DNA of 64,000 bases, from positions 22,016,501-22,080,500 of the forward strand of contig NC_068561.1 in the NCBI RefSeq assembly GCF_022201045.2. Reading direction: 5' to 3'. A model generated the notes under the pieces. That model saw nothing but the letters and a program-made list of their open reading frames with translations, was not told the DNA's origin and searched no databases. The position numbers and the translations under genes are program-made. Origin of the DNA: Citrus sinensis. Lineage: Eukaryota; Streptophyta; Magnoliopsida; Sapindales; Rutaceae. Positions 1-64,000 of this stretch are shown one piece after another; positions within the stretch are counted from its first letter, which is position 1, and each line of letters begins with the position of its first letter.

Positions 1-52
1 TAGCACCGTCAACTCCCATCTTCCTTATTCAACGTCCAAACTATTTCACATC

Positions 53-66
53 TATATATATAAATA
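53..66 (+). promoter_or_regulatory. TATA box of the GST gene
   Basis: A TATATATATAAATA-type tract lies about 125 bases before the GST start codon. Spacing fits a core promoter with a leader of roughly 100 bases. No other promoter element can be assigned because the window begins here. Confidence 0.6.
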
Positions 67-189
67 GATCAGTTCAGGCTTAAATAAAAGCAACAAATTC
101 ATAAAGGAAATGTCTTATTTTCCATTCAAGTAAAGCCCTGGGTGTTAATCTTAGGAAAAAAAAGTGTAAAAAGAAAAAAAAAATTGATA

Positions 190-1198
190 ATGGTTGTTAA
201 AGTGTATGGTTCAGTTAAGGCAGCTTGCCCACAAAGGGCATTGGCTTGCCTTCTTGAAAAGGGTGTCGAATTTGAGATTGTGCAGGTTGATCTCGACGAA
301 GGCGAGCATAAGAGGCGTGAGTTTCTTCTTCGACAGGTAAAATCTCCTCTTGAGGTGATACGCGAAGTATTGTAATATTTGTTTGCATTGTTTATGTTTC
401 TTTATGTTAGTCGAATTTTAATGGATTCTAGAATTGGTTCAACTATTAAAACTCTTCAAATTATACAAGATTAATTTTACGTTGATGCAATGCTTAAAAT
501 AAATTTTAGCTCTATCTAAACTGTGCTAATTGTAATTTTTATATAGGCCTCTTTGTGCTTTCTATTAATATACATCATCTCATACAAAATTTAAATTATT
601 GTTGCAGCCGTTTGGGCAAGTTCCAGTAATAGAGGATGGCGATTTCAAGCTTTTTGGTAAGACTATGATGATATATTAGTATACTAATTACCTTAGTACA
701 AAAATTAAAGTGTTTGATAAACGCTCGCTTTTACTAAATTATCATATTCTAGAGTCGAGGGCAATCATAAGGTACTACGCAGCAAAGTATGTAAACCAAG
801 GGCCAAACCTACTTGGAAACACACTAGAAGAGAAAGCTTTGGTGGATCAATGGCTCGAAGTAGAAGCACACAATTTAAATGACTTGGCGTTCAACCTGGT
901 GCTTCAGCTTGTTATTCTACCCAGAATGGGGCAGCGCAGTGACACGGCCCTAGTCCACAATTTAGAGCAAAAGCTGGAGGCAGTTTTGAACATTTACGAG
1001 CAGAGGCTATCTAAAAGCAACTACCTTGCTGGGGACAGCTTCACATTGGCTGATCTGAGTCACCTACCAGCCTTAAGATATCTGATGAACGAAGCTGGAA
1101 TGGCCCATTTGGTTACACAGAGGAAGCATGTTAATGCTTGGTGGGACAAAATTTCTAGCCGCCCGGCTTGGAAGAAACTAGCGAGTCTTGCTCATTAA
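190..1198 (+). CDS. GSTF12: Glutathione S-transferase, phi class (GSTF12/TT19-like flavonoid carrier)
   Basis: Three exons, 190-336, 608-656 and 753-1198, join in frame to 213 residues, the usual phi-class length. The three-exon layout is the phi-class pattern. The N-terminal thioredoxin-like domain runs from MVVKVYG through the glutathione-site motif FGQVPVIEDGDFKLFESRAI (about residues 51-70). The helical substrate domain follows, with AGDSFTLADLSHLPAL near residue 160. In Arabidopsis TT19/GSTF12 carries anthocyanins and proanthocyanidin precursors from the cytosol to the vacuole rather than acting mainly as a conjugating enzyme. Residues 12-14 read AACP, as in TT19-type proteins. The next gene downstream is phytoene synthase, the same neighbour I recall for GSTF12 in Arabidopsis, which supports orthology. 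An upstream in-frame ATG at 142 was rejected because it adds a Lys-rich, non-family extension. Confidence 0.9.
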
Positions 1199-2142
1199 CT
1201 AATTTTTAGTGTGTTATTGCACTATTGTTGCTAAATTACTTTTCTTATCGGTCATTGTTTTTGTTATTTCGGCTGGCTGTCATTACTGTTATCTTCAAGA
1301 ACCATAAATGAAAATAAAATGTTGCTGAAGTTCACTAGCTAAGTGCTGATTATTTTAATATTTTGTGACTCAGATTGACTGTCGGATTGCCACTTCTCCG
1401 GTTATATTTTTGGCTTTCAACATTCATCCTCTCATAGTTATCATAATAATCGGCTACCATCTCAACAATAAATCTTTAACAAAAATGAAAAAAAAAAAAT
1501 TATTTTGCGTCTGAGATTGATTTTTATATAAAAGTTTGGAAGTTGAAAGCGAGTAAGTACTATGAAGACTACACATGCACTCTTATTTTCTTAATGACTG
1601 AGATTAAATAGTATGTTAATTCCAAGAGCGAACCCATCGATAATTGCAATGGCAGTACATCTTGACGGGTACAAAAAGATTTTCCCTTCCGGATATAAAA
1701 TTTAGAAAACACCATTATAAATACGTTGATAGGCTTGTCTTTACATTATGATTATACTGTTACAGGGTTACTTGTACAGGCAATTCATACAAACTCTTGT
1801 ATGCATTATGGCTTGACAAATTTATATGGTTACCACACCCTCCGTTCTCATTATTGAGTTTTGCGTTTTTTACTATTTCACTTCGTTAATCTTGGAGGAT
1901 TAATTTTATACGGGCCACATTGTTGCACGGTATAATCTTGGGAGGACAAAATAATGAATCTACAATATTGAATAGGGCATCGGCCTTGGATTGTGAATTG
2001 GATTCACTATTCTAACTTTACCATCAAATACATGCTGCATACCAACAATTCCTAATATACAAGCAATCATTTTCATTTTTTTTTCCACTTTGAATCCGTT
2101 TCAACTATATATGCTTCTAAACTTTGATGTTAAATGTTCAGT
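1199..2142. other. Intergenic, 3' flanks of the GST and PSY genes
   Basis: AT-rich DNA between two convergent genes. It should hold both 3' untranslated regions; AATAAA-like signals are present near 1313. No coding potential, repeat or RNA gene was recognised. Confidence 0.6.
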
Positions 2143-5100
2143 TTAAGCCTTACTGGTATATATTCTTGACGGGCGTAAGAGGGATTTTGCATATGCAATT
2201 GGTAGTGCAGCTATCTTCTTGGCTTTACTCACATAAGCTCTCTTTGTGAAGTTGTTGTAATCATTGGCCTCAATCTCATCCAGTATTTGCCGGTACAACA
2301 GCAATGAAGCCCATACCTGTAACGTTCAAAACCAACAGGCTTTAATTGCATTATTTACAATCATCGATCCCAACTATTACAGAGGAGTTGTGATTATTTA
2401 CCGGCCATCGACTAGCTTCACTCAGCTCGGTCACACCGTTCTCAGCCATATCAAAGAACATCCTTGCCCTCTTAATTTGGTTCTTCATGAAGTTTCTCCA
2501 TTTAATGGTCACCTCTCCAGCAAATATGTCATCATCTGAAAGCCCTGCCTGTGCCAACTCATCTTGTGGTAGATAAACCCTTCCTCTTCGGGCACTGGAG
2601 AAAAATAGTTACAAGATGAGGAAAATGAGGAGATACAATGAAACAGTGATATTCATAGAGACTATCCAAATAATCAGAGGAATTTCAACTAATGCTTTGC
2701 TTTATTTATCCTCACTAAATTTAGAAGGGGGCTGGGGTGAGGGAGGGGGTTTGGGGGGTTGTAGGTGGGTGGGTTGGGGTGGAAGCATGGTAGAATTGTT
2801 TGTGTTGCACTTCCTGCAGCCTGTGAAAATTCAAGTTCCACAACAAATAGACCAATGAATCTCTGATTTCATAATAAATGAAGTGGCTTTTGAGAAACTG
2901 CCACTTCACACAAAGTTTATGACCGTTAGGACCTGATTAACTAACCTTCTACAAACGGAGAATATATAGTATTGTAAATAAATCAGATGTCAAACAATTG
3001 GAGCCTCATGCAGTCAGCAAACCAAAATTCTGGTTAAGAGCATCCTAGCTTTCCAAACAATGTACTGATTGGTTCAAATTGAAATGATCATTAAATTAAA
3101 ACATACTTTTGACTGAGTGATCATTTTTAATATTTTCAACTATCTGAAAGCAGTATTTTTCCATCAGATTACTAGTTCAGAGTCCAATAGCATTAGTTAA
3201 AGCTTAAAATCAACAAATTGCAGCACCACAACTTTAAAGTGTGTACTTACTCCTCTCCAACATCTCTGAGTATGTTAGTGAGCTGATTAGCAATCCCTAG
3301 TGCCAATGCTGCATTGTAGACGCTCTCTGTTGTTGCCTGTGAGTCAGGTGCTATGCCCATAACTGGAACACTCATTAGCCCTACGGTCCCAGCAACATAA
3401 TAACAATACAAGTATAATTCATCAAAGTTTTTGTATCTTGACTTCCTAAGGTCCATCCTCATTCCTTCTATCATATCTCTGAATGGCTGCAAAAACAAAA
3501 AAGAGTTCAATAAATCTTTGACAAGTTCAATACTAGCATTGCAGAATAAACAGATCCTAAAGGTACAACCTTCAATTAGGGATGACCAATAAGTTTACGT
3601 ATCTTAAATTTGCCTGAAATGATAGAAGCATTGGGTTAAGGGTCCACTGGAAATACTTTTAATAGAACATTTTCTGAAGAAAGATCAAGGTACAAAAGAT
3701 AACGTTGCAGGGAGGTGGTTCAGTCATAAACTGCATCCTTTATTTAGATATCGCAGGCCTATTAAACCCTTGTCTGAATATTGTGAAGGGTAGCATGCAG
3801 AACTTTGTTTTCAGATAAGTAAATTCACTATTGAAGTAAATTCACTATTGCTATCTGTTAACTTCAAGAGTCCTAATAAATAATGGAGCAATTTAGAGAA
3901 ACGGAATTGTTCTTAGTAAGCATGTAGCATCACCTCATCACATCTTCGGTCTCCTGGATAAATTGAAAATGCAAAAATGGCATGACTCAATTAAATGTAA
4001 ATAAGGTCTGTCATTATGCATCAAGGTTTAATGTTTTAAAAACCAATTAGAAAGCAGAAGTTGTTCCTTATTTTAATTTAATACAAGTACACTTAAGAGA
4101 GTAGAGAGAGTACTATAACAACCATTTTGTTAAAATCTAATTTGATCTTGAAAACATAGTCTAACCTGAATGTCGACAGGAAATTTGGTTACTGTATCTG
4201 ATAATGCAGCATCAAGCATATCAAATGGACGACCCCGGAAAAGGTCTTCCAACCTGGACTCCCACCTGTCTAAAGCTGTTGGAGTTATGTGTGAAGCATT
4301 AGGCCCATCAACGAGCTCATCTGTCCTCCTACACCACACTGAAATTGAAGAAAACATGAGAAACAATAGAGAACGGAAATATATGCTTTTAAAGGTTTTT
4401 TTTTTTTTTTTAGAGAAAGGAATATATGTTTTAAATAGAGAAAGGAAATATATGTTTTTAAATGTATGGTTTTCATGCAGCAACAGAAATTGCTCACACA
4501 ACAAACATATTAAGGGTAACAAAGGAAAGAAAGGATAGAAGGAATATGTTTGGAGTAGAGATGACTACTACAGAATTTGCAAGGAGACTCCAAGCATTCA
4601 GAATAGATAGATTTCTTTCTCCTCCCCATCCCCACCCCCAACATTCCAATAAAAAATATAGAAATCTCCCTTTGATATCACCTCAAGGGGAAGTTGCCAA
4701 AATCGACAACAATGCTGTAAGTTCCAATTGTCCCTTAAATTACAAAAAGAGCAAAAAAAGTTCCAGAGCAGCATTTCATTTTACAATCTTTCAGAGGAAA
4801 CTGATAAACTTCTCTTGCCACCAAAGTTCATAACCAATATGGTGAAATCATTCTTATGAAGTTTCAGAAAGGCCATTCTTTGTATTATTGAGTCCATTAT
4901 TGAATAATTTCAGTATTCTTTGTATTATTCTTTGTATTATTCCATCTTACCCAAGTGGAAAGTAAGAAAAGAAAATTTAGAACTTTTCTGATAGCACATG
5001 TAGACCTATATAAATTCTCCTTAAGGCCTCCTCATATTCTCCCTTGATTTGCGGACATTTTCAGGGTCTCGTGACTATATGTGATTAAATTAAACTTATA

Positions 5101-6507
5101 CCTTAATGAATTACTCTTCCAATTGTTCTCTTACTAGTATGACCTGCTGCCCAGACAACAAAACAATCCTGCTAGCCAAAATTATGGGAAACAAACATTC
5201 ACCACCTTGTACAGATGAGATTCAAAATGCTAATGATACAACATCCAACTTCCTGGTTGGTGTTGATCATTTCTCTTGATGGAACCTTATTGTAATAAAG
5301 AGGTGCAACTTAGGGGTGAATTATCCATAGACTGGAAAAAGGAAGCCATAAGTCAGATAACAAGAACTCCAGCAGCACATAGAAGGTCACTTTAAGATGA
5401 CATTCTCGAGCACTAACTGTAATGTGGTGGAGGCAGTTCACAACGTGGTAGCAGTTGATTAAAACTTATATCCCTTTAATCTTAACAAGTAACACAAGTT
5501 GGGAAACCAAACAGACATGCTCGCCGGGTGGCACTTCAGGTTTAACAGTACAGCACCAAAAGCCAGAAGTTCCTATCAATAAGACTCGGTACACAAAAGA
5601 TTCTTACTTGACAATTGTTAACTAGAACGAAGACAATAAAGGTTATCATGTGCTATTAACAAAAGCTAAATTACTTTGTTTGAAAATGGGTCCAAGGTTT
5701 CCACAAGCTCCAAATTCCTTTAACTTTTAAAGATTCTCTTTTCAGGTTTACGCTAATCCTTTAATATTCTAATCCTAGAAAGCCTCAAAATTCAAAAACA
5801 GAATATGCAGGATAACGAGAAAAATGTAAAGTGAAAGTCGCATTATGATTTAAGATCAAAGTCACGAACCATATATAGCCCATATAGCCCTTCGCCTTTC
5901 AGAGGTCATCAGCAAAGTTCCTTCAAAAAGACGAGCAAATAAGAATTACGAATACAAGATTCCACTCCGAATTTGAAATTAACATACTAAAAGGATTGAT
6001 GAAAGAAGGCAGGGGCTAACTACCCAAGTAAAATGTCTTAGCATACTCGGCGCAAACTTCTCCACAACGATCATAAGCTTCACTGAGCAGACTTAAAGTT
6101 CCGGGTAAAGCAATATCTGGGTTCACATCAAGATCACGAGTAACCCCACTTGGTTGCTTATTAACCAAGGCTGCCTGCTTGAGCACAACATTGTAAACCA
6201 TTTCTTCTGAAGACATGGCCACTTCTCCAGCAGTGCTAGCAACCATACATGATATTTCAGGCAAGTCGATTCCAGATGAGCAAGGATGCCTCAAATCTGT
6301 ATCTAAAGGATAAGAATTCCGTCTCTGCTTATTACTATTATTAAACTGCTTAGGTCTAGAATTAAACACAGCAGTCCGGGTTTGATGTTGGTAAAGAAAT
6401 CTTGATGAATAAAACAGCCTGTTTTCCTCTCGAACTGAATCGACGAACCCGAAGCAATTGGACAATTGTGAGTTAGGTGATACAACCCACAGCAATGTAA
6501 CAGACAT
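2143..6507 (-). CDS. PSY: Phytoene synthase, chloroplastic
   Basis: Six exons on the minus strand, 6507-6024, 5920-5870, 4338-4166, 3486-3251, 2594-2402 and 2316-2143, give 436 residues. Exons 2-5 are 51, 173, 236 and 193 nt, the lengths I recall for tomato PSY. The enzyme condenses two geranylgeranyl diphosphates to phytoene, the first committed step of carotenoid synthesis in plastids. Residues 1 to about 80 are Ser/Arg/Asn-rich and fit a transit peptide. Both Asp-rich substrate and Mg sites are intact: DELVD at 185-189 and DVGED at 311-315. The YAKTFYLG and [20 protein letters not shown] blocks are present, and the C-terminus [13 protein letters not shown] is family-typical. Intron 2 is long (about 1.5 kb). 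No missing key residue or break was seen, so this looks functional. Confidence 0.96.
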
Positions 6508-7310
6508 GCTGTAAAAATTATTTTTTTTGGATAAAAAGAAAATTTTGAGGCCCCTGTAACTTCAACTCTCTGTAGCTGAATCCTGATACCAGAAATCAGA
6601 GAAAGCTTGTCAGAGAACTCTCAGCACAGCATTATTAGTAAGGAGCAAAAAGAGAGAAACCATGGGGTGAGTTATTTCAAGAAAGCTAAAAGGATATGCT
6701 ATGAATGAGCACCAGAGAAAATGGTGAGTGGAATATAAAAAATAAATAAATGAAATGAAAAAAGATAATGATGAAGAAAGAAGCCTACCCTACCGTTGCT
6801 ATTTGCTAATTGCTATTTGCTATTGCTATTGCTATTGCTATGGTTGGCAAGAACCACTTACTACAGCGTTCAATTTTTATTATGGCCGCTAAAAAAAAAA
6901 AAGTTTGAAAAGTATTCAATCGCTCACCCCATGAACTGTAACAATGGCCACTAATAATATGATCTTACCTGTACCTGACCAACAACCTCTCCGGTCTCCA
7001 CTCTTCCAGACTCCTCACAGCCTTTCCCTCTCTTGTATTTTTCTACATGTGCATAAATATAATTTTATTCCATGCAAACTAACACTCAGGTCCTTCAACT
7101 TCACTGTATTGTATAACTTAACTAGTAACTATTTAAGAATGAACTTATGAGCATACTTTAATTTAAAAAAAAAAAAAGCATTACACTAACGAATCTTGCC
7201 TCTCAACTTTTTTAAGATAAAATTTTTAATAATTTTGTCATAAATTCAAACTTAAAATTTATGCATTAGAATATTACCTCTTTTTTCTTTTTTTTTGGCC
7301 CAATATGAGA
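6508..7310. other. PSY 5' flank and promoter region
   Basis: This is the upstream side of the minus-strand PSY gene. A degenerate TTGCTA hexamer repeat spans about 6797-6842, and A-rich tracts occur near 6891 and 7162. No TATA box could be assigned with confidence, and no gene was seen. Confidence 0.5.
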
Positions 7311-7318
7311 TAAAGGAA

Positions 7319-8215
7319 TAGGGATGGCAAAAATCCCCACGGGGACGGGTACCCTCGGGGATTTTCCCCATTCGGGGAGGGTACGGGTATAATTTTATAC
7401 CCAATTTTTTTTTCGGGGAGGGGACGGGGAAAATTTTTTACCCAATTTTTTATGCGGGGAGGGGACGGGGATGAGGTGGAATCCCCATCCCCTACCCATT
7501 TCCTCATTTTAATTTTTAATTTTATTTTTATTTTTAAAATTACTAATAAATAAATAACAAAATTATAAATATTGTTAAAAATAATAAATATCAAAATATT
7601 TATATTATTAAATGCTAATAGGTATCCTACATTAGCTCGAATTGCTAGAGATATTTTGACAATTCCAATTACAACAGTTGCTTCTGAATCAGCTTTTAGC
7701 ATCGGTGGTAGAGTTGTGAGCCCACACCGTAACAAACTTCATCCAAGCACATTGGAGGCCTTAATGTGCTGTCAAAGTTGGTTACGAGCTTACAATAACA
7801 GTATGAGTTTATTTTACATTGTGATTATATTATACAGTTATTAATATTTGCACTTATAAGTTACTTTACTTATATTATTTTCATTGTTTTATAATTATTT
7901 TAATAATTTATATTTTGAATGTGACTTTGTAATGGATCAATATTAATGTAAGATATATTTTGAACTTTATTTTTATCTGAATTTTTTATTTTAATATGAT
8001 TAATTTAAAATCGAAAATAAAAATAATGTATTAGACTATTAGTTATTCGGGGACCGGGGACCCTCGGGGATCCCCTGTTATTATTCGGGGAGGGGATGGG
8101 GATTCTCTCAAGTAATTCTGACGGGGACGGGGAGGGGACGGGGACATATGCAAAATATCGGGGATGGGTATGGGGAGATTGGTCCCCTCCCCTCCCCTCC
8201 CCATTGCCATCCCTA
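7319..8215 (+). mobile_element. Deleted hAT (Ac-like) DNA transposon
   Basis: Perfect 12-bp terminal inverted repeats, TAGGGATGGCAA at 7319 and its reverse complement ending at 8215, bound an 897-bp element. It is flanked by a perfect 8-bp target duplication TAAAGGAA (7311-7318 and 8216-8223), diagnostic of hAT. Subterminal regions hold many GGGGACGGGG-type motifs in both orientations, the usual clustered transposase-binding sites of plant hATs. Inside, only the last part of a transposase survives. The element is too short to be autonomous. Perfect TSDs and TIRs suggest a fairly recent insertion, presumably mobilised by a full-length relative elsewhere. Confidence 0.93.
7618..7844 (+). pseudogene. 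hAT transposase C-terminal (hATC dimerisation) fragment
   Basis: An open frame encodes about 60 residues beginning YPTLARIARDILTIP and containing VASESAFSIGGRV, the signature of the hAT C-terminal dimerisation domain, followed by LHPSTLEALMCCQSWLRA. The stop is at 7844. The zinc-finger and RNase H-like catalytic regions are absent, so this is a leftover of the transposase inside the deleted element, not a working enzyme. The frame stays clean, which again suggests youth. Confidence 0.85.
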
Positions 8216-8223
8216 TAAAGGAA

Positions 8224-10723
8224 GGATTGGAATTGGCTCTCTCTGTTATTACTCATTTACTAAACAATTCCACCAAACATTAGGGGGCTGCTTGAATATT
8301 AAAAGTCATTTTGTCACTTTTTATATACGGCAAAACTCTTTTTGTCTGGACACCACCGTTGTCCGGATACGGAGTGAGGGTTGTTTGTGCGTTAGTATGT
8401 GCTGAATCGCAGCATCAAAAGTGTGATCCAGATATTCGGGCATTACCCGTCTCATATAATTGATGGACGCAACTCACGCAAGGCAATTTGTCAGAAAATA
8501 CCCACCCGATAAGACTCCGGCCCGGCCCGATCAGATTATGGAAAGGTTTAAAAAATATATATATGATTTTGATGGGCGGTAAACGAGATCCGCGCGGGAG
8601 GATAGCCCAATCAGTAAAAGATAACGTTATCAAAATACTCTGAACATGGACTCGTGGGTGGGTGTACACGTGGCGAGTTATGAGTGGACAACTAGAAAAA
8701 GGCTAGATCCCGGGGAGGATCAGAGGTGAGTTAGAGGTGGGGTCCATTAGTGGACTGACGCTGTGCAAAAGTGGGAAATTGACAAACAACTTTTGACTTT
8801 ATTGTTTGGGACCTGTCTATGGTACAGATTCTGTAACAAACATCTCCCGTCGTCCCACCATCCGATCTTCGATTGTTTAGTTTCTCACTCCACATCCAAC
8901 GGCTGATGCTGCAGTCTGTAGCTTACAGATTCTGTAAGCTAGTCAAGTCCGTTTGTTTGAAAAAGGGCGTTATTCAAATACCACTTCCTGGGGGCTCTTT
9001 CCCAACGCTGTTTCTGTTCACGGTCGCATAGTTGACACGTATTCTAATTATTATTAACCAATTCCTCATGGGGCTGCAAAGCTTCAACGTACTCGGAACT
9101 GTTTTATTGTACAAATGCCTCAAAAAATTCTCTGTGATAGCGGGAGTGATGATGGAATGGATGACTATCTTACGTTCATTTAACCCGTAGTTGATTATCA
9201 TAAAAAAGAAAAAAAAAAATCAAACGTCAGCTAGGTATACTATTAAATTGACACGGGCATCACGCGATTGAGAACAATCCTGTAATTTAAGTTAATATAA
9301 TTGTAGCATATTTTAAAAGTTTACAAAACTATAAAATAATGAAATTGCTTTGCCCATTGCTCGATTTTTATTTAAGTAAGCTAAAAAACAAAGCAATGAA
9401 TTTATTGAGACAAAGTATTATTATTATTATTATATTATTATTATTATTTCTTAGTTAATCTGATGGCAACTCAATTCTTTCTTTACTTAAGGAGTTAGGA
9501 TACGGACATCAAATCTTTTATTTTTGACGTAATTAAATGACATCCACAACAAGAAAGTGATATTTCTCATCAAACATTTTCTAAAAATCAAAAAATGATA
9601 ATTAGATTTACTGCTTAAATATATTTAAATAATAATGTCAGGCATCTCATTATTTGAGTCTAAGTTTAAGTCCCAATTTTATATGTCATTCATCTATTAG
9701 ACGATGGATTTCATAGTTTGTAAAATTAATTTAACTACCGTCCAATAAATAAACGCCACATTAGTTAAGACTCATGTTGCAACTTAAATATTAGAATAAC
9801 TAACCTTGTTCATATTTAAAGGGAATAAATCACATGCCAACATCTAGTTGGGCACATTCTTTCTTACGAGATAATGTAGCTATGAAAATCTCTGTTCCTT
9901 TCAAGATGACAAGAAGCACGTTGGGTTTTTGCTCGTATGTGTGGCCTGCTATATATAGTCTTTCGTATTAGATTGGTCTAGTTTCCATGTTAGGATAATA
10001 AGATTGTTACACAATAAAGTAAAGAAGACAACCTTGATTTTTGAAAGTTAGGTGGCTGCACATGTCATTGCCTATTGGTGATCAATTTCTCTTATATCAC
10101 ATTGACTTCACTCAACAAATATCATTGCCTTTTTTATGAAACACATATGTCACTATCTTGTTTTTTTTTGCAAATATATCGATTATAATTAGCTTATTGT
10201 CATTTTTGAAAGTAATTATAGCGAGGCTCCTTTCGTTTTGAAGTAGTAATGATTTAATGGGCAACGGTACTCACAACCATGTGATGCCGTCTAATAAATT
10301 CACAGTTTCAATACTATTTATTAGGAGTGCTAAAGTTCTAACATGTGCCTAGATGCTTATTACGTGGTAGACACTACTAGATCATTTTGTGTTTAGCTTA
10401 CGACAACATAATTTTAGAGGCACAAGTGGGCTGAAAAAGATGGTGCCCCGTTGAATCGTTACCCAAGCCCAGTATCAAAATTGGGTTGGGTTCCAAAGTT
10501 GGGCAACATCTCGGGTCAAGGAATGATGCTGTTAAAACCCCGAAAACTCTTATGAAACCCCTCGTCTTTTGTACAACAAACATACATAATAATAAAATGT
10601 TATATATTTTTGGAATTTTAAATATTCAGTTGCTTGATGAAATGATTATATAATTTATATGCCCTTGATCTGAAAACAGGCCGTCGGTGAAAACTGAAAA
10701 GGGTTCGACCTCAACGTAGTGAG
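8224..10723. other. Intergenic, upstream of SDG40
   Basis: No gene recognised. The 8.4-8.9 kb part is less AT-rich than its surroundings and contains a CACGTG at about 8667. A TTA/ATT microsatellite occupies about 9418-9450. The short open frames here have no family features. Confidence 0.5.
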
Positions 10724-13367
10724 ATGGAAGAAGAAGATGAAAGCCTTGAAAAGTTGCTGAAATGGGCAGCAGAAATGGGAATTACAGACTCAACAATTCA
10801 AAACCCTTCTCGCTCTCGCAACTGTTTGGGCCATTCTCTCACCGTCTCTCATTTCCCGGAGGCAGGTGGGTGAGTTACAGACTGAGCTCTGCTTATTCGA
10901 ATGGAATATATATAATTTTTCATGTATGCATATAATTTTTCTTCTGTTACAGGAGAGGATTGGCTGCCGCTCGCGATCTTACAAAAGGAGAATTGATTCT
11001 CAGAGTTCCAAAAACAGCCTTATTTACTACTGAATGTTTATTGAAAAGTGATCAGAAACTATCTCTTGCTGTTAACAGACATCTCTTTCTCTCCCCTTCT
11101 CAGGTTTTTTTTTTTACTTTTATAGATATAATGTTTCCGCAATTGGGATTTTTCATTTTTTTTTTTGGTTTATTTTCTTATTACTAAGTGTAATTTTGCA
11201 GATATTGATTGTTTGTTTACTATATGAAGTGGGTAAAGGAAAGAGTTCACGGTGGCATGCATACTTAATGCTATTGCCTCGTTGTTATGAGATACTTGCA
11301 ACCTTTGGTCCATTTGAGAAGCAAGCTCTTCAGGTTCAGTTTCTTTATTCTTTTGTTATTTGGAAGTAATTATGTTAGTTATTTGCTTCTCTGATAGTAA
11401 ATTCTTCCTTAGGTGGATGATGCTATCTGGGCTGCTGAGAAGGCTGTGTCCAAAGCTGAATCCGAGTGGAAGCAAGCCATTAAACTAATGGAAGAACTTA
11501 AGCTTAAGCCTCAACTGCTTTCTTTTAAGGCGTGGCTTTGGGCTTCCGCAACTGTAAGAATATCTAGACCTTTTTAGTAAATTCTAAGATTTATTTATTT
11601 AGTTACTTGGCATAGCTCTAGGAAAATCATATTCTTGTTGATTGAACCACATGTTTCTAAGAAATGGTTTAACCTCAAGATCCCAGAAATGATAGTTTAC
11701 TTGGATTTGTGCACAAGTCAAATAATTGTATGTTCAATTTTTATCGTGTTTACAGGTTTCCTCTCGGACAATGCATATATCATGGGATGAAGCCGGGTGT
11801 TTATGTCCTGTGGGAGATTTATTTAACTATGCTGCACCTGGAGAGGGAGAAGAGTCAAATATTGGCATTGAAGATGTTGAAGGCTGGATGCCTGCCCCAT
11901 GTTTGCCAAAGGGGGATACTACAGATGTCTTAGATTCTGAGAAATTCAATGATCATCTGCATAGGTTAACGGATGGTAGATTTGAGGAAGATGTTAATTC
12001 CTACTGTTTTTATGCTAGGAACAACTATAAGAGGGGAAAACAGGTACAACAAATTTCTTTTGACTAATTGGGCATGCGATAGCTTTCTGTTTTGTTTAAG
12101 AAGAAAAAGTTTGGAATCAAATCGCTAGCTTTTGATCCTATATCAAGTGTGGATGCTGACAGAATTGACATGTGATTTAATCATAAAAGCATGTTGTTCA
12201 TGAATGGTCAAGTTTTTTCTACTCTACTTTATCCTGATATTGCCATTGATGTAAGCTTCCTAAGTACATAATTTTCGGGTTTACTTTTGATCAACTGCCA
12301 GTGCTGCATAATGATGTATTACTTCTCTTTGAAGAGCTTCATCTTCTCTCGGCTGTTGTCATATTTAAGAAGGTTTTAGATGTTGAAAGAACTTGTTGCT
12401 ATAGCAACGGTAATAATAAGACAGTCTTGGAAGAAACTTGCTCTTTGAAATTTTGTAGCCTTTATAATATTCTCTTAGCATCATCTTAGTATCTTAAAAA
12501 TGATTCAACAAAACCCCGTTAACCATTGTGGCTTTTTCTTGTGTAATTATATAGGCCTGAGTTATCCTAATTTGATTTGAATGTTACAAAGCAAATCTTA
12601 GGTTTGAAGGGAAAATTAGACATTTATCATGACATTGTCATCTGCTTGCAAAATTGTTTTTGTCAATATCCATGAAGCTAGATGAGATTAAATCAGTGTC
12701 TTGTTTGCTGCAGGTTCTATTAAGTTATGGAACTTACACAAATTTGGAGCTCCTTGAACACTACGGGTTTCTTTTAAATGAGAATCCAAATGACAAGGTT
12801 TTTATATCCTTGGAACCTGGCATGTATTCCGGTTGTTCGTGGCCCCGTGAATCACAATACGTTGACCAAGATGGTAAGCCATCGTTTGCTCTCCTCTCTG
12901 CTTTGCGGTTGTGGATGACACCAGCGAACCAACGGAGGTCAGTTGGCCACCTTGCTTATTCAGGATATCAACTTTCGGTGAACAACGAGATATCTGTCAT
13001 GAAATGCTTATCAAACAACTGTTGTGTTATGCTGAACAGTTTGCCGACATCAAAAGAGGAAGATGCCTTATTGCTGTGCGCCATTGATAAAATCCAAGAC
13101 ATCAATACGGCAACAGAACTGAAAAAGGTTCTGTCAGATTTTGGAGGTGAGGTCTCTACATTCTTAGAAAACTACTATGTGCAATGCAGGCAGAGGGGTG
13201 CTAAGTTATCATTATCCCGGAAGACTAAATTGTCTATGCAGAGGTGGAAATTAGCAATTCAGTGGAGACTTAGATATAAGAAAACTCTTGCTGACTGCAT
13301 TTCTTATTGTGATTATACAGTGAATTGTCTTCCTAATGATAACGTTCCGACTGGTGGAATTAAATAG
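10724..13367 (+). CDS. SDG40: SET-domain protein methyltransferase, SDG40-like
   Basis: Six exons, 10724-10869, 10953-11103, 11202-11333, 11413-11553, 11756-12043 and 12714-13367, encode 503 residues. The protein resembles the Rubisco-LSMT/SETD3 class of SET enzymes, which use S-adenosylmethionine to methylate lysine (or histidine) in non-histone proteins. The split SET domain starts near GRGLAAARDLTKGE (about residues 49-62) and closes with CPVGDLFNYA (207-216) and YGTYTNLELLEHYGF (291-305). The substrate-binding helical region follows. The usual NH of the SET core reads NY (214-215), as I also recall for Arabidopsis SDG40. Exon 1 uses the strong donor GTGAGT at 10870; a nearer GT at 10866 breaks the frame. 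The neighbouring PSY gene matches the Arabidopsis pair At5g17230/17240. The target protein is unknown to me. Confidence 0.9.
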
Positions 13368-13565
13368 TGCCTAATGTAACTCACATCTTTGTTACGAAAG
13401 TGTAGACTCACTATTCCTGATTTATTTTTGAGCCAAAATTCATCTCCAGGTAAAATTTTTGGATAGAATTGGATCGATAGCCAAAATTCATTTCATATTC
13501 TTGAAGCTGAAAATTCAATCCCGTTATTATTATTATCTAATGATTGAGTTGACAATTGAATATTG

Positions 13566-13660
13566 ATGGATCAGATTTCTGGCTTGGATTCTCAAAAGAG
13601 AGAAAAAATCGCACAGCTTAATCAACTTCGATCATCTGGGGAAATAATCATCACATCCAT
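13566..13660 (-). ncRNA. C/D-box snoRNA, copy A
   Basis: Read on the minus strand this 95-nt unit begins ATGGAT and ends ATCCAT, forming the terminal stem. Just inside lie a perfect C box GTGATGA (plus-strand 13648-13654) and a D box CTGA (13571-13574). An internal D'-like TTGA sits between. The antisense segment before the D box, GAATCCAAGCCAG, is identical in all three copies. C/D snoRNAs guide 2'-O-methylation of rRNA or snRNA with fibrillarin in the nucleolus. I could not place the target. It is the last of three copies in a cluster transcribed from about 14.32 kb. Confidence 0.78.
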
Positions 13661-13754
13661 CATAATCTCTTCAATTTCCTATAAAGTATTATATGCCATT
13701 GCTTCAAAACTATGTACTTCAAAAATTACAAGATATAAAATGATAAGAAAAAGA

Positions 13755-13849
13755 ATGGATCAGAATTCTGGCTTGGATTCTCGAAAAGAGAAACAGATCG
13801 CTTAGTTTAATCAGCGTCGATCATTTGGGGAAATAATCCTCACTTCCAT
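13755..13849 (-). ncRNA. C/D-box snoRNA, copy B (altered C box)
   Basis: Same architecture as copy A: terminal stem ATGGA/TCCAT, D box CTGA at 13760-13763, internal D' CTGA, and the conserved antisense GAATCCAAGCCAG. Its C box reads GTGAGGA (13837-13843) instead of GTGATGA, changing a position of the kink-turn core. This copy may therefore be weakened or decaying while its neighbours stay intact. Confidence 0.65.
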
Positions 13850-13940
13850 CCCTAAATCATATAATATTAAAGATCTTTTTTTTTTAATTTCTTAAAAAAA
13901 TTCAAATAAACAAGGAAAAAATTCAAATACGAAAATGAAA

Positions 13941-14040
13941 ATGGATCAGAAGACTGGCTTGGATTCTCAAAAAAAATAGAAAGGAAAATCGCACGGTTTA
14001 ATCAGCGTCGTTCATCTGGGGAAATAATCATCACATCCAT
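13941..14040 (-). ncRNA. C/D-box snoRNA, copy C
   Basis: A 100-nt unit with terminal stem ATGGAT/ATCCAT, perfect C box GTGATGA (plus-strand 14028-14034), D box CTGA (13946-13949) and an internal D' CTGA. The D guide keeps GAATCCAAGCCAG. The segment before D', CCCAGATGAACGACG, is close to those in copies A and B, so a second guide is possible. It is the first C/D unit downstream of the promoter. Confidence 0.78.
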
Positions 14041-14150
14041 TTTAATTTCTTCAGAAAACTTAAAATTTACATAAAAGAAAATAAATTTATCCGGATCTGC
14101 AAAAAAGAAAACGAAAAAGAAAAAAATCTCTTAGCTTGCAGAAAAGGAGC

Positions 14151-14218
14151 AGATGTAGCGTCGTCTCATACACAGCACCCAATTAGACACAAAGCGCTGG
14201 TAATCAGTATTCGACGCT
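14151..14218 (-). ncRNA. H/ACA-type snoRNA 3' hairpin (candidate)
   Basis: On the minus strand a 7-bp outer stem AGCGTCG/CGACGCT (14212-14218 with 14157-14163) encloses an asymmetric internal loop. A 6-bp inner stem CAGCGC/GTGCTG with one wobble pair and an apical loop follow. ACA comes directly after the outer stem and three nucleotides precede the presumed end. The distance from the inner stem to ACA is 16 nt, as in pseudouridylation pockets. I did not find a convincing 5' hairpin or H box; a 20-plus T tract lies just upstream (transcript sense). It could be half a snoRNA or a chance fold. Confidence 0.5.
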
Positions 14219-14345
14219 GTAAACGTAGTTCGGAAAAAAAAAAAAAAAAAAAAAGGGAATACAAAAGCTAAGAAATTATAGCATTGAGTTAAACGACAGC
14301 GGCGACCGGGAGAGGGTTCATTACTCACAAACGATGTCTTATGAC

Positions 14346-14377
14346 TACTTATAGGAAGAAGAGTAGGGTTTAGGGTT
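14346..14377 (-). promoter_or_regulatory. Telobox and TATA promoter of the snoRNA cluster
   Basis: On the minus strand AACCCTAAACCCT (14365-14377) is a double telobox, and a TATAAGTA motif (14346-14353) follows about 12 bases downstream. Teloboxes with TATA are typical of plant ribosome-biogenesis and snoRNA promoters. All snoRNA units lie downstream in the same orientation. A CACGTG occurs further upstream at about 14419. Confidence 0.65.
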
Positions 14378-14399
14378 GTCTTCCAAAACCCCAAACCTA

Positions 14400-16024
14400 A
14401 AGCAAAGTGAACTTACGCCACGTGTTCGGACCTCGAAACTTAACTTAATTACACAACCTACCCGATGTACCTCCGTTTGGTTTTTCTTTTTACCCCTTCT
14501 AAAAATTGAGTTTTATTTCATTTGAACCTCCCCGATGCTGGAGCGACGGCGGTTCCGGAATCCGGCTGGCTATTTCTTATTTTAAAGCTTTAGAAATTAG
14601 ATTTAGATGTGTGGTGGTGCGATTTACTCGCGAAAACAAACGCGTAAAGTTCATTATAGAATCTTTTTGGTTTTTTTTTTTTAAGATTTATTGACTGACG
14701 GTTGATAAAATTAAAAATAATAAAATAATACATCAAATTTTTATTTAAGGCAATCCCTAAGTGTACATGTTTTTTAAGATTCTTCAAACTAGATGAAAAT
14801 GTTCAGTCCGTATCAAACTAGTGCTTGGAAAGGACACATCATACCCCTTCCAGCCAATGAGATTCAGACACGCACGTTAATAACAGAGAATTTGCTGCCA
14901 CAACTCCCCTAACGTGGTAAATGAATCAGACACTACAATTTTATTTCTTTTATTAGTTTCATTGTGATATTTATCATATTCCAAGCAGTGGAGAAACACT
15001 GTTTGTGAAATAATTTCTCAATTGTATTGTGTACAGTTGTCATACAAGAAAAATTGTTTGATATGAGGTTTTGGTGCTTCATGCTTTCACAGTAAGCTTT
15101 CATAATGACGAAGATCTTAAATTGTATATCAACATTTCATCTCAAATGATAAATAATGTAACATATAATATATCGTTCATTAAGTAGTACATATTTCCAT
15201 AAATTTTAAGTTACATCATCCACTTATAAATATTATATTACTTAAAATGAAATTTTGAGATATACAATTTCAAAATGTCTGGCCCTATTCTTTTAGGAAT
15301 AAATGCTTTTGAGTTATAACTTTTCATTTTCTTGCATGATGACAAAGGCGTCGTATAATATAATGCATGAACCTTCTTAGTCATAAAGCAAACTGAAATT
15401 CAAAAAGGAACTCATGAATATTCACGATAGCCATTACATGTACAGTCGTGTGAAATTTACAAATTCTTAGCAAAATGAAGAAACCAATTTCGGAATTCTG
15501 AATTAGTTGCGATAACCAAGGAAAGAATTATAAGAACACGAAGCTTGAGTTATGATGCAGGCTGCTGTATATGCTAATAATGCTTCAATGGGAGACAAAT
15601 TAATTGAAGAAGTTCCGTATAAAGATGCCAACTTTTCTTCCCTTGCCATTTTTCTTTCTTCCTTACGGCCACGGAAAGAAAAGTATTTTTTTCTTTTCTT
15701 TTACTTCATCAAACAATCAGGAATCTACTTCTCTTTATCTGTTAAATTCTTTGCTTTCTCCAACCCACTTTTATGAATGTTCTTTCTCCTCATGCGCTCT
15801 CCTTTCTAGCCCCACATTCGGACAAAACATTTTCACCACTATTGTTACATTTACAAAGTTTGTATCTCAACTGATATACGTAATAGATACCTGCTTTCCT
15901 CTTTGATAAAACCAAGTTACATATGATATTACTTGTGATACAAATTTTGTAGCCCGACTTTGTAAGCGTCACGTGTCTCAGTACGTGAGGAAACAAATTA
16001 ACCAGCCATGCATCAATATCACTC
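14400..16024. other. Intergenic, upstream of sucrose synthase
   Basis: AT-rich DNA holding the far promoter of the sucrose synthase gene and possibly the upstream control region of the snoRNA cluster. Short open frames at about 15.5-15.9 kb are low-complexity and were not accepted. No repeats were recognised. Confidence 0.5.
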
Positions 16025-16032
16025 TATAAATA
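16025..16032 (+). promoter_or_regulatory. TATA box of sucrose synthase gene
   Basis: TATAAATA sits 115 bases before the start codon, which fits a TATA box with a leader of about 85 bases. Confidence 0.65.
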
Positions 16033-16139
16033 CAGAACATCTTAACTGAACCAACAATGCAAATAAATTATCTCTGAAAGAAATACGAAGCTTAATCAAT
16101 TCTTGCTATCAAACACTTTTTTTTAAAAAATTTTCAGAA

Positions 16140-19100
16140 ATGGCTTCTGCAACGAGCTTAAAACGGTCGGACTCTATAGCTGATAACATGCCGGATGCCT
16201 TGAAGCAAAGCCGGTATCACATGAAGAGGTGCTTTGTTAGATATATTGAAAAGGGAAAAAGGATAATGAAACTTCACGACTTAATGGATGAACTAAATGA
16301 AGTGATAGATGATGAGGATGTGAGAACCCAAGTCTTGGAGGGTTTACTTGGCTACATTTTGTGTTCTACGCAGGTCAATTAATTTATAGTTATTATTCAT
16401 TTCATTTCTATCTTTTTCAGTTGCGTAATTAAGGCTAATTAATTAATTAAGTTAATTCTGTATATGTGCATATATTGCAGGAAGCTGTTGTTATGCCTCC
16501 ACATGTAGCTTTTGCCATTAGGCCAAATCCTGGATTCTGGGAATTTGTTAAAGTAAATTCTGATGATCTCTCAGTTGAGGCCATCACTGTTACAGACTTC
16601 TTGAAATTCAAAGAATTGGTCTTTGATGAGGACTGGTATGTCCTATATCTTGAAAAGTTGAAATTTTATTTGTTCCAATTCATATTAGCAATAAAATTGA
16701 TGGCATTGCAGGGCAAAAGATGAAAATGCATTGGAAGTGGATTTCGGAGCATATGAGTTCTCTCTGCCGCAATTGACTTTATCTTCTTCGATCGGAAATG
16801 GGATCAGCTTTGTTTCAAAGTTTGTGACCGCAAAGCTAAGCGGGCGCCAGGACTGTGCACAGCCTCTTGTGGATTATCTACTGTCATTGGATCACCAAGG
16901 AGAAGTATGTTGGAAATGAAAATTATTTAGAGTTGAAATTCTGATGCTAACAAAATTTTAATCATGTTAAACAACCTATTTGGTATTTGTTTCCAGAAAC
17001 TTATGATAAATGATAACCTCAACACAGCTGAAAAGCTTCAGATGGCACTAATAGTTGCAGAAGTTTCCCTCTCAACACTCCCCAAGGACACCCCATATCA
17101 AAAATTTGAGTTGAGGTGAACCTAGCTACTTGTCATAAACATTCGTGTAATAATTAGCTTCTAAAAATTTTGAGAGTTATAACGAAAGTCCCAATTCTTT
17201 TACAGGTTTAAGGAGTGGGGCTTTGAGAAGGGATGGGGTCATACAGCGGAAAGAGTTAGAGAGACTATGAGATCACTCTCAGAAGTACTGCAAGCGCCGG
17301 ATCCATTGCATATGGAGAAGTTTCTTAGCAGTCTTCCAATTTTATTCAATGTTGTAATTTTCTCCCCTCATGGCTACTTTGGCCAAGCAGATGTCCTTGG
17401 TTTGCCAGACACTGGTGGGCAGGTAAAATATTCATGTAACTTGGCATTGCATGTTGTTTAAGACAGAAACAACTATTTGATATTTGTTACCAAAATGAAA
17501 TGCAAACAGGTTGTTTACATTTTGGATCAAGTGAAAGCTTTGGAAGAGGAACTGCTTCTCAGAATTAAGCAACAAGGTCTGTACATCAAGCCTCAAATTG
17601 TTGTGGTAAGTTTGATATGCATAAATGTTTGATATACATGAAAGTACAAGTTCCTGATCAAGGCAGTTGAATTTGGATAATTTTCCTTAACCATGTTCTT
17701 CATTGAAACAGGTTACTCGACTCATACCGGATGCTAGAGGAACTAAGTGCAACCAGGAGCTGGAACCCATTGAGGGGACTAAGCATTCAAACATCCTCCG
17801 TGTTCCATTCAAGACAGATAAAGGGATCCTCCATAGATGGGTGTCTCGTTTTGACGTTTATCCTTACCTTGAGGGATTTGCTCAAGTATGCACCATTTGC
17901 TTCCCCTCTCAAACAGACCTTTCATTTTTTGAATGTAATTGCCAGAACTAATGATCAAAGCAGAGTTGATCATTGTTACTAAACTTTCTGTTTCTTTTGA
18001 ATCATTAGGATGCTACAACGATGATCCTGGAGTTGTTGGGAGGAAAGCCAGATCTTATCATTGGAAACTACTCGGATGGCAATTTAGTGGCATCACTCAT
18101 GGCCAGTAAACTTGGAATAACTCAGGTCTCTTTGTTTGTTAGTTTAGAAAGCTATGAAGTTTTGGTCACTTTTTTATGCATACTGGGAAGTAATTTGACA
18201 AAGTTTTTTAATACCTAGGCAACTATCGCGCATGCTTTAGAGAAGACCAAGTACGAGGATTCAGATGTGAAATGGAAGGAACTGGACCCAAAATACCACT
18301 TCTCTTGCCAATTCATAGCCGATACAATTGCAATGAATGCAACAGATTTCATCATAGCAAGCACATTCCAGGAGATTGCTGGAAGGTTAGAAATATGTCA
18401 TTTCTAAGTAATTCAACAATATGATAGCATCAGTAAGAATCGGGGTAGCGTGAAATTGAATTGTTGCGGTGACTGAATTCCAAATGTTATTGTTTGCAGC
18501 AAAGACAGACCCGGACAGTATGAGAGCCATACCGCATTTACTCTCCCAGGGCTATGTAGAGTTGTCAAAGGCATCGATGTCTTGGACCCGAAATTCAACA
18601 TTGCTGCTCCTGGGGCTGATCAATCAGTCTATTTCCCTTACACAGAGAAACAGAGACGACTCACAAAATTTCATCCCGAGATTGAGGAATTGCTGTACAA
18701 TAAAGAAGACAATAATGAACACATGTAAGTGTTGAAACACCGATGATTTCGCTCGTGTTGTTCCTTTCCATTTGATCATTGAGTAATCTATTAACATCTT
18801 TTATATGCATTCCCAAAACAGTGGATATCTTGCAGATAGAAAGAAACCAATTATCTTCTCGATGGCAAGGCTTGATGTTGTAAAGAACCTCACAGGACTA
18901 ACCGAGTGGTATGGAAAGAACAAGAGGCTGAGAAACTTGGTAAATCTTGTTATAGTTGGGGCCTTCTTTGATCCTTCCAAATCAAAAGATAGAGAAGAAA
19001 CTGCTGAAATAAAAAAGATGCACGCATTGATGGAAAAATACCAACTTAAGGGACAAATGAGATGGATAGCAGCACAGAGTGACAGGCTCAGAAACGGAGA

Positions 19101-20001
19101 ACTCTACCGCTGTATTGCTGATACAAAAGGAGCTTTTGTGCAGCCTGCTCTTTATGAAGCATTTGGTCTCACTGTCATTGAAGCAATGAATTGTGGATTA
19201 CCCACCTTCGCAACCAATCAGGGTGGTCCAGCTGAAATCATAGTCGATGGGGTCTCAGGATTTCATATTGATCCCTACAATGGGGATGAGTCTAGCGACA
19301 AAATTGCTGATTTCTTTGAGGCCTGCAAGGTTGATCCCACATACTGGAATAAGTTTTCGACAGAGGGCTTAAAACGCATAAATGAATGGTAACCATATAT
19401 GATGCCATATATATTAAGTTATCACTAGCAAAGTTGACTTATTCATATATGATATTTTCACCACAATTTTGTAGCTACACTTGGAAGATCTATGCAAACA
19501 AGATGTTGAATATGGGATGCATGTATAGCTTCTGGAAGCAATTGAACAAGGGGCAGAAACTAGCTAAGCAGAGATACATTGAAATGTTTTACAATCTCCT
19601 GTTCAAAAACTTGGTACCTTTTTATTACCTCTATTGCCTTTCTTAAAAGACAGGTATGCATTCAGTTGATCACTTGTTCTGACTTTTAAAACTTTGTAAG
19701 GTGAAAAATGTACCGGTTCCAAATGAAGAAGCTCAGCAACCAATGTCAGAGCCAGCAGTCAAACCACAGCACTCACTAAGGCAAGCAAGATCTTCAACAA
19801 ATATGCTCCATTTTTAGATTAATAATTCATGCAAGCTAACTTTTACATATTTGTTTTTCGCTGCATGCAGTAAACGCTCACAGTCGCGATTGCAAAGGTA
19901 AACCTACGATCAATCCTTATTCGGATTTCACCACAAGCCAGTCATATCATTAAAAATCAATTTACTCCAATGTATTATTAATCAGGTTGTTGGGAGCTTA
20001 A
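16140..20001 (+). CDS. SUS6: Sucrose synthase, SUS5/6/7 clade
   Basis: Fifteen exons: 16140-16373, 16481-16635, 16712-16904, 16997-17115, 17206-17422, 17510-17605, 17712-17885, 18009-18125, 18219-18385, 18500-18724, 18822-19388, 19475-19613, 19701-19780, 19871-19897 and 19986-20001. Together they encode 841 residues. The enzyme reversibly converts sucrose and UDP to fructose and UDP-glucose. The sucrose synthase domain includes the [19 protein letters not shown] block in exon 5. The GT-B glycosyltransferase domain carries the EX7E motif (E678, E686) in [17 protein letters not shown]. Ser10/Ser12 after Lys-Arg is a plausible phosphosite region. The C-terminal extension ending SQSRLQRLLGA is typical of the SUS5/6 clade, which in Arabidopsis acts in phloem sieve elements in callose synthesis. 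Intron 13 starts with GC (19781), a GC-AG intron after AAG. Reading through it instead ends at a nearby stop. Confidence 0.94.
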
Positions 20002-20560
20002 GAATCAACAAAGGCTGGAGGTGGTGCACAGATAATAAGTCTGCTATCAGCTGTGAAGCCACCGGCGAAGCAGCTAATTGCTGTAGTAGTAGCAGCATTT
20101 TGTGCACCTCACAGAGGGTGTTGCCTTACATTCATAATGTACATGCTCCAAAAATATATTGAGAAATAAACAAGTGGTTTATAATTTACATCTATAACGT
20201 TACTATTGTGGCAGAGTCATTCCTTGTGCAAAATCTCTTATAAAATGTGCGATTTATAACATGTATTTAGTGGAATATTAATTTCTATTTTCTCTAGTTT
20301 GTATCCAAATTATATAATAAGGATATTCAAAACTAGAAAATATGATATAGATATACACCTAAAAATATACATGTCACTTGAAAAAATAATAGAATAGTGA
20401 TGAAGTATGGGCATAACTAATACATGTCTGGCCGGATTGGGGCGGGGCCGGATAGGGTACAATTTTAGTTAGTCCGAGTTGGGACAGCCAAAAATCCAGG
20501 CCCAAGAATGCTGAGTATCCTACTTTGATTCGTATCCGGACCTGAATTAGGAAATAAGTT
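20002..20560. other. Sucrose synthase 3' UTR and flank
   Basis: The first 150 bases are relatively GC-rich and should be 3' UTR; an AATAAA-like signal occurs near 20165. The rest is AT-rich with no recognisable feature. Confidence 0.5.
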
Positions 20561-20568
20561 CTAATTTT

Positions 20569-22910
20569 CTAATAAAATTGAAATAACTAATTAACTCGAG
20601 TCGGTTTTATTTGTTCGACAAAAACTCAGTTGCCAATTATAGAAAAGAACAACATACAATTTATGGAGAAAATAAAAAGATGACACAACGTACCAAAAGG
20701 AAATAGGTTGATGACTTGTCGTATTCCTGCAAAAAATAATGGGTCCTACATAGTATGCATTGGCACAGATTCTGGCAGGACTTGTCTTTTCCTATATTTT
20801 CACAATATGACATGTCGTATGCGTCAAATGCAATTGGATGGCATGTCCTTCAAGCTCCGAGCTTTTATAAAAATTTCATGAATTAAATGCATGTTTAGTA
20901 TGACTTATCTAATGGCCATAAGTACTTATTGAATCTCATAAACTGTTATCAAAATTCCTTACTTTACCTTAATTATTATTTGAACAAGTAAAAGTTATGT
21001 CTTGGTTTGAGTGGGTATATTATTTTTCTTTTACATGTCCATGGAGTTTTGAGAAATCCAAACATATCAGAAATAGATAGAAATGTAGGAATTTATTTAA
21101 TGAACCGCACTCCTTTGTATACATCAGGAGTCCATTGATGAGAATGGGCTGGGGAAAGCTTGAACCGAATTTCGATAGTGATGAATATAAGCACAATTGA
21201 AATTCCCCATATGAACATTTGTGTATTGATAAGATTGTTCACTGTTTCTTGAAGCTCAACATCTCCCCCAGATGAACTGTATGGCCAATAGAAACCATGA
21301 ACCAAAATAGAAGAACTTGTCCCACCCATGAGTAAATAATTTATAGTAGCCTCGTTAGACTATATATTTTTCTTAGTATATATGGATAATAGGTAGGAGT
21401 ACAAATTGAAACATTTTGGAGCTACAAAGATAGTTATTAAATCATTAGCACTGCATAAAAACTTTCCTCATAAAGTAGCTATTAATATGAATAAAAAAAA
21501 ACTTGTTATAACCATCCTATACATTAACGCACTCTATTGTTTAGTTATTTTTCAGTAGAGTTTTTAAAACTTAAATAAGTTATTTTGTCTCTATTAAAAA
21601 AAAACTCAAATTTTAGACTTTTAGGAGCAGAGATTGAAAAGATTTTTCTAAATGTTAAAATATCTCAAATATCCTCTACTCATTTCACAATCTTATTTTA
21701 TTCCTTTTATAACATAACTTTTAAAATTTTGTTTATTAAAGTAATTTTATAATTTTTAATAAAAACTCTCATTAACAACCAAACAACTAAAATCTTTTTG
21801 ATAAAAGATAAAAAGTAAATATGTTCAAATTGTAGAAGTCTTATTTTGATCTTGATATAAGTAAATAAGTTCAAATTGTAGTAAAATTGAAATAACTAAC
21901 TAAAAAATAAAAGACTTTATTTATTATTTTGCATTTGTGTGTATAATCGTAAGCTTATAAACTAAAGTAGTAAAGGAAAAGCGAAAGTTAAAGCGGCCAA
22001 GGCCAAGCAACTCTTCTCTCCTTGATATTTATATATAATGTCTATAAGGTGAAATTCTACTGGCGACACATCCGTTGCGATAATATGCATAGCATTACTT
22101 AACAATAAAATTCGATAACTTGTCCTTAGAGTTTTGTTATGGATTGTTAAATCCTTAAAGGATATTTGTTTGAATTATTGATCACACAAAAATGAATAAT
22201 CTAATAGAGAAATAAATAATTAAAAAATTATTGAAAATTAAATATCAAAATATTAAGAAGATAATAAATCAATATTATGGGTCCGTACTCGAGTAAGTAA
22301 ATAAGTTTAAATTTTTTAACAAAATTGAATTAACTAATTAACTTGAGTCAGTTTTACTTGTTCGATAAAAACTCTTTTACTCTACATATATTCAATTGTA
22401 AACTGCAAGAAACGAACAACATGCAATTTATGTCGAAAACATAGAGACGACGTGATGTACAAAGAGGAAATATAATGACGACATGTCGTATATATAAAAT
22501 GGACGACAAGTCCTACATAGTATGCCCCGGCCCCGCGCATAATCTGTAGGACTTGTCGTTTTTAACAATACAACATGTCGTACTAGTCAAATGCAGTAAA
22601 AAAAAATGTCCCTAAGGCTCTTAATTTCATCAAAATTTCATGATTTAAGTATTATTATCAAAAATAGAAGAAAACTCCAAGGCATTAAGTTCAAATTACA
22701 GTAAAACTGAAATAACTAATTTAAAATAAAAGACTATATATTTTTCTATATTTGTGTGTATGGTCGCAAACTTGTAAAATAAAGTATTCAATTATTTGTT
22801 CAACAAGAATAATCGAAAATTAAAGCCACCAAGACCAAGCCATTATTCTCTCCTTGAGATTTATATATAATGTTAAGGTGGTGAAATTTCATTGGCGATT
22901 CATACGTCGT
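20569..22910. repeat. Diverged intergenic direct duplication (two units)
   Basis: Unit 1 starts near 20569 and unit 2 near 22311. Both carry AACTAATTAACT(C/T)GAGTC followed by TTTTA(T/C)TTGTTCGA, then matching blocks around 20700-20830 and 22480-22590 (GACTTGTCGTA-like, TCCTACATAGTATGC). They match again at 21870-22080 and 22690-22910 (TTCTCTCCTTGA, TTTATATATAATGT). Unit 1 contains about 900 extra bases (about 20,893-21,830) absent from unit 2. The two are clearly homologous but heavily diverged by eye, so the duplication is old. No coding content was recognised. Confidence 0.7.
20893..21830. mobile_element. AT-rich MITE-like insertion inside duplication unit 1
   Basis: This is the stretch present in one duplication unit and missing from the other. 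Its left part (GTTTAGTATGACTTATCTAA...) resembles both ends of the MITE-like repeat at 62.66-63.14 kb. Its right half (about 21,555-21,800) matches the inside of that repeat in inverse orientation. The boundaries are approximate and no clean TIR pair or TSD could be fixed. A 78-codon minus-strand frame (21329-21093) with one hydrophobic stretch lies inside; I do not recognise it and doubt that it is a gene. Confidence 0.45.
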
Positions 22911-23739
22911 ATGTGGCCATATTATAACAAAATTAATAAATAATCAATTAACACATGATTTAAATAATCAATTAATAAATTACGGCATCGGTATGTGCCA
23001 AATTGAACCCACCTCTAGCCCTGTCAAATCTCTTCCGCCTGAGCTTTACTGGATCCATAAAAATCTAAAATCCTACTGAAATCAACATTTGAGAAGATAT
23101 TATATAATATTAGTATACATCAACTTAATAGACCGTCAAATTTATTTACGTTTTATGGGTAAGAGCGTTCATCAAGTTTAACATCTTTCCATTAAATTAA
23201 TCTTGTCTCGTTAGATTTTACCGGCCAAAATATTTTAGGGAAAAGGTTTTAAAGCACATGGATCCAACAACAATTCATATAGTCCATTAATTTATATACA
23301 AAGTTTATGATAATTACTTTTGCCACTTGGCAAGCCGCATGCTAATGAAATCACCTAGCCGGTTAGAACGAAAGCCATGCAGTGGCAAATTCATGAATAA
23401 ATTCCGATTGTCTAAACTTCGATAAGCCCCCTCACTTTTCTTAATTTTCTAACATTAGCGGTAATAACTAAAAAGATCCGTAGGAAGACTCAAAAGCCGG
23501 ATCGGGTTCACCAAACCTGAGCCAGATAAGCACATGAGTGCATGAACACGAGGCTAATCGAAAAGAAGGGTGGGTAGTTGCTTCAAATCAGCAGTCCTTC
23601 GGCCTTCACGTATGACAAGAACCGTTTATCTTTTTCTTAAAAACAAAACAAATAGATAATGTTCATGTAAATAACAATGAACGGATGGTAAAATATCAAG
23701 AAAAGGGACTCCTAATTCACAAATTTTATTTTGGCTGAG

Positions 23740-26289
23740 ATGAAAGGAAGAAGGAGCTCATCAGATTCATCATCTTCTTCCAAAACCAAGAAACCCCAAT
23801 GTCAGTTTCCTTTTCTTTCCCTTATTTATTATTATTATTATTTTTTAATGCTAAATTACGATGATATTGCAATTTTATAATTTGTTTGCTAACAGCAACA
23901 GAAGTTTCAGATACCCAAGTGATCATTAATGTTGCATTGTCTCATATATGTTGTGGTTTAATCACATTCTATTGGATTTCTGTCAAATATTTGGGGCAAT
24001 TATGATTGACATGTGTTTTACTTTGTGGCAGATTCTAAGTTTACACAGCAAGAGCTTTCTGCTTGTAAACCGATTCTAACACCAGGATATGTATGGATTC
24101 ACGATATACTATAATGTTTTGCATTGATGTTTTATTTAGCTAAAGTTTTCTCATTTCTTCTGTGTTATGATTTAAATGGATTTTCAGGTTATTGGAATAT
24201 TTATTATTGTCGGCGTCGTCTTCATCCCAGTTGGAATTATTTCATTGTTTGCATCAGAGAATGTAATACATTTTAACCTGATCTTGAAAATTGTTAGCTT
24301 GCCAATGATTGATATTGTACTTGAAACTGTGATTTCTTTCTCTGACGCATAGGTGGTAGAAATTGTGGACCGCTATGATGAAGGTTGCATTCCCCCTAAC
24401 TATAGCGATGATATGCTTGCATATATCCAAAACAGTGATACTAACAAGACCTGTACCAGGAGTTTGAAGGTTAGACTGATTTCTTTTCTGCTATGATGTT
24501 TCAATTAATTCAAGCTTTATTCTTCATCTTTAGATTATGATGCTACAGCCTATGTCCAGTAATATTTTCTTTTTTCTGTGTACTAATTTATCATGTTGCA
24601 GGCCACAAAGCTAATGAAAAGTCCTGTTTATATCTATTATCAGCTTGATAACTTCTATCAGAACCACCGTCGGTAGGTGGAATCTACTTTTAAAAGTTTT
24701 GTAGGGTGTTTTTATATTTTGGTAAGACTTATGTCATATGTGGAAAGAGATTGGCTAGTTACATCATTTCTGATCAGAGCTGGTTTCTGAATGTTAATTC
24801 TCTGTATATTTGTTTGCAAATCACAAGCCGCAGAGTGCATTTATCTTCAAATTGTACACAATTTTGAAGATCAGTCAATTATCTGACAATTACAAGAATC
24901 CAAACCAAATATTTCCCTGTGTTCATAATATGTAGAGGGAGAAAAGAACTGTAATTGAAACTGAGAGATATTGATGGATCTTCTGAATTGAAAAATTCTC
25001 GTATGAAAGATTTTGAAGCAAGACAGTAACTGAACAAATTTACGATTTTATTTGAGAAATCAGAATTATCTTTTTGCCCTAGACCAATAGAATTTTTAAT
25101 TTTTTTAATTATTATTTTCTAATTGTGAATCATCCTAACATCATATCAACTCTAGAATCTTTTTAAACCTTTGTTCATTTGAAGTGTTAAAGTTGGTTTC
25201 AGATATGTTAAAAGCCGAAATGACAAGCAGTTGTGGAGCAAGAAACATGAGGATGAGACAAAAAACTGTGCTCCCGAAGCCACATCTAATGGACTCTCAA
25301 TTGTTCCTTGTGGTCTCATCGCATGGAGTTTGTTCAATGATTCATATGGATTTTCAATAAAAAATAAGATGGTCAAGGTCAGTAAGAAGAACATAGCTTG
25401 GGAGAGTGACAAAAAGCATAAATTCGGGTCAGATGTTTACCCCAAAAATTTCCAGAATGGAGTTTTAATTGGAGGTGGAAAACTTAATTCTAGCATACCT
25501 GTGAGTATACCTATATCTCTGTTTTGTTTATATGACATTATTTCTATTCTAGTTTTCATTTTCCCTATTACTTCTTGGTTGAATTTCTTTCAGAATAAGA
25601 GTTGCTCATTACTGGATTGCATGTAACAGTTGAGCAAACAAGAGGCTCTTATAGTATGGATGCGTACTGCAGCACTGCCAACTTTTAGGAAACTGTATGG
25701 AAGAATAGAAAGTGATATTCAAGCCAATGATTCAGTTACAGTCATAATTGAGAACAATTATAACACTTACAGTTTCGGTGGTAAAAAGAAGCTGGTTCTT
25801 TCAACCACGACTTGGATAGGTGGAAAAAATGATTTTTTGGGCATAGCATATATTACTGTTGGTGGATTATGCCTGTTCTTAGCAATAAGCTTCATACTTG
25901 TGTATGTTGTCATGCCAAGGTGAGTAAATGGTCCAAAGTCATACTTATTGCAATTCTTGCTCGAGTAAACTACCATTTTCTTCCGGGATGATAGATTTAA
26001 TTTCCCTCTTATTTGTTACTTGAAGAGATAATACTAGCTTGGGATAACCAGGAAACTTGAATCCTTACCAATCCAACCTCTCATAGAAACTCGGGAAAAA
26101 ATTAACATGATATTGCTGATAATGCAAAGGATTTTATTCTTTGGAAGATAATATAACTTCTTGTGTCGTGTTGTTGCAAAAACAAACTGGGTATATAGTG
26201 TTTGAGACGGTTTTTATGTTATTTGCAGGCCACTTGGGGATCCAGCTTTCTTGTCTTGGAACAGGCATCCAGCAGGACATCAGATATAG
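23740..26289 (+). CDS. ALA-interacting subunit (ALIS), CDC50/LEM3 family
   Basis: Eight exons, 23740-23800, 24032-24090, 24188-24262, 24353-24469, 24602-24672, 25203-25500, 25630-25919 and 26229-26289, encode 343 residues. ALIS proteins are beta-subunits of P4-ATPase phospholipid flippases, needed for export from the ER and for activity at Golgi and plasma membranes. The N-terminus is Ser/Lys-rich and cytosolic. KFTQQELSACKPILTPG precedes the first membrane span (about 41-62). A large lumenal loop carries Cys residues and N-glycosylation sequons (NYS, NKT, NDS). The second span is about 296-321, followed by PLGDPAFLSWNR, the conserved tail. I cannot say which Arabidopsis ALIS is its ortholog. 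The next gene is convergent. Confidence 0.94.
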
Positions 26290-27023
26290 GTTTCTCACTG
26301 TATATATTCCGCATCTATCTTCAATTGTCACAATTATTCCTTGCGTCCGTGGTTACTGAGTAACTGTAGTTTTTACATTTGATGATGGATGTTCTTATTT
26401 GGAATGCAAAATTGTTTTTCTCAATAAGAAAAACATTTGCTTTTTCTTAACTCTGTTAAAATTAAATTACTTTGACATGGATTATTGTCCCACGGTTTCA
26501 AATTTCCTAAGTTTTTCCTCATTTGCTTGAATTGATGCTTCATGCTAAATATATAGTGTGACTTTTTTATTTTTCTCTAACTGAATGGCTTTACGTATCT
26601 TGATAATTATTTGTAATAGGAGCAATTTTTTTGCATAATTTTCTAAATTTCAAAACTCAAATGTGTAGCTGCAATTTTCACTTTCAAATAAAATATAATC
26701 TCAATTAGAAAAATATAATTCAAGTTATTAGTTTAAAATGTGTCGAAGCAGAACAAAAAAGATAATAATATAATAAATATGACACTAATTAAAATGGCAA
26801 AAATAAAATAATTTAACAAGTGAATGCAAGTGTCCAACAACATAGAAAAGTTCATCCTCGAGTTGTGGATGAATTTCGAGGATAACACTCGTAGGGATAC
26901 AACAGAACAGATTCAAACTTGTAGTTTTTGCTTTTCAATGATGTAAATGGAGAATATATATGTCTTGAACAATTTTTTCTTTTCCAAAAAAAGAAGAAAT
27001 AATTGAAAAATGTAAAAATATTA
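26290..27023. other. Convergent 3' intergenic region
   Basis: AT-rich spacer between the ALIS gene and the minus-strand secreted-protein gene, holding their 3' UTRs. No other feature was seen. Confidence 0.55.
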
Positions 27024-29671
27024 TTATTGACAAGGAAGAATCGTAGGCTCCATTGGAATGGAAGTATCCCTGTCGCACATTTTAGCGTCAATGCTCACAA
27101 CACCTTCTCCCTGCATAATCATATATTCAACAGTTTTACTACAATGTAAAAATCTTTTACCGTTACTTTACATGAAAGGGAAAAATAAAGAAGAACGAAT
27201 TTACCTTGGCAATGTTTCTAAAGTATGTTATGGTATAATTTCCAGTAGGAAACAAAGCTTCAGTGAGATCTGCTAAAACTAATTGAGGTTGAGACACTGC
27301 TCCATCAAACCAGTCTTCAGTTTGCTCAAACCACACAAACGCCATTGCAGTTACTCAATTTTTTTTGTCTCTATAAACAAATTATAAAGTTTATCTCAAT
27401 GAACAGGTAGACCCTAATGCTTTTGGAATGAGTGCACAAACCCCTTTTAGTTTTTTCCCCTAAAATCCAAGCCAAGCTTGCGGCTCCGGCATTGTTCATT
27501 TCATAAAACTGATCTCACTATTAATGGAGAAGGATATGTGTGTCCGTTCCTGAAACTTTAGGAGTCTACATGTACATTGCGACAAGCTTTGAGAGTCTGA
27601 GCCTTAAAAATGTAAGAGCCTTAAAATGACATAATACATACCTAGAGCGAGTGAATTCTGGTTTCTTTTATCAAATCGCCATAAGCTTTGATTTGTAAGG
27701 AAAGCAAAGCAAGATTTATCTGCAGCATCTATATTTTCCAGAAAGGTTGATTGAGTGTAGTTTGCTGGTTCTAAAGTGTATGTTCCATCAATTACCACAT
27801 CCACTGTCTAGATTTTTAAATTAGATTCAGGGAAAAAAAATGTTAATCAATGATAGAACTTTGTGTTTTAGCGTAATTCAACAGTAAAAAAGAAATTGCA
27901 TAAAACAAAATGCTTACACAAAGAATCGCATGCAACTGTTCCAAATCATCAGAATTAGAGATGTTATAAGTCATCTTATTGATTGAGCTATCCACATTCT
28001 CCCCCCCTGCATCTTCAACATACTGTATGAACATGATGAAATCTCATCAGCGCAGCCCACCAATTTAGTCTGCATTTGATATAATTCAAAAGTACTATCC
28101 TCTTCTTAATAATAAAACAATATGAAAAAAATTAAGCATTTTTTTATGTTTGTACCTTCAGCTTGAATGCTTCTTTGGTAAATGACCATACACCCTGCAT
28201 AAAGTAGAAGAAATCAAGTTAATTTTATTTGTATTTGTCCATAAAACACAATGTATCATTTAGTTTATGCACATATGTATACTTACATTATAAAACTCCA
28301 TCCAAGCTACTATAGGCTTGAATGGCTTTGTCTTGCCTGCAGCAACTCTAGTCAAGCACAGATAGTTCTCTTTAACCTGCAAATATTAAATTGAAAAAAA
28401 AAAACAATAGGCTCTGTTTGATAACGCGATATCGTTGTGCTTTAAAAAGTTACAACTACTCTGAATCAGAAGCTCTAGTTGTCAAAATAAACACCACAAT
28501 ATCACATTGTAACATGTAATTTAAGTTATAGTACTCACTGCGTTATATACTTGGTTGGCTCTGGCTTCTGCGTTTGCGAAAATTCCCAAGAATTTGATCC
28601 ACTCTGCCCGCTGTTATGTGAACAGATCAAAAATATACAAAGCTAAATTAGGGTGAGATTTAATGTACTTAATTTCAATCGGTGAATCAATGAAGTCACT
28701 AGTGTTACCCGTAGTGGACCGTCCTCTCCAAAAGGAGCAAAATTAGCAAAGTTGCAAGCTTGTGGTTGATCAGAATCAGTGGTAAAATGAGCTGCGTATT
28801 GTGAAAACTGTAGTGGCTCACTTTTGTTAACAAGACCAATTTCTCCTCCTTGGTACAATTTTAGTACACATCCAGATGCCACAGATTCTGATGTCATCCC
28901 CTTCATGCTACTTAATAAACCTAATAGCTGTCGATACATAATATGCAAAAAAATCAAACAATAACATACAAAAAGAATAATACTGAATGAGAAGCTAGTA
29001 ATACTTTACTCCTTTTTTTCCCTCAAAAATATCAATTTGCCATGACTCTCACCTCGAAAAAGGAAACTGCAATTCATGGGAAAATTGGATCACAGGTAAG
29101 AAAGAGTACTCCGATGAAAATAAAAATATGAAATATTTTGGAATAAAGAGTAGACCCAATAACAGGAAACAGGGCATGAAATTCTATCAGTTAATGTCCC
29201 GTTCACGTTACATTAATTCATAAGCAATGATCAACTAATCAAGCGAGGTACCTTACCTGGAAAGAAATCAGTATCAACTGAATAATTAGACATGGGGATC
29301 ACAAATGACTTGATCCTTGCGGTGCAATATTTTGTCCTAGCTGCCATTCTTGAGTTGTTCTGTTCAATATAATACAATTTGTGGAGTAAGATTTTTGCCG
29401 GAAATTAATTAACAGAGCCAAATATATGTGACTACAGATTAGTTAATAATCAAGAACGAATGTATACCTGAATAAGAAGGTAGCTCCGTCCGTCAATGGC
29501 ATTCTTGATGACTTTGAAGGTCTGTCCATAATATATATGAAAATTTTGGGCATCTTCAACCTTCGAAATGTCACTCGGCTTCACTGCATTTTCAGCATCA
29601 TTTCCCCAACTCATGAACCAAACCGCAAAGACCAAGAGTTGCGTAAACCGAATTGAACAAGAAGAAGACAT
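27024..29671 (-). CDS. Secreted protein resembling class III (TroA/BtuF-like) periplasmic binding proteins
   Basis: Eleven minus-strand exons: 29671-29468, 29359-29257, 29066-29053, 28927-28709, 28610-28539, 28376-28287, 28194-28156, 28022-27918, 27807-27642, 27314-27205 and 27110-27024. They give 402 residues. Residues 1 to about 28 ([18 protein letters not shown]) form a signal peptide. Six N-glycosylation sequons, including NYS, NKS, NIS, NYT and NQS, suggest passage through the secretory pathway. The segment [20 protein letters not shown] resembles the PLGRAEWIKF-type hinge helix of bacterial siderophore/B12-binding proteins, and [20 protein letters not shown] leads into the first lobe. 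The ligand is unknown. I recall a plant family of this type without an agreed function. Exon 3 is a 14-nt microexon required for frame. An earlier ATG at 29737 would spoil the signal peptide. Confidence 0.8.
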
Positions 29672-30789
29672 TTTTTTTTTCCTAGAAGAAGAAGAATAAC
29701 AAGCCAAGCTAGCTCTAAAATAGCATGCACATAACAAAATGACCTACATTTAACATATAATGATATATCTCGAAAACCCCATTATTATTATTATACATAA
29801 ATAATTGCCGGTGACAGAGGAGAAGAGAAAGTGATGGTGCTTTTCGCCTTTGGTATGTGAATTATTGTTATTTTTAATCGCTTTTGGTGATAACAATGAA
29901 GGCATGTGAACGTGATATGTGAGGTTGATCTTTATGTTGTTAATTGAAGCACAGATTTGCAACCCGTGAACCAAATGTTTTGCCTTACTTGTTTTTTTGT
30001 CATCTTCTTTTGGAGCACTTTCCCATTTGTTTCCTTTTTCAGTTATTACTTGTTATTAGTCCTATTTGCCTTACCATTTCATATATCATGATTCCCATCC
30101 ACGACCCCCCCCCCCCCCCCCCCCATGTGCACTGGACAATCACTTCTCATTCACCTATTAATCAAGGAGGAGAAACTTTAACATCTACTCCTCCACTACG
30201 CAAATTTGATTTTGCTGTTTTGGACACTATCTATGAATCAACGGCTTTAAACTGTTGTAAATAAAAGTAATTACAATATCATTCAAGCTCCAAATTGTTG
30301 GACATCTGCTTGTATGTGACATTTCCCATTGAAAATCTCTAATTTTTCAATACACTTAATACACTCTTATGTTTTGCATAATTGGCACCTTAATTTTTAA
30401 AAGAATATATAAAATATATATCTTAAGTTGAGAAATAACAATAAAGACTAATATAATTAGAACAAAAAAAATTTAAGATTGTTTTATTATAAAACAAAAT
30501 CAAACAACCGAGGGTAATATTATTATTTTGGTCCATTTTGGCTATGCATCCTCATTTCAAAAAACATTTGGGGCCAAACTCTAAATTCCTCAAAGATCTC
30601 CAAAACTCCTAAATTTTGGTCCATTTAACTACTACTACTATTATCATTGGTTGTAAATTTCAAAATTTTATGAAATCAAAAGGTGCCACAACACCACCAG
30701 ATAATGTAATTATCTTTTTTAAGAATAGCATTCGTTTTATAAGGTTAGAATGTCTTCTCTCTAGAGTTAGTTTTTGGATTTGTTGAATA
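29672..30789. other. Intergenic with a 20-base C run
   Basis: Upstream flank of the secreted-protein gene. A homopolymer of 20 C residues spans 30105-30124. Apart from this the stretch is AT-rich and shows no gene. Confidence 0.5.
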
Positions 30790-30794
30790 AGGGT

Positions 30795-31090
30795 GTGTGC
30801 TTGTAGCTCGACACGGAGGCTGCTTCCCCGTCCCTCGATTCCTTCCCTTGTTTCTTTCGTTTTTTTTAATTTCAATACTTCATTCGGTAGCAGCAGGGTA
30901 TCGAGTCATTGGTAACACCCACTCATTTCGGAACCAGATCAAAACCCGGCTCTACTACCCTGGCTTTTCATTGGTTCTTCCCAGGGGCCCCTTATCGTAT
31001 CGCGCGCGCATCTTCAAGCAATTGGGGGAGGCGCGCCCTCCACAGGATGCATTCATTTCCCTTCACAAGAAGAGGTCTGCTAACTAATGG
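30795..31090. other. Candidate organelle-derived (mitochondrial) DNA insertion
   Basis: About 300 bases are markedly richer in G+C than the flanks and contain CGTATCGCGCGCGCATC and GGAGGCGCGCCCTCCAC. The style (CCCTTGTTTCTTTCG, long mixed purine/pyrimidine words, open frames on the plus strand) is like plant mitochondrial intergenic DNA. I could not identify a mitochondrial gene in it, so this rests on composition and appearance only. Confidence 0.4.
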
Positions 31091-32323
31091 AACTTTTGAC
31101 TTATATATTGAAAAAAAGTTTCATCTAATATTACTTGAGAAGCCTAATATTAATCAATCATAGAGTCTTTAGAGCAACCAGAACTTAACCTTGTATATCC
31201 CAATTCTTGTGTTCTATAACTACTGATTGAAACCCCAGCTAGACTAAGAAGTTGAATTTCTATTCTATGAATGGGCAGCACAGCAACGATTATCATGGTC
31301 CATTTTCCCAATTGAAATCCTTTCCCTAATCTTCAAAAAATTGAACGATGATGATGATATTTTACGGAGTGCAGCCATCTGCATCTCACGGCAATATGGG
31401 ATTCAAGATATACACCACCAACTTAAACCTACTTTCCCTCTTCTATTGCTCTCAAAAGTAGGTCAACATCATCCAATCAAAGATTGGTATATATCAATGA
31501 TCCAACAGTGAGTCTTGATTCCTCCTCAACCCCCAAAAAATAAAATTCAGGAAATATCATTGCCACAAATAAAGGGGATAGATGGGTTTCAAGTTCAACT
31601 CAAGGATGGCTGTTAACATAGTTCCATGTAATTCGGACACATTACAAAATATGTGTCTCCTAAATGCCGTCACCCAATTTCAGGCAAGTTACCATCACCA
31701 AACAGAAGTACTTCTGAACTAGAATGCTCGAGAGCGATCGCTTCTGCCAGCCCTTTAAATTTGTGTGTATGCGAAATTTTTTTTTTTTTAATATGAGCGA
31801 CTGTTATATTTGTTGTGTCGTCCACGGGGACTTTAGTTGGTAAAAGCCATCTTACAGCTTGATTTCGTCCATTACATTGTGAATTAATAATCTGGACTTT
31901 CTTTATCTATATGCTTGATTGTGGTAGATCTAAATATTGATCGACAATCAAACATGATTCAGTTATCAACTGTTCATGAGTATTTGTGGGATTTAGATCT
32001 TCTGTTGCCTTAAATTAAACAGCTGATTCGAGTCCCTGTGAAAGGATAAATAGCTATGCTTGAATTACCATTCGAATTTGGTGCGAAAAGCAAAGGTCGC
32101 GATGAAATCAAATTTATAACTCAAATTAAAAGGTATTAATTTTTCATTAAAGTAAGTAATTTCAGTACGGTATATTATTATAGAATTACAGGTATATCAT
32201 CAGTGTGAAACACAAGTATACATCTAAGATCAATCAGCCCCCAATTCTGGAGAAGGTTAATTATCTTATGCCTTCCCAAAATTTAACTACCCTGTTAGAA
32301 GTAAAATAAAATAAAGTTCAATG
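31091..32323. other. Intergenic, 3' flank of the NAC gene
   Basis: No gene, repeat or RNA feature recognised. The last few hundred bases should contain the NAC 3' UTR. Confidence 0.5.
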
Positions 32324-35300
32324 TCAAGCTGATGAAACTACAACATGGTTTGCCCACATGGTGCAAAGAGCCAATGAAATTGTCAGGAATAGTCCTATCT
32401 TCTTCAAACACACAATAAAGTTATCCCCACGGCCACCTCTTATATTCACCAGCAAATCTCCCTCTTTTATCTTCTTAGAGCTGCATCCTTTTTCCTTCAC
32501 ATTGAAGCGATCATCAATGTTCAATTTCCCATTGTCCAAATTTTCCCCAAGATAGTAAAATCCATGCATTATGACAAGTACCAGCATGCAAACAACAGCA
32601 CTTGCTATCTCCTTCCATGGCTTCATGAATGTCCCGGTGAATTTCTCTGCCTTTGCATTAATAGACAAGTTATTTGCGACTTCAGCCGGGTTTAGCTGAA
32701 CTTGAACAATTTGTGACGGCACAATTTGGTGAAAGAATGTGTCAGCTGCTTGGCGCGTTGAAACGAACATTCCATGGTTGACTTTGATTTCCTCCACAAC
32801 TTCAAAGCTTGGTGAGCTTGCAAGAGTACCATCACCAATTTCCTCTTCTAAATGGTTCTTATTTGGTTCATCATCGATGAATCCGAGTGAAAAATCGTTT
32901 AGCTCAGAATCATTGAACCCTAAGCAGTTGTTATGTGAAGTCTCACCTAAAATCAAATTAACTTCCATTTTTAAGTAAAGAAGAAAGGGAAAGGAAAAAC
33001 ACAATGAAGGGAAAGAAGAAAAAAAAAGTTTATTACATTACCTTCAACTTCATGGCTTTCCATTCTCTGAAAACTTGAAATATTTTCAATGGGAACAATC
33101 TTGTGCTCTTCCACAAAGCTCTGACCAAAAAGAATTTAAAGTTTTAGAACATTTGGACATAGCTAGGTTTATGAGGGATAAAAAAAAAGGCATATAACAA
33201 TCTTGTGCTCTTCCACATAATGACCTTTTTTTCCTTTTTCCTTTTTTTTTTTAAATTTTTTTAACCACTGGGTTCTCTTAATAAAAATTTATAACTCATC
33301 CTATCCGCGTGGTTAAGATCTCAATAAAAAGTAAACATTTTATAAGAGACCAAAATGATAAAATGAAATGAAATTGGAAAAAAAAAAAGTGTTGACGAAG
33401 GACCAAAGTATCATCATCCTCCTCATAATTAATCAACAGATATGCATACATACCTTGTCTAAATCCTTGTTGGACATGCCAACCCATCTCAAGTTCTCTA
33501 CCATCCTCTCCGATTTGACATCTTCATCAAGGTATCCGATTTCTATCGACCTCGAATTGAAACCTTCCCATAATTTGTCATTGTATCTGACAGAAGTCAT
33601 ACCATTATTATTATTATTACTTGGATCATAATAATGGTTGTCATCGCCAGTCATCATAAAACTAAAATCATCAGCAGTAGCATTAGAATAATTTCCACCC
33701 CATGGATCTTGAACACCACTCGATTGATTTATCATCAGTTCTTGCTGTGTCAGTGCATGAGAATGATCATGCATCTTGAAATCCGTGACTCCAATCTGAT
33801 GGGAGAAATCTTCTACTTCCAATGGAGGCAGTGAAAGCCGATGCTGCAGCTTCGCACATTCTAATGCCACGTCAATCTGTGCACCAACGAAGCAAATATT
33901 GTAATAAGAAAAGAATTAAAAAATAATATGTAAAAATAACTGAATTCACGTCAAGAAAAGTTTTTACCTTATAAGGATGGTATGGAGTAGTTGCATAATT
34001 TGAAAATGGGGTGGTATTATTCAAGCCAAATGAGTCTTCTGATAAGAATTGGGTCCATTTCCCATCGTGTGTTTGATTGGAAGATTCAGTACCGATATTA
34101 CTGGGCAAACATCTATCATAAGGTATAGGATAATCAGAGCTCTCCGAATAATATTCAATGCTGGGAGAATTTGGATGATGAGTCATTTGATTAGCAGTTG
34201 TTATTGGTGTCGGGGCATAATGCTCCACAATCTTGGGGCCGATTGCACTCTTCTTGAACACACGACAAAGAGCATAGGCATCCTGGGAATTAAATACAAT
34301 ACAACGAAATAATTCAGTAATTAAAATCAAATCATGATGATGCGCGTTCAAATTAAAGACGAATCGTATATAAACTAATTACCTGTAAACCAGAATCAGT
34401 TTCACATTCACGCTCATCAAGACGATATTCGTGCATGACCCAATGGGTACGAATGCCATGCGGTGCTCTCCCACGATAGTAGACTAGGGTTTTCTTCATG
34501 CCCACAGAACGAGTCTGGGAGTTCACTTTTCTATCTTTCCCTGTGGCCTTCCAGTATCCAGCTTTGGTTGCACGATTAGTTCTTGATCCATTCGGATACT
34601 TGCGATCGCGAGGACTGAAGAAATACCACTCTAAATCTTTGCTCGGTAACAAGGACTTGCCTGAAAAGTTTTGATTGATAATAACAAGAGAAAAACTGTT
34701 ACAAATGCACAAGTAACATAAGATAAAATAGGAAATGGATCATATTTGATTATAGATCATTTGAAAAAAAAAAAAAATTAATCCAATAAATCATCTTTGG
34801 TGTGGCGACGCTGAAATATTTGCTTCATGCTTTGTGACTTGGTCGCTCACCTTGTTTCTCACATCTTCCTCACGAGAAAAGCAAATAAAAGAAGAAGAAT
34901 GAATACTAATTAACCTTGGTGGGGCCAAGCAGTAATTTTTTTTCAAATGTACTTGCGAGTTGTGATATTTATTCTATTTTATGCAAAAGCTTAAGACATT
35001 TGACCGACAAAACACGTTCGATTCTTTTGATTAGTTCGTTTAGTTTGTTCTAAGACATAAACATAACAAACAAACAAAAAGAGAGCAGAATGATTACATA
35101 TTTACGTAAACAACTTTTTTAAAGGTGCTTGACCGTCTTTTGTTCTTCAACATATGTTAGCTGCAGATCGGCAATAAATATTAATCTTTCTGTTTATTAT
35201 ATATTGTAGTCATTAATTAATTTTGAATATATGTTGGTTGCTTTCTATACACAACTACTTGCCGTTTAGGTCATTGCTAACCCTAAGTATATTCCTTATT

Positions 35301-35626
35301 CTTTTCTTTAAGAAAAATTCATTTGTATTTTATTGTTTTTAAATAAATAAGCTAAAGAACATGTTAATTGTTTCCTTTTTTTTATCCTTTTTTTTTAAAT
35401 GTATAATATAAACCAGAAATTCAAGAACTGGCTAGGGCAACGGAAAAATATATGGATGTATGTACGTACCTGGTAACTCCCAAGGTTCACACTTGTAGAG
35501 ATCAACTTCAGGGATTATTTCCAATTCAATCTCGCGGCCATTGATTTTTCTTTTGAGATAGTAAGCCACAAGTTCTTCATCAGTTGGATGGAACCGAAAA
35601 CCCGGAGGCAATGAAACAGGAGCCAT
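32324..35626 (-). CDS. NAC045: NAC transcription factor, NAC045/NAC086 clade, with hydrophobic C-terminal tail
   Basis: Six minus-strand exons, 35626-35470, 34660-34383, 34282-33968, 33876-33454, 33120-33042 and 32946-32324, encode 624 residues. The NAC domain fills residues 1 to about 160 with all five subdomains: [69 protein letters not shown] and ALCRVFKK. The long acidic C-terminal part probably activates transcription. Near the end are two hydrophobic stretches, [20 protein letters not shown] and [15 protein letters not shown], so the factor may be membrane-tethered and released by proteolysis. In Arabidopsis the NAC045/NAC086 pair drives sieve-element enucleation. The first exon ends in the usual NAC position after CEPWELPG. 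Intron 4 contains a partial copy of the exon 5 start. Confidence 0.92.
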
Positions 35627-35924
35627 CTCTTTGGACTTGAATTAATTATCTGGAACTTCTTCTGATAATATTGCTAAAGAATAAAGATCGATCGATGATG
35701 ACCTTTACTTTGAGCAAGAATACTGCACGATCAAATGCACAAAAATAAAAGAAAAAAAATAAGTCAGCAAATTAATCATACTAAGCAGAGAAAACACAAT
35801 TATGTATGAAGAGAAGAGAAAGAGACCCGCTGGCTTAGACAGAAGAAGTTCCAAAGCAAAGAGAGCAGAAGATTGGAGATGGAGAGAAGTGAAATGTGAT
35901 GGGTTTTGATAAGAGACAAAAAGA

Positions 35925-35959
35925 GGGGGGGGGGGGGGGGGGGGGGGAGAGAGAGAGAA
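35925..35959. repeat. G23 homopolymer followed by GA repeat in the NAC upstream region
   Basis: A run of 23 G (35925-35947) continues directly into AGAGAGAGAGAG, about 300 bases before the NAC start codon. It is a long C run on the gene's own strand and probably lies in the promoter or leader. It could form quadruplex or triplex structures. Confidence 0.8.
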
Positions 35960-37804
35960 GAACAAAAAGCAAAGAAAGCAAATAGGGTTGGCTGCCACCA
36001 CCCCCCTAGTCCACCTTTATCTTTTTCGCTAGTCCTTTCCCATGGATGATTCTCATTATCTTTACATTCAAGCTTAACATGTCAGCTACACCCACTCTTT
36101 CTTTCTTTATTATATCTCCTCTCTTACATATATAATAAGATAAAATAAAATTATATAAAACAAAAGCATTTGATTACGGTTTGTTTATTTCTTTCTTTCT
36201 CTCTCCAATTATCCCATGCTTCGATCTTGTCCTTTCTAGGAATCACAACTCCACCTCCACGTGGTCGTACTTGATTCGATTCATTACCCCTCTGAACGTG
36301 TAAAAACAGGTATCTTAAAGAACATTAACGAGAAACTGAAAATCGGCGGCGTTTCTAACTAACTGAAATCAATCCCATGCATATACTTTAATGATTAACT
36401 GCCGTGACTTAGTACGTACCGGCCTATAATAATTTCTGTCTTAATTATTTCTCTCAATCGTAATGCTGGAACCTCTTGCTACGTAGGTGCTAAGTTTTGT
36501 CGAATGTAAACGAATGTAAGGAGTCCCAATTACCATATTTGCTTTTCAACCTAATTAGCTTCGAATTCATGCATGCCACATCGAAATCGATGGTTAATTA
36601 AATGGTTAACAATTTATTGAACCCGTGCATTTTAGAAGGAACAATGATGCTTGTACCGAAAATTGTACAAAAATTAGCATAAAAATAATTGGAGAAAAAG
36701 AAAAAATGTTTGTTTTGCACTGAAACTTTTTGTCCTCTAGTGGGATGTGTTATTCTTTGTTTTAATTTCTGTGCACTTATCACTTGTTGGTTGAAAATAG
36801 TTTTTTGGGCTAAAAATATAAGTTCAGCGCAACTCTCAAATATTTAGCTACATAGTTTTTAAATACGAGTTAGGCTTATGATCTTCTTTATAATATTGGA
36901 GCTAAAATGATGTTCGAGTGTGGCCACAAAGACAAAGTAAAAAGATCGGTCTGTACATGATGGGGATAATTGAAAAAATACCTCACATCAACTAGGCAAA
37001 AAGACTGACATGTGTATAATAGGAAAAATATCTCACATTGATTGTGAATAAATTTTACGTTAAAAATATAAACCTGAGAAAACCTTCAATTCTGGAGCCT
37101 CTATGTAAGTCGTGGGTTTTGTCTCTCCACTATAGAAGTAGGGGAGTGATGAAATTAATTCACTCATGTATCATTTTTCTTTTTAGGAGACTTTCTGCAT
37201 CTGCTCTTGTACCTCTTTTCTAATTCAGTGAGATTAAAAAAAAAAATCGTAATTCTCTATAAATATATTCATCCTCTTTAAAATTCAAGAAGATTTTGAA
37301 TACGTACCAATGTACCAGGGCAATTATAATCTAATGAATTTACGTCATATATGCATTTATTTTGAAAATTGCCTACAAATTAGTGACTATATATATATAT
37401 ATGTAATCACCGAATATGTCGTTGTAGCTGAATAATATCGTAGCATCACTGGGCAAGAATCTAAGCAGTCTGAACTTTCTCCTCTTATAGAACTTAAAGC
37501 AAGGAAAATTCATTTCTCTCGATTGTTAGAGTTAGGATATAGTTCACAGTTATAACCTAAAGTGAAAGAAAGATGCTTATGATCCTTGGTAGTTTAGCCA
37601 CAGTATTTAGAGACATCGCACGAATTTATTTTTTTTTTTAATTTTAGTTAATTGAATAGCTATGATGATATATGCTTGATCATTGTGATCATATTTTCAA
37701 TTTCTTTAAAATTTCATACAAATTTGTAAAAGGATAAAGGGTGTACATCATATGTCTGTCATCACATCTACATGTCACAATTAAATCTTAAATACTAATA
37801 ATTA
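35960..37804. other. Intergenic, upstream of the NAC gene
   Basis: AT-rich. TA repeats at about 37390-37401. A segment at 36.9-37.25 kb has scattered phrases resembling an old LTR, but no ends or internal domains were found, so it is not called. No gene seen. Confidence 0.45.
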
Positions 37805-37820
37805 ATTAGTCACTTAGGGT
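37805..37820. repeat. Target-site duplication, left copy of SINE
   Basis: The 16-bp word ATTAGTCACTTAGGGT occurs here and again at 37948-37963, exactly bracketing the SINE-like element. Confidence 0.85.
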
Positions 37821-37947
37821 TGATTGTAGTGCAGCTGTAGCTTCTACCAGAACTCAGATTCGATTCTTGGGGGTGGTAGGGGGTAAAAATGTATTTGGCC
37901 TACACCCCCCCCCCCCCCCCCCCAACCTTTTGAAAAGGAAAAAAAAA
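37821..37947 (+). mobile_element. tRNA-derived SINE
   Basis: A 127-bp insertion is flanked by a perfect 16-bp direct repeat and ends in an A-rich tail (GGAAAAAAAAA), both marks of LINE-mediated retroposition. The head has a tRNA-like arrangement: an A-box-like GTAGTGCAGCTGTAGC and, about 35 bases on, a B-box-like AGATTCGATTCT. A 19-base C run (37905-37923) lies between head and tail. The intact target duplication suggests the insertion is recent. The family cannot be named from one copy. Confidence 0.8.
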
Positions 37948-38350
37948 ATTAGTCACTTAGGGTGCATTTACTAAACTTGTATTACACTGTATTGTATTAC
38001 AATAAAACACTATTTTTGTGCTAATCCATAATCATTTAAATTTTATTATTTAATAAATTTAAATAATAATATAAGGTAGTAATAAACCTAAATATTTAAT
38101 AAATAAATGATAACACATTATTTTACTTTCATTACATAAGTGATTTTACTTCAAATACGTAAAAAATTATATTAGTTTTATTTAATGATTTATAAAATAC
38201 TAAATTTGAATATAAATAATAATAGTTGACTACCTTTTAAGGGTGGAGTAAATTAATTAATCCCAGCATTAAGTAATCTCGTCAAGGGTGAATTGGGTTA
38301 GCGCAGTTGAAGGTTCAACAAGTGGGATCCATGTGGGACCAGCTTTTTTC

Positions 38351-38376
38351 CACGTGAAGACAAAGGGTTCCACGTG
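38351..38376. promoter_or_regulatory. Paired G-boxes with no assigned gene
   Basis: Two CACGTG G-boxes start exactly 20 bases apart (38351 and 38371), both within CCACGTG. The surrounding 38.28-38.58 kb is more GC-rich than the flanks and is followed by a pyrimidine-rich stretch like a plant 5' leader. bHLH/bZIP factors bind G-boxes. No credible coding exon follows within the next 2 kb. Confidence 0.45.
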
Positions 38377-38599
38377 GCAAAACAGGATGACTTGGCAGGC
38401 CTGGTCCTTTTCAGGAAGCGAAGCGATGCTATTCCCTTCCAAATTTGTTCTTCCTTCGCGTCTCTATCTCGCATACTTTTCCTTTTCCTTTTCGTCAATC
38501 CATCCATCTTTTGCTACTTTTCTTCTTTTCCAGGGCTTGTTGTTTTCAATATTATACGTATCTTCGTTCTCGTTACGATCTTATGTTAACTAATTTCAC

Positions 38600-39960
38600 T
38601 TTAAAAAAAAAAAAAAAAAACCATCATAACTGAAAAAAAATAAAAATAAAAATTGAGTTTAATTTAATATATGTAAGAAAAATTATAAATATATAATATA
38701 TTTATGAAATTAGAATGTGTACAACTAACAAACAGATTGAATTATAAAAACCATATCTTGTAATTAACTAGGAAATATATTATACACGGTACAAGCTAAA
38801 ATTCCATTGCCAAATAAATTTAAATTAATTCCCCAATAAAAATTAACAATCATTAGATACCAGAAAAAGGTGGTTTTGGCTTATTCTATCATAAAGGCAA
38901 GCAGACGTTTGAACACGTTTTCAACTTAAACCACCAACATTTTCTTTTATTTATTAATTTGTAAGGATTTAGTTTTATTTTAAAAATTGATTAATCCAGA
39001 AACTGTTGCCGAAAGGTGGCACCGTGATGTCATCTTCTTTTTTTTTTTTTTTTTTTTTTTGGGAGTTCGAAATCTGAATCCTCCGACGTCACATGAATCA
39101 ATCAAATGGCTAAGAGGAAAATACAGAGAGGGGGAAAAAAAAAAACAAAAGTGAAACAAATTAATAATAATTTATTTATTTAGAAGGAAGCCCTCATTTC
39201 TTCTTATCTTTGTATTAAAGAAAGAACAACAATTATGTGTATATCCAAATATTATAGGAAAGGTACACCGAGAGAAGAGCATTCACATGGGATTCTCGGT
39301 GGTCCATTCTTCTTCATATTCATAAAATAAAAACCAATTTTAGGTCAGACAATAAGAATTTGTTTTTTTTTTTTTAAGTGTCATTATAGTAGTAATATTC
39401 TTTTCAAATAACATTACAATCTTTTTATTTTAAAAGAGTATACGTTAATTTATCACATCTTCTTGTTAATATCTCAGTTTATTGGGCTTCTTTCAAGTGA
39501 ATACGTACAAATTTACAATTTTCAGCGGGGTGGGATGAAGTGCATGTGCTATATTTATCTAGTCCAGACATAATAATTTAATGGGAGATTTTTAATTTTT
39601 CATTCTAAAATCAACGTATGTCACTTACTTCCTACTATTTTTACAATATTTAAAACCCTTTATCGCGCCAAAAATATAAAGAAAAAGATGGATAAATGAG
39701 TCATTTGTCAAATAATTTATTTTTAGAATACAAAATATATATTTATTATAAAATATTTAAAAAATTAAAAATAAGAAAAGTATCTATTATTAATTTTTTA
39801 TTCACACCAAAACATACATTTTTTTATTTTAATTTCTCTATTTATATGACTTATTTAATTTATGCTATATATAAACAAAAGTATCTTTGAAATTAAGGGT
39901 CAGACTATAAAATTATAATACCAAGAGAATTTTTAGTTATTATGAAGATAATACGAAATA
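38600..39960. other. Intergenic, AT-rich
   Basis: Contains T and A homopolymers (about 38603-38620 and 39038-39060) and nothing else that can be supported. Confidence 0.5.
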
Positions 39961-39962
39961 AG

Positions 39963-39966
<4 letters not shown>

Positions 39967-39998
<32 letters not shown>

Positions 39999-40151
39999 CA
40001 GTCAATAATTTTAAAGTACGGGAAAATGCGGAAAACCTTTAAAACCGCATGGTTTTAAAGACTTAAAAATATAAGCCTTTAATGCCGTGTGGTTTTAAAA
40101 CTTTCCCGCACTTTAAAATTCCTGACCAGAAAATTATTATATATATATATA
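39967..40151. repeat. Foldback (MITE-like) element within TA repeats
   Basis: Two inverted arms of roughly 55-65 bases face each other across a short AT centre. The left arm includes ATTTTAAAGTACGGGAAAA and the right arm, reverse complemented, reads ATTTTAAAGTGCGGGAAAG. Further matches (ACCGCATGG and ACCACACGG type words) follow. TA repeats flank both sides (about 39967-39994 and 40137-40152). The layout fits a MITE that inserted into a TA microsatellite. Arms are imperfect, so it is not new. Confidence 0.65.
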
Positions 40152-40755
40152 TATTTATTTATTTATTTCAGTAAAGAAAAACAGGCAATCTTCTCGAATT
40201 TTTATTCTATCTGGCTAATTCATCACCTATCATTAATAAGCGTAAACTTTGTTATTCATTGCCACTTCACCCTGAATTTCAAACGTGCCGTTAAACAGAG
40301 GAGATATTGGCTGCAATATTTCCCGTTAACCCTTAAGTTTTAATATTTCTATTTTCCAACTTGGTTCGGGGATTAATTCATTCACACAAAAATATAAACA
40401 TTTATAGAAACAAGATAAAGTAAGTACCCTGCTATATTTGAGTGCACTTGTTTACTAGCCCTTCCAGCATTTACATCGATTCATATGCACAGAAAATTCT
40501 GCAGCAAATTTTGTATGCATACAGATATAGAGCATAACTTCCGCAACAATTTTGCCTTGTACAAAGAAAACTTAAGCCTTTGCTCTGATAGCTTTCTCAA
40601 ACATGTAACAACATCCAGCAACTCATTGTTAAGTGAGCACTTTGTTAGCCAGTCTGAGATCTCCAGCACCGAATTATTAAGTGAACCAACATTTTCTAGC
40701 TCTGTTATATGTGAGGACCAATCTAAAATAAACTCACAATCAGTTAGTGTGCCAG

Positions 40756-43700
40756 TTAGCTCCTCATCTGATTTTGGTTCAAGTTACTGTATTCCTCAAT
40801 GCCGTACTTCTGGTACACCACTACCTGATTTTCTTCCCACCATCGCTCTGCTGCCTTCTCGGTGAATCGCCTCCGGCTACAAAACAAGCAGCGAGGACAA
40901 ATAAATCTTTATTTGAACTGCTTTCAGATCAACATGGGGTCTTTTTTTTTTCTTTTGTATTTTTTGGGGTTAAAGATCAATGCAGGTTGAGTTCAAAGAA
41001 TATACCATACAAAAAGATATGATTCACTTGATAGAACATTACCTAAATCGTACTCGCTTTAACCCCTTCTGCCCACTCGGCAAAGTTGTAAATGTGATAT
41101 ATATGCCAGGTTCATACTGCTCTGCATATTCAAGCTTAGATGCCTTTGTTCCCTTTTGTTGAGGCTCTGTTCTTGCAACCTTTGAGTCCTCCACGGATCC
41201 ACTACTATTGTCGTGGCATAACTCTCTCCCATACACTGATTTTAACTTATTGGAGAACACAATAGGGGAGCTACATAGGCTATCTACTTTCCTGTCTTTC
41301 GGTAATTTAACTTCAGGATGTTTATCAGTATCAAGCTTTGGAGGAAGATTTGCATCAACCCCTTCTTTTGCTTCTTTTGCAGCGGATATTTTTTCTGATA
41401 GCGTATGAAGCTGCCCAATAAGATTGATATGCTAAGTTTAAATAAAAGTTAAACCATGCACCAGTGGCATATCAAATTAAGAAATTTTATGGTTTTCCAT
41501 CAATAATTTGATAGCCCAATTGTGGAGTTCTCATTTCCAATTGTAAAAGACATAAACAAGAAAAGTAACTCAATTAAATAAGCTGATGTAGATTATAGAT
41601 TATTAGATTGATAAAATAACATGCAGTCAATACTAGAAGACAGAGATCTTGCATGGTTCAGTTTCAGGCCCACCTCACCAGGCCAGTAAAAAAGTAAGAA
41701 AAATCACCATGAAATCTTGATGATGACTTGATACAATTGATAAAAACTGATTGAAACTATAAATAAAACGGAAATGATAGAGAAATTGACTTCTTTCAGG
41801 GGATTAAAAAGATCAGCAGTTTTTTACCCCAAAAAGTTGAGCAACACATCAATAGTCCAAGGTGTGATAAATGATAGATGGATAATCCCAGCTGCAAAGC
41901 TACGAATTATCGGGCCATCTAATATAACAGCAAGAAAACAATACTTACCCTCACTGCCAAAGCTTTTATAATCTCCTTTGCTGCTTTACACTTTTCAGCT
42001 TCCTCCCTCGCCAATGACCAAGCTTCCTCAATTTTTTGTTGGCATTCTTGAACCTTCTGATTTCCAATTTGACATTGCTTTTCAAGGTTCCTGGCCTGTT
42101 CAAAGTAAACCAAACAATATAATACATACATACATGTATTAACCAAAATACAAGAAACCAACTGATAATCAACTTCAAAACTCTAAATCATGAGAAAATT
42201 AATCAAGCAATTACCTGATCTCTAAGCCTCTGAACTTCTTCATTGAGCATCTTATTTGATTCAGACAAGTCTTTCTCTACAGTCGAGGCAATGGGAATAA
42301 AATTTGATCCCAAAGATATCTTTCGCAAAAGGGGTGAGTGGGTAGACATTTGGGTTTTAGGAATCGGAGTAGGTTCCACAGATTTTTCATGACAATGAGT
42401 TTTGAATCGGATAGGGCAAGAAACTTGCCCCCATCTTTGTAGTCCAGATGACAAAGAAGAAGCAGACTCCAAGCATTCACCGGGTTTCCTTTCGACATTT
42501 CTAGACTGTTTACTAGTAAATGATTGACCTCTTGAAGGAGTCAATGCTCCCTTCTCTTCCTTCACCTCTTCAGATAAACTACCCTGCAAGTTCAATAAAT
42601 TCCTTGGACTCTGATTTTCCTGCTTTAACAGCCTTCCTGAATGCGTTATCTTTTGCAAATGGTTGTAGCATGTATCACAGACACGGGAAGGCTTGCCCTT
42701 ATTTGGTGTCAAGGATGCATTTATTATTTTCTTCGTACTACAAGCACTGCAAAAGTGAAGACCACAATTATAACAGTTGTGTTTCTTCCTCCTAAACCCA
42801 AAGGGCATTCTACATTGACTACAAGATGACTGATCACCAACAGAGATAGATTTATGTAAACAGATTGCAGCAGTTATACTTGATCCACATACTACACTCT
42901 CGACCTGCCTATCTCTCAAAGCCTCAACAAAAGTTGGTGTTTCTCTCTCTTGACTATCACCTAATCCTAGCTGTCCATTTGCATTTTTCCCCCATGTGTA
43001 AACACTTCCTCCCGAAGTCAAGACAGCGACATGATATGATCCCGATGAGATTCCCTTAACAAACTCCTCTTTAAGCTTTCCTTCAACAACTGTTATTGAC
43101 CTATCCTTTGCCTTTGGATTCCCTAACTGCCCATGCACTGCACTTCCCATTGTATAAACTTTACCTAAACCAGTAAGTCCAACAGTCAACATTCTTCCAC
43201 ATGAAGCTTGTACAAAATCAAAATCTACAAGTCGTGTGACACATGTTGGTAAAAGCTTTCTCTCTCCATCCACATGCCCAAGTCTCCCTTTATCAGCATC
43301 ACCCCAAGTGAATAATTTCCCACCAATGGCGTTTGACTTGCAACGATCAACCATGATATCCACAATAGCAGCCGTGTGCCATGGTCCACATGCAACAGAT
43401 TTTACTTTTAGTCCCCTTAGAGATTCAACTTCTTTTGGTTGTGAAACATTTTGCAAATTCCCATGCCCAAGAACCCCAAAAGTTCCATCTCCATATGTAA
43501 ATAATTGCCCAGAAGTGGAGACAATTGCTGTATGCCACTCCCCACAAGCTACTTTTGATACCCTTACACCATCCAAAGTATCAAAAAGTTTACGTGGAAG
43601 CCAGTGGCTTCTACTTCTCCTCTCACCAACTAAATCAGCACCATGATTATTATGACCCCATGTATATATTTCACCAGATTTTGTCAGTGCACATGTTTGA

Positions 43701-46316
43701 AATTCACCACATGACACAGACTGTACATTGATCCCACTGAGGCATTCAACAAGTTTTGGACAGCTTACATCCATATTTACTTTGTGGCCAAGCCTTCCAT
43801 CTTTTCCCTCCCCCCAACAAAAAACTTCTCCTTCTTTAGTAACTAAGGCTGCGTGTTTTGCTCCCAAAGATATATTTTGTACGTCTAACATCACAGCTGA
43901 TTCAAGCAATTTAGGCAATAAAGCATCCACCTGTGTTTTGTTCTGGCTAACAGAACCATCAACTGCACCTCCAATATCTCCCCCAAGCACACCTTCCCCC
44001 CAGATCATGACATCTTTCAGAATATCTTTTCTTTCTATTAGGGGAGACCCGTAAGTGGGTGTGACAAGCCTATGAGACTCATTCTTTGGACATCGTGTGT
44101 CAGCATAATTCAATTCCCACTTCATGAAATTCTCTGTTTCCATATGTGGAGAACTTGGAGTTATGATGTTGGATAAATTTTGAATCTGTGATGAACTTGA
44201 TTCTGATGAATAAAAGCTGTCTGAAGAATATGATAATCCATCAGAAAAACACCTTTCTGAAAGTGAAAGAGAAGGACTCCCACATAAGCTGCGGACCTTG
44301 AGCACAGAAAGGAACAGAATCAAATTATTTTATAGGTAAAGTTGCAGAGTTGCTTTAATCACAGCTAGAAAAGGAAAATTATTTCTGTTGTAAACAACTG
44401 TAGCAGGGTATTTAAAACCTGAGATAATTCAGTGGCATCCTCTAGAAGTCCTAGATTGTGCTTTCTTCTTATATAACTAGCCGGACTACTAACACAGCTC
44501 TGTACCCCTCTTTTCTCCCTCAAACAAGAGAATGTTCTGGAACGACGACAGCTAGATATCGCAGCTCTGAGGCCTAAAAACCAAGATTCAGCTTGAACTT
44601 TGTCCTTGCAAATCTACGAAGAAGATAACAGACAAAATATCAGTAATCCATAAACTGTAATGATAGGAACAAACTCAAACAAGTAGAACAGGAAAAAAAA
44701 AAACTCAAACTAGTAGCTTAATTACAGGGCATGCAGCAGCACAAGTTCTATGCTTACCAGATCAAGTGAGCGCTCACCATTTGCATATATGATTGAAAAG
44801 GACTGCTGCTTCCTATCCGGTTGAGGTTGACATTGAAAATTTACCTACAAAGAGTAAAATCACTATTCATATAAATGAGAAATGTCCAATATAGCAATGG
44901 AACTGGATGTTACGCAGTCGTTTTGAAACATACAGTCCTCTGCCCCATTATAATCTTAGTAACTGAGTTCAATCTCAATTGCTTTTCTTTTTGGCCGGAG
45001 TACCAAATCAAGAATTTCTCATCCTGTAAAGTAAATGGATACTCATTAGCCGAAAGCTTGAACGTGTAAAGCTGTAAGAATGTTTACTATATTACATGAA
45101 TTTCCTTCCATCTCATCACTAATGTATACATAAACTACCACCCAAAGTTTAATCAGAATAGTCATTCGGGTTTCTCTAAAGCCAGCTTGACAGGCTAGAG
45201 CATATTATTCTTGAATCCACCACAATAATACCATTAGCTAGTAACACAGCTCAGTCTGGTTTTTATCTACCATATGTAACAATGTTTTAACATGGACTTA
45301 TATTTTGATATCCACATTAGCCTGACATATCTTTTGAAAAAATGAGGAACGCCGGTTTCAACTCAACTCAGTTATAGTAGCTTATCTCAAACCAAATTGA
45401 ACTTTAAACAGTTACAGTTCTTTAAGTGCAATATCAAATTTACTAACCATTGAAAGCCTGAAAGGGCAGAACCTAGGCTTCCCCCTTCTTCCACACTTCA
45501 AGAGGTGTGCCCCTTTCTTTATGGCCAGAATTGCCTGCAATCACAATAAAATTATGAGACTATATCTCTACAAGAACCTTAAAGAAAATTTAAACATTGT
45601 CACATAAAAGGAAAACATTAATATAGTGTTATCTAGCAAAAATGAATTAAAATCAACAGTTTTTCCACCGACCACTGTAACAAATAGTTTCTATAAAATC
45701 ATAGAAAGCTAGAATAATTAGATTCAAGAAATCAACCACTACCAGAGAAAAACAAAAGAAATTTCCTTTGCATTTAAAAAAAAGAAAAAAGAAAAGCTGA
45801 ATTGATTACGAAGAAGAAATAATACATAATAGCTATAGAAAATGCTGAAAATACACCTACCAGCATACTCAAAACAAAAGAAACAAACTGTCATGACCCA
45901 AAAATTATAAATATAAAAGCAAAGAAACTGCATTTAAATATACCAAATAATTATGAACAGAGTCCAAAAAAAATCGTTCAGCCTAGCAACAAAACTTACA
46001 AAACCAACAAAGCGATCACAACTAATAATTGATCGTGTTCAAAACAGAAAAGCAACTCAGAAATTGATTCCTACTTGCATTACTCTACTTCATCACATTC
46101 CTAGCACTGAGAAGCAAGAATAAACAACTTTCTAAGAAAATTACAGACAAAGCAATGATGCTAAGAAAACGGCAGCAAACAAAAAAAAGAAGAAAGGAAA
46201 AAGAAAATCCCAGATCAAAGGATAGAATTTTGTAGAAGAAAAATGAGAACCTGTTGAACGTTTCTATCAAGAGGGACGACAGGTATTGTAGTTAAGAAAT
46301 CATCTTCTTCAGCCAT
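40756..46316 (-). CDS. PH, RCC1 and FYVE domain protein (PRAF) with C-terminal BRX domain
   Basis: Nine minus-strand exons, 46316-46251, 45534-45448, 45023-44934, 44844-44758, 44613-44419, 44296-42215, 42095-41949, 41410-41043 and 40876-40756, encode 1080 residues, the normal PRAF length. A PH domain spans about residues 20-140 and ends in ESWFLGLRAAIS. RCC1 propeller repeats occupy about 270-656 (FCWGEGKDGRLGH, IYTWGHNNHG, LFTWGDADKGRLGH, VYTWGKNANGQLGLGD). A FYVE zinc finger follows at about 656-726 with the Cys pairs and RKKHNCYNCGLHFC, the plant PRAF variant of the RHHCR motif. Then come a coiled coil (about 850-910) and a BRX domain (about 1008-1064, EQYEPGIYITFTTLPSG...RRRFTEKAAERWW). 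These proteins bind phosphoinositides and may act as exchange factors for small GTPases. The specific paralog is not assigned. Confidence 0.95.
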
Positions 46317-47231
46317 GCTGTGGAAGAGAATTGAATTTGCTTTTTAGCCAACAGACAAAAAAAAAAAAAAGAGAGAAAGCTGAAGAATGTAGTTTTTATT
46401 ATTATGTAACTGTGTGTTAGAAGGAATAATGCATGAGAAAGGATGAAGAAGAAGAATAATTCTGGATGTTGCTTTGTTTCCTCTGCTTTGCGCAGAGAGT
46501 ATCAAAATTCTTTTTCTCTACAGAGAAAGAGAAAGAGAAAGAGAGAGAGGTCTGTGTTGTTGTTGTTATTATAATGGAAAATAATAATTCTCATGTATAT
46601 ATATATATATATAGCAAGAAAAGGATGCCAACTACTATCCACTGTGTCTGTGTGTGTAAATTACGGAGTTTTCTCCTCTGTTGGTCTGTCTGTTTCATTG
46701 AGAATCCGTTTCTTCCATTGCTTTGATATTCGTGCTCTCAGACACTGGCAGTTGTCATAAGTAAGCTACTGACACTCTCTGCTCAATTTCATTGACACCC
46801 TTTTCCTTCTGTATATTGTCTTTCTCATGCAAGAAAAATCAAGTCAATACGATATCATCCAACCTCCGAAAATCAATAAATATATAAATATATCATAGAG
46901 AAGTGAAAAATTCAAAAACTAATTCAGAGAAACATCGATAATTTATTTTCAGTCTAAAAATTTTAAGCCTTTCCATATATTATGATATTAAATCTTCATA
47001 TTCTTTAACAATAAAATACATTTTAACGTGTAAATATATATATATAAATTTTAATTAAATTTCAATTAATCTCATGTAAGTTTATGTAGTGCAACATTAA
47101 AAACATTTAAAATATTAAAGTTCAATGTCTGTTAAAGTACCAACATTAGTTCCAACTGTCACGGATGTCTCTGAATTAAAAATCTTACCTCTAATTAAAT
47201 TTGTCCTAATCCAGTAGAAGCTGTTTATGTT
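46317..47231. other. PRAF promoter region with GA and TA microsatellites
   Basis: A GA-rich repeat at about 46524-46549 and TA repeats at 46594-46611 and 47033-47044 lie upstream of the PRAF gene. GA/CT stretches are common in plant core promoters. No gene seen. Confidence 0.5.
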
Positions 47232-47240
47232 TTACATATT
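47232..47240. repeat. 9-bp target-site duplication, left copy
   Basis: TTACATATT directly precedes the MULE and recurs perfectly at 49333-49341 right after it. Nine bases is the Mutator superfamily length. Confidence 0.9.
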
Positions 47241-47564
47241 GGGAAATTTACGAAAATAACCATAAAAATTTTGTTATTTTCACAATTAACCCTCTCAACT
47301 TTTTTCTATCAACATTAGCCAAACACACGCTTTTCTCCCCAAATTACCCTTCTTTACAGACCAAAAGCAACTTTCTTTCTCACATATCGTCAAACCAAAG
47401 GCAGCTTTCCACTCTTTAATCATCAACCAACGGCGACGGCAAAAGACAACGATAAAAGTGAAATCCGATCATAATCTATCCGGATCCAACAGTAATCGGC
47501 ATCACATGAGTTATTTTTTGAACTTGCTCGAGAGTTTCAGTGAACTGAGTCGTGGGTGAATATG

Positions 47565-47705
47565 GCGACAGGTGCCTGTCGCAAAAAAACTTAGTGCGAC
47601 AGGCACCTGTCGCACTTAGCTTGGTGCGACAGCAACCTGTCGCACTTAGCTTGGTGCGACAGCAACCTGTCGCACTTAGCTTGGTGCGACAGCAACCTGT
47701 CGCAC
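47565..47705. repeat. Tandem array of 30-bp units with an internal palindrome
   Basis: Five near-perfect palindromes of the form (G)TGCGACAGnnnCTGTCGCA occur at 47565-47582, 47594-47615, 47624-47645, 47654-47675 and 47684-47705. The last four have a strict 30-bp period, with the linker TTAGCTTG between them. The unit is a multiple of three, so the minus-strand frame repeats TKLSATGCCR. Each unit could extrude as a hairpin. Confidence 0.9.
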
Positions 47706-47815
47706 CAAGTTTTATTCGAGGATTAATCGCACCAAGTTTTGCTTTTCCATAAGTGCGAGCTACAGAGGGTCCAGCCTTCAACAAGTTCGGTTTTGTGTCA
47801 CTTCGAAGCCATAAA

Positions 47816-48085
47816 TCATTCCAAATTCTTACAGCTCAACGTCAAACTCAGCAACCCAGAACTTGAAAAGCCCCAAGAACGTGAAAGATCAATAGATTGA
47901 AGTGTAAAGCTAGTGATTTTCGATATTGCAAATAAAGAATGGTCATTTATGCGTGGATAGAGACTGAGATCAAGATGGGTTGTGTTTGAATATCGAATGA
48001 GAACAGCTGGTAAGTGCTCTTGGCGAAGAGGCTTCAGTTTCTTGCGGTGCTTTGATTCTGTAATGTAAAACGATTTGCAAACCAA
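47816..48085 (-). pseudogene. Captured F-box/LRR-repeat gene fragment
   Basis: About 85 codons on the minus strand read VCKSFYITESKHRKKLKPLR, then NTTHLDLSLYPRINDHSLFA and LQSIDLSRSWGFSSSGLLSL. This is the junction between the F-box tail and the first leucine-rich repeats of FBL3/4-type F-box/LRR proteins, which select substrates for SCF ubiquitin ligases. The F-box core and most repeats are missing. The homology starts right beside a palindromic repeat copy (48086) and ends at a stop soon after CKNLE. It is a gene fragment carried by the Pack-MULE and not a full gene. Confidence 0.8.
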
Positions 48086-48151
48086 CCTGTCGCACTTAGC
48101 TTGGTGCGACAGGCACCTGTCGCACCAAGTTTTATTCGAGGATTAATCGCA
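48086..48151. repeat. Second copy of the palindromic repeat and its tail
   Basis: This copy repeats the end of the main array (47671-47731) almost exactly: CTGTCGCACTTAGCTTGGTG, one full palindrome (48104-48125), then CCAAGTTTTATTCGAGGATT and AATCGCA. The F-box/LRR fragment therefore lies between two direct copies of the repeat, as if inserted into, or duplicated with, the array. Confidence 0.85.
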
Positions 48152-48241
48152 TTTGCTTGGTTATTGTTTTGCTGGAAGAAAATAGAGTTGATGAAGATGG
48201 AAGTTCCAGAGGCACGCTTGCTCAACAACATGGCTTGGCAC
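48152..48241 (+). pseudogene. Possible captured 3' exon of an unidentified gene
   Basis: A plus-strand frame reads LVIVLLEENRVDEDGSSRGT then LAQQHGLAHFVA and stops, followed by T-rich DNA that looks like a 3' UTR. It has the hydrophilic, mixed-composition look of a real C-terminus, unlike the repeat around it. I do not recognise the parent gene. Confidence 0.35.
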
Positions 48242-48410
48242 ATTTTGTAGCTTGAACCTTTGGCCGTATTTGAGATGTCATATGTTACTGTTCTCTCTTT
48301 TTTTCTTTCTTAAATTTATTTTAAATGAATCATTGGTTGTCCAAGGTACTTGATTTAAAACTGCCAATATGTTCGTTTGGCTTCAGGCTTCAGGCACCAA
48401 TTTCTAACAA

Positions 48411-48668
48411 ATGAAAGATGAAGAAAATCCCAGAATTTGGAATCAGTATCCGAAGAAATTAAAGATTCATGTTATCGATTATCTCAAAGTATCTATGAAA
48501 AATTTATTAACAAAACTTAGCATGAAAGAAAGATTGACTGCATTATTCCAAGAGCAGTACTCAACTGCCCAATCGTTCATAGAACAATATTCATCACTTT
48601 ATGGTATCTTAAAAATTTTCTTCAGCACCTTAACCAAGTTCCAGTCTTTACGAGACATATCATCCTGA
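48411..48668 (+). CDS. Unidentified 85-codon frame within the Pack-MULE
   Basis: An ATG-initiated frame encodes MKDEENPRIWNQYPKKLKIH and continues with a Lys/Ser/Leu-rich, probably helical stretch (NLLTKLSMKERLTALFQEQY). No family is recognised. It may be a captured exon fragment or chance. There is no evidence of expression. Confidence 0.25.
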   Translation: MKDEENPRIWNQYPKKLKIHVIDYLKVSMKNLLTKLSMKERLTALFQEQYSTAQSFIEQYSSLYGILKIFFSTLTKFQSLRDISS

Positions 48669-48783
48669 AAATTTGAAGCAACCGTAAGCAGACCAATATT
48701 ACTGACATTTACCCCGTAAGCAGACCAACAAATTCAAAATTTGGAAAAACTGGATGCAAAAACATAAAGAATATAGGGTGCGA

Positions 48784-48910
48784 GAGGCTTGCTGTCGCAC
48801 CAAATTGGTGCGGCAGTAGGGCGCTGTCGCACCAAAATTGGTGCGACAGTGGGGCGCGCATGCGCCCGCGCTGCTGCCCAGCGATGGGCGCGCGCGCGCG
48901 CTGCCCCCAT
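48784..48910. repeat. GC-rich island with degenerate palindromes and alternating GC
   Basis: Three degenerate copies of the GGTGCGACAG/CTGTCGCACC motif (48784-48852) run into GGGGCGCGCATGCGCCCGCG and later GGGCGCGCGCGCGCGCTG. The alternating purine-pyrimidine GC tract could adopt Z-DNA. It belongs to the Pack-MULE interior. Confidence 0.75.
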
Positions 48911-49341
48911 CCCCCCTCCCTCCCCACAACACTCAAAAATCCAAAAACAATACTCCCAAAACACCACCAACCACCACAAACACCACCACCACCACCATTA
49001 TTCTCAAACTACAACCATTATTATTCTAAAATTTCATTTGAAATTAATGAAAATAAAAAAAATGGCTAATCTAGGTTTTGTTGAAAGTTGTAGATTGTAG
49101 ATCGGACGTCGATGAAAGATGGAGCCACCGCCGACGAGGGCTGATGTTGCCGCCGATGATGGGAGTTGGTTCGGTTTGGGAGAGATGAGTGAAAGGGAGT
49201 GTTGGGGGAGAGATGAGGGAGAGGGGTATTTTGGTCTCAAAGCTTGTTTTATGGCTAATGTTGATAGAAATTTGTTTGGGGGGTTAAGATGAAAAAAACC
49301 AAAACTTTAATGGTTATTAGTGTAAATTTCCCTTACATATT

Positions 49342-49923
49342 ACAATAGTTCCATATTATGGCAAACCTTAAGGAGTTCCAATGAAAGTGTCACAGTCTCT
49401 CATAAAGTCATAATATGGATATGCACGTGTACTCTGTTACCACATGGGTGATTTCTTTTTTTTTTTTTGCCATTTTTTTAATCTTTTGTCGTTACATCAC
49501 TACTACTATCATTTTCGTAAGTGCAATATTTTAGGTGAATAAATAAATAAATGAAACATATATAACCAGCCAGGTTAGTTGAGTCGAGACATAACTAGGT
49601 AAAACAGCTCAGCACCATTTCCTGGATTAATGTGGCAACTGTCTTTTTATTACAAACCAATTTGAGGACAAAATATTATAGTACTATATAAATAAATATA
49701 AAGCTAGAAATCTGAGGATCAGTAAGATAATTTTGGTTACGATCTCATGAAATCTTACTTGGCATCACAATTTCTTTCTATATGTGCGAATTATAAATGG
49801 ACAAAATACCGTAATATTATATAAATATAAAGTTAGATTATATTTTTGTCAACGTGACACCCATCAATACTTATTATAATATGCAAGTGTAACAAAGTTC
49901 TTGATAACTCCAATTTGTCTTCT

Positions 49924-49959
<36 letters not shown>

Positions 49960-50671
49960 CCTTGCTATTACTAATGTTACCATATGATTTGAGTTGGTAT
50001 TTGGATAAATGTGAGATGTGGGAAAATAGATCACCACAAAAATGAAGAAAGGGTTTTGCCTCTGGGTTGTTGTTGTTTGTAGGTGTCAATTGCTAAATGA
50101 AAGATTGATTGATGGATTTTAATTCAATTCATTTTCTTCCAGAGTTAGGTTTTGCAAGAAGTCAGTCACTGTCTCATGCTTTTCACTTCCTATTGAATCA
50201 TTTTCCCTCCTATTTCATTTCTTTCATTTCTTTTATTAGAGAAAAAAAACAAAAATATTTCAAGTCGACTTGAACCCTCTCTTTCTCTCTCAGAGCTAAT
50301 TATTTAGCAAGAAGAGTTCTATTGCATGAAGAAAATTCAATACTTGGATATTTACAACATTATCTTTTTTAAAAAAAAAAAAAAAAAAAAAGGGAACCAG
50401 TTACTATCAAATTGTCGATAATTTTTCCAACTTAGTAACATCAATCAAAATGATAATTTTTCAACTTAGTAACATCAATCAAAATGTTGTATGATATTTC
50501 GATTTATAACTCTCTATAAACCCATTCCTTCTCTTTTTCCAAATTGTTCTTCATTTTCCAAACACAAAAAAAAAAAAAAAAAAATTTACAAAAAGGAAAG
50601 TCAAAAAATGGCCAATTGCACCACTTTTACTTTCACTTATAGTAAAGCATGGAAGACTGCACGTGCTCTTT

Positions 50672-50759
<88 letters not shown>

Positions 50760-51189
50760 TTTTTTCTTCAAAGAAAAGACACACACACAGTGTCTTTTAC
50801 AATAGTCGATTAACTAATAACATATATAGTTTAGTTATTTACCATGGCTCGCATGTGATATATATGCATTTATATATAAAATATTAAAAAGATTGCGGGC
50901 TAAACTTATAGCTAGGCCAAAATTATTACAACTATGTTTGATGTTTAAACTAATTAATTACTGGCTGGGGTTTAATCAGCATAATAATAATAATTCATTA
51001 ATATCGAGCTTGAGAGAAATTGCATGTGCTAAGCACATCTTGTTAATTTATATTAATATGATCGACTGAATGAAGACAGTACATGAACAAACCTTTTCGC
51101 TTTTTTGCTTTTTAAAAATTAATTATACACTTTGATAAGCGATTAATTAATTATTTATTATATTAAATAAACTATTTATTTAAGTAAAA

Positions 51190-51224
<35 letters not shown>

Positions 51225-54200
51225 TATTATCTTTCAGTTATAACTAACATAGGGACATGTTACACATGTACAAATTTAATTGGGATAGATGTTTATGGAT
51301 ACTCTCTGTAATGTCATTAATTTACTAAATTGATATCTATTAGATATAGTCTTTTTAGAGCTCTTTTTTTTTTTTGTTGGGAAAAAAGTATTATCGTAAC
51401 AACCAGTATCGATTTGAGCAATGCTAGGTAGTTAAGTAATTTTATAAGGTACAAAATTCATCTTTTAATAGATAGGGGACACATGATATTTAAATTCAAA
51501 TAAAAATTCAAATGTTGAGACCCCTAGTATTGTTGTATCAATTTAGGTATGAGTCAGTTCCAACAACCAATTTTTTATACTATTGAATGAACAGACACCC
51601 ACATTTGAGTGCAATTACTTATAATAAAATATGCACATGCCTTCATTTTGTTTTCTTAAGTGATTTAAATAATTTATAAGAGATTTATATATTAACCTAG
51701 CCACTTCCACATTTCCAAATAAAAGAAATAGTAAGATAAATTGCTAAAGCCTAAAAACAAACAAGTTTTACACCATAAAATTTAAGTTATTGGGTAAGAG
51801 CTAGTCGAACATCAATAATGTTAAAGAAAAATTTTAATATATAATCATTTTACGGATTGACTTATGGGTCCATTAATTATGTGATGTTAATTTAAAATAA
51901 ATCAAATTTTCTCATTTCATTCTTTTAAGGAAATTATTATTATTATTTACAACTTTTTTTTCCCCACTTTTTGCTTTGTTTATAGCTTCTGTGAGTTGGG
52001 GTGAACTATATATCCTTGGAGCTATAACTGAAGTAAGGTTTAAAAAGTTATGTTCGCAAAATGATGAGCTTTGATTGAAGATACTTTTGTCGCATAGCTA
52101 ATTTGATCATCTTCAGAATGACAAATATGGATAACGAGCCTTTTCATGTAGTGATTTCAAAATTAATCTTTCTTTAGAGAATATTCTGTACTGGTCTTGA
52201 AGCACTTACATCCTTCCAAGATTTTGGTCTTAATTACTAATTAGAATCCTATAAAGTGAGATTAATTTTAATCTGTTATTAGCACGGGGATTAATAATGA
52301 TGTTGAGAGAGTTCACATCCACCCACCTCTTGAAACACTATTTTGTGAACCTTTTTTATGTTGGACATTTGTACCTAAAAGCTAGCTTGTTTTATTCACA
52401 TGGAACAATCCAAAGTGGATTGATTATTAAAATTAGTTTTAGTCAAAGAATATGATTATATTTTAATTGCGTTAATATTGCGGCCTATATTGGAGAAACA
52501 TTAATACATTTGAGGAGAGCATAATACAAACATTGTAAATCATATAATGGATGGTCCAATTATGTTGGAACTGCTTCAAGTGGAGCGCTAATGATAATCA
52601 TACGATCATACAGATAAATATTAAATCTACACTTACTGTTATGATCTAACGGTCATCATCAATACTATACGACATAACAACTCCACCAGAACTGCTGCCT
52701 TAGAAAATTTACGTAGAAATTAACTAAAGTAAATTAAAATCTTTATCTTTACTGTCGAAGAAAATAATAAAGATCTTATCTTTTTTTATAATTTTTTTTT
52801 TGTTGGAACTACAGAGTTTCTCTATGCCTCAAAATAATTCCAGTCTCACACCACAATGGAGTAAACACTGTTTCAGATAAAAGAAAATAAAGTTAAATTT
52901 AAGCTCATTTTATCCCCCCACCCAAAAAAAAAAAAAGGATATTTGATAAAATCAAACATTCTTCAAATTTTGCTTGACAGCTACTTAGTGATACCATCTC
53001 ACTTCAGCTACAACGATCAAACCTACAACTTCGAAAATCACAAACATATTATTTCATATTCACAATTTAAAAGCCAATTGGAGTACTTCAAATAAATAAT
53101 TTAATTTGGTTCCGGTATCAAGCGGTCTCTGTTGTGCCATGTGTCCTAAAAATTTGTAAGATTTTAATTCAAGTCAAAGTCAATGTTTTTTTTTCTTTAT
53201 ATTTAACCAAAGGGCATATTAGTAACTGCAACAAAAAGATAATTTTTCATTCATATCTAAGCATACATTTATACAATATTGGGATCCAAATGACCGTTTG
53301 AACAAAGCTTGAGAGTCCCGATTTTATTCTTCCTTATCCTTAAAACAATATAGCAAAATGTTCTTCCATAAGTGAGACCTGAAAAAAAAAACTTATTATT
53401 TGCTGCCATACTTGAATGAAGAGATGATGATGTGGTATGTAACATGTTTGGTATCAAAGAATTCACCAACTAATAATAATAATAATAATAAATAAAAGAA
53501 CGTAGGCTGAAGAAATGGGGATGGGGTTGCGCTGCTGAAGGTAAGATGTGTTTAGGCCATTTGTCTTATCACCTATCAGGGTGTCTTTGAAGATAAATTT
53601 TTGTTTATTTATTTATGTTTGGATTTGGTTTCTTTGAACAGATGCTAGCATAACATTTTTGGGTAGCATTAATTTACAAACATTAAAAAACATGACCGCA
53701 AAAGGCTTGGCCCATATGTTTTTCGGCATCTGTATAAGGGCTGGTCTGGGGTCGCAATCCCATGGCATGCCCCATTTTTTCTATTAATTCTCTCTCCATA
53801 TATGTCTTCATTTACATCACAATAATAAATTAATCAGTAGCTATTTTCTTTCCCCCCCCCCCAAAAAAAAAAAAAAAACAAAAATATAATAATAATTATT
53901 ATAATAACAAATCTAGCCAAACACTCCATGCATGTAGAATCTGTGATTCGTGCATAAATTTAGTACAGAAAATCAAAAACGGGAAGAGGACACATAAAGA
54001 AAGGGAAATGAGGATATGGGGTAGCTGCTACTGCTTGATTAAGATAAAGAAAGTATTAAGTGCAGGAATTGTTTACAACACTTCCAAAATTTGCTAAGAA
54101 TTTTGTCAAATGCTTCTTCTGAAAACAGCATATTCTCACCTAACGCGAATTGATGCATTACATCCATTATATCTCCTTCGGAGAACTTATGTATTTGGAC

Positions 54201-56296
54201 ACTAATTTTCTTCACAATCGATCAAACTTTCTTCGGATAATCCATCAATACGACTTGTCAGCTATCATTCATTTATCACTCTTGTTGTCCGTTCCGTGTT
54301 ACATGCAGTGTTGCTAGCGAGAAGATGTAACCACCGCTCTGTACGCACTACAAATCAAGGATAACAACTCATGCTTGGGATTTGATATGATGCTAATCTC
54401 ATGTTTTACATTCTATTCTCAACTTTATAAATTAATCTGTCTTTCATCTTTGTCCACTTGTCGACGAGTGAAAGAAAACCAATTACTAATATTTATATAT
54501 GTACACCTATCATGTCACATCTCGCGTTACTAATGAATTGATGAGTACTAAATTATTTATTAATTTTTTTCAGAGTTGTCCTAAAATTACATATTCAATC
54601 AATGTCGAATTATTTCCCTCGCTCAACCTAGTCTTTATCACTTGAAACGGTGGAGCGAACCTCAATAATCATACATGAATTGGTCATGATATTATATAAT
54701 AGCTTTTGAGTCTAACTCATATTGAAAAACTATCTTATGAATTGAGGCTTTTTTTTTTTTTTTTTTTCCTTGGGTCCAAACTCACATACTTAGTGAAGGA
54801 ACTATTTTCGATCTAGATGTGAATGATCTCCTTCACTTTATGTATAGGCAAGAAAAGAAAATCTTTGAAGCCGATCGAATGATCCGTGGTTCTGTTAGCG
54901 TAAAGTCCAAAGCAGATATAATATAATGTACAATATGCATTCGGTTATCAGACTTACATACAACGACACATAAATCGATCCCTTTAATTTATTTGTTTGA
55001 AAGAAAAAGAGAAAGAGAGATCCTAGTATAGGTTGGCTACGTGAAGGGCAGGATTCACAAATTCATGTGGTAGGCTACTTTTTAGTGAACACACACTGTG
55101 GTGGTTACGTTGAGACGGGGAACAAGTTAGGCCAGGAGATTGAATATTGTAAGAAGACATTAGACATGTCACTGCCCACTGGCCTAGCCAAGGCCAGCGA
55201 TGATATGGGCGTATAGAATGGAGTCGAAGTGCTTCAATTCGACTACTCATTCAATTAATAATCCTAACTCCTGTGCCTCTTGATAAGCTAGACGTCCACA
55301 TGCCTTTGGAAGATGTTACAAAACATTAGGTTTGTCGTAATTGACAAATGCTAGGAGACATGCTATAAAAGCTGCCTCATCACCGTCAACCATACGCTCA
55401 TGCATGCATCATTCCCTGTGATGGCGAACTTGGATGTACATATATTAGCATCTGTTTGTAAGTTTCTTTGTCTTTTTTTTTTTTTTTTTTTCCCTCTTCA
55501 TATCCTAACATTTTAAATAAATGAAAAATCCGAATTGGTCCGAGCGTATAAATACGAATGATATGTTTAAGGCAATAATATTTTGTATGAATATTATGAT
55601 ACATGTTAACACGTTACAAACCAATTTTTTTTTTCCTTCTCTTTTTTCGAAGAAAAATGAATATACATTTCTTTATTTTAATTATAATAGGCTTAATTAG
55701 TTTAGTTGATAAAATCTCTTACAAATAAAATCTTAGTTTAAAAAGAAAATGTTTTAAAGGTGTTGGGAACGAAAATACTTTAGTTGCGTTTATCATTTTA
55801 TCCTTAATACCAAAAAAAAAAAAAAACTCAGACATTTAAAAAAAATTTTAACTAAAACATTACATAAAAATTAATTTTAGAAGATTCAAATAAGCACACT
55901 ATTCTTAGATAATTTAATTAAAGTTGCAGTTTTTGCTTCTCATAAGACCAAGACAGAAAGGAGGGCGCTGTATGGTTGCAATACAGCCACTAAGGATAAA
56001 TTTTGTCGTATTGGGCTAGCCCAGCCCATTGAAACCAACTTCTTTAATTATTGGGCATGTGTCATGTTTCGGCCTAGTACAACGAAAGTTTATGAAACCC
56101 ATTGTTTGCTGTCTTGGGTTAAACTTGTAAATAAACCAAACTGCCAAAGCCCAAGTGCAAAACCGAATTAAAAAGAGTTTCAGTTCATGTCGGTCCGGAC
56201 AATACAAAATGAAAATGCTATAATTTATTTATTTATTTATTAATCCTAATTTTAAATAAAGAATAAATGAGGCCATTTCCACGAGTTCATGTAGAT
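49342..56296. other. Long intergenic region without recognised genes
   Basis: Seven kilobases of AT-rich DNA. Microsatellites: CT repeat 49930-49955, about 26 ATT units at 50675-50754, TA repeat 51195-51221. A-runs lie at 50371-50390 and 50567-50584, and T-runs near 54748 and 55478. A frame at 50611 (MANCTTFTFTYSKAWKTARA) runs into the ATT repeat and is not credible. A TATAAAA at about 55364 precedes a short frame at 55422 (MANLDVHILASVCKFLCL), also not accepted as a gene. No tRNA or known miRNA was recognised. Confidence 0.5.
50675..50754. repeat. ATT trinucleotide microsatellite (about 26 units)
   Basis: Uninterrupted ATT repeats for about 80 bases, likely to vary in length between individuals. 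Adjacent plus-strand frames read poly-Leu or poly-Tyr only because of the repeat. Confidence 0.95.
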
Positions 56297-56304
56297 TATA
56301 TAAA
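56297..56304 (+). promoter_or_regulatory. Possible TATA box of the AXY9-like gene
   Basis: TATATAAA lies 398 bases before the start codon. The distance would need a long leader, so the assignment is tentative. Confidence 0.3.
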
Positions 56305-56694
56305 CACGCGAGACATTACACGTCTCAAATGTTCTGGAACGCCTATGAGTTTTAACTTGATGAACTTAACCGGTCCGGTGATGTGATGTCTGCGCATGTT
56401 AGGAAGAGAATAATAACGAGGAGGCTAACGTGAGCTGACATCTGAAGCAGAAGGGAAAACCGAAAAAGAAAAAGAAAAGAAAAACATTCAGAAAACCAAA
56501 TAAACAAACACGTCAATGGCTGCGGTTATCCCATCAATTCCTCCTCACTTACTTGCTTGAGTCAAAAGGCAGAGAGGAACACAGTGACAGATCTATCCAT
56601 CTCTCTCTTCTTCGCCAACCAACAACTGTAACAAGATACCTCTCAGAAATGCAAGAATCAATACCAGGGATCTGAAAAAGAAAGAAAGAAAGAA

Positions 56695-57795
56695 ATGGTT
56701 GGGGGAGTTCAAATAGGAGCACTTGCGGCGTGCGTAGTGCTGTTCGTGCCCATGGTAATGGCCGGTTGGCATTTGAGCCGCAACAAGATGTTGTTCTTTG
56801 GTTGCTCTTTGTTCATTACTCTGGCGGTATGTGTCCATTTGACTCCCTATTTCCCTTCTGTTTCTGATTTTGCCACTTCCTTTTCCTCCTTCGTTGTATT
56901 TGATCATCGAGACTCTTGTATTAATTTGGTCAATCAAATCATTTGGGATGTTAAACCTACACATCGTGTCGTTAATAACACAAGTTTCACTCCGAATTAT
57001 TATTATGAGAAGAACTGGGATTGGCTCAAATCCAGAAAACTCGATGCTTGTGAGTTTCAAAAGTTGGATAAATCGGATGCTTCCGATTTGTTAAACGGCT
57101 CCTGGGTTGTTGTGGCTGGTGATTCCCAGGCTCGCTTGCTTGTAGTCTCTTTACTTCGTTTGGTTTTGGATCAAGAACGTGTGGATTCCATTAGGGGTGA
57201 TTTGTTTAAGAGACATAGTGATTATGACATTGTGATTGATGAGATTGGTATGAAGTTGGATTTTATCTGGGCTCCTTTTGAGACCAATTTAACTGACTTG
57301 GTTATCAAGTTCAAGGAGAAAAGGAAATACCCGGATGTTCTAGTGATGGGCACTGGGCTATGGCATATGTTACATGTCGCTAATGCTTCGGATTATGGCA
57401 TTTCTTTGCGATCGTTGAAAAGCTCTGTGGTTTCATTGTTACCGTTTTCTCCGGAACTGGGTACTGATGGGCCAGTGACTGGTTCTGTTTCTATTAGATC
57501 GCCGCATTTGTTTTGGCTTGGCATGCCGATGTTGATAAATGGGATGTTGAATACGGAGGAAAAGAGGCTGAAGATGAATGATCTTATGTGGCATGCGTAT
57601 GATAGGGCGCTTGGAGACAGTAAGCTCTTGCGCCAAACCGGTGGTCCACTTGTATTGCTTGATATTCAGTCTTTGACTTGGAATTGTGGGCCTAGGTGCA
57701 CGCTTGATGGCATGCACTATGATGCCGCAGTTTATGATGCCGCCGTTCATATCATGCTAAATGCATTGCTCATTGAATCTCACCAGAGGCTTTGA
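56695..57795 (+). CDS. AXY9: AXY9-like xyloglucan O-acetylation protein (GDS/PC-esterase type)
   Basis: A single exon encodes 366 residues that match my memory of Arabidopsis ALTERED XYLOGLUCAN 9 almost throughout. It is a Golgi protein needed for O-acetylation of xyloglucan and xylan, thought to make or pass on an acetylated intermediate to TBL acetyltransferases. Two hydrophobic segments (about 8-24 and 33-50) anchor the N-terminus. The lumenal domain has the nucleophile motif GDS (142-144, in VVAGDSQAR) and the DxxH motif D338-H341 (TLDGMHYD), so the catalytic residues look complete. The start is preceded by GAAAGAAAGAAAGAA, and the protein begins MVGGVQIGALAACVVLFVPM as in the family. The neighbour EXPA13 is its neighbour in Arabidopsis too. 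Confidence 0.94.
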   Translation: MVGGVQIGALAACVVLFVPMVMAGWHLSRNKMLFFGCSLFITLAVCVHLTPYFPSVSDFATSFSSFVVFDHRDSCINLVNQIIWDVKPTHRVVNNTSFTPNYYYEKNWDWLKSRKLDACEFQKLDKSDASDLLNGSWVVVAGDSQARLLVVSLLRLVLDQERVDSIRGDLFKRHSDYDIVIDEIGMKLDFIWAPFETNLTDLVIKFKEKRKYPDVLVMGTGLWHMLHVANASDYGISLRSLKSSVVSLLPFSPELGTDGPVTGSVSIRSPHLFWLGMPMLINGMLNTEEKRLKMNDLMWHAYDRALGDSKLLRQTGGPLVLLDIQSLTWNCGPRCTLDGMHYDAAVYDAAVHIMLNALLIESHQRL

Positions 57796-60487
57796 AAGTT
57801 TTAGTTTCTGCTTTCTTTTATACGGATGCGGGTTTTTGCACGGAGTATACACACGAGCTTCCTATCAACTCCAAGACAGTGACTCTTAATTGAGGCTAAA
57901 CACTTCCCTTCTGTTTTGTATATTTGATTCTTTCCAGGTTCTTCCTGCAGCTTCTGATTAACTTACAAGTAAAATTTTGTATTAGTTTACACACACTGAA
58001 ATTCTTTTTTCTTTTTTCCCCTTTTTTACTTGTTTAGATATGTTGGAATAGTGAATACTCACAACATTGCTTTTCTTTAGTCAATAATGGGGTAATTGAA
58101 TTCTCAAGTTCATTTTTTTATGGAAATGGAGTTGTTTGTTCCATTCAATAGTAAATACATGCTTTCTTTATCTTTGTTTGAATAGTGAATACTCACAACA
58201 TTGCTTTTCTTTAGTCAACGTTGCTCTTCTTTTGTTCCATTCAATTGTATTGTCACCTTTCAGCTGCGGGTTGATATCTAGTCAAGAAATCAGTGCTATA
58301 ATTTGGAACTGAAGAAAATATTCTAGTTGCATCCTATTTTTACAGATGTCTCTTTTGCTCTCATCATGCTTTGGCTTTCACCATATTGAGTTCTGCAAAC
58401 ATATATGCATGAAGTTCTTATTTGCTTCTCATTTTTCATCTATTAATTGCAATTGACATGTCATCTTGATTAGAATAGGGAATAAACGTGAGTTTGGTTT
58501 GATAAAGCTAACATACAAGTTTTTCATATTAAGTCTTTAATTGAGCTTGCAATTGGGATTGCTTGTTGAATAAGAATTTGATTTTTCATAATTGATCCAA
58601 AAAAAACTTAAATGTGAATTAGAAGATGGCAATTCTAGTTTATGTACCCACAAATGTCCAGACACAGAGAGAGAGAGAGAGAGAGAGCAATATTGGCAGA
58701 GAGAAAATATAGAAACTACATTGTTATTACCTTTATTACTTGTGAGAATAACGTAATATATAGGACATTAGGACTAGAATGCGGACAATGGGAATATCAG
58801 TGAACAAGTAACAGCTAGTAACTTCCTAGGGTTTCCTTTTTTTCACTTTAACAAAAGTGTCAGATTTTTGTGATTTAAAATTTTATCCACATTCTAAGCC
58901 GTTAGATTAAAGTAAATGGAAGTTTAGAACTTGATTCTTGTTTTAGTTTAAAATTTAAACTTAGAATAACCTGACTGGAGTATAGTAAAATGGGTCCCAT
59001 GGCTTACTTGGAGCTGGATGTTTGCTGGTCTAAGTATCGGACTAAGTGTTTCTTGATGCATGTGTATGACTTGTCAGGTTGTTATGCCAGGATAAATATA
59101 TGCATTTCAACATTCATAATATGATTGCTAATTGAATGGGGCTGATAAATCTTTTAACTTAAAATTTTGAAGAGAACTTTATGGTAAGAAGACTACTAAA
59201 GGTTTTATATTGTTACTCGTAACAAACAGAAACTGAACTGTAATATGTATGTACATGTATATGTATGTATGCGTGTGTATATAGCATTTGAGCAGCTCAT
59301 CTTCCGTCTCTGCATTGCATCTCTTTCCTTTTAGCAAGCTACTAGAAAGACTTGGCATTCAATTCTCTTTTTGCGTTACTGATGGCTGAACTTGTATAAC
59401 ATTTTATTTACTGATGGCTGAACTTGTATAACATTGGAAATAAAATGTATCTCATGGTACAAGTTATGGATGGTACAGTGTTTTCTGCTAGTTGGCAGCA
59501 ACATGTTGTTGGTTGACTTTTCAAGTAGGACATGGTGAAAAATTTATGTTGGTGAGTGAACAACCTTAATGATACCTATAGATTCCGTTTTAACTTTTTT
59601 TTTGGGAGAAGAGGTTTCGATTTACTTGATGACTTTAATTTGATTTCTTTCAGTTCCAAGTTAGTCTCTGAAACTCAGAGGCTGCTTCTTTAATTTCATA
59701 GGTGATAGATAGGTTGCCTCCAGGCTTGGTTGTATTTTGCATGGATTGTATGTTTTGCTTCTAAAGTTGTATATTTTCACACTGTCTAATAAATCTATCT
59801 GTATGATTTGGTTTTCCTCTTCACAGAAAATTGTGTGACTTATTTTGGTTATGCTGCAAACTGCTGGCTTCGGTTTGCATGTGGATCAGTGGATGTGCAA
59901 GTTCTGGAAAGTATTTTACCCATTCCCAGACAAATATATCTCTTTTGTGCACCTTTTGTCAAGATTGTTCACAGATTTGTACCAATCCTGTTTACATTGC
60001 AGAATCTATACTCTTCACTAATGTGAATCAGTAAGTTCGGTTCTGATGCTGGATGGTCACAGATGACTTTAAATATTTATGAGACTTAAAATTAGTCTGT
60101 TCATAGAAAAATGCTGCAAGTTATGTAACATATATCCGTTGTAAGGTAGCAATTTCCTGGTTTCGTATTAGTTGAGGATAAAAAAATTTTATTATTACTG
60201 TTGTCATGTTTCGAATAGATTTTCGGATCGCAGTGCTTTATGGGTAAACCCAAGCAATTGAGCAGAAGGGTTCCTAAATGTGCCTATTAAAGAAAGGGGT
60301 CTTAAAATGGAACAAAACAGAGGTACAAAAATCACAATAATTCACTGAATCATTACACCTTGAAGAATAGTATCTTCCCAGCAATAGAAAAACCCACCAT
60401 ACACCTTCCACCCGAATACAACCAAAAAAAAAAAAAAAAAAAAAACCTTCTTCTGTATACTTAATTAATTAAGTTATTGGTGCTAAT
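57796..60487. other. Intergenic between AXY9 and EXPA13, with small duplications
   Basis: Two copies of a 37-base segment, GAATAGTGAATACTCACAAC followed by ATTGCTTTTCTTTAGTC, start at about 58046 and 58182. A second pair, CTGATGGCTGAACTTGTATA, repeats in tandem at about 59379 and 59410. A GA repeat (58664-58687) and an A20-22 run (60424-60445) are also present. No credible gene; frames near 59.8 kb have no family features. Confidence 0.5.
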
Positions 60488-62301
60488 CTAAGACTCAAAT
60501 TGTTTGCCTTCAAAGGTCTGCCCAAAGTTCCAATTCTTAGGAGCAACATTATAAGATGTAACCGTGAGGCCATCACTAGTGGTGACCTCAAATGAGAGAG
60601 GTTGATTTTTCAGATTGGCATTTATGTGCCAGTTTTGGCCCCAATTCCGACCCATTGGAAGCCAACCGGTTCTTGAACCCTTGATCTTCACTGCAACCAC
60701 ATCTCCAGCACCTGCAACATTGCTGATCAACGCTGAAATGAAGATATCCGAACCATCAATCGTAAATCGAATGCCTCCTTCCTTTCTGCACTTTATCCTA
60801 TGCCAACAAAAATCAACATGTATGAGGAAAGGGAAATCCTTTCAAGATTACAATATGCTTACAACCAAAATACGAGTTCCCCAACAAAAACAGTGTAAAA
60901 GTATTTAGATCAACTTCAAAAAGAAGAAATTGGAACTCGGAAGACAGCTTTACGTCAAGAAAAAGCAAGGAAAGGGTAGAATTAACAATAGTAGGAAATT
61001 GAAATTTTAAACATTGGAGCAAAGGTAAAGAACAAAACCAGATTTTCTTAATTCATTAGGGTAGCCCCTACCACTATCATTCCACAAAGGATCTTCAAAT
61101 AACTGTGTCTGTGATTACACTGAGGTGGTTAAGACGAACAAAGAGCTAGTGTTAGAACCACTTCTTTGGCCAGATCATCAAAAAATTAGCACAAATGTAC
61201 AACTGCATGGGTGGGATGCAACCATATAGTAGGTGCCATCTCTATAGCATTTATTGGCATGTTCTTATTCAATCTGAAGACCAGTACCTACACTAATGTT
61301 GCATCATATCCCATTTCCTTATACACATCATGGAAAATTATTACACGATGAAGTAAAATAGAGGCAAAGGAAGACAGCTGCACGCATGAAATGACCTAGA
61401 AATGGTCCTTGTTATAAATGCTTCAGATCATTGTCATAATTTATCGCAGTCTCCAATCTCATGCAATTCTCAACTCACACACCAGATAGTCAAATTTCAA
61501 GACATCTACTTCATACGATCAACCTCTGGGGTTATATACTCACTGCCTTGCGACACCCAAAAAAAAAAAAAAAAAGCAGCAATAATTATCCAAAAACAAT
61601 CACCCCTGTAAACTTTGCCCCTTGTCCTTTGGTTTATTCTAAGAAATTTCAGAAAACGAAGCTCGAGTTTGAGAGTGATTCACTAATTCTACAAGGAAAT
61701 GACCAAACGCTAACCCTTCTTTATTATTGCTACCGGATAGATGAATAGAAAAACGATTTTGATGATATTAATTAAATGCAGGACTTAAAATTAAAATAAA
61801 ATTATACCTGCGGTACTGGACGGGCATGTTGCCAGCTTTCCAAATGGCGATTTTCTCGAAAGCCTCGATGGGAAGAACAAAATGCTTATTAGGAGGATTA
61901 CAGTGGCCACCGCCATCGGGGTTAAAACCGTAATTAGGAGCACAAAAGTTAGTGACAGTGACAATTATAGACGTTCCAGGAATGCACCATCGGATATCCT
62001 CGACACAGCGGAGCTCAAAGCAGGCGCCGCAGATCTGGCCGCGCTCGAAGAGAATCTCAGACAGTCCAGCGGTGGCCTGACCGTAGCCGGCCTTTTCGAG
62101 GTCGCCGTACCCGCACGCGCCGCCCACCTTGTCACGGGGATCGGAGGCCGCGTAGAAAGTGGCGCGTGCCGGCCGCCACTCGGATTGCGATGGGGGAGAC
62201 GTGGAAGTGAAGTTGTAGTTGTAGTGTGAGGTGACTGTTGTCGGTGCTGGTGTGAACAGAAGCAGCAGTTGTATTACAAGAGTTAACAGTTGTGGCGACA
62301 T
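60488..62301 (-). CDS. EXPA13: Alpha-expansin, EXPA13 type
   Basis: Two minus-strand exons, 62301-61808 and 60797-60488, encode 267 residues. Expansins loosen cell walls at acid pH without hydrolysis. Residues 1 to about 25 are a signal peptide ([20 protein letters not shown]). The first domain, a GH45-like barrel, holds the Cys set and [24 protein letters not shown] and [20 protein letters not shown]. The C-terminal domain is the CBM63-type wall-binding part, with GRNWGQNWH and [19 protein letters not shown]. The HFD motif of most alpha-expansins reads HFV (in [20 protein letters not shown]). I recall the same in Arabidopsis EXPA13, so it is a clade trait. Intron of 1010 bp. Confidence 0.94.
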
Positions 62302-62655
62302 TTTTTGTTTGGCAGAGCGAAAACAGTTTTCAATTCATTCATTTAGACAAATGAGGTTTTTGATTGCTTTTTTCCCTCTTCTTTTTACGTCTTTGTTGGA
62401 ACTTTGAAAAGACCAATATGTCCCTCTTGAGTGTTTTATTTTATTATTTATGCATGACATGGGAGGGTATAAAAAGAATAAAATGGAATTTTTTAATCCA
62501 TTATGATTGATGAGGGAAAGGATATCAGATATGCCCACACACTGTAGGAATGTGAAATTGCTGTCTGTTTTATTGGAATTTTATGAAATGTATTCCCAGT
62601 TAAAAATATCTTAATTTCATAATTGATGTTTTATATTCATCCTAATAGCCCTTCT

Positions 62656-63139
62656 TAGTGTATATTTAGTATAACTTATTTAGTGATCATAAATTTAATT
62701 TTTTTTAATTGTTATTTAGTTTTTTCTTATTAAACTTTTAAAAATTAAGACTTTTATATAACTTTTTAAGTAGAGCTTATATTAATAAAAATTTTACACA
62801 GAGAATTTTTACATAAAAATTTTAGTTATTTAGTTGTTAATGTGAACTTTTATTAAAAGTTATAAAATTACTTTCGTAGACAAACTTTTTAAAGTTATAT
62901 TATGCAAAGAATAAAATAAAATTGTTAAATAAGTAAATGATACTTCAAATATTTTAACATTTAAAAAAAAATACAACCTCTACTCCCAAAAATTAAAATT
63001 TGAGCCTTTATTAGTAGAGACAAAATAATTTATTTAATTTTTATAATCTATTAGAAAAACAACCAAACGATAATAAAAATTTTGAGATTAAATAAACACT
63101 TATACTTACTAGATAAACCATACCAAATGAGCACTAAAT
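62656..63139. mobile_element. AT-rich MITE-like repeat
   Basis: The left end TTAGTGTATATTTAGTATAA resembles the reverse complement of the right end, TTTAGTGCTCATTTGGTATG, over about 35 imperfect bases. The interior is very AT-rich and matches part of 21.55-21.80 kb in inverse orientation. TTA/TAA at the extreme ends hints at a Tourist-like (PIF/Harbinger) MITE, but a clean TSD was not seen. Confidence 0.55.
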
Positions 63140-64000
63140 TAAGTTATTTTATTTTTACTAACAAAAATTCATAATAATAAAAATTTTATTTAAATAAACT
63201 CAATTTTAAAAATTATATGAAACGAAACCTTAATTAGAAAATATATACATATCGAGTGGGAACCATGTTTCATAAAATTGGAATATGACTTAGCTAATAG
63301 TGCGCCTGAGTTACCACCGGTCCAGAATGTAATTTATAATTTAGTTGTTACGCTTGGTAATAATTTGGCCATTGTATTATATTCAATTTTTTTTTTTTTT
63401 CTGAAATCTGAAATCATTTCTTATCTGTTTATTTTTCACCAACTTATTTAAACTGCGACACCTCAGTATTTATAATTTCAAATTTTGGTAGCTCGGTTAA
63501 TTTAAATCCAATACCAAAACAAGAAGTCAAAATCCCTTGGGTGGAATAAATACTATTATATGAGCTCATGGGCACATGGCAAACCATTTAAAAGCGATAA
63601 AAATTAAAAAGAAAAAAGAGAAAAGAAAAAGAAAATCGTGTTACTACAAATATTCACAACCAAAATTCAGAAAAACGCGTTACTACAAAATCTCCTACAA
63701 AATCTGACAACTACCTTCCGAAAGGTCAAATGAAAATTGTACAGCTAATTCCCCTTTGATTGTGGGGGAACCTCTTTTCGATTGCTCGAACCTACTTTGG
63801 ATTACTCCACAGCCGCCCCGCCCGAACTTCCATTTATTGTTATGAGGGACCAATCTGTGACCAAGACATCTACTATGGGCTACTAAGACTGCACACGGTT
63901 GCCATTCATTACCCTTCCCTAGCCATTTCCCAATTCATGCGCCACATTATGGAATTTCATCTTTAAAAGACGCAGCAACATTTCACCTTAAAAAGTAGCA
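63140..64000. other. Right edge of window, no gene assigned
   Basis: AT-rich to about 63.65 kb, then more balanced composition. A plus-strand frame at 63760-63966 has mixed composition but no recognised family. The segment could be the edge of a gene outside the window. Confidence 0.4.

Follow-up and report, generated by a model that had tools for sequence, protein, structure and literature searches.

In a box C/D snoRNA, the core proteins bind a kink-turn built from the C and D boxes, and the stretch upstream of box D pairs with a target RNA, which is 2'-O-methylated on the base facing the fifth guide position. PMC4660826 and PMC8053127 describe telobox promoters and polycistronic snoRNA genes as plant-typical, and according to PMC4660826 teloboxes, together with Site II elements, mark the promoters of plant polycistronic snoRNA and ribosomal-protein genes. 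Clusters, tandem duplicates and ribosomal-protein hosts have already been described for plant snoRNAs (PMC5122169, PMC8351944 and PMC6172812). For snoZ103, our literature search returned mentions of the accession, RF00149, and found neither a discussion of the snoRNA nor a description of its gene layout. Since snoZ103 is a public Rfam family, the kind of gene described here is already known; the arrangement, a three-copy cluster plus a copy linked to RPL7, is that of the Citrus sinensis genome.

The stretch of C. sinensis DNA that we analysed (the window, 64,000 nt) contains three RF00149 matches, the only matches returned for it by Rfam 15 at gathering thresholds (Table 1). The first-pass annotation had placed three minus-strand units of 95–100 nt here and read them as copies of one C/D snoRNA; the Rfam search that it proposed agreed on both points, identifying all three at once as snoZ103. 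With E-values from 1.4e-17 to 1.4e-20 and scores far above the gathering score of 44 bits, chance is excluded for all three, and because each match spans the whole model we conclude that the units are real members of the named family, agreeing with it in boxes, length and conserved guide across the full 100 positions of the model. Their identity as a three-copy snoZ103 cluster is near certain. A permissive Rfam scan of 12500–15500 gave no other family at E<=1, and a tRNA scan across the window found none; a bacterial promoter and terminator scan was uninformative for plant DNA.

Table 1. Features of the snoZ103 cluster, in window positions.
Feature	Position	Strand	Remarks
Double telobox AACCCTAAACCCTA	14364-14377	-	unit 1 lies about 320 nt downstream, in the same orientation
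TATA-like motif TATAAGTAG	14345-14353	-	10 nt separate it from the telobox
snoZ103 unit 1	13941-14040	-	100 nt; RF00149 98 bits, model 1-100 of 100
Unit 1 conserved guide GAATCCAAGCCAG	13954-13966	-	4 nt before D box
Unit 1 D box CTGA	13946-13949	-	
snoZ103 unit 2	13755-13849	-	95 nt; RF00149 91 bits, model 1-100 of 100; variant C box GTGAGGA
Unit 2 conserved guide GAATCCAAGCCAG	13768-13780	-	4 nt before D box
Unit 2 D box CTGA	13760-13763	-	
snoZ103 unit 3	13566-13660	-	95 nt; RF00149 102.5 bits, model 1-100 of 100
Unit 3 conserved guide GAATCCAAGCCAG	13579-13591	-	4 nt before D box
Unit 3 D box CTGA	13571-13574	-	

The identical antisense guide and the D boxes reported for the three units were both recovered in every one, and guide and D box are in fact identical across all four genomic copies compared (the fourth is described below), the middle of the unit being more variable. 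CAAGCCA, the upper-case part of the RF00149 consensus near the guide, likewise stands ahead of the D box in all four. The other elements that had been annotated hold for some units and need qualification for others. A C box starts at position 7 of every unit, reading GTGATGA in units 1 and 3 and GTGAGGA in unit 2 (13837–13843), a variant that may weaken the kink-turn of that unit. Terminal stems of the form ATGGAT/ATCCAT are present at 6 bp in units 1 and 3, while unit 2 has ATGGAA and 5 bp. Internal D' boxes are CTGA in units 1 and 2 and TTGA in unit 3, and the motif that acts as D' is ambiguous. Compared with what is expected of a box C/D snoRNA (C box RUGAUGA, D box CUGA, short terminal stem), units 1 and 3 are therefore exact and unit 2 departs from it with GUGAGGA.

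A search of the assembly (299.7 Mb, 11 contigs) gave at least four RF00149 matches above the gathering score: the three in the window and one at C7:16455947-16456039 (L002:1501-1593), which scores 101.3 bits. Scoring extended to 52 of the 25,984 first-look candidates, which makes four a lower bound on the copy number. Downstream of the C7 copy is an exon that matches the Ribosomal L30 N-terminal domain (PF08079); the encoded protein reads as RPL7/uL30, and the C7 copy looks to be situated in an apparent RPL7 5'UTR intron, as judged from sequence. The leader upstream of this copy contains a telobox (L002:969), TATATA (L002:1003) and a Site II-type AGCCCA (L002:815). The family name and this further copy at an RPL7 (uL30) gene go beyond the first-pass annotation.

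The four copies agree at 82–85 of 93–95 aligned positions in each of the six pairwise comparisons, and the window copies are no closer to one another than to the C7 copy, from which several positions distinguish them. Either the amplification that gave the cluster is therefore not very recent, or a single constraint governs the evolution of the copies. Among 12 flank comparisons, spacer similarity exceeded chance in one, upstream of units 1 and 2 (1 of 200 shuffles), and no sign of shared ancestry was seen between the cluster leader and the RPL7 leader, 103 of 200 shuffles reaching the same score. A viral-contig match (L009) to an internal 18-mer was dropped as chance, snoRNA boxes being absent around it.

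The variant C box and shorter terminal stem of unit 2 raise the question of whether the units are a decayed, silent array produced by tandem duplication, leaving the whole function to the RPL7-intron copy. The C7 copy, though, has a stem as short as that of unit 2; guide and D box are intact in all three window units, whose bit scores (Table 1) are near that of the RPL7 copy; and the double telobox has been kept. We therefore regard decay as very improbable. Folding energies of the snoZ103 copies are not clearly better than those of shuffled sequences (z of 0.32, -0.81 and -1.64 for units 1–3 and -0.89 for the C7 copy, with 122, 29, 11 and 33 of 200 shuffles, respectively, folding equally well), and the minimum-energy fold of the C7 copy is without the terminal stem. 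C/D snoRNAs commonly fold weakly, so we do not count these energies as support either way.

Upstream of unit 1, on the strand of the units, are the double telobox and TATA-like motif of Table 1, as the first-pass annotation had it. The TATA-like motif, about 300 nt from unit 1, is absent from the TATA forms listed in PMC4660826, and the Site II element TGGGCY does not occur on either strand between 13000 and 15000. The cluster thus resembles the plant Telo-box/Site II polycistronic clusters in having several co-oriented snoRNAs behind a telobox, and is unlike them in that all units belong to one family and Site II is absent.

On the 3' side of the units, a plus-strand frame ending at 13367 matches the Rubisco-LSMT substrate-binding domain (PF09273, 23.5 bits, cut-off 21.6); on the 5' side are plus-strand coding stretches, with frames from about 16050 and a glycosyltransferase domain, which we take to be sucrose synthase. 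Positioned between two plus-strand coding regions, the units therefore occupy an apparent intergenic gap and look like a gene of their own. Also on the minus strand of the window, at 42203–44329, is a long frame of 708 aa that, by its sequence, presumably encodes RCC1-like repeats together with a FYVE-like pattern of cysteines.

The interval between promoter-like motifs and unit 1 contains a polypyrimidine stretch (14097–14127) that ends in TTTTTTGCAG at 14097 and resembles a splice acceptor. Together with the length of this interval, it could indicate that the cluster lies within a spliced host transcript, non-coding or with a short coding sequence, rather than in a bare pre-snoRNA. We consider such a host decidedly unlikely: an acceptor upstream of unit 1 would make the units exonic, there are no minus-strand ORFs of 150 aa or more between 7739 and 13566, and the likeness of the leader to that of RPL7 is, as above, no better than that of shuffles.

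Our preferred reading builds directly on the observed family, copy number in the window, boxes, their order, promoter-like motifs and the copy near the RPL7 start: the locus is very probably a Pol II pre-snoRNA gene in its own right, carrying snoZ103 in three tandem copies, which we infer to be transcribed as one precursor. It is supported by the Rfam assignment of all three units, the guide and D box identical in the four copies, the co-oriented double telobox, and the promoter motifs of the RPL7 copy. Counted against it are the missing Site II element, the usual companion of a telobox, the GTGAGGA of unit 2, the folding, and the failure of any rRNA target to rise above chance (see below). 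Polycistronic expression of the cluster is likely, being consistent with its layout. A telobox/TATA-type Pol II promoter would produce a single precursor across the three units; box C/D proteins assembling on the C/D kink-turn of each unit would protect it, and the protected units would be trimmed to stable RNAs of about 95–100 nt, in which the guide beside box D may direct 2'-O-methylation or another modification.

Which RNA this guide might serve was addressed mainly with rRNA. Our searches of the assembly did not find an intact nuclear 45S rDNA of C. sinensis; what the search with 5.8S yielded was a degraded rDNA copy at C3:52287890-52288045, around which L007:3803-5359 holds diverged pieces of 18S, 5.8S and 25S, and a partial rDNA piece on C8. 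The rRNA tests therefore used reconstructed Arabidopsis 18S, 25S and 5.8S sequences, of which 18S and 25S were checked against Table 1 of PMC8053127 (35 of 35 letters agreeing for 18S, and 73 of 74 for 25S once three shifts in numbering had been fitted). As the criterion for a methylation guide we took a duplex of at least about 10 bp in which the D+5 base falls on the methylated site.

The first-pass annotation had made a complementary rRNA or snRNA site a point on which its reading could fail, and in this respect it was not supported: none was found above chance in the reconstructed Arabidopsis rRNA, and the three U2 loci gave a single 8-nt match, to unit 2. The complement of the 13-nt guide is absent from the reconstructed 18S, 25S and 5.8S sequences. 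For all four copies, the best pairing anchored at D+5 is with 25S C2822, where CAAGCCAG pairs with CUGGCUUG over 8 bp, unit 1 and the C7 copy reaching 9 bp. By its numbering, C2822 is the counterpart of E. coli C2452 in the peptidyl transferase centre; Table 2 of PMC8053127 equates U2922 with E. coli U2552 and G2620 with G2251. That the snoZ103 D guide directs 2'-O-methylation of C2822 is unlikely in our estimation. In its favour, the consensus CAAGCCA coincides almost exactly with the pairing part, and for two accepted Arabidopsis guides the duplex is likewise only 8 bp long (PMC8053127). However, most guides pair over 10–14 bp (PMC8053127), C2822 is not among the 74 25S methylation sites mapped in Arabidopsis (PMC8053127, Table 1), and when the 17-nt guide of unit 3 is shuffled, 172 of 400 sequences attain 8 Watson-Crick pairs and 63 of 400 attain 9; a pairing that 172 shuffles can equal is not above chance.

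The remaining candidates were set aside one after another. When the 111 Arabidopsis rRNA methylation sites were compared with the copies (reconstructed rRNA), three gave 7 Watson-Crick pairs beside a box with at most two changes from CTGA: 25S A1377 (unit 1, TTGA), 18S A1758 (unit 3, CTCT) and 25S C1479 (unit 3, TTAA). Each is confined to one copy, and we accept none as a fit. The D' guide of unit 1 alone pairs over 11 nt (10 Watson-Crick) with 25S at positions 893–903 of the reconstructed sequence, a candidate rejected for a mid-duplex mismatch in the other copies and the lack of a listed methylation at the site (PMC8053127); the alternative D' (CAGA) gives at most 7 Watson-Crick pairs, both figures being raw pair counts. 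Among the best three matches per pair with the U2 loci, which are diverged from each other, the D guide matched only between unit 2 and L021, over 8 nt (7 Watson-Crick), and U2 was rejected as a target, the match being absent from the other copies. U1, U4, U5 and U6 were covered by the search for the perfect 13-mer alone, provided that the assembly holds them. This perfect complement, CTGGCTTGGATTC, occurs ten times in the assembly (a reversed control pattern, five times), four of these being the snoRNA genes themselves. Each of the six further loci falls, on one of the two strands, inside an open frame of 70 codons or more; none contains an Rfam gene at gathering thresholds, and we take them as chance. 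One of them, L014:1501-1513, lies within an exon encoding ...LDEPTSGLDST... and is probably chance; we assume from this motif that the exon is ABC-transporter-like.

The apparent lack of a methylation target is shared with the acetylation guides snR4, snR45 and U13, which are likewise C/D snoRNAs. A guide of the snR4/U13 type would form two pairings, one on either side of the acetylated C in 18S h34 or h45. Around the h34 site, the pairing of snoZ103 is no better than that of shuffles (40–75 of 100). At the h45 site there is a weak excess: the four copies pair 8–9 Watson-Crick bases upstream and 6–7 downstream through their U-rich middles (e.g. 13978–13988), and shuffles do as well in 3, 6, 7 and 7 of 100 cases, the four copies not being independent. 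The paired segments differ between copies and lie more than 10 nt from the acetylation site. Because it is the variable, U-rich part that pairs, and runs of U are not preserved on shuffling, we regard h45 as a weak lead only. It is conceivable, if rather improbable, that the D guide serves no mapped rRNA methylation and acts instead on 25S C2822 in lineages or tissues that have yet to be mapped, acts on an RNA outside the ribosome, or guides a base modification.

snoZ103 thus looks like an orphan guide, in common with the plant C/D snoRNAs that have no convincing rRNA target (SnoR4, SnoR6, SnoR106, SnoR114, SnoR122, SnoR165 and others; PMC8053127). Orphans of this kind are listed in PMC8053127 and PMC5122169, and snoZ103 was not matched to any name listed there. 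It is important to note that, with the rRNA of another species and an incomplete set of snRNAs, its orphan status is a lead and not a result.

The cluster is a real but ordinary find, belonging as it does to a known family. With it, a little-described plant snoRNA gains a well-formed homotypic cluster and a further locus linked to RPL7, both of which protein gene finders would miss in annotation. With no target above chance, snoZ103 becomes a candidate orphan guide for methylation mapping. On the rather improbable reading above, in which snoZ103 is a conserved plant C/D snoRNA whose D guide serves no mapped rRNA methylation, the at least four copies kept by the C. sinensis genome would stand under two different kinds of control, that of the telobox cluster and that of the RPL7 intron, and their dosage would be tied to ribosome production.
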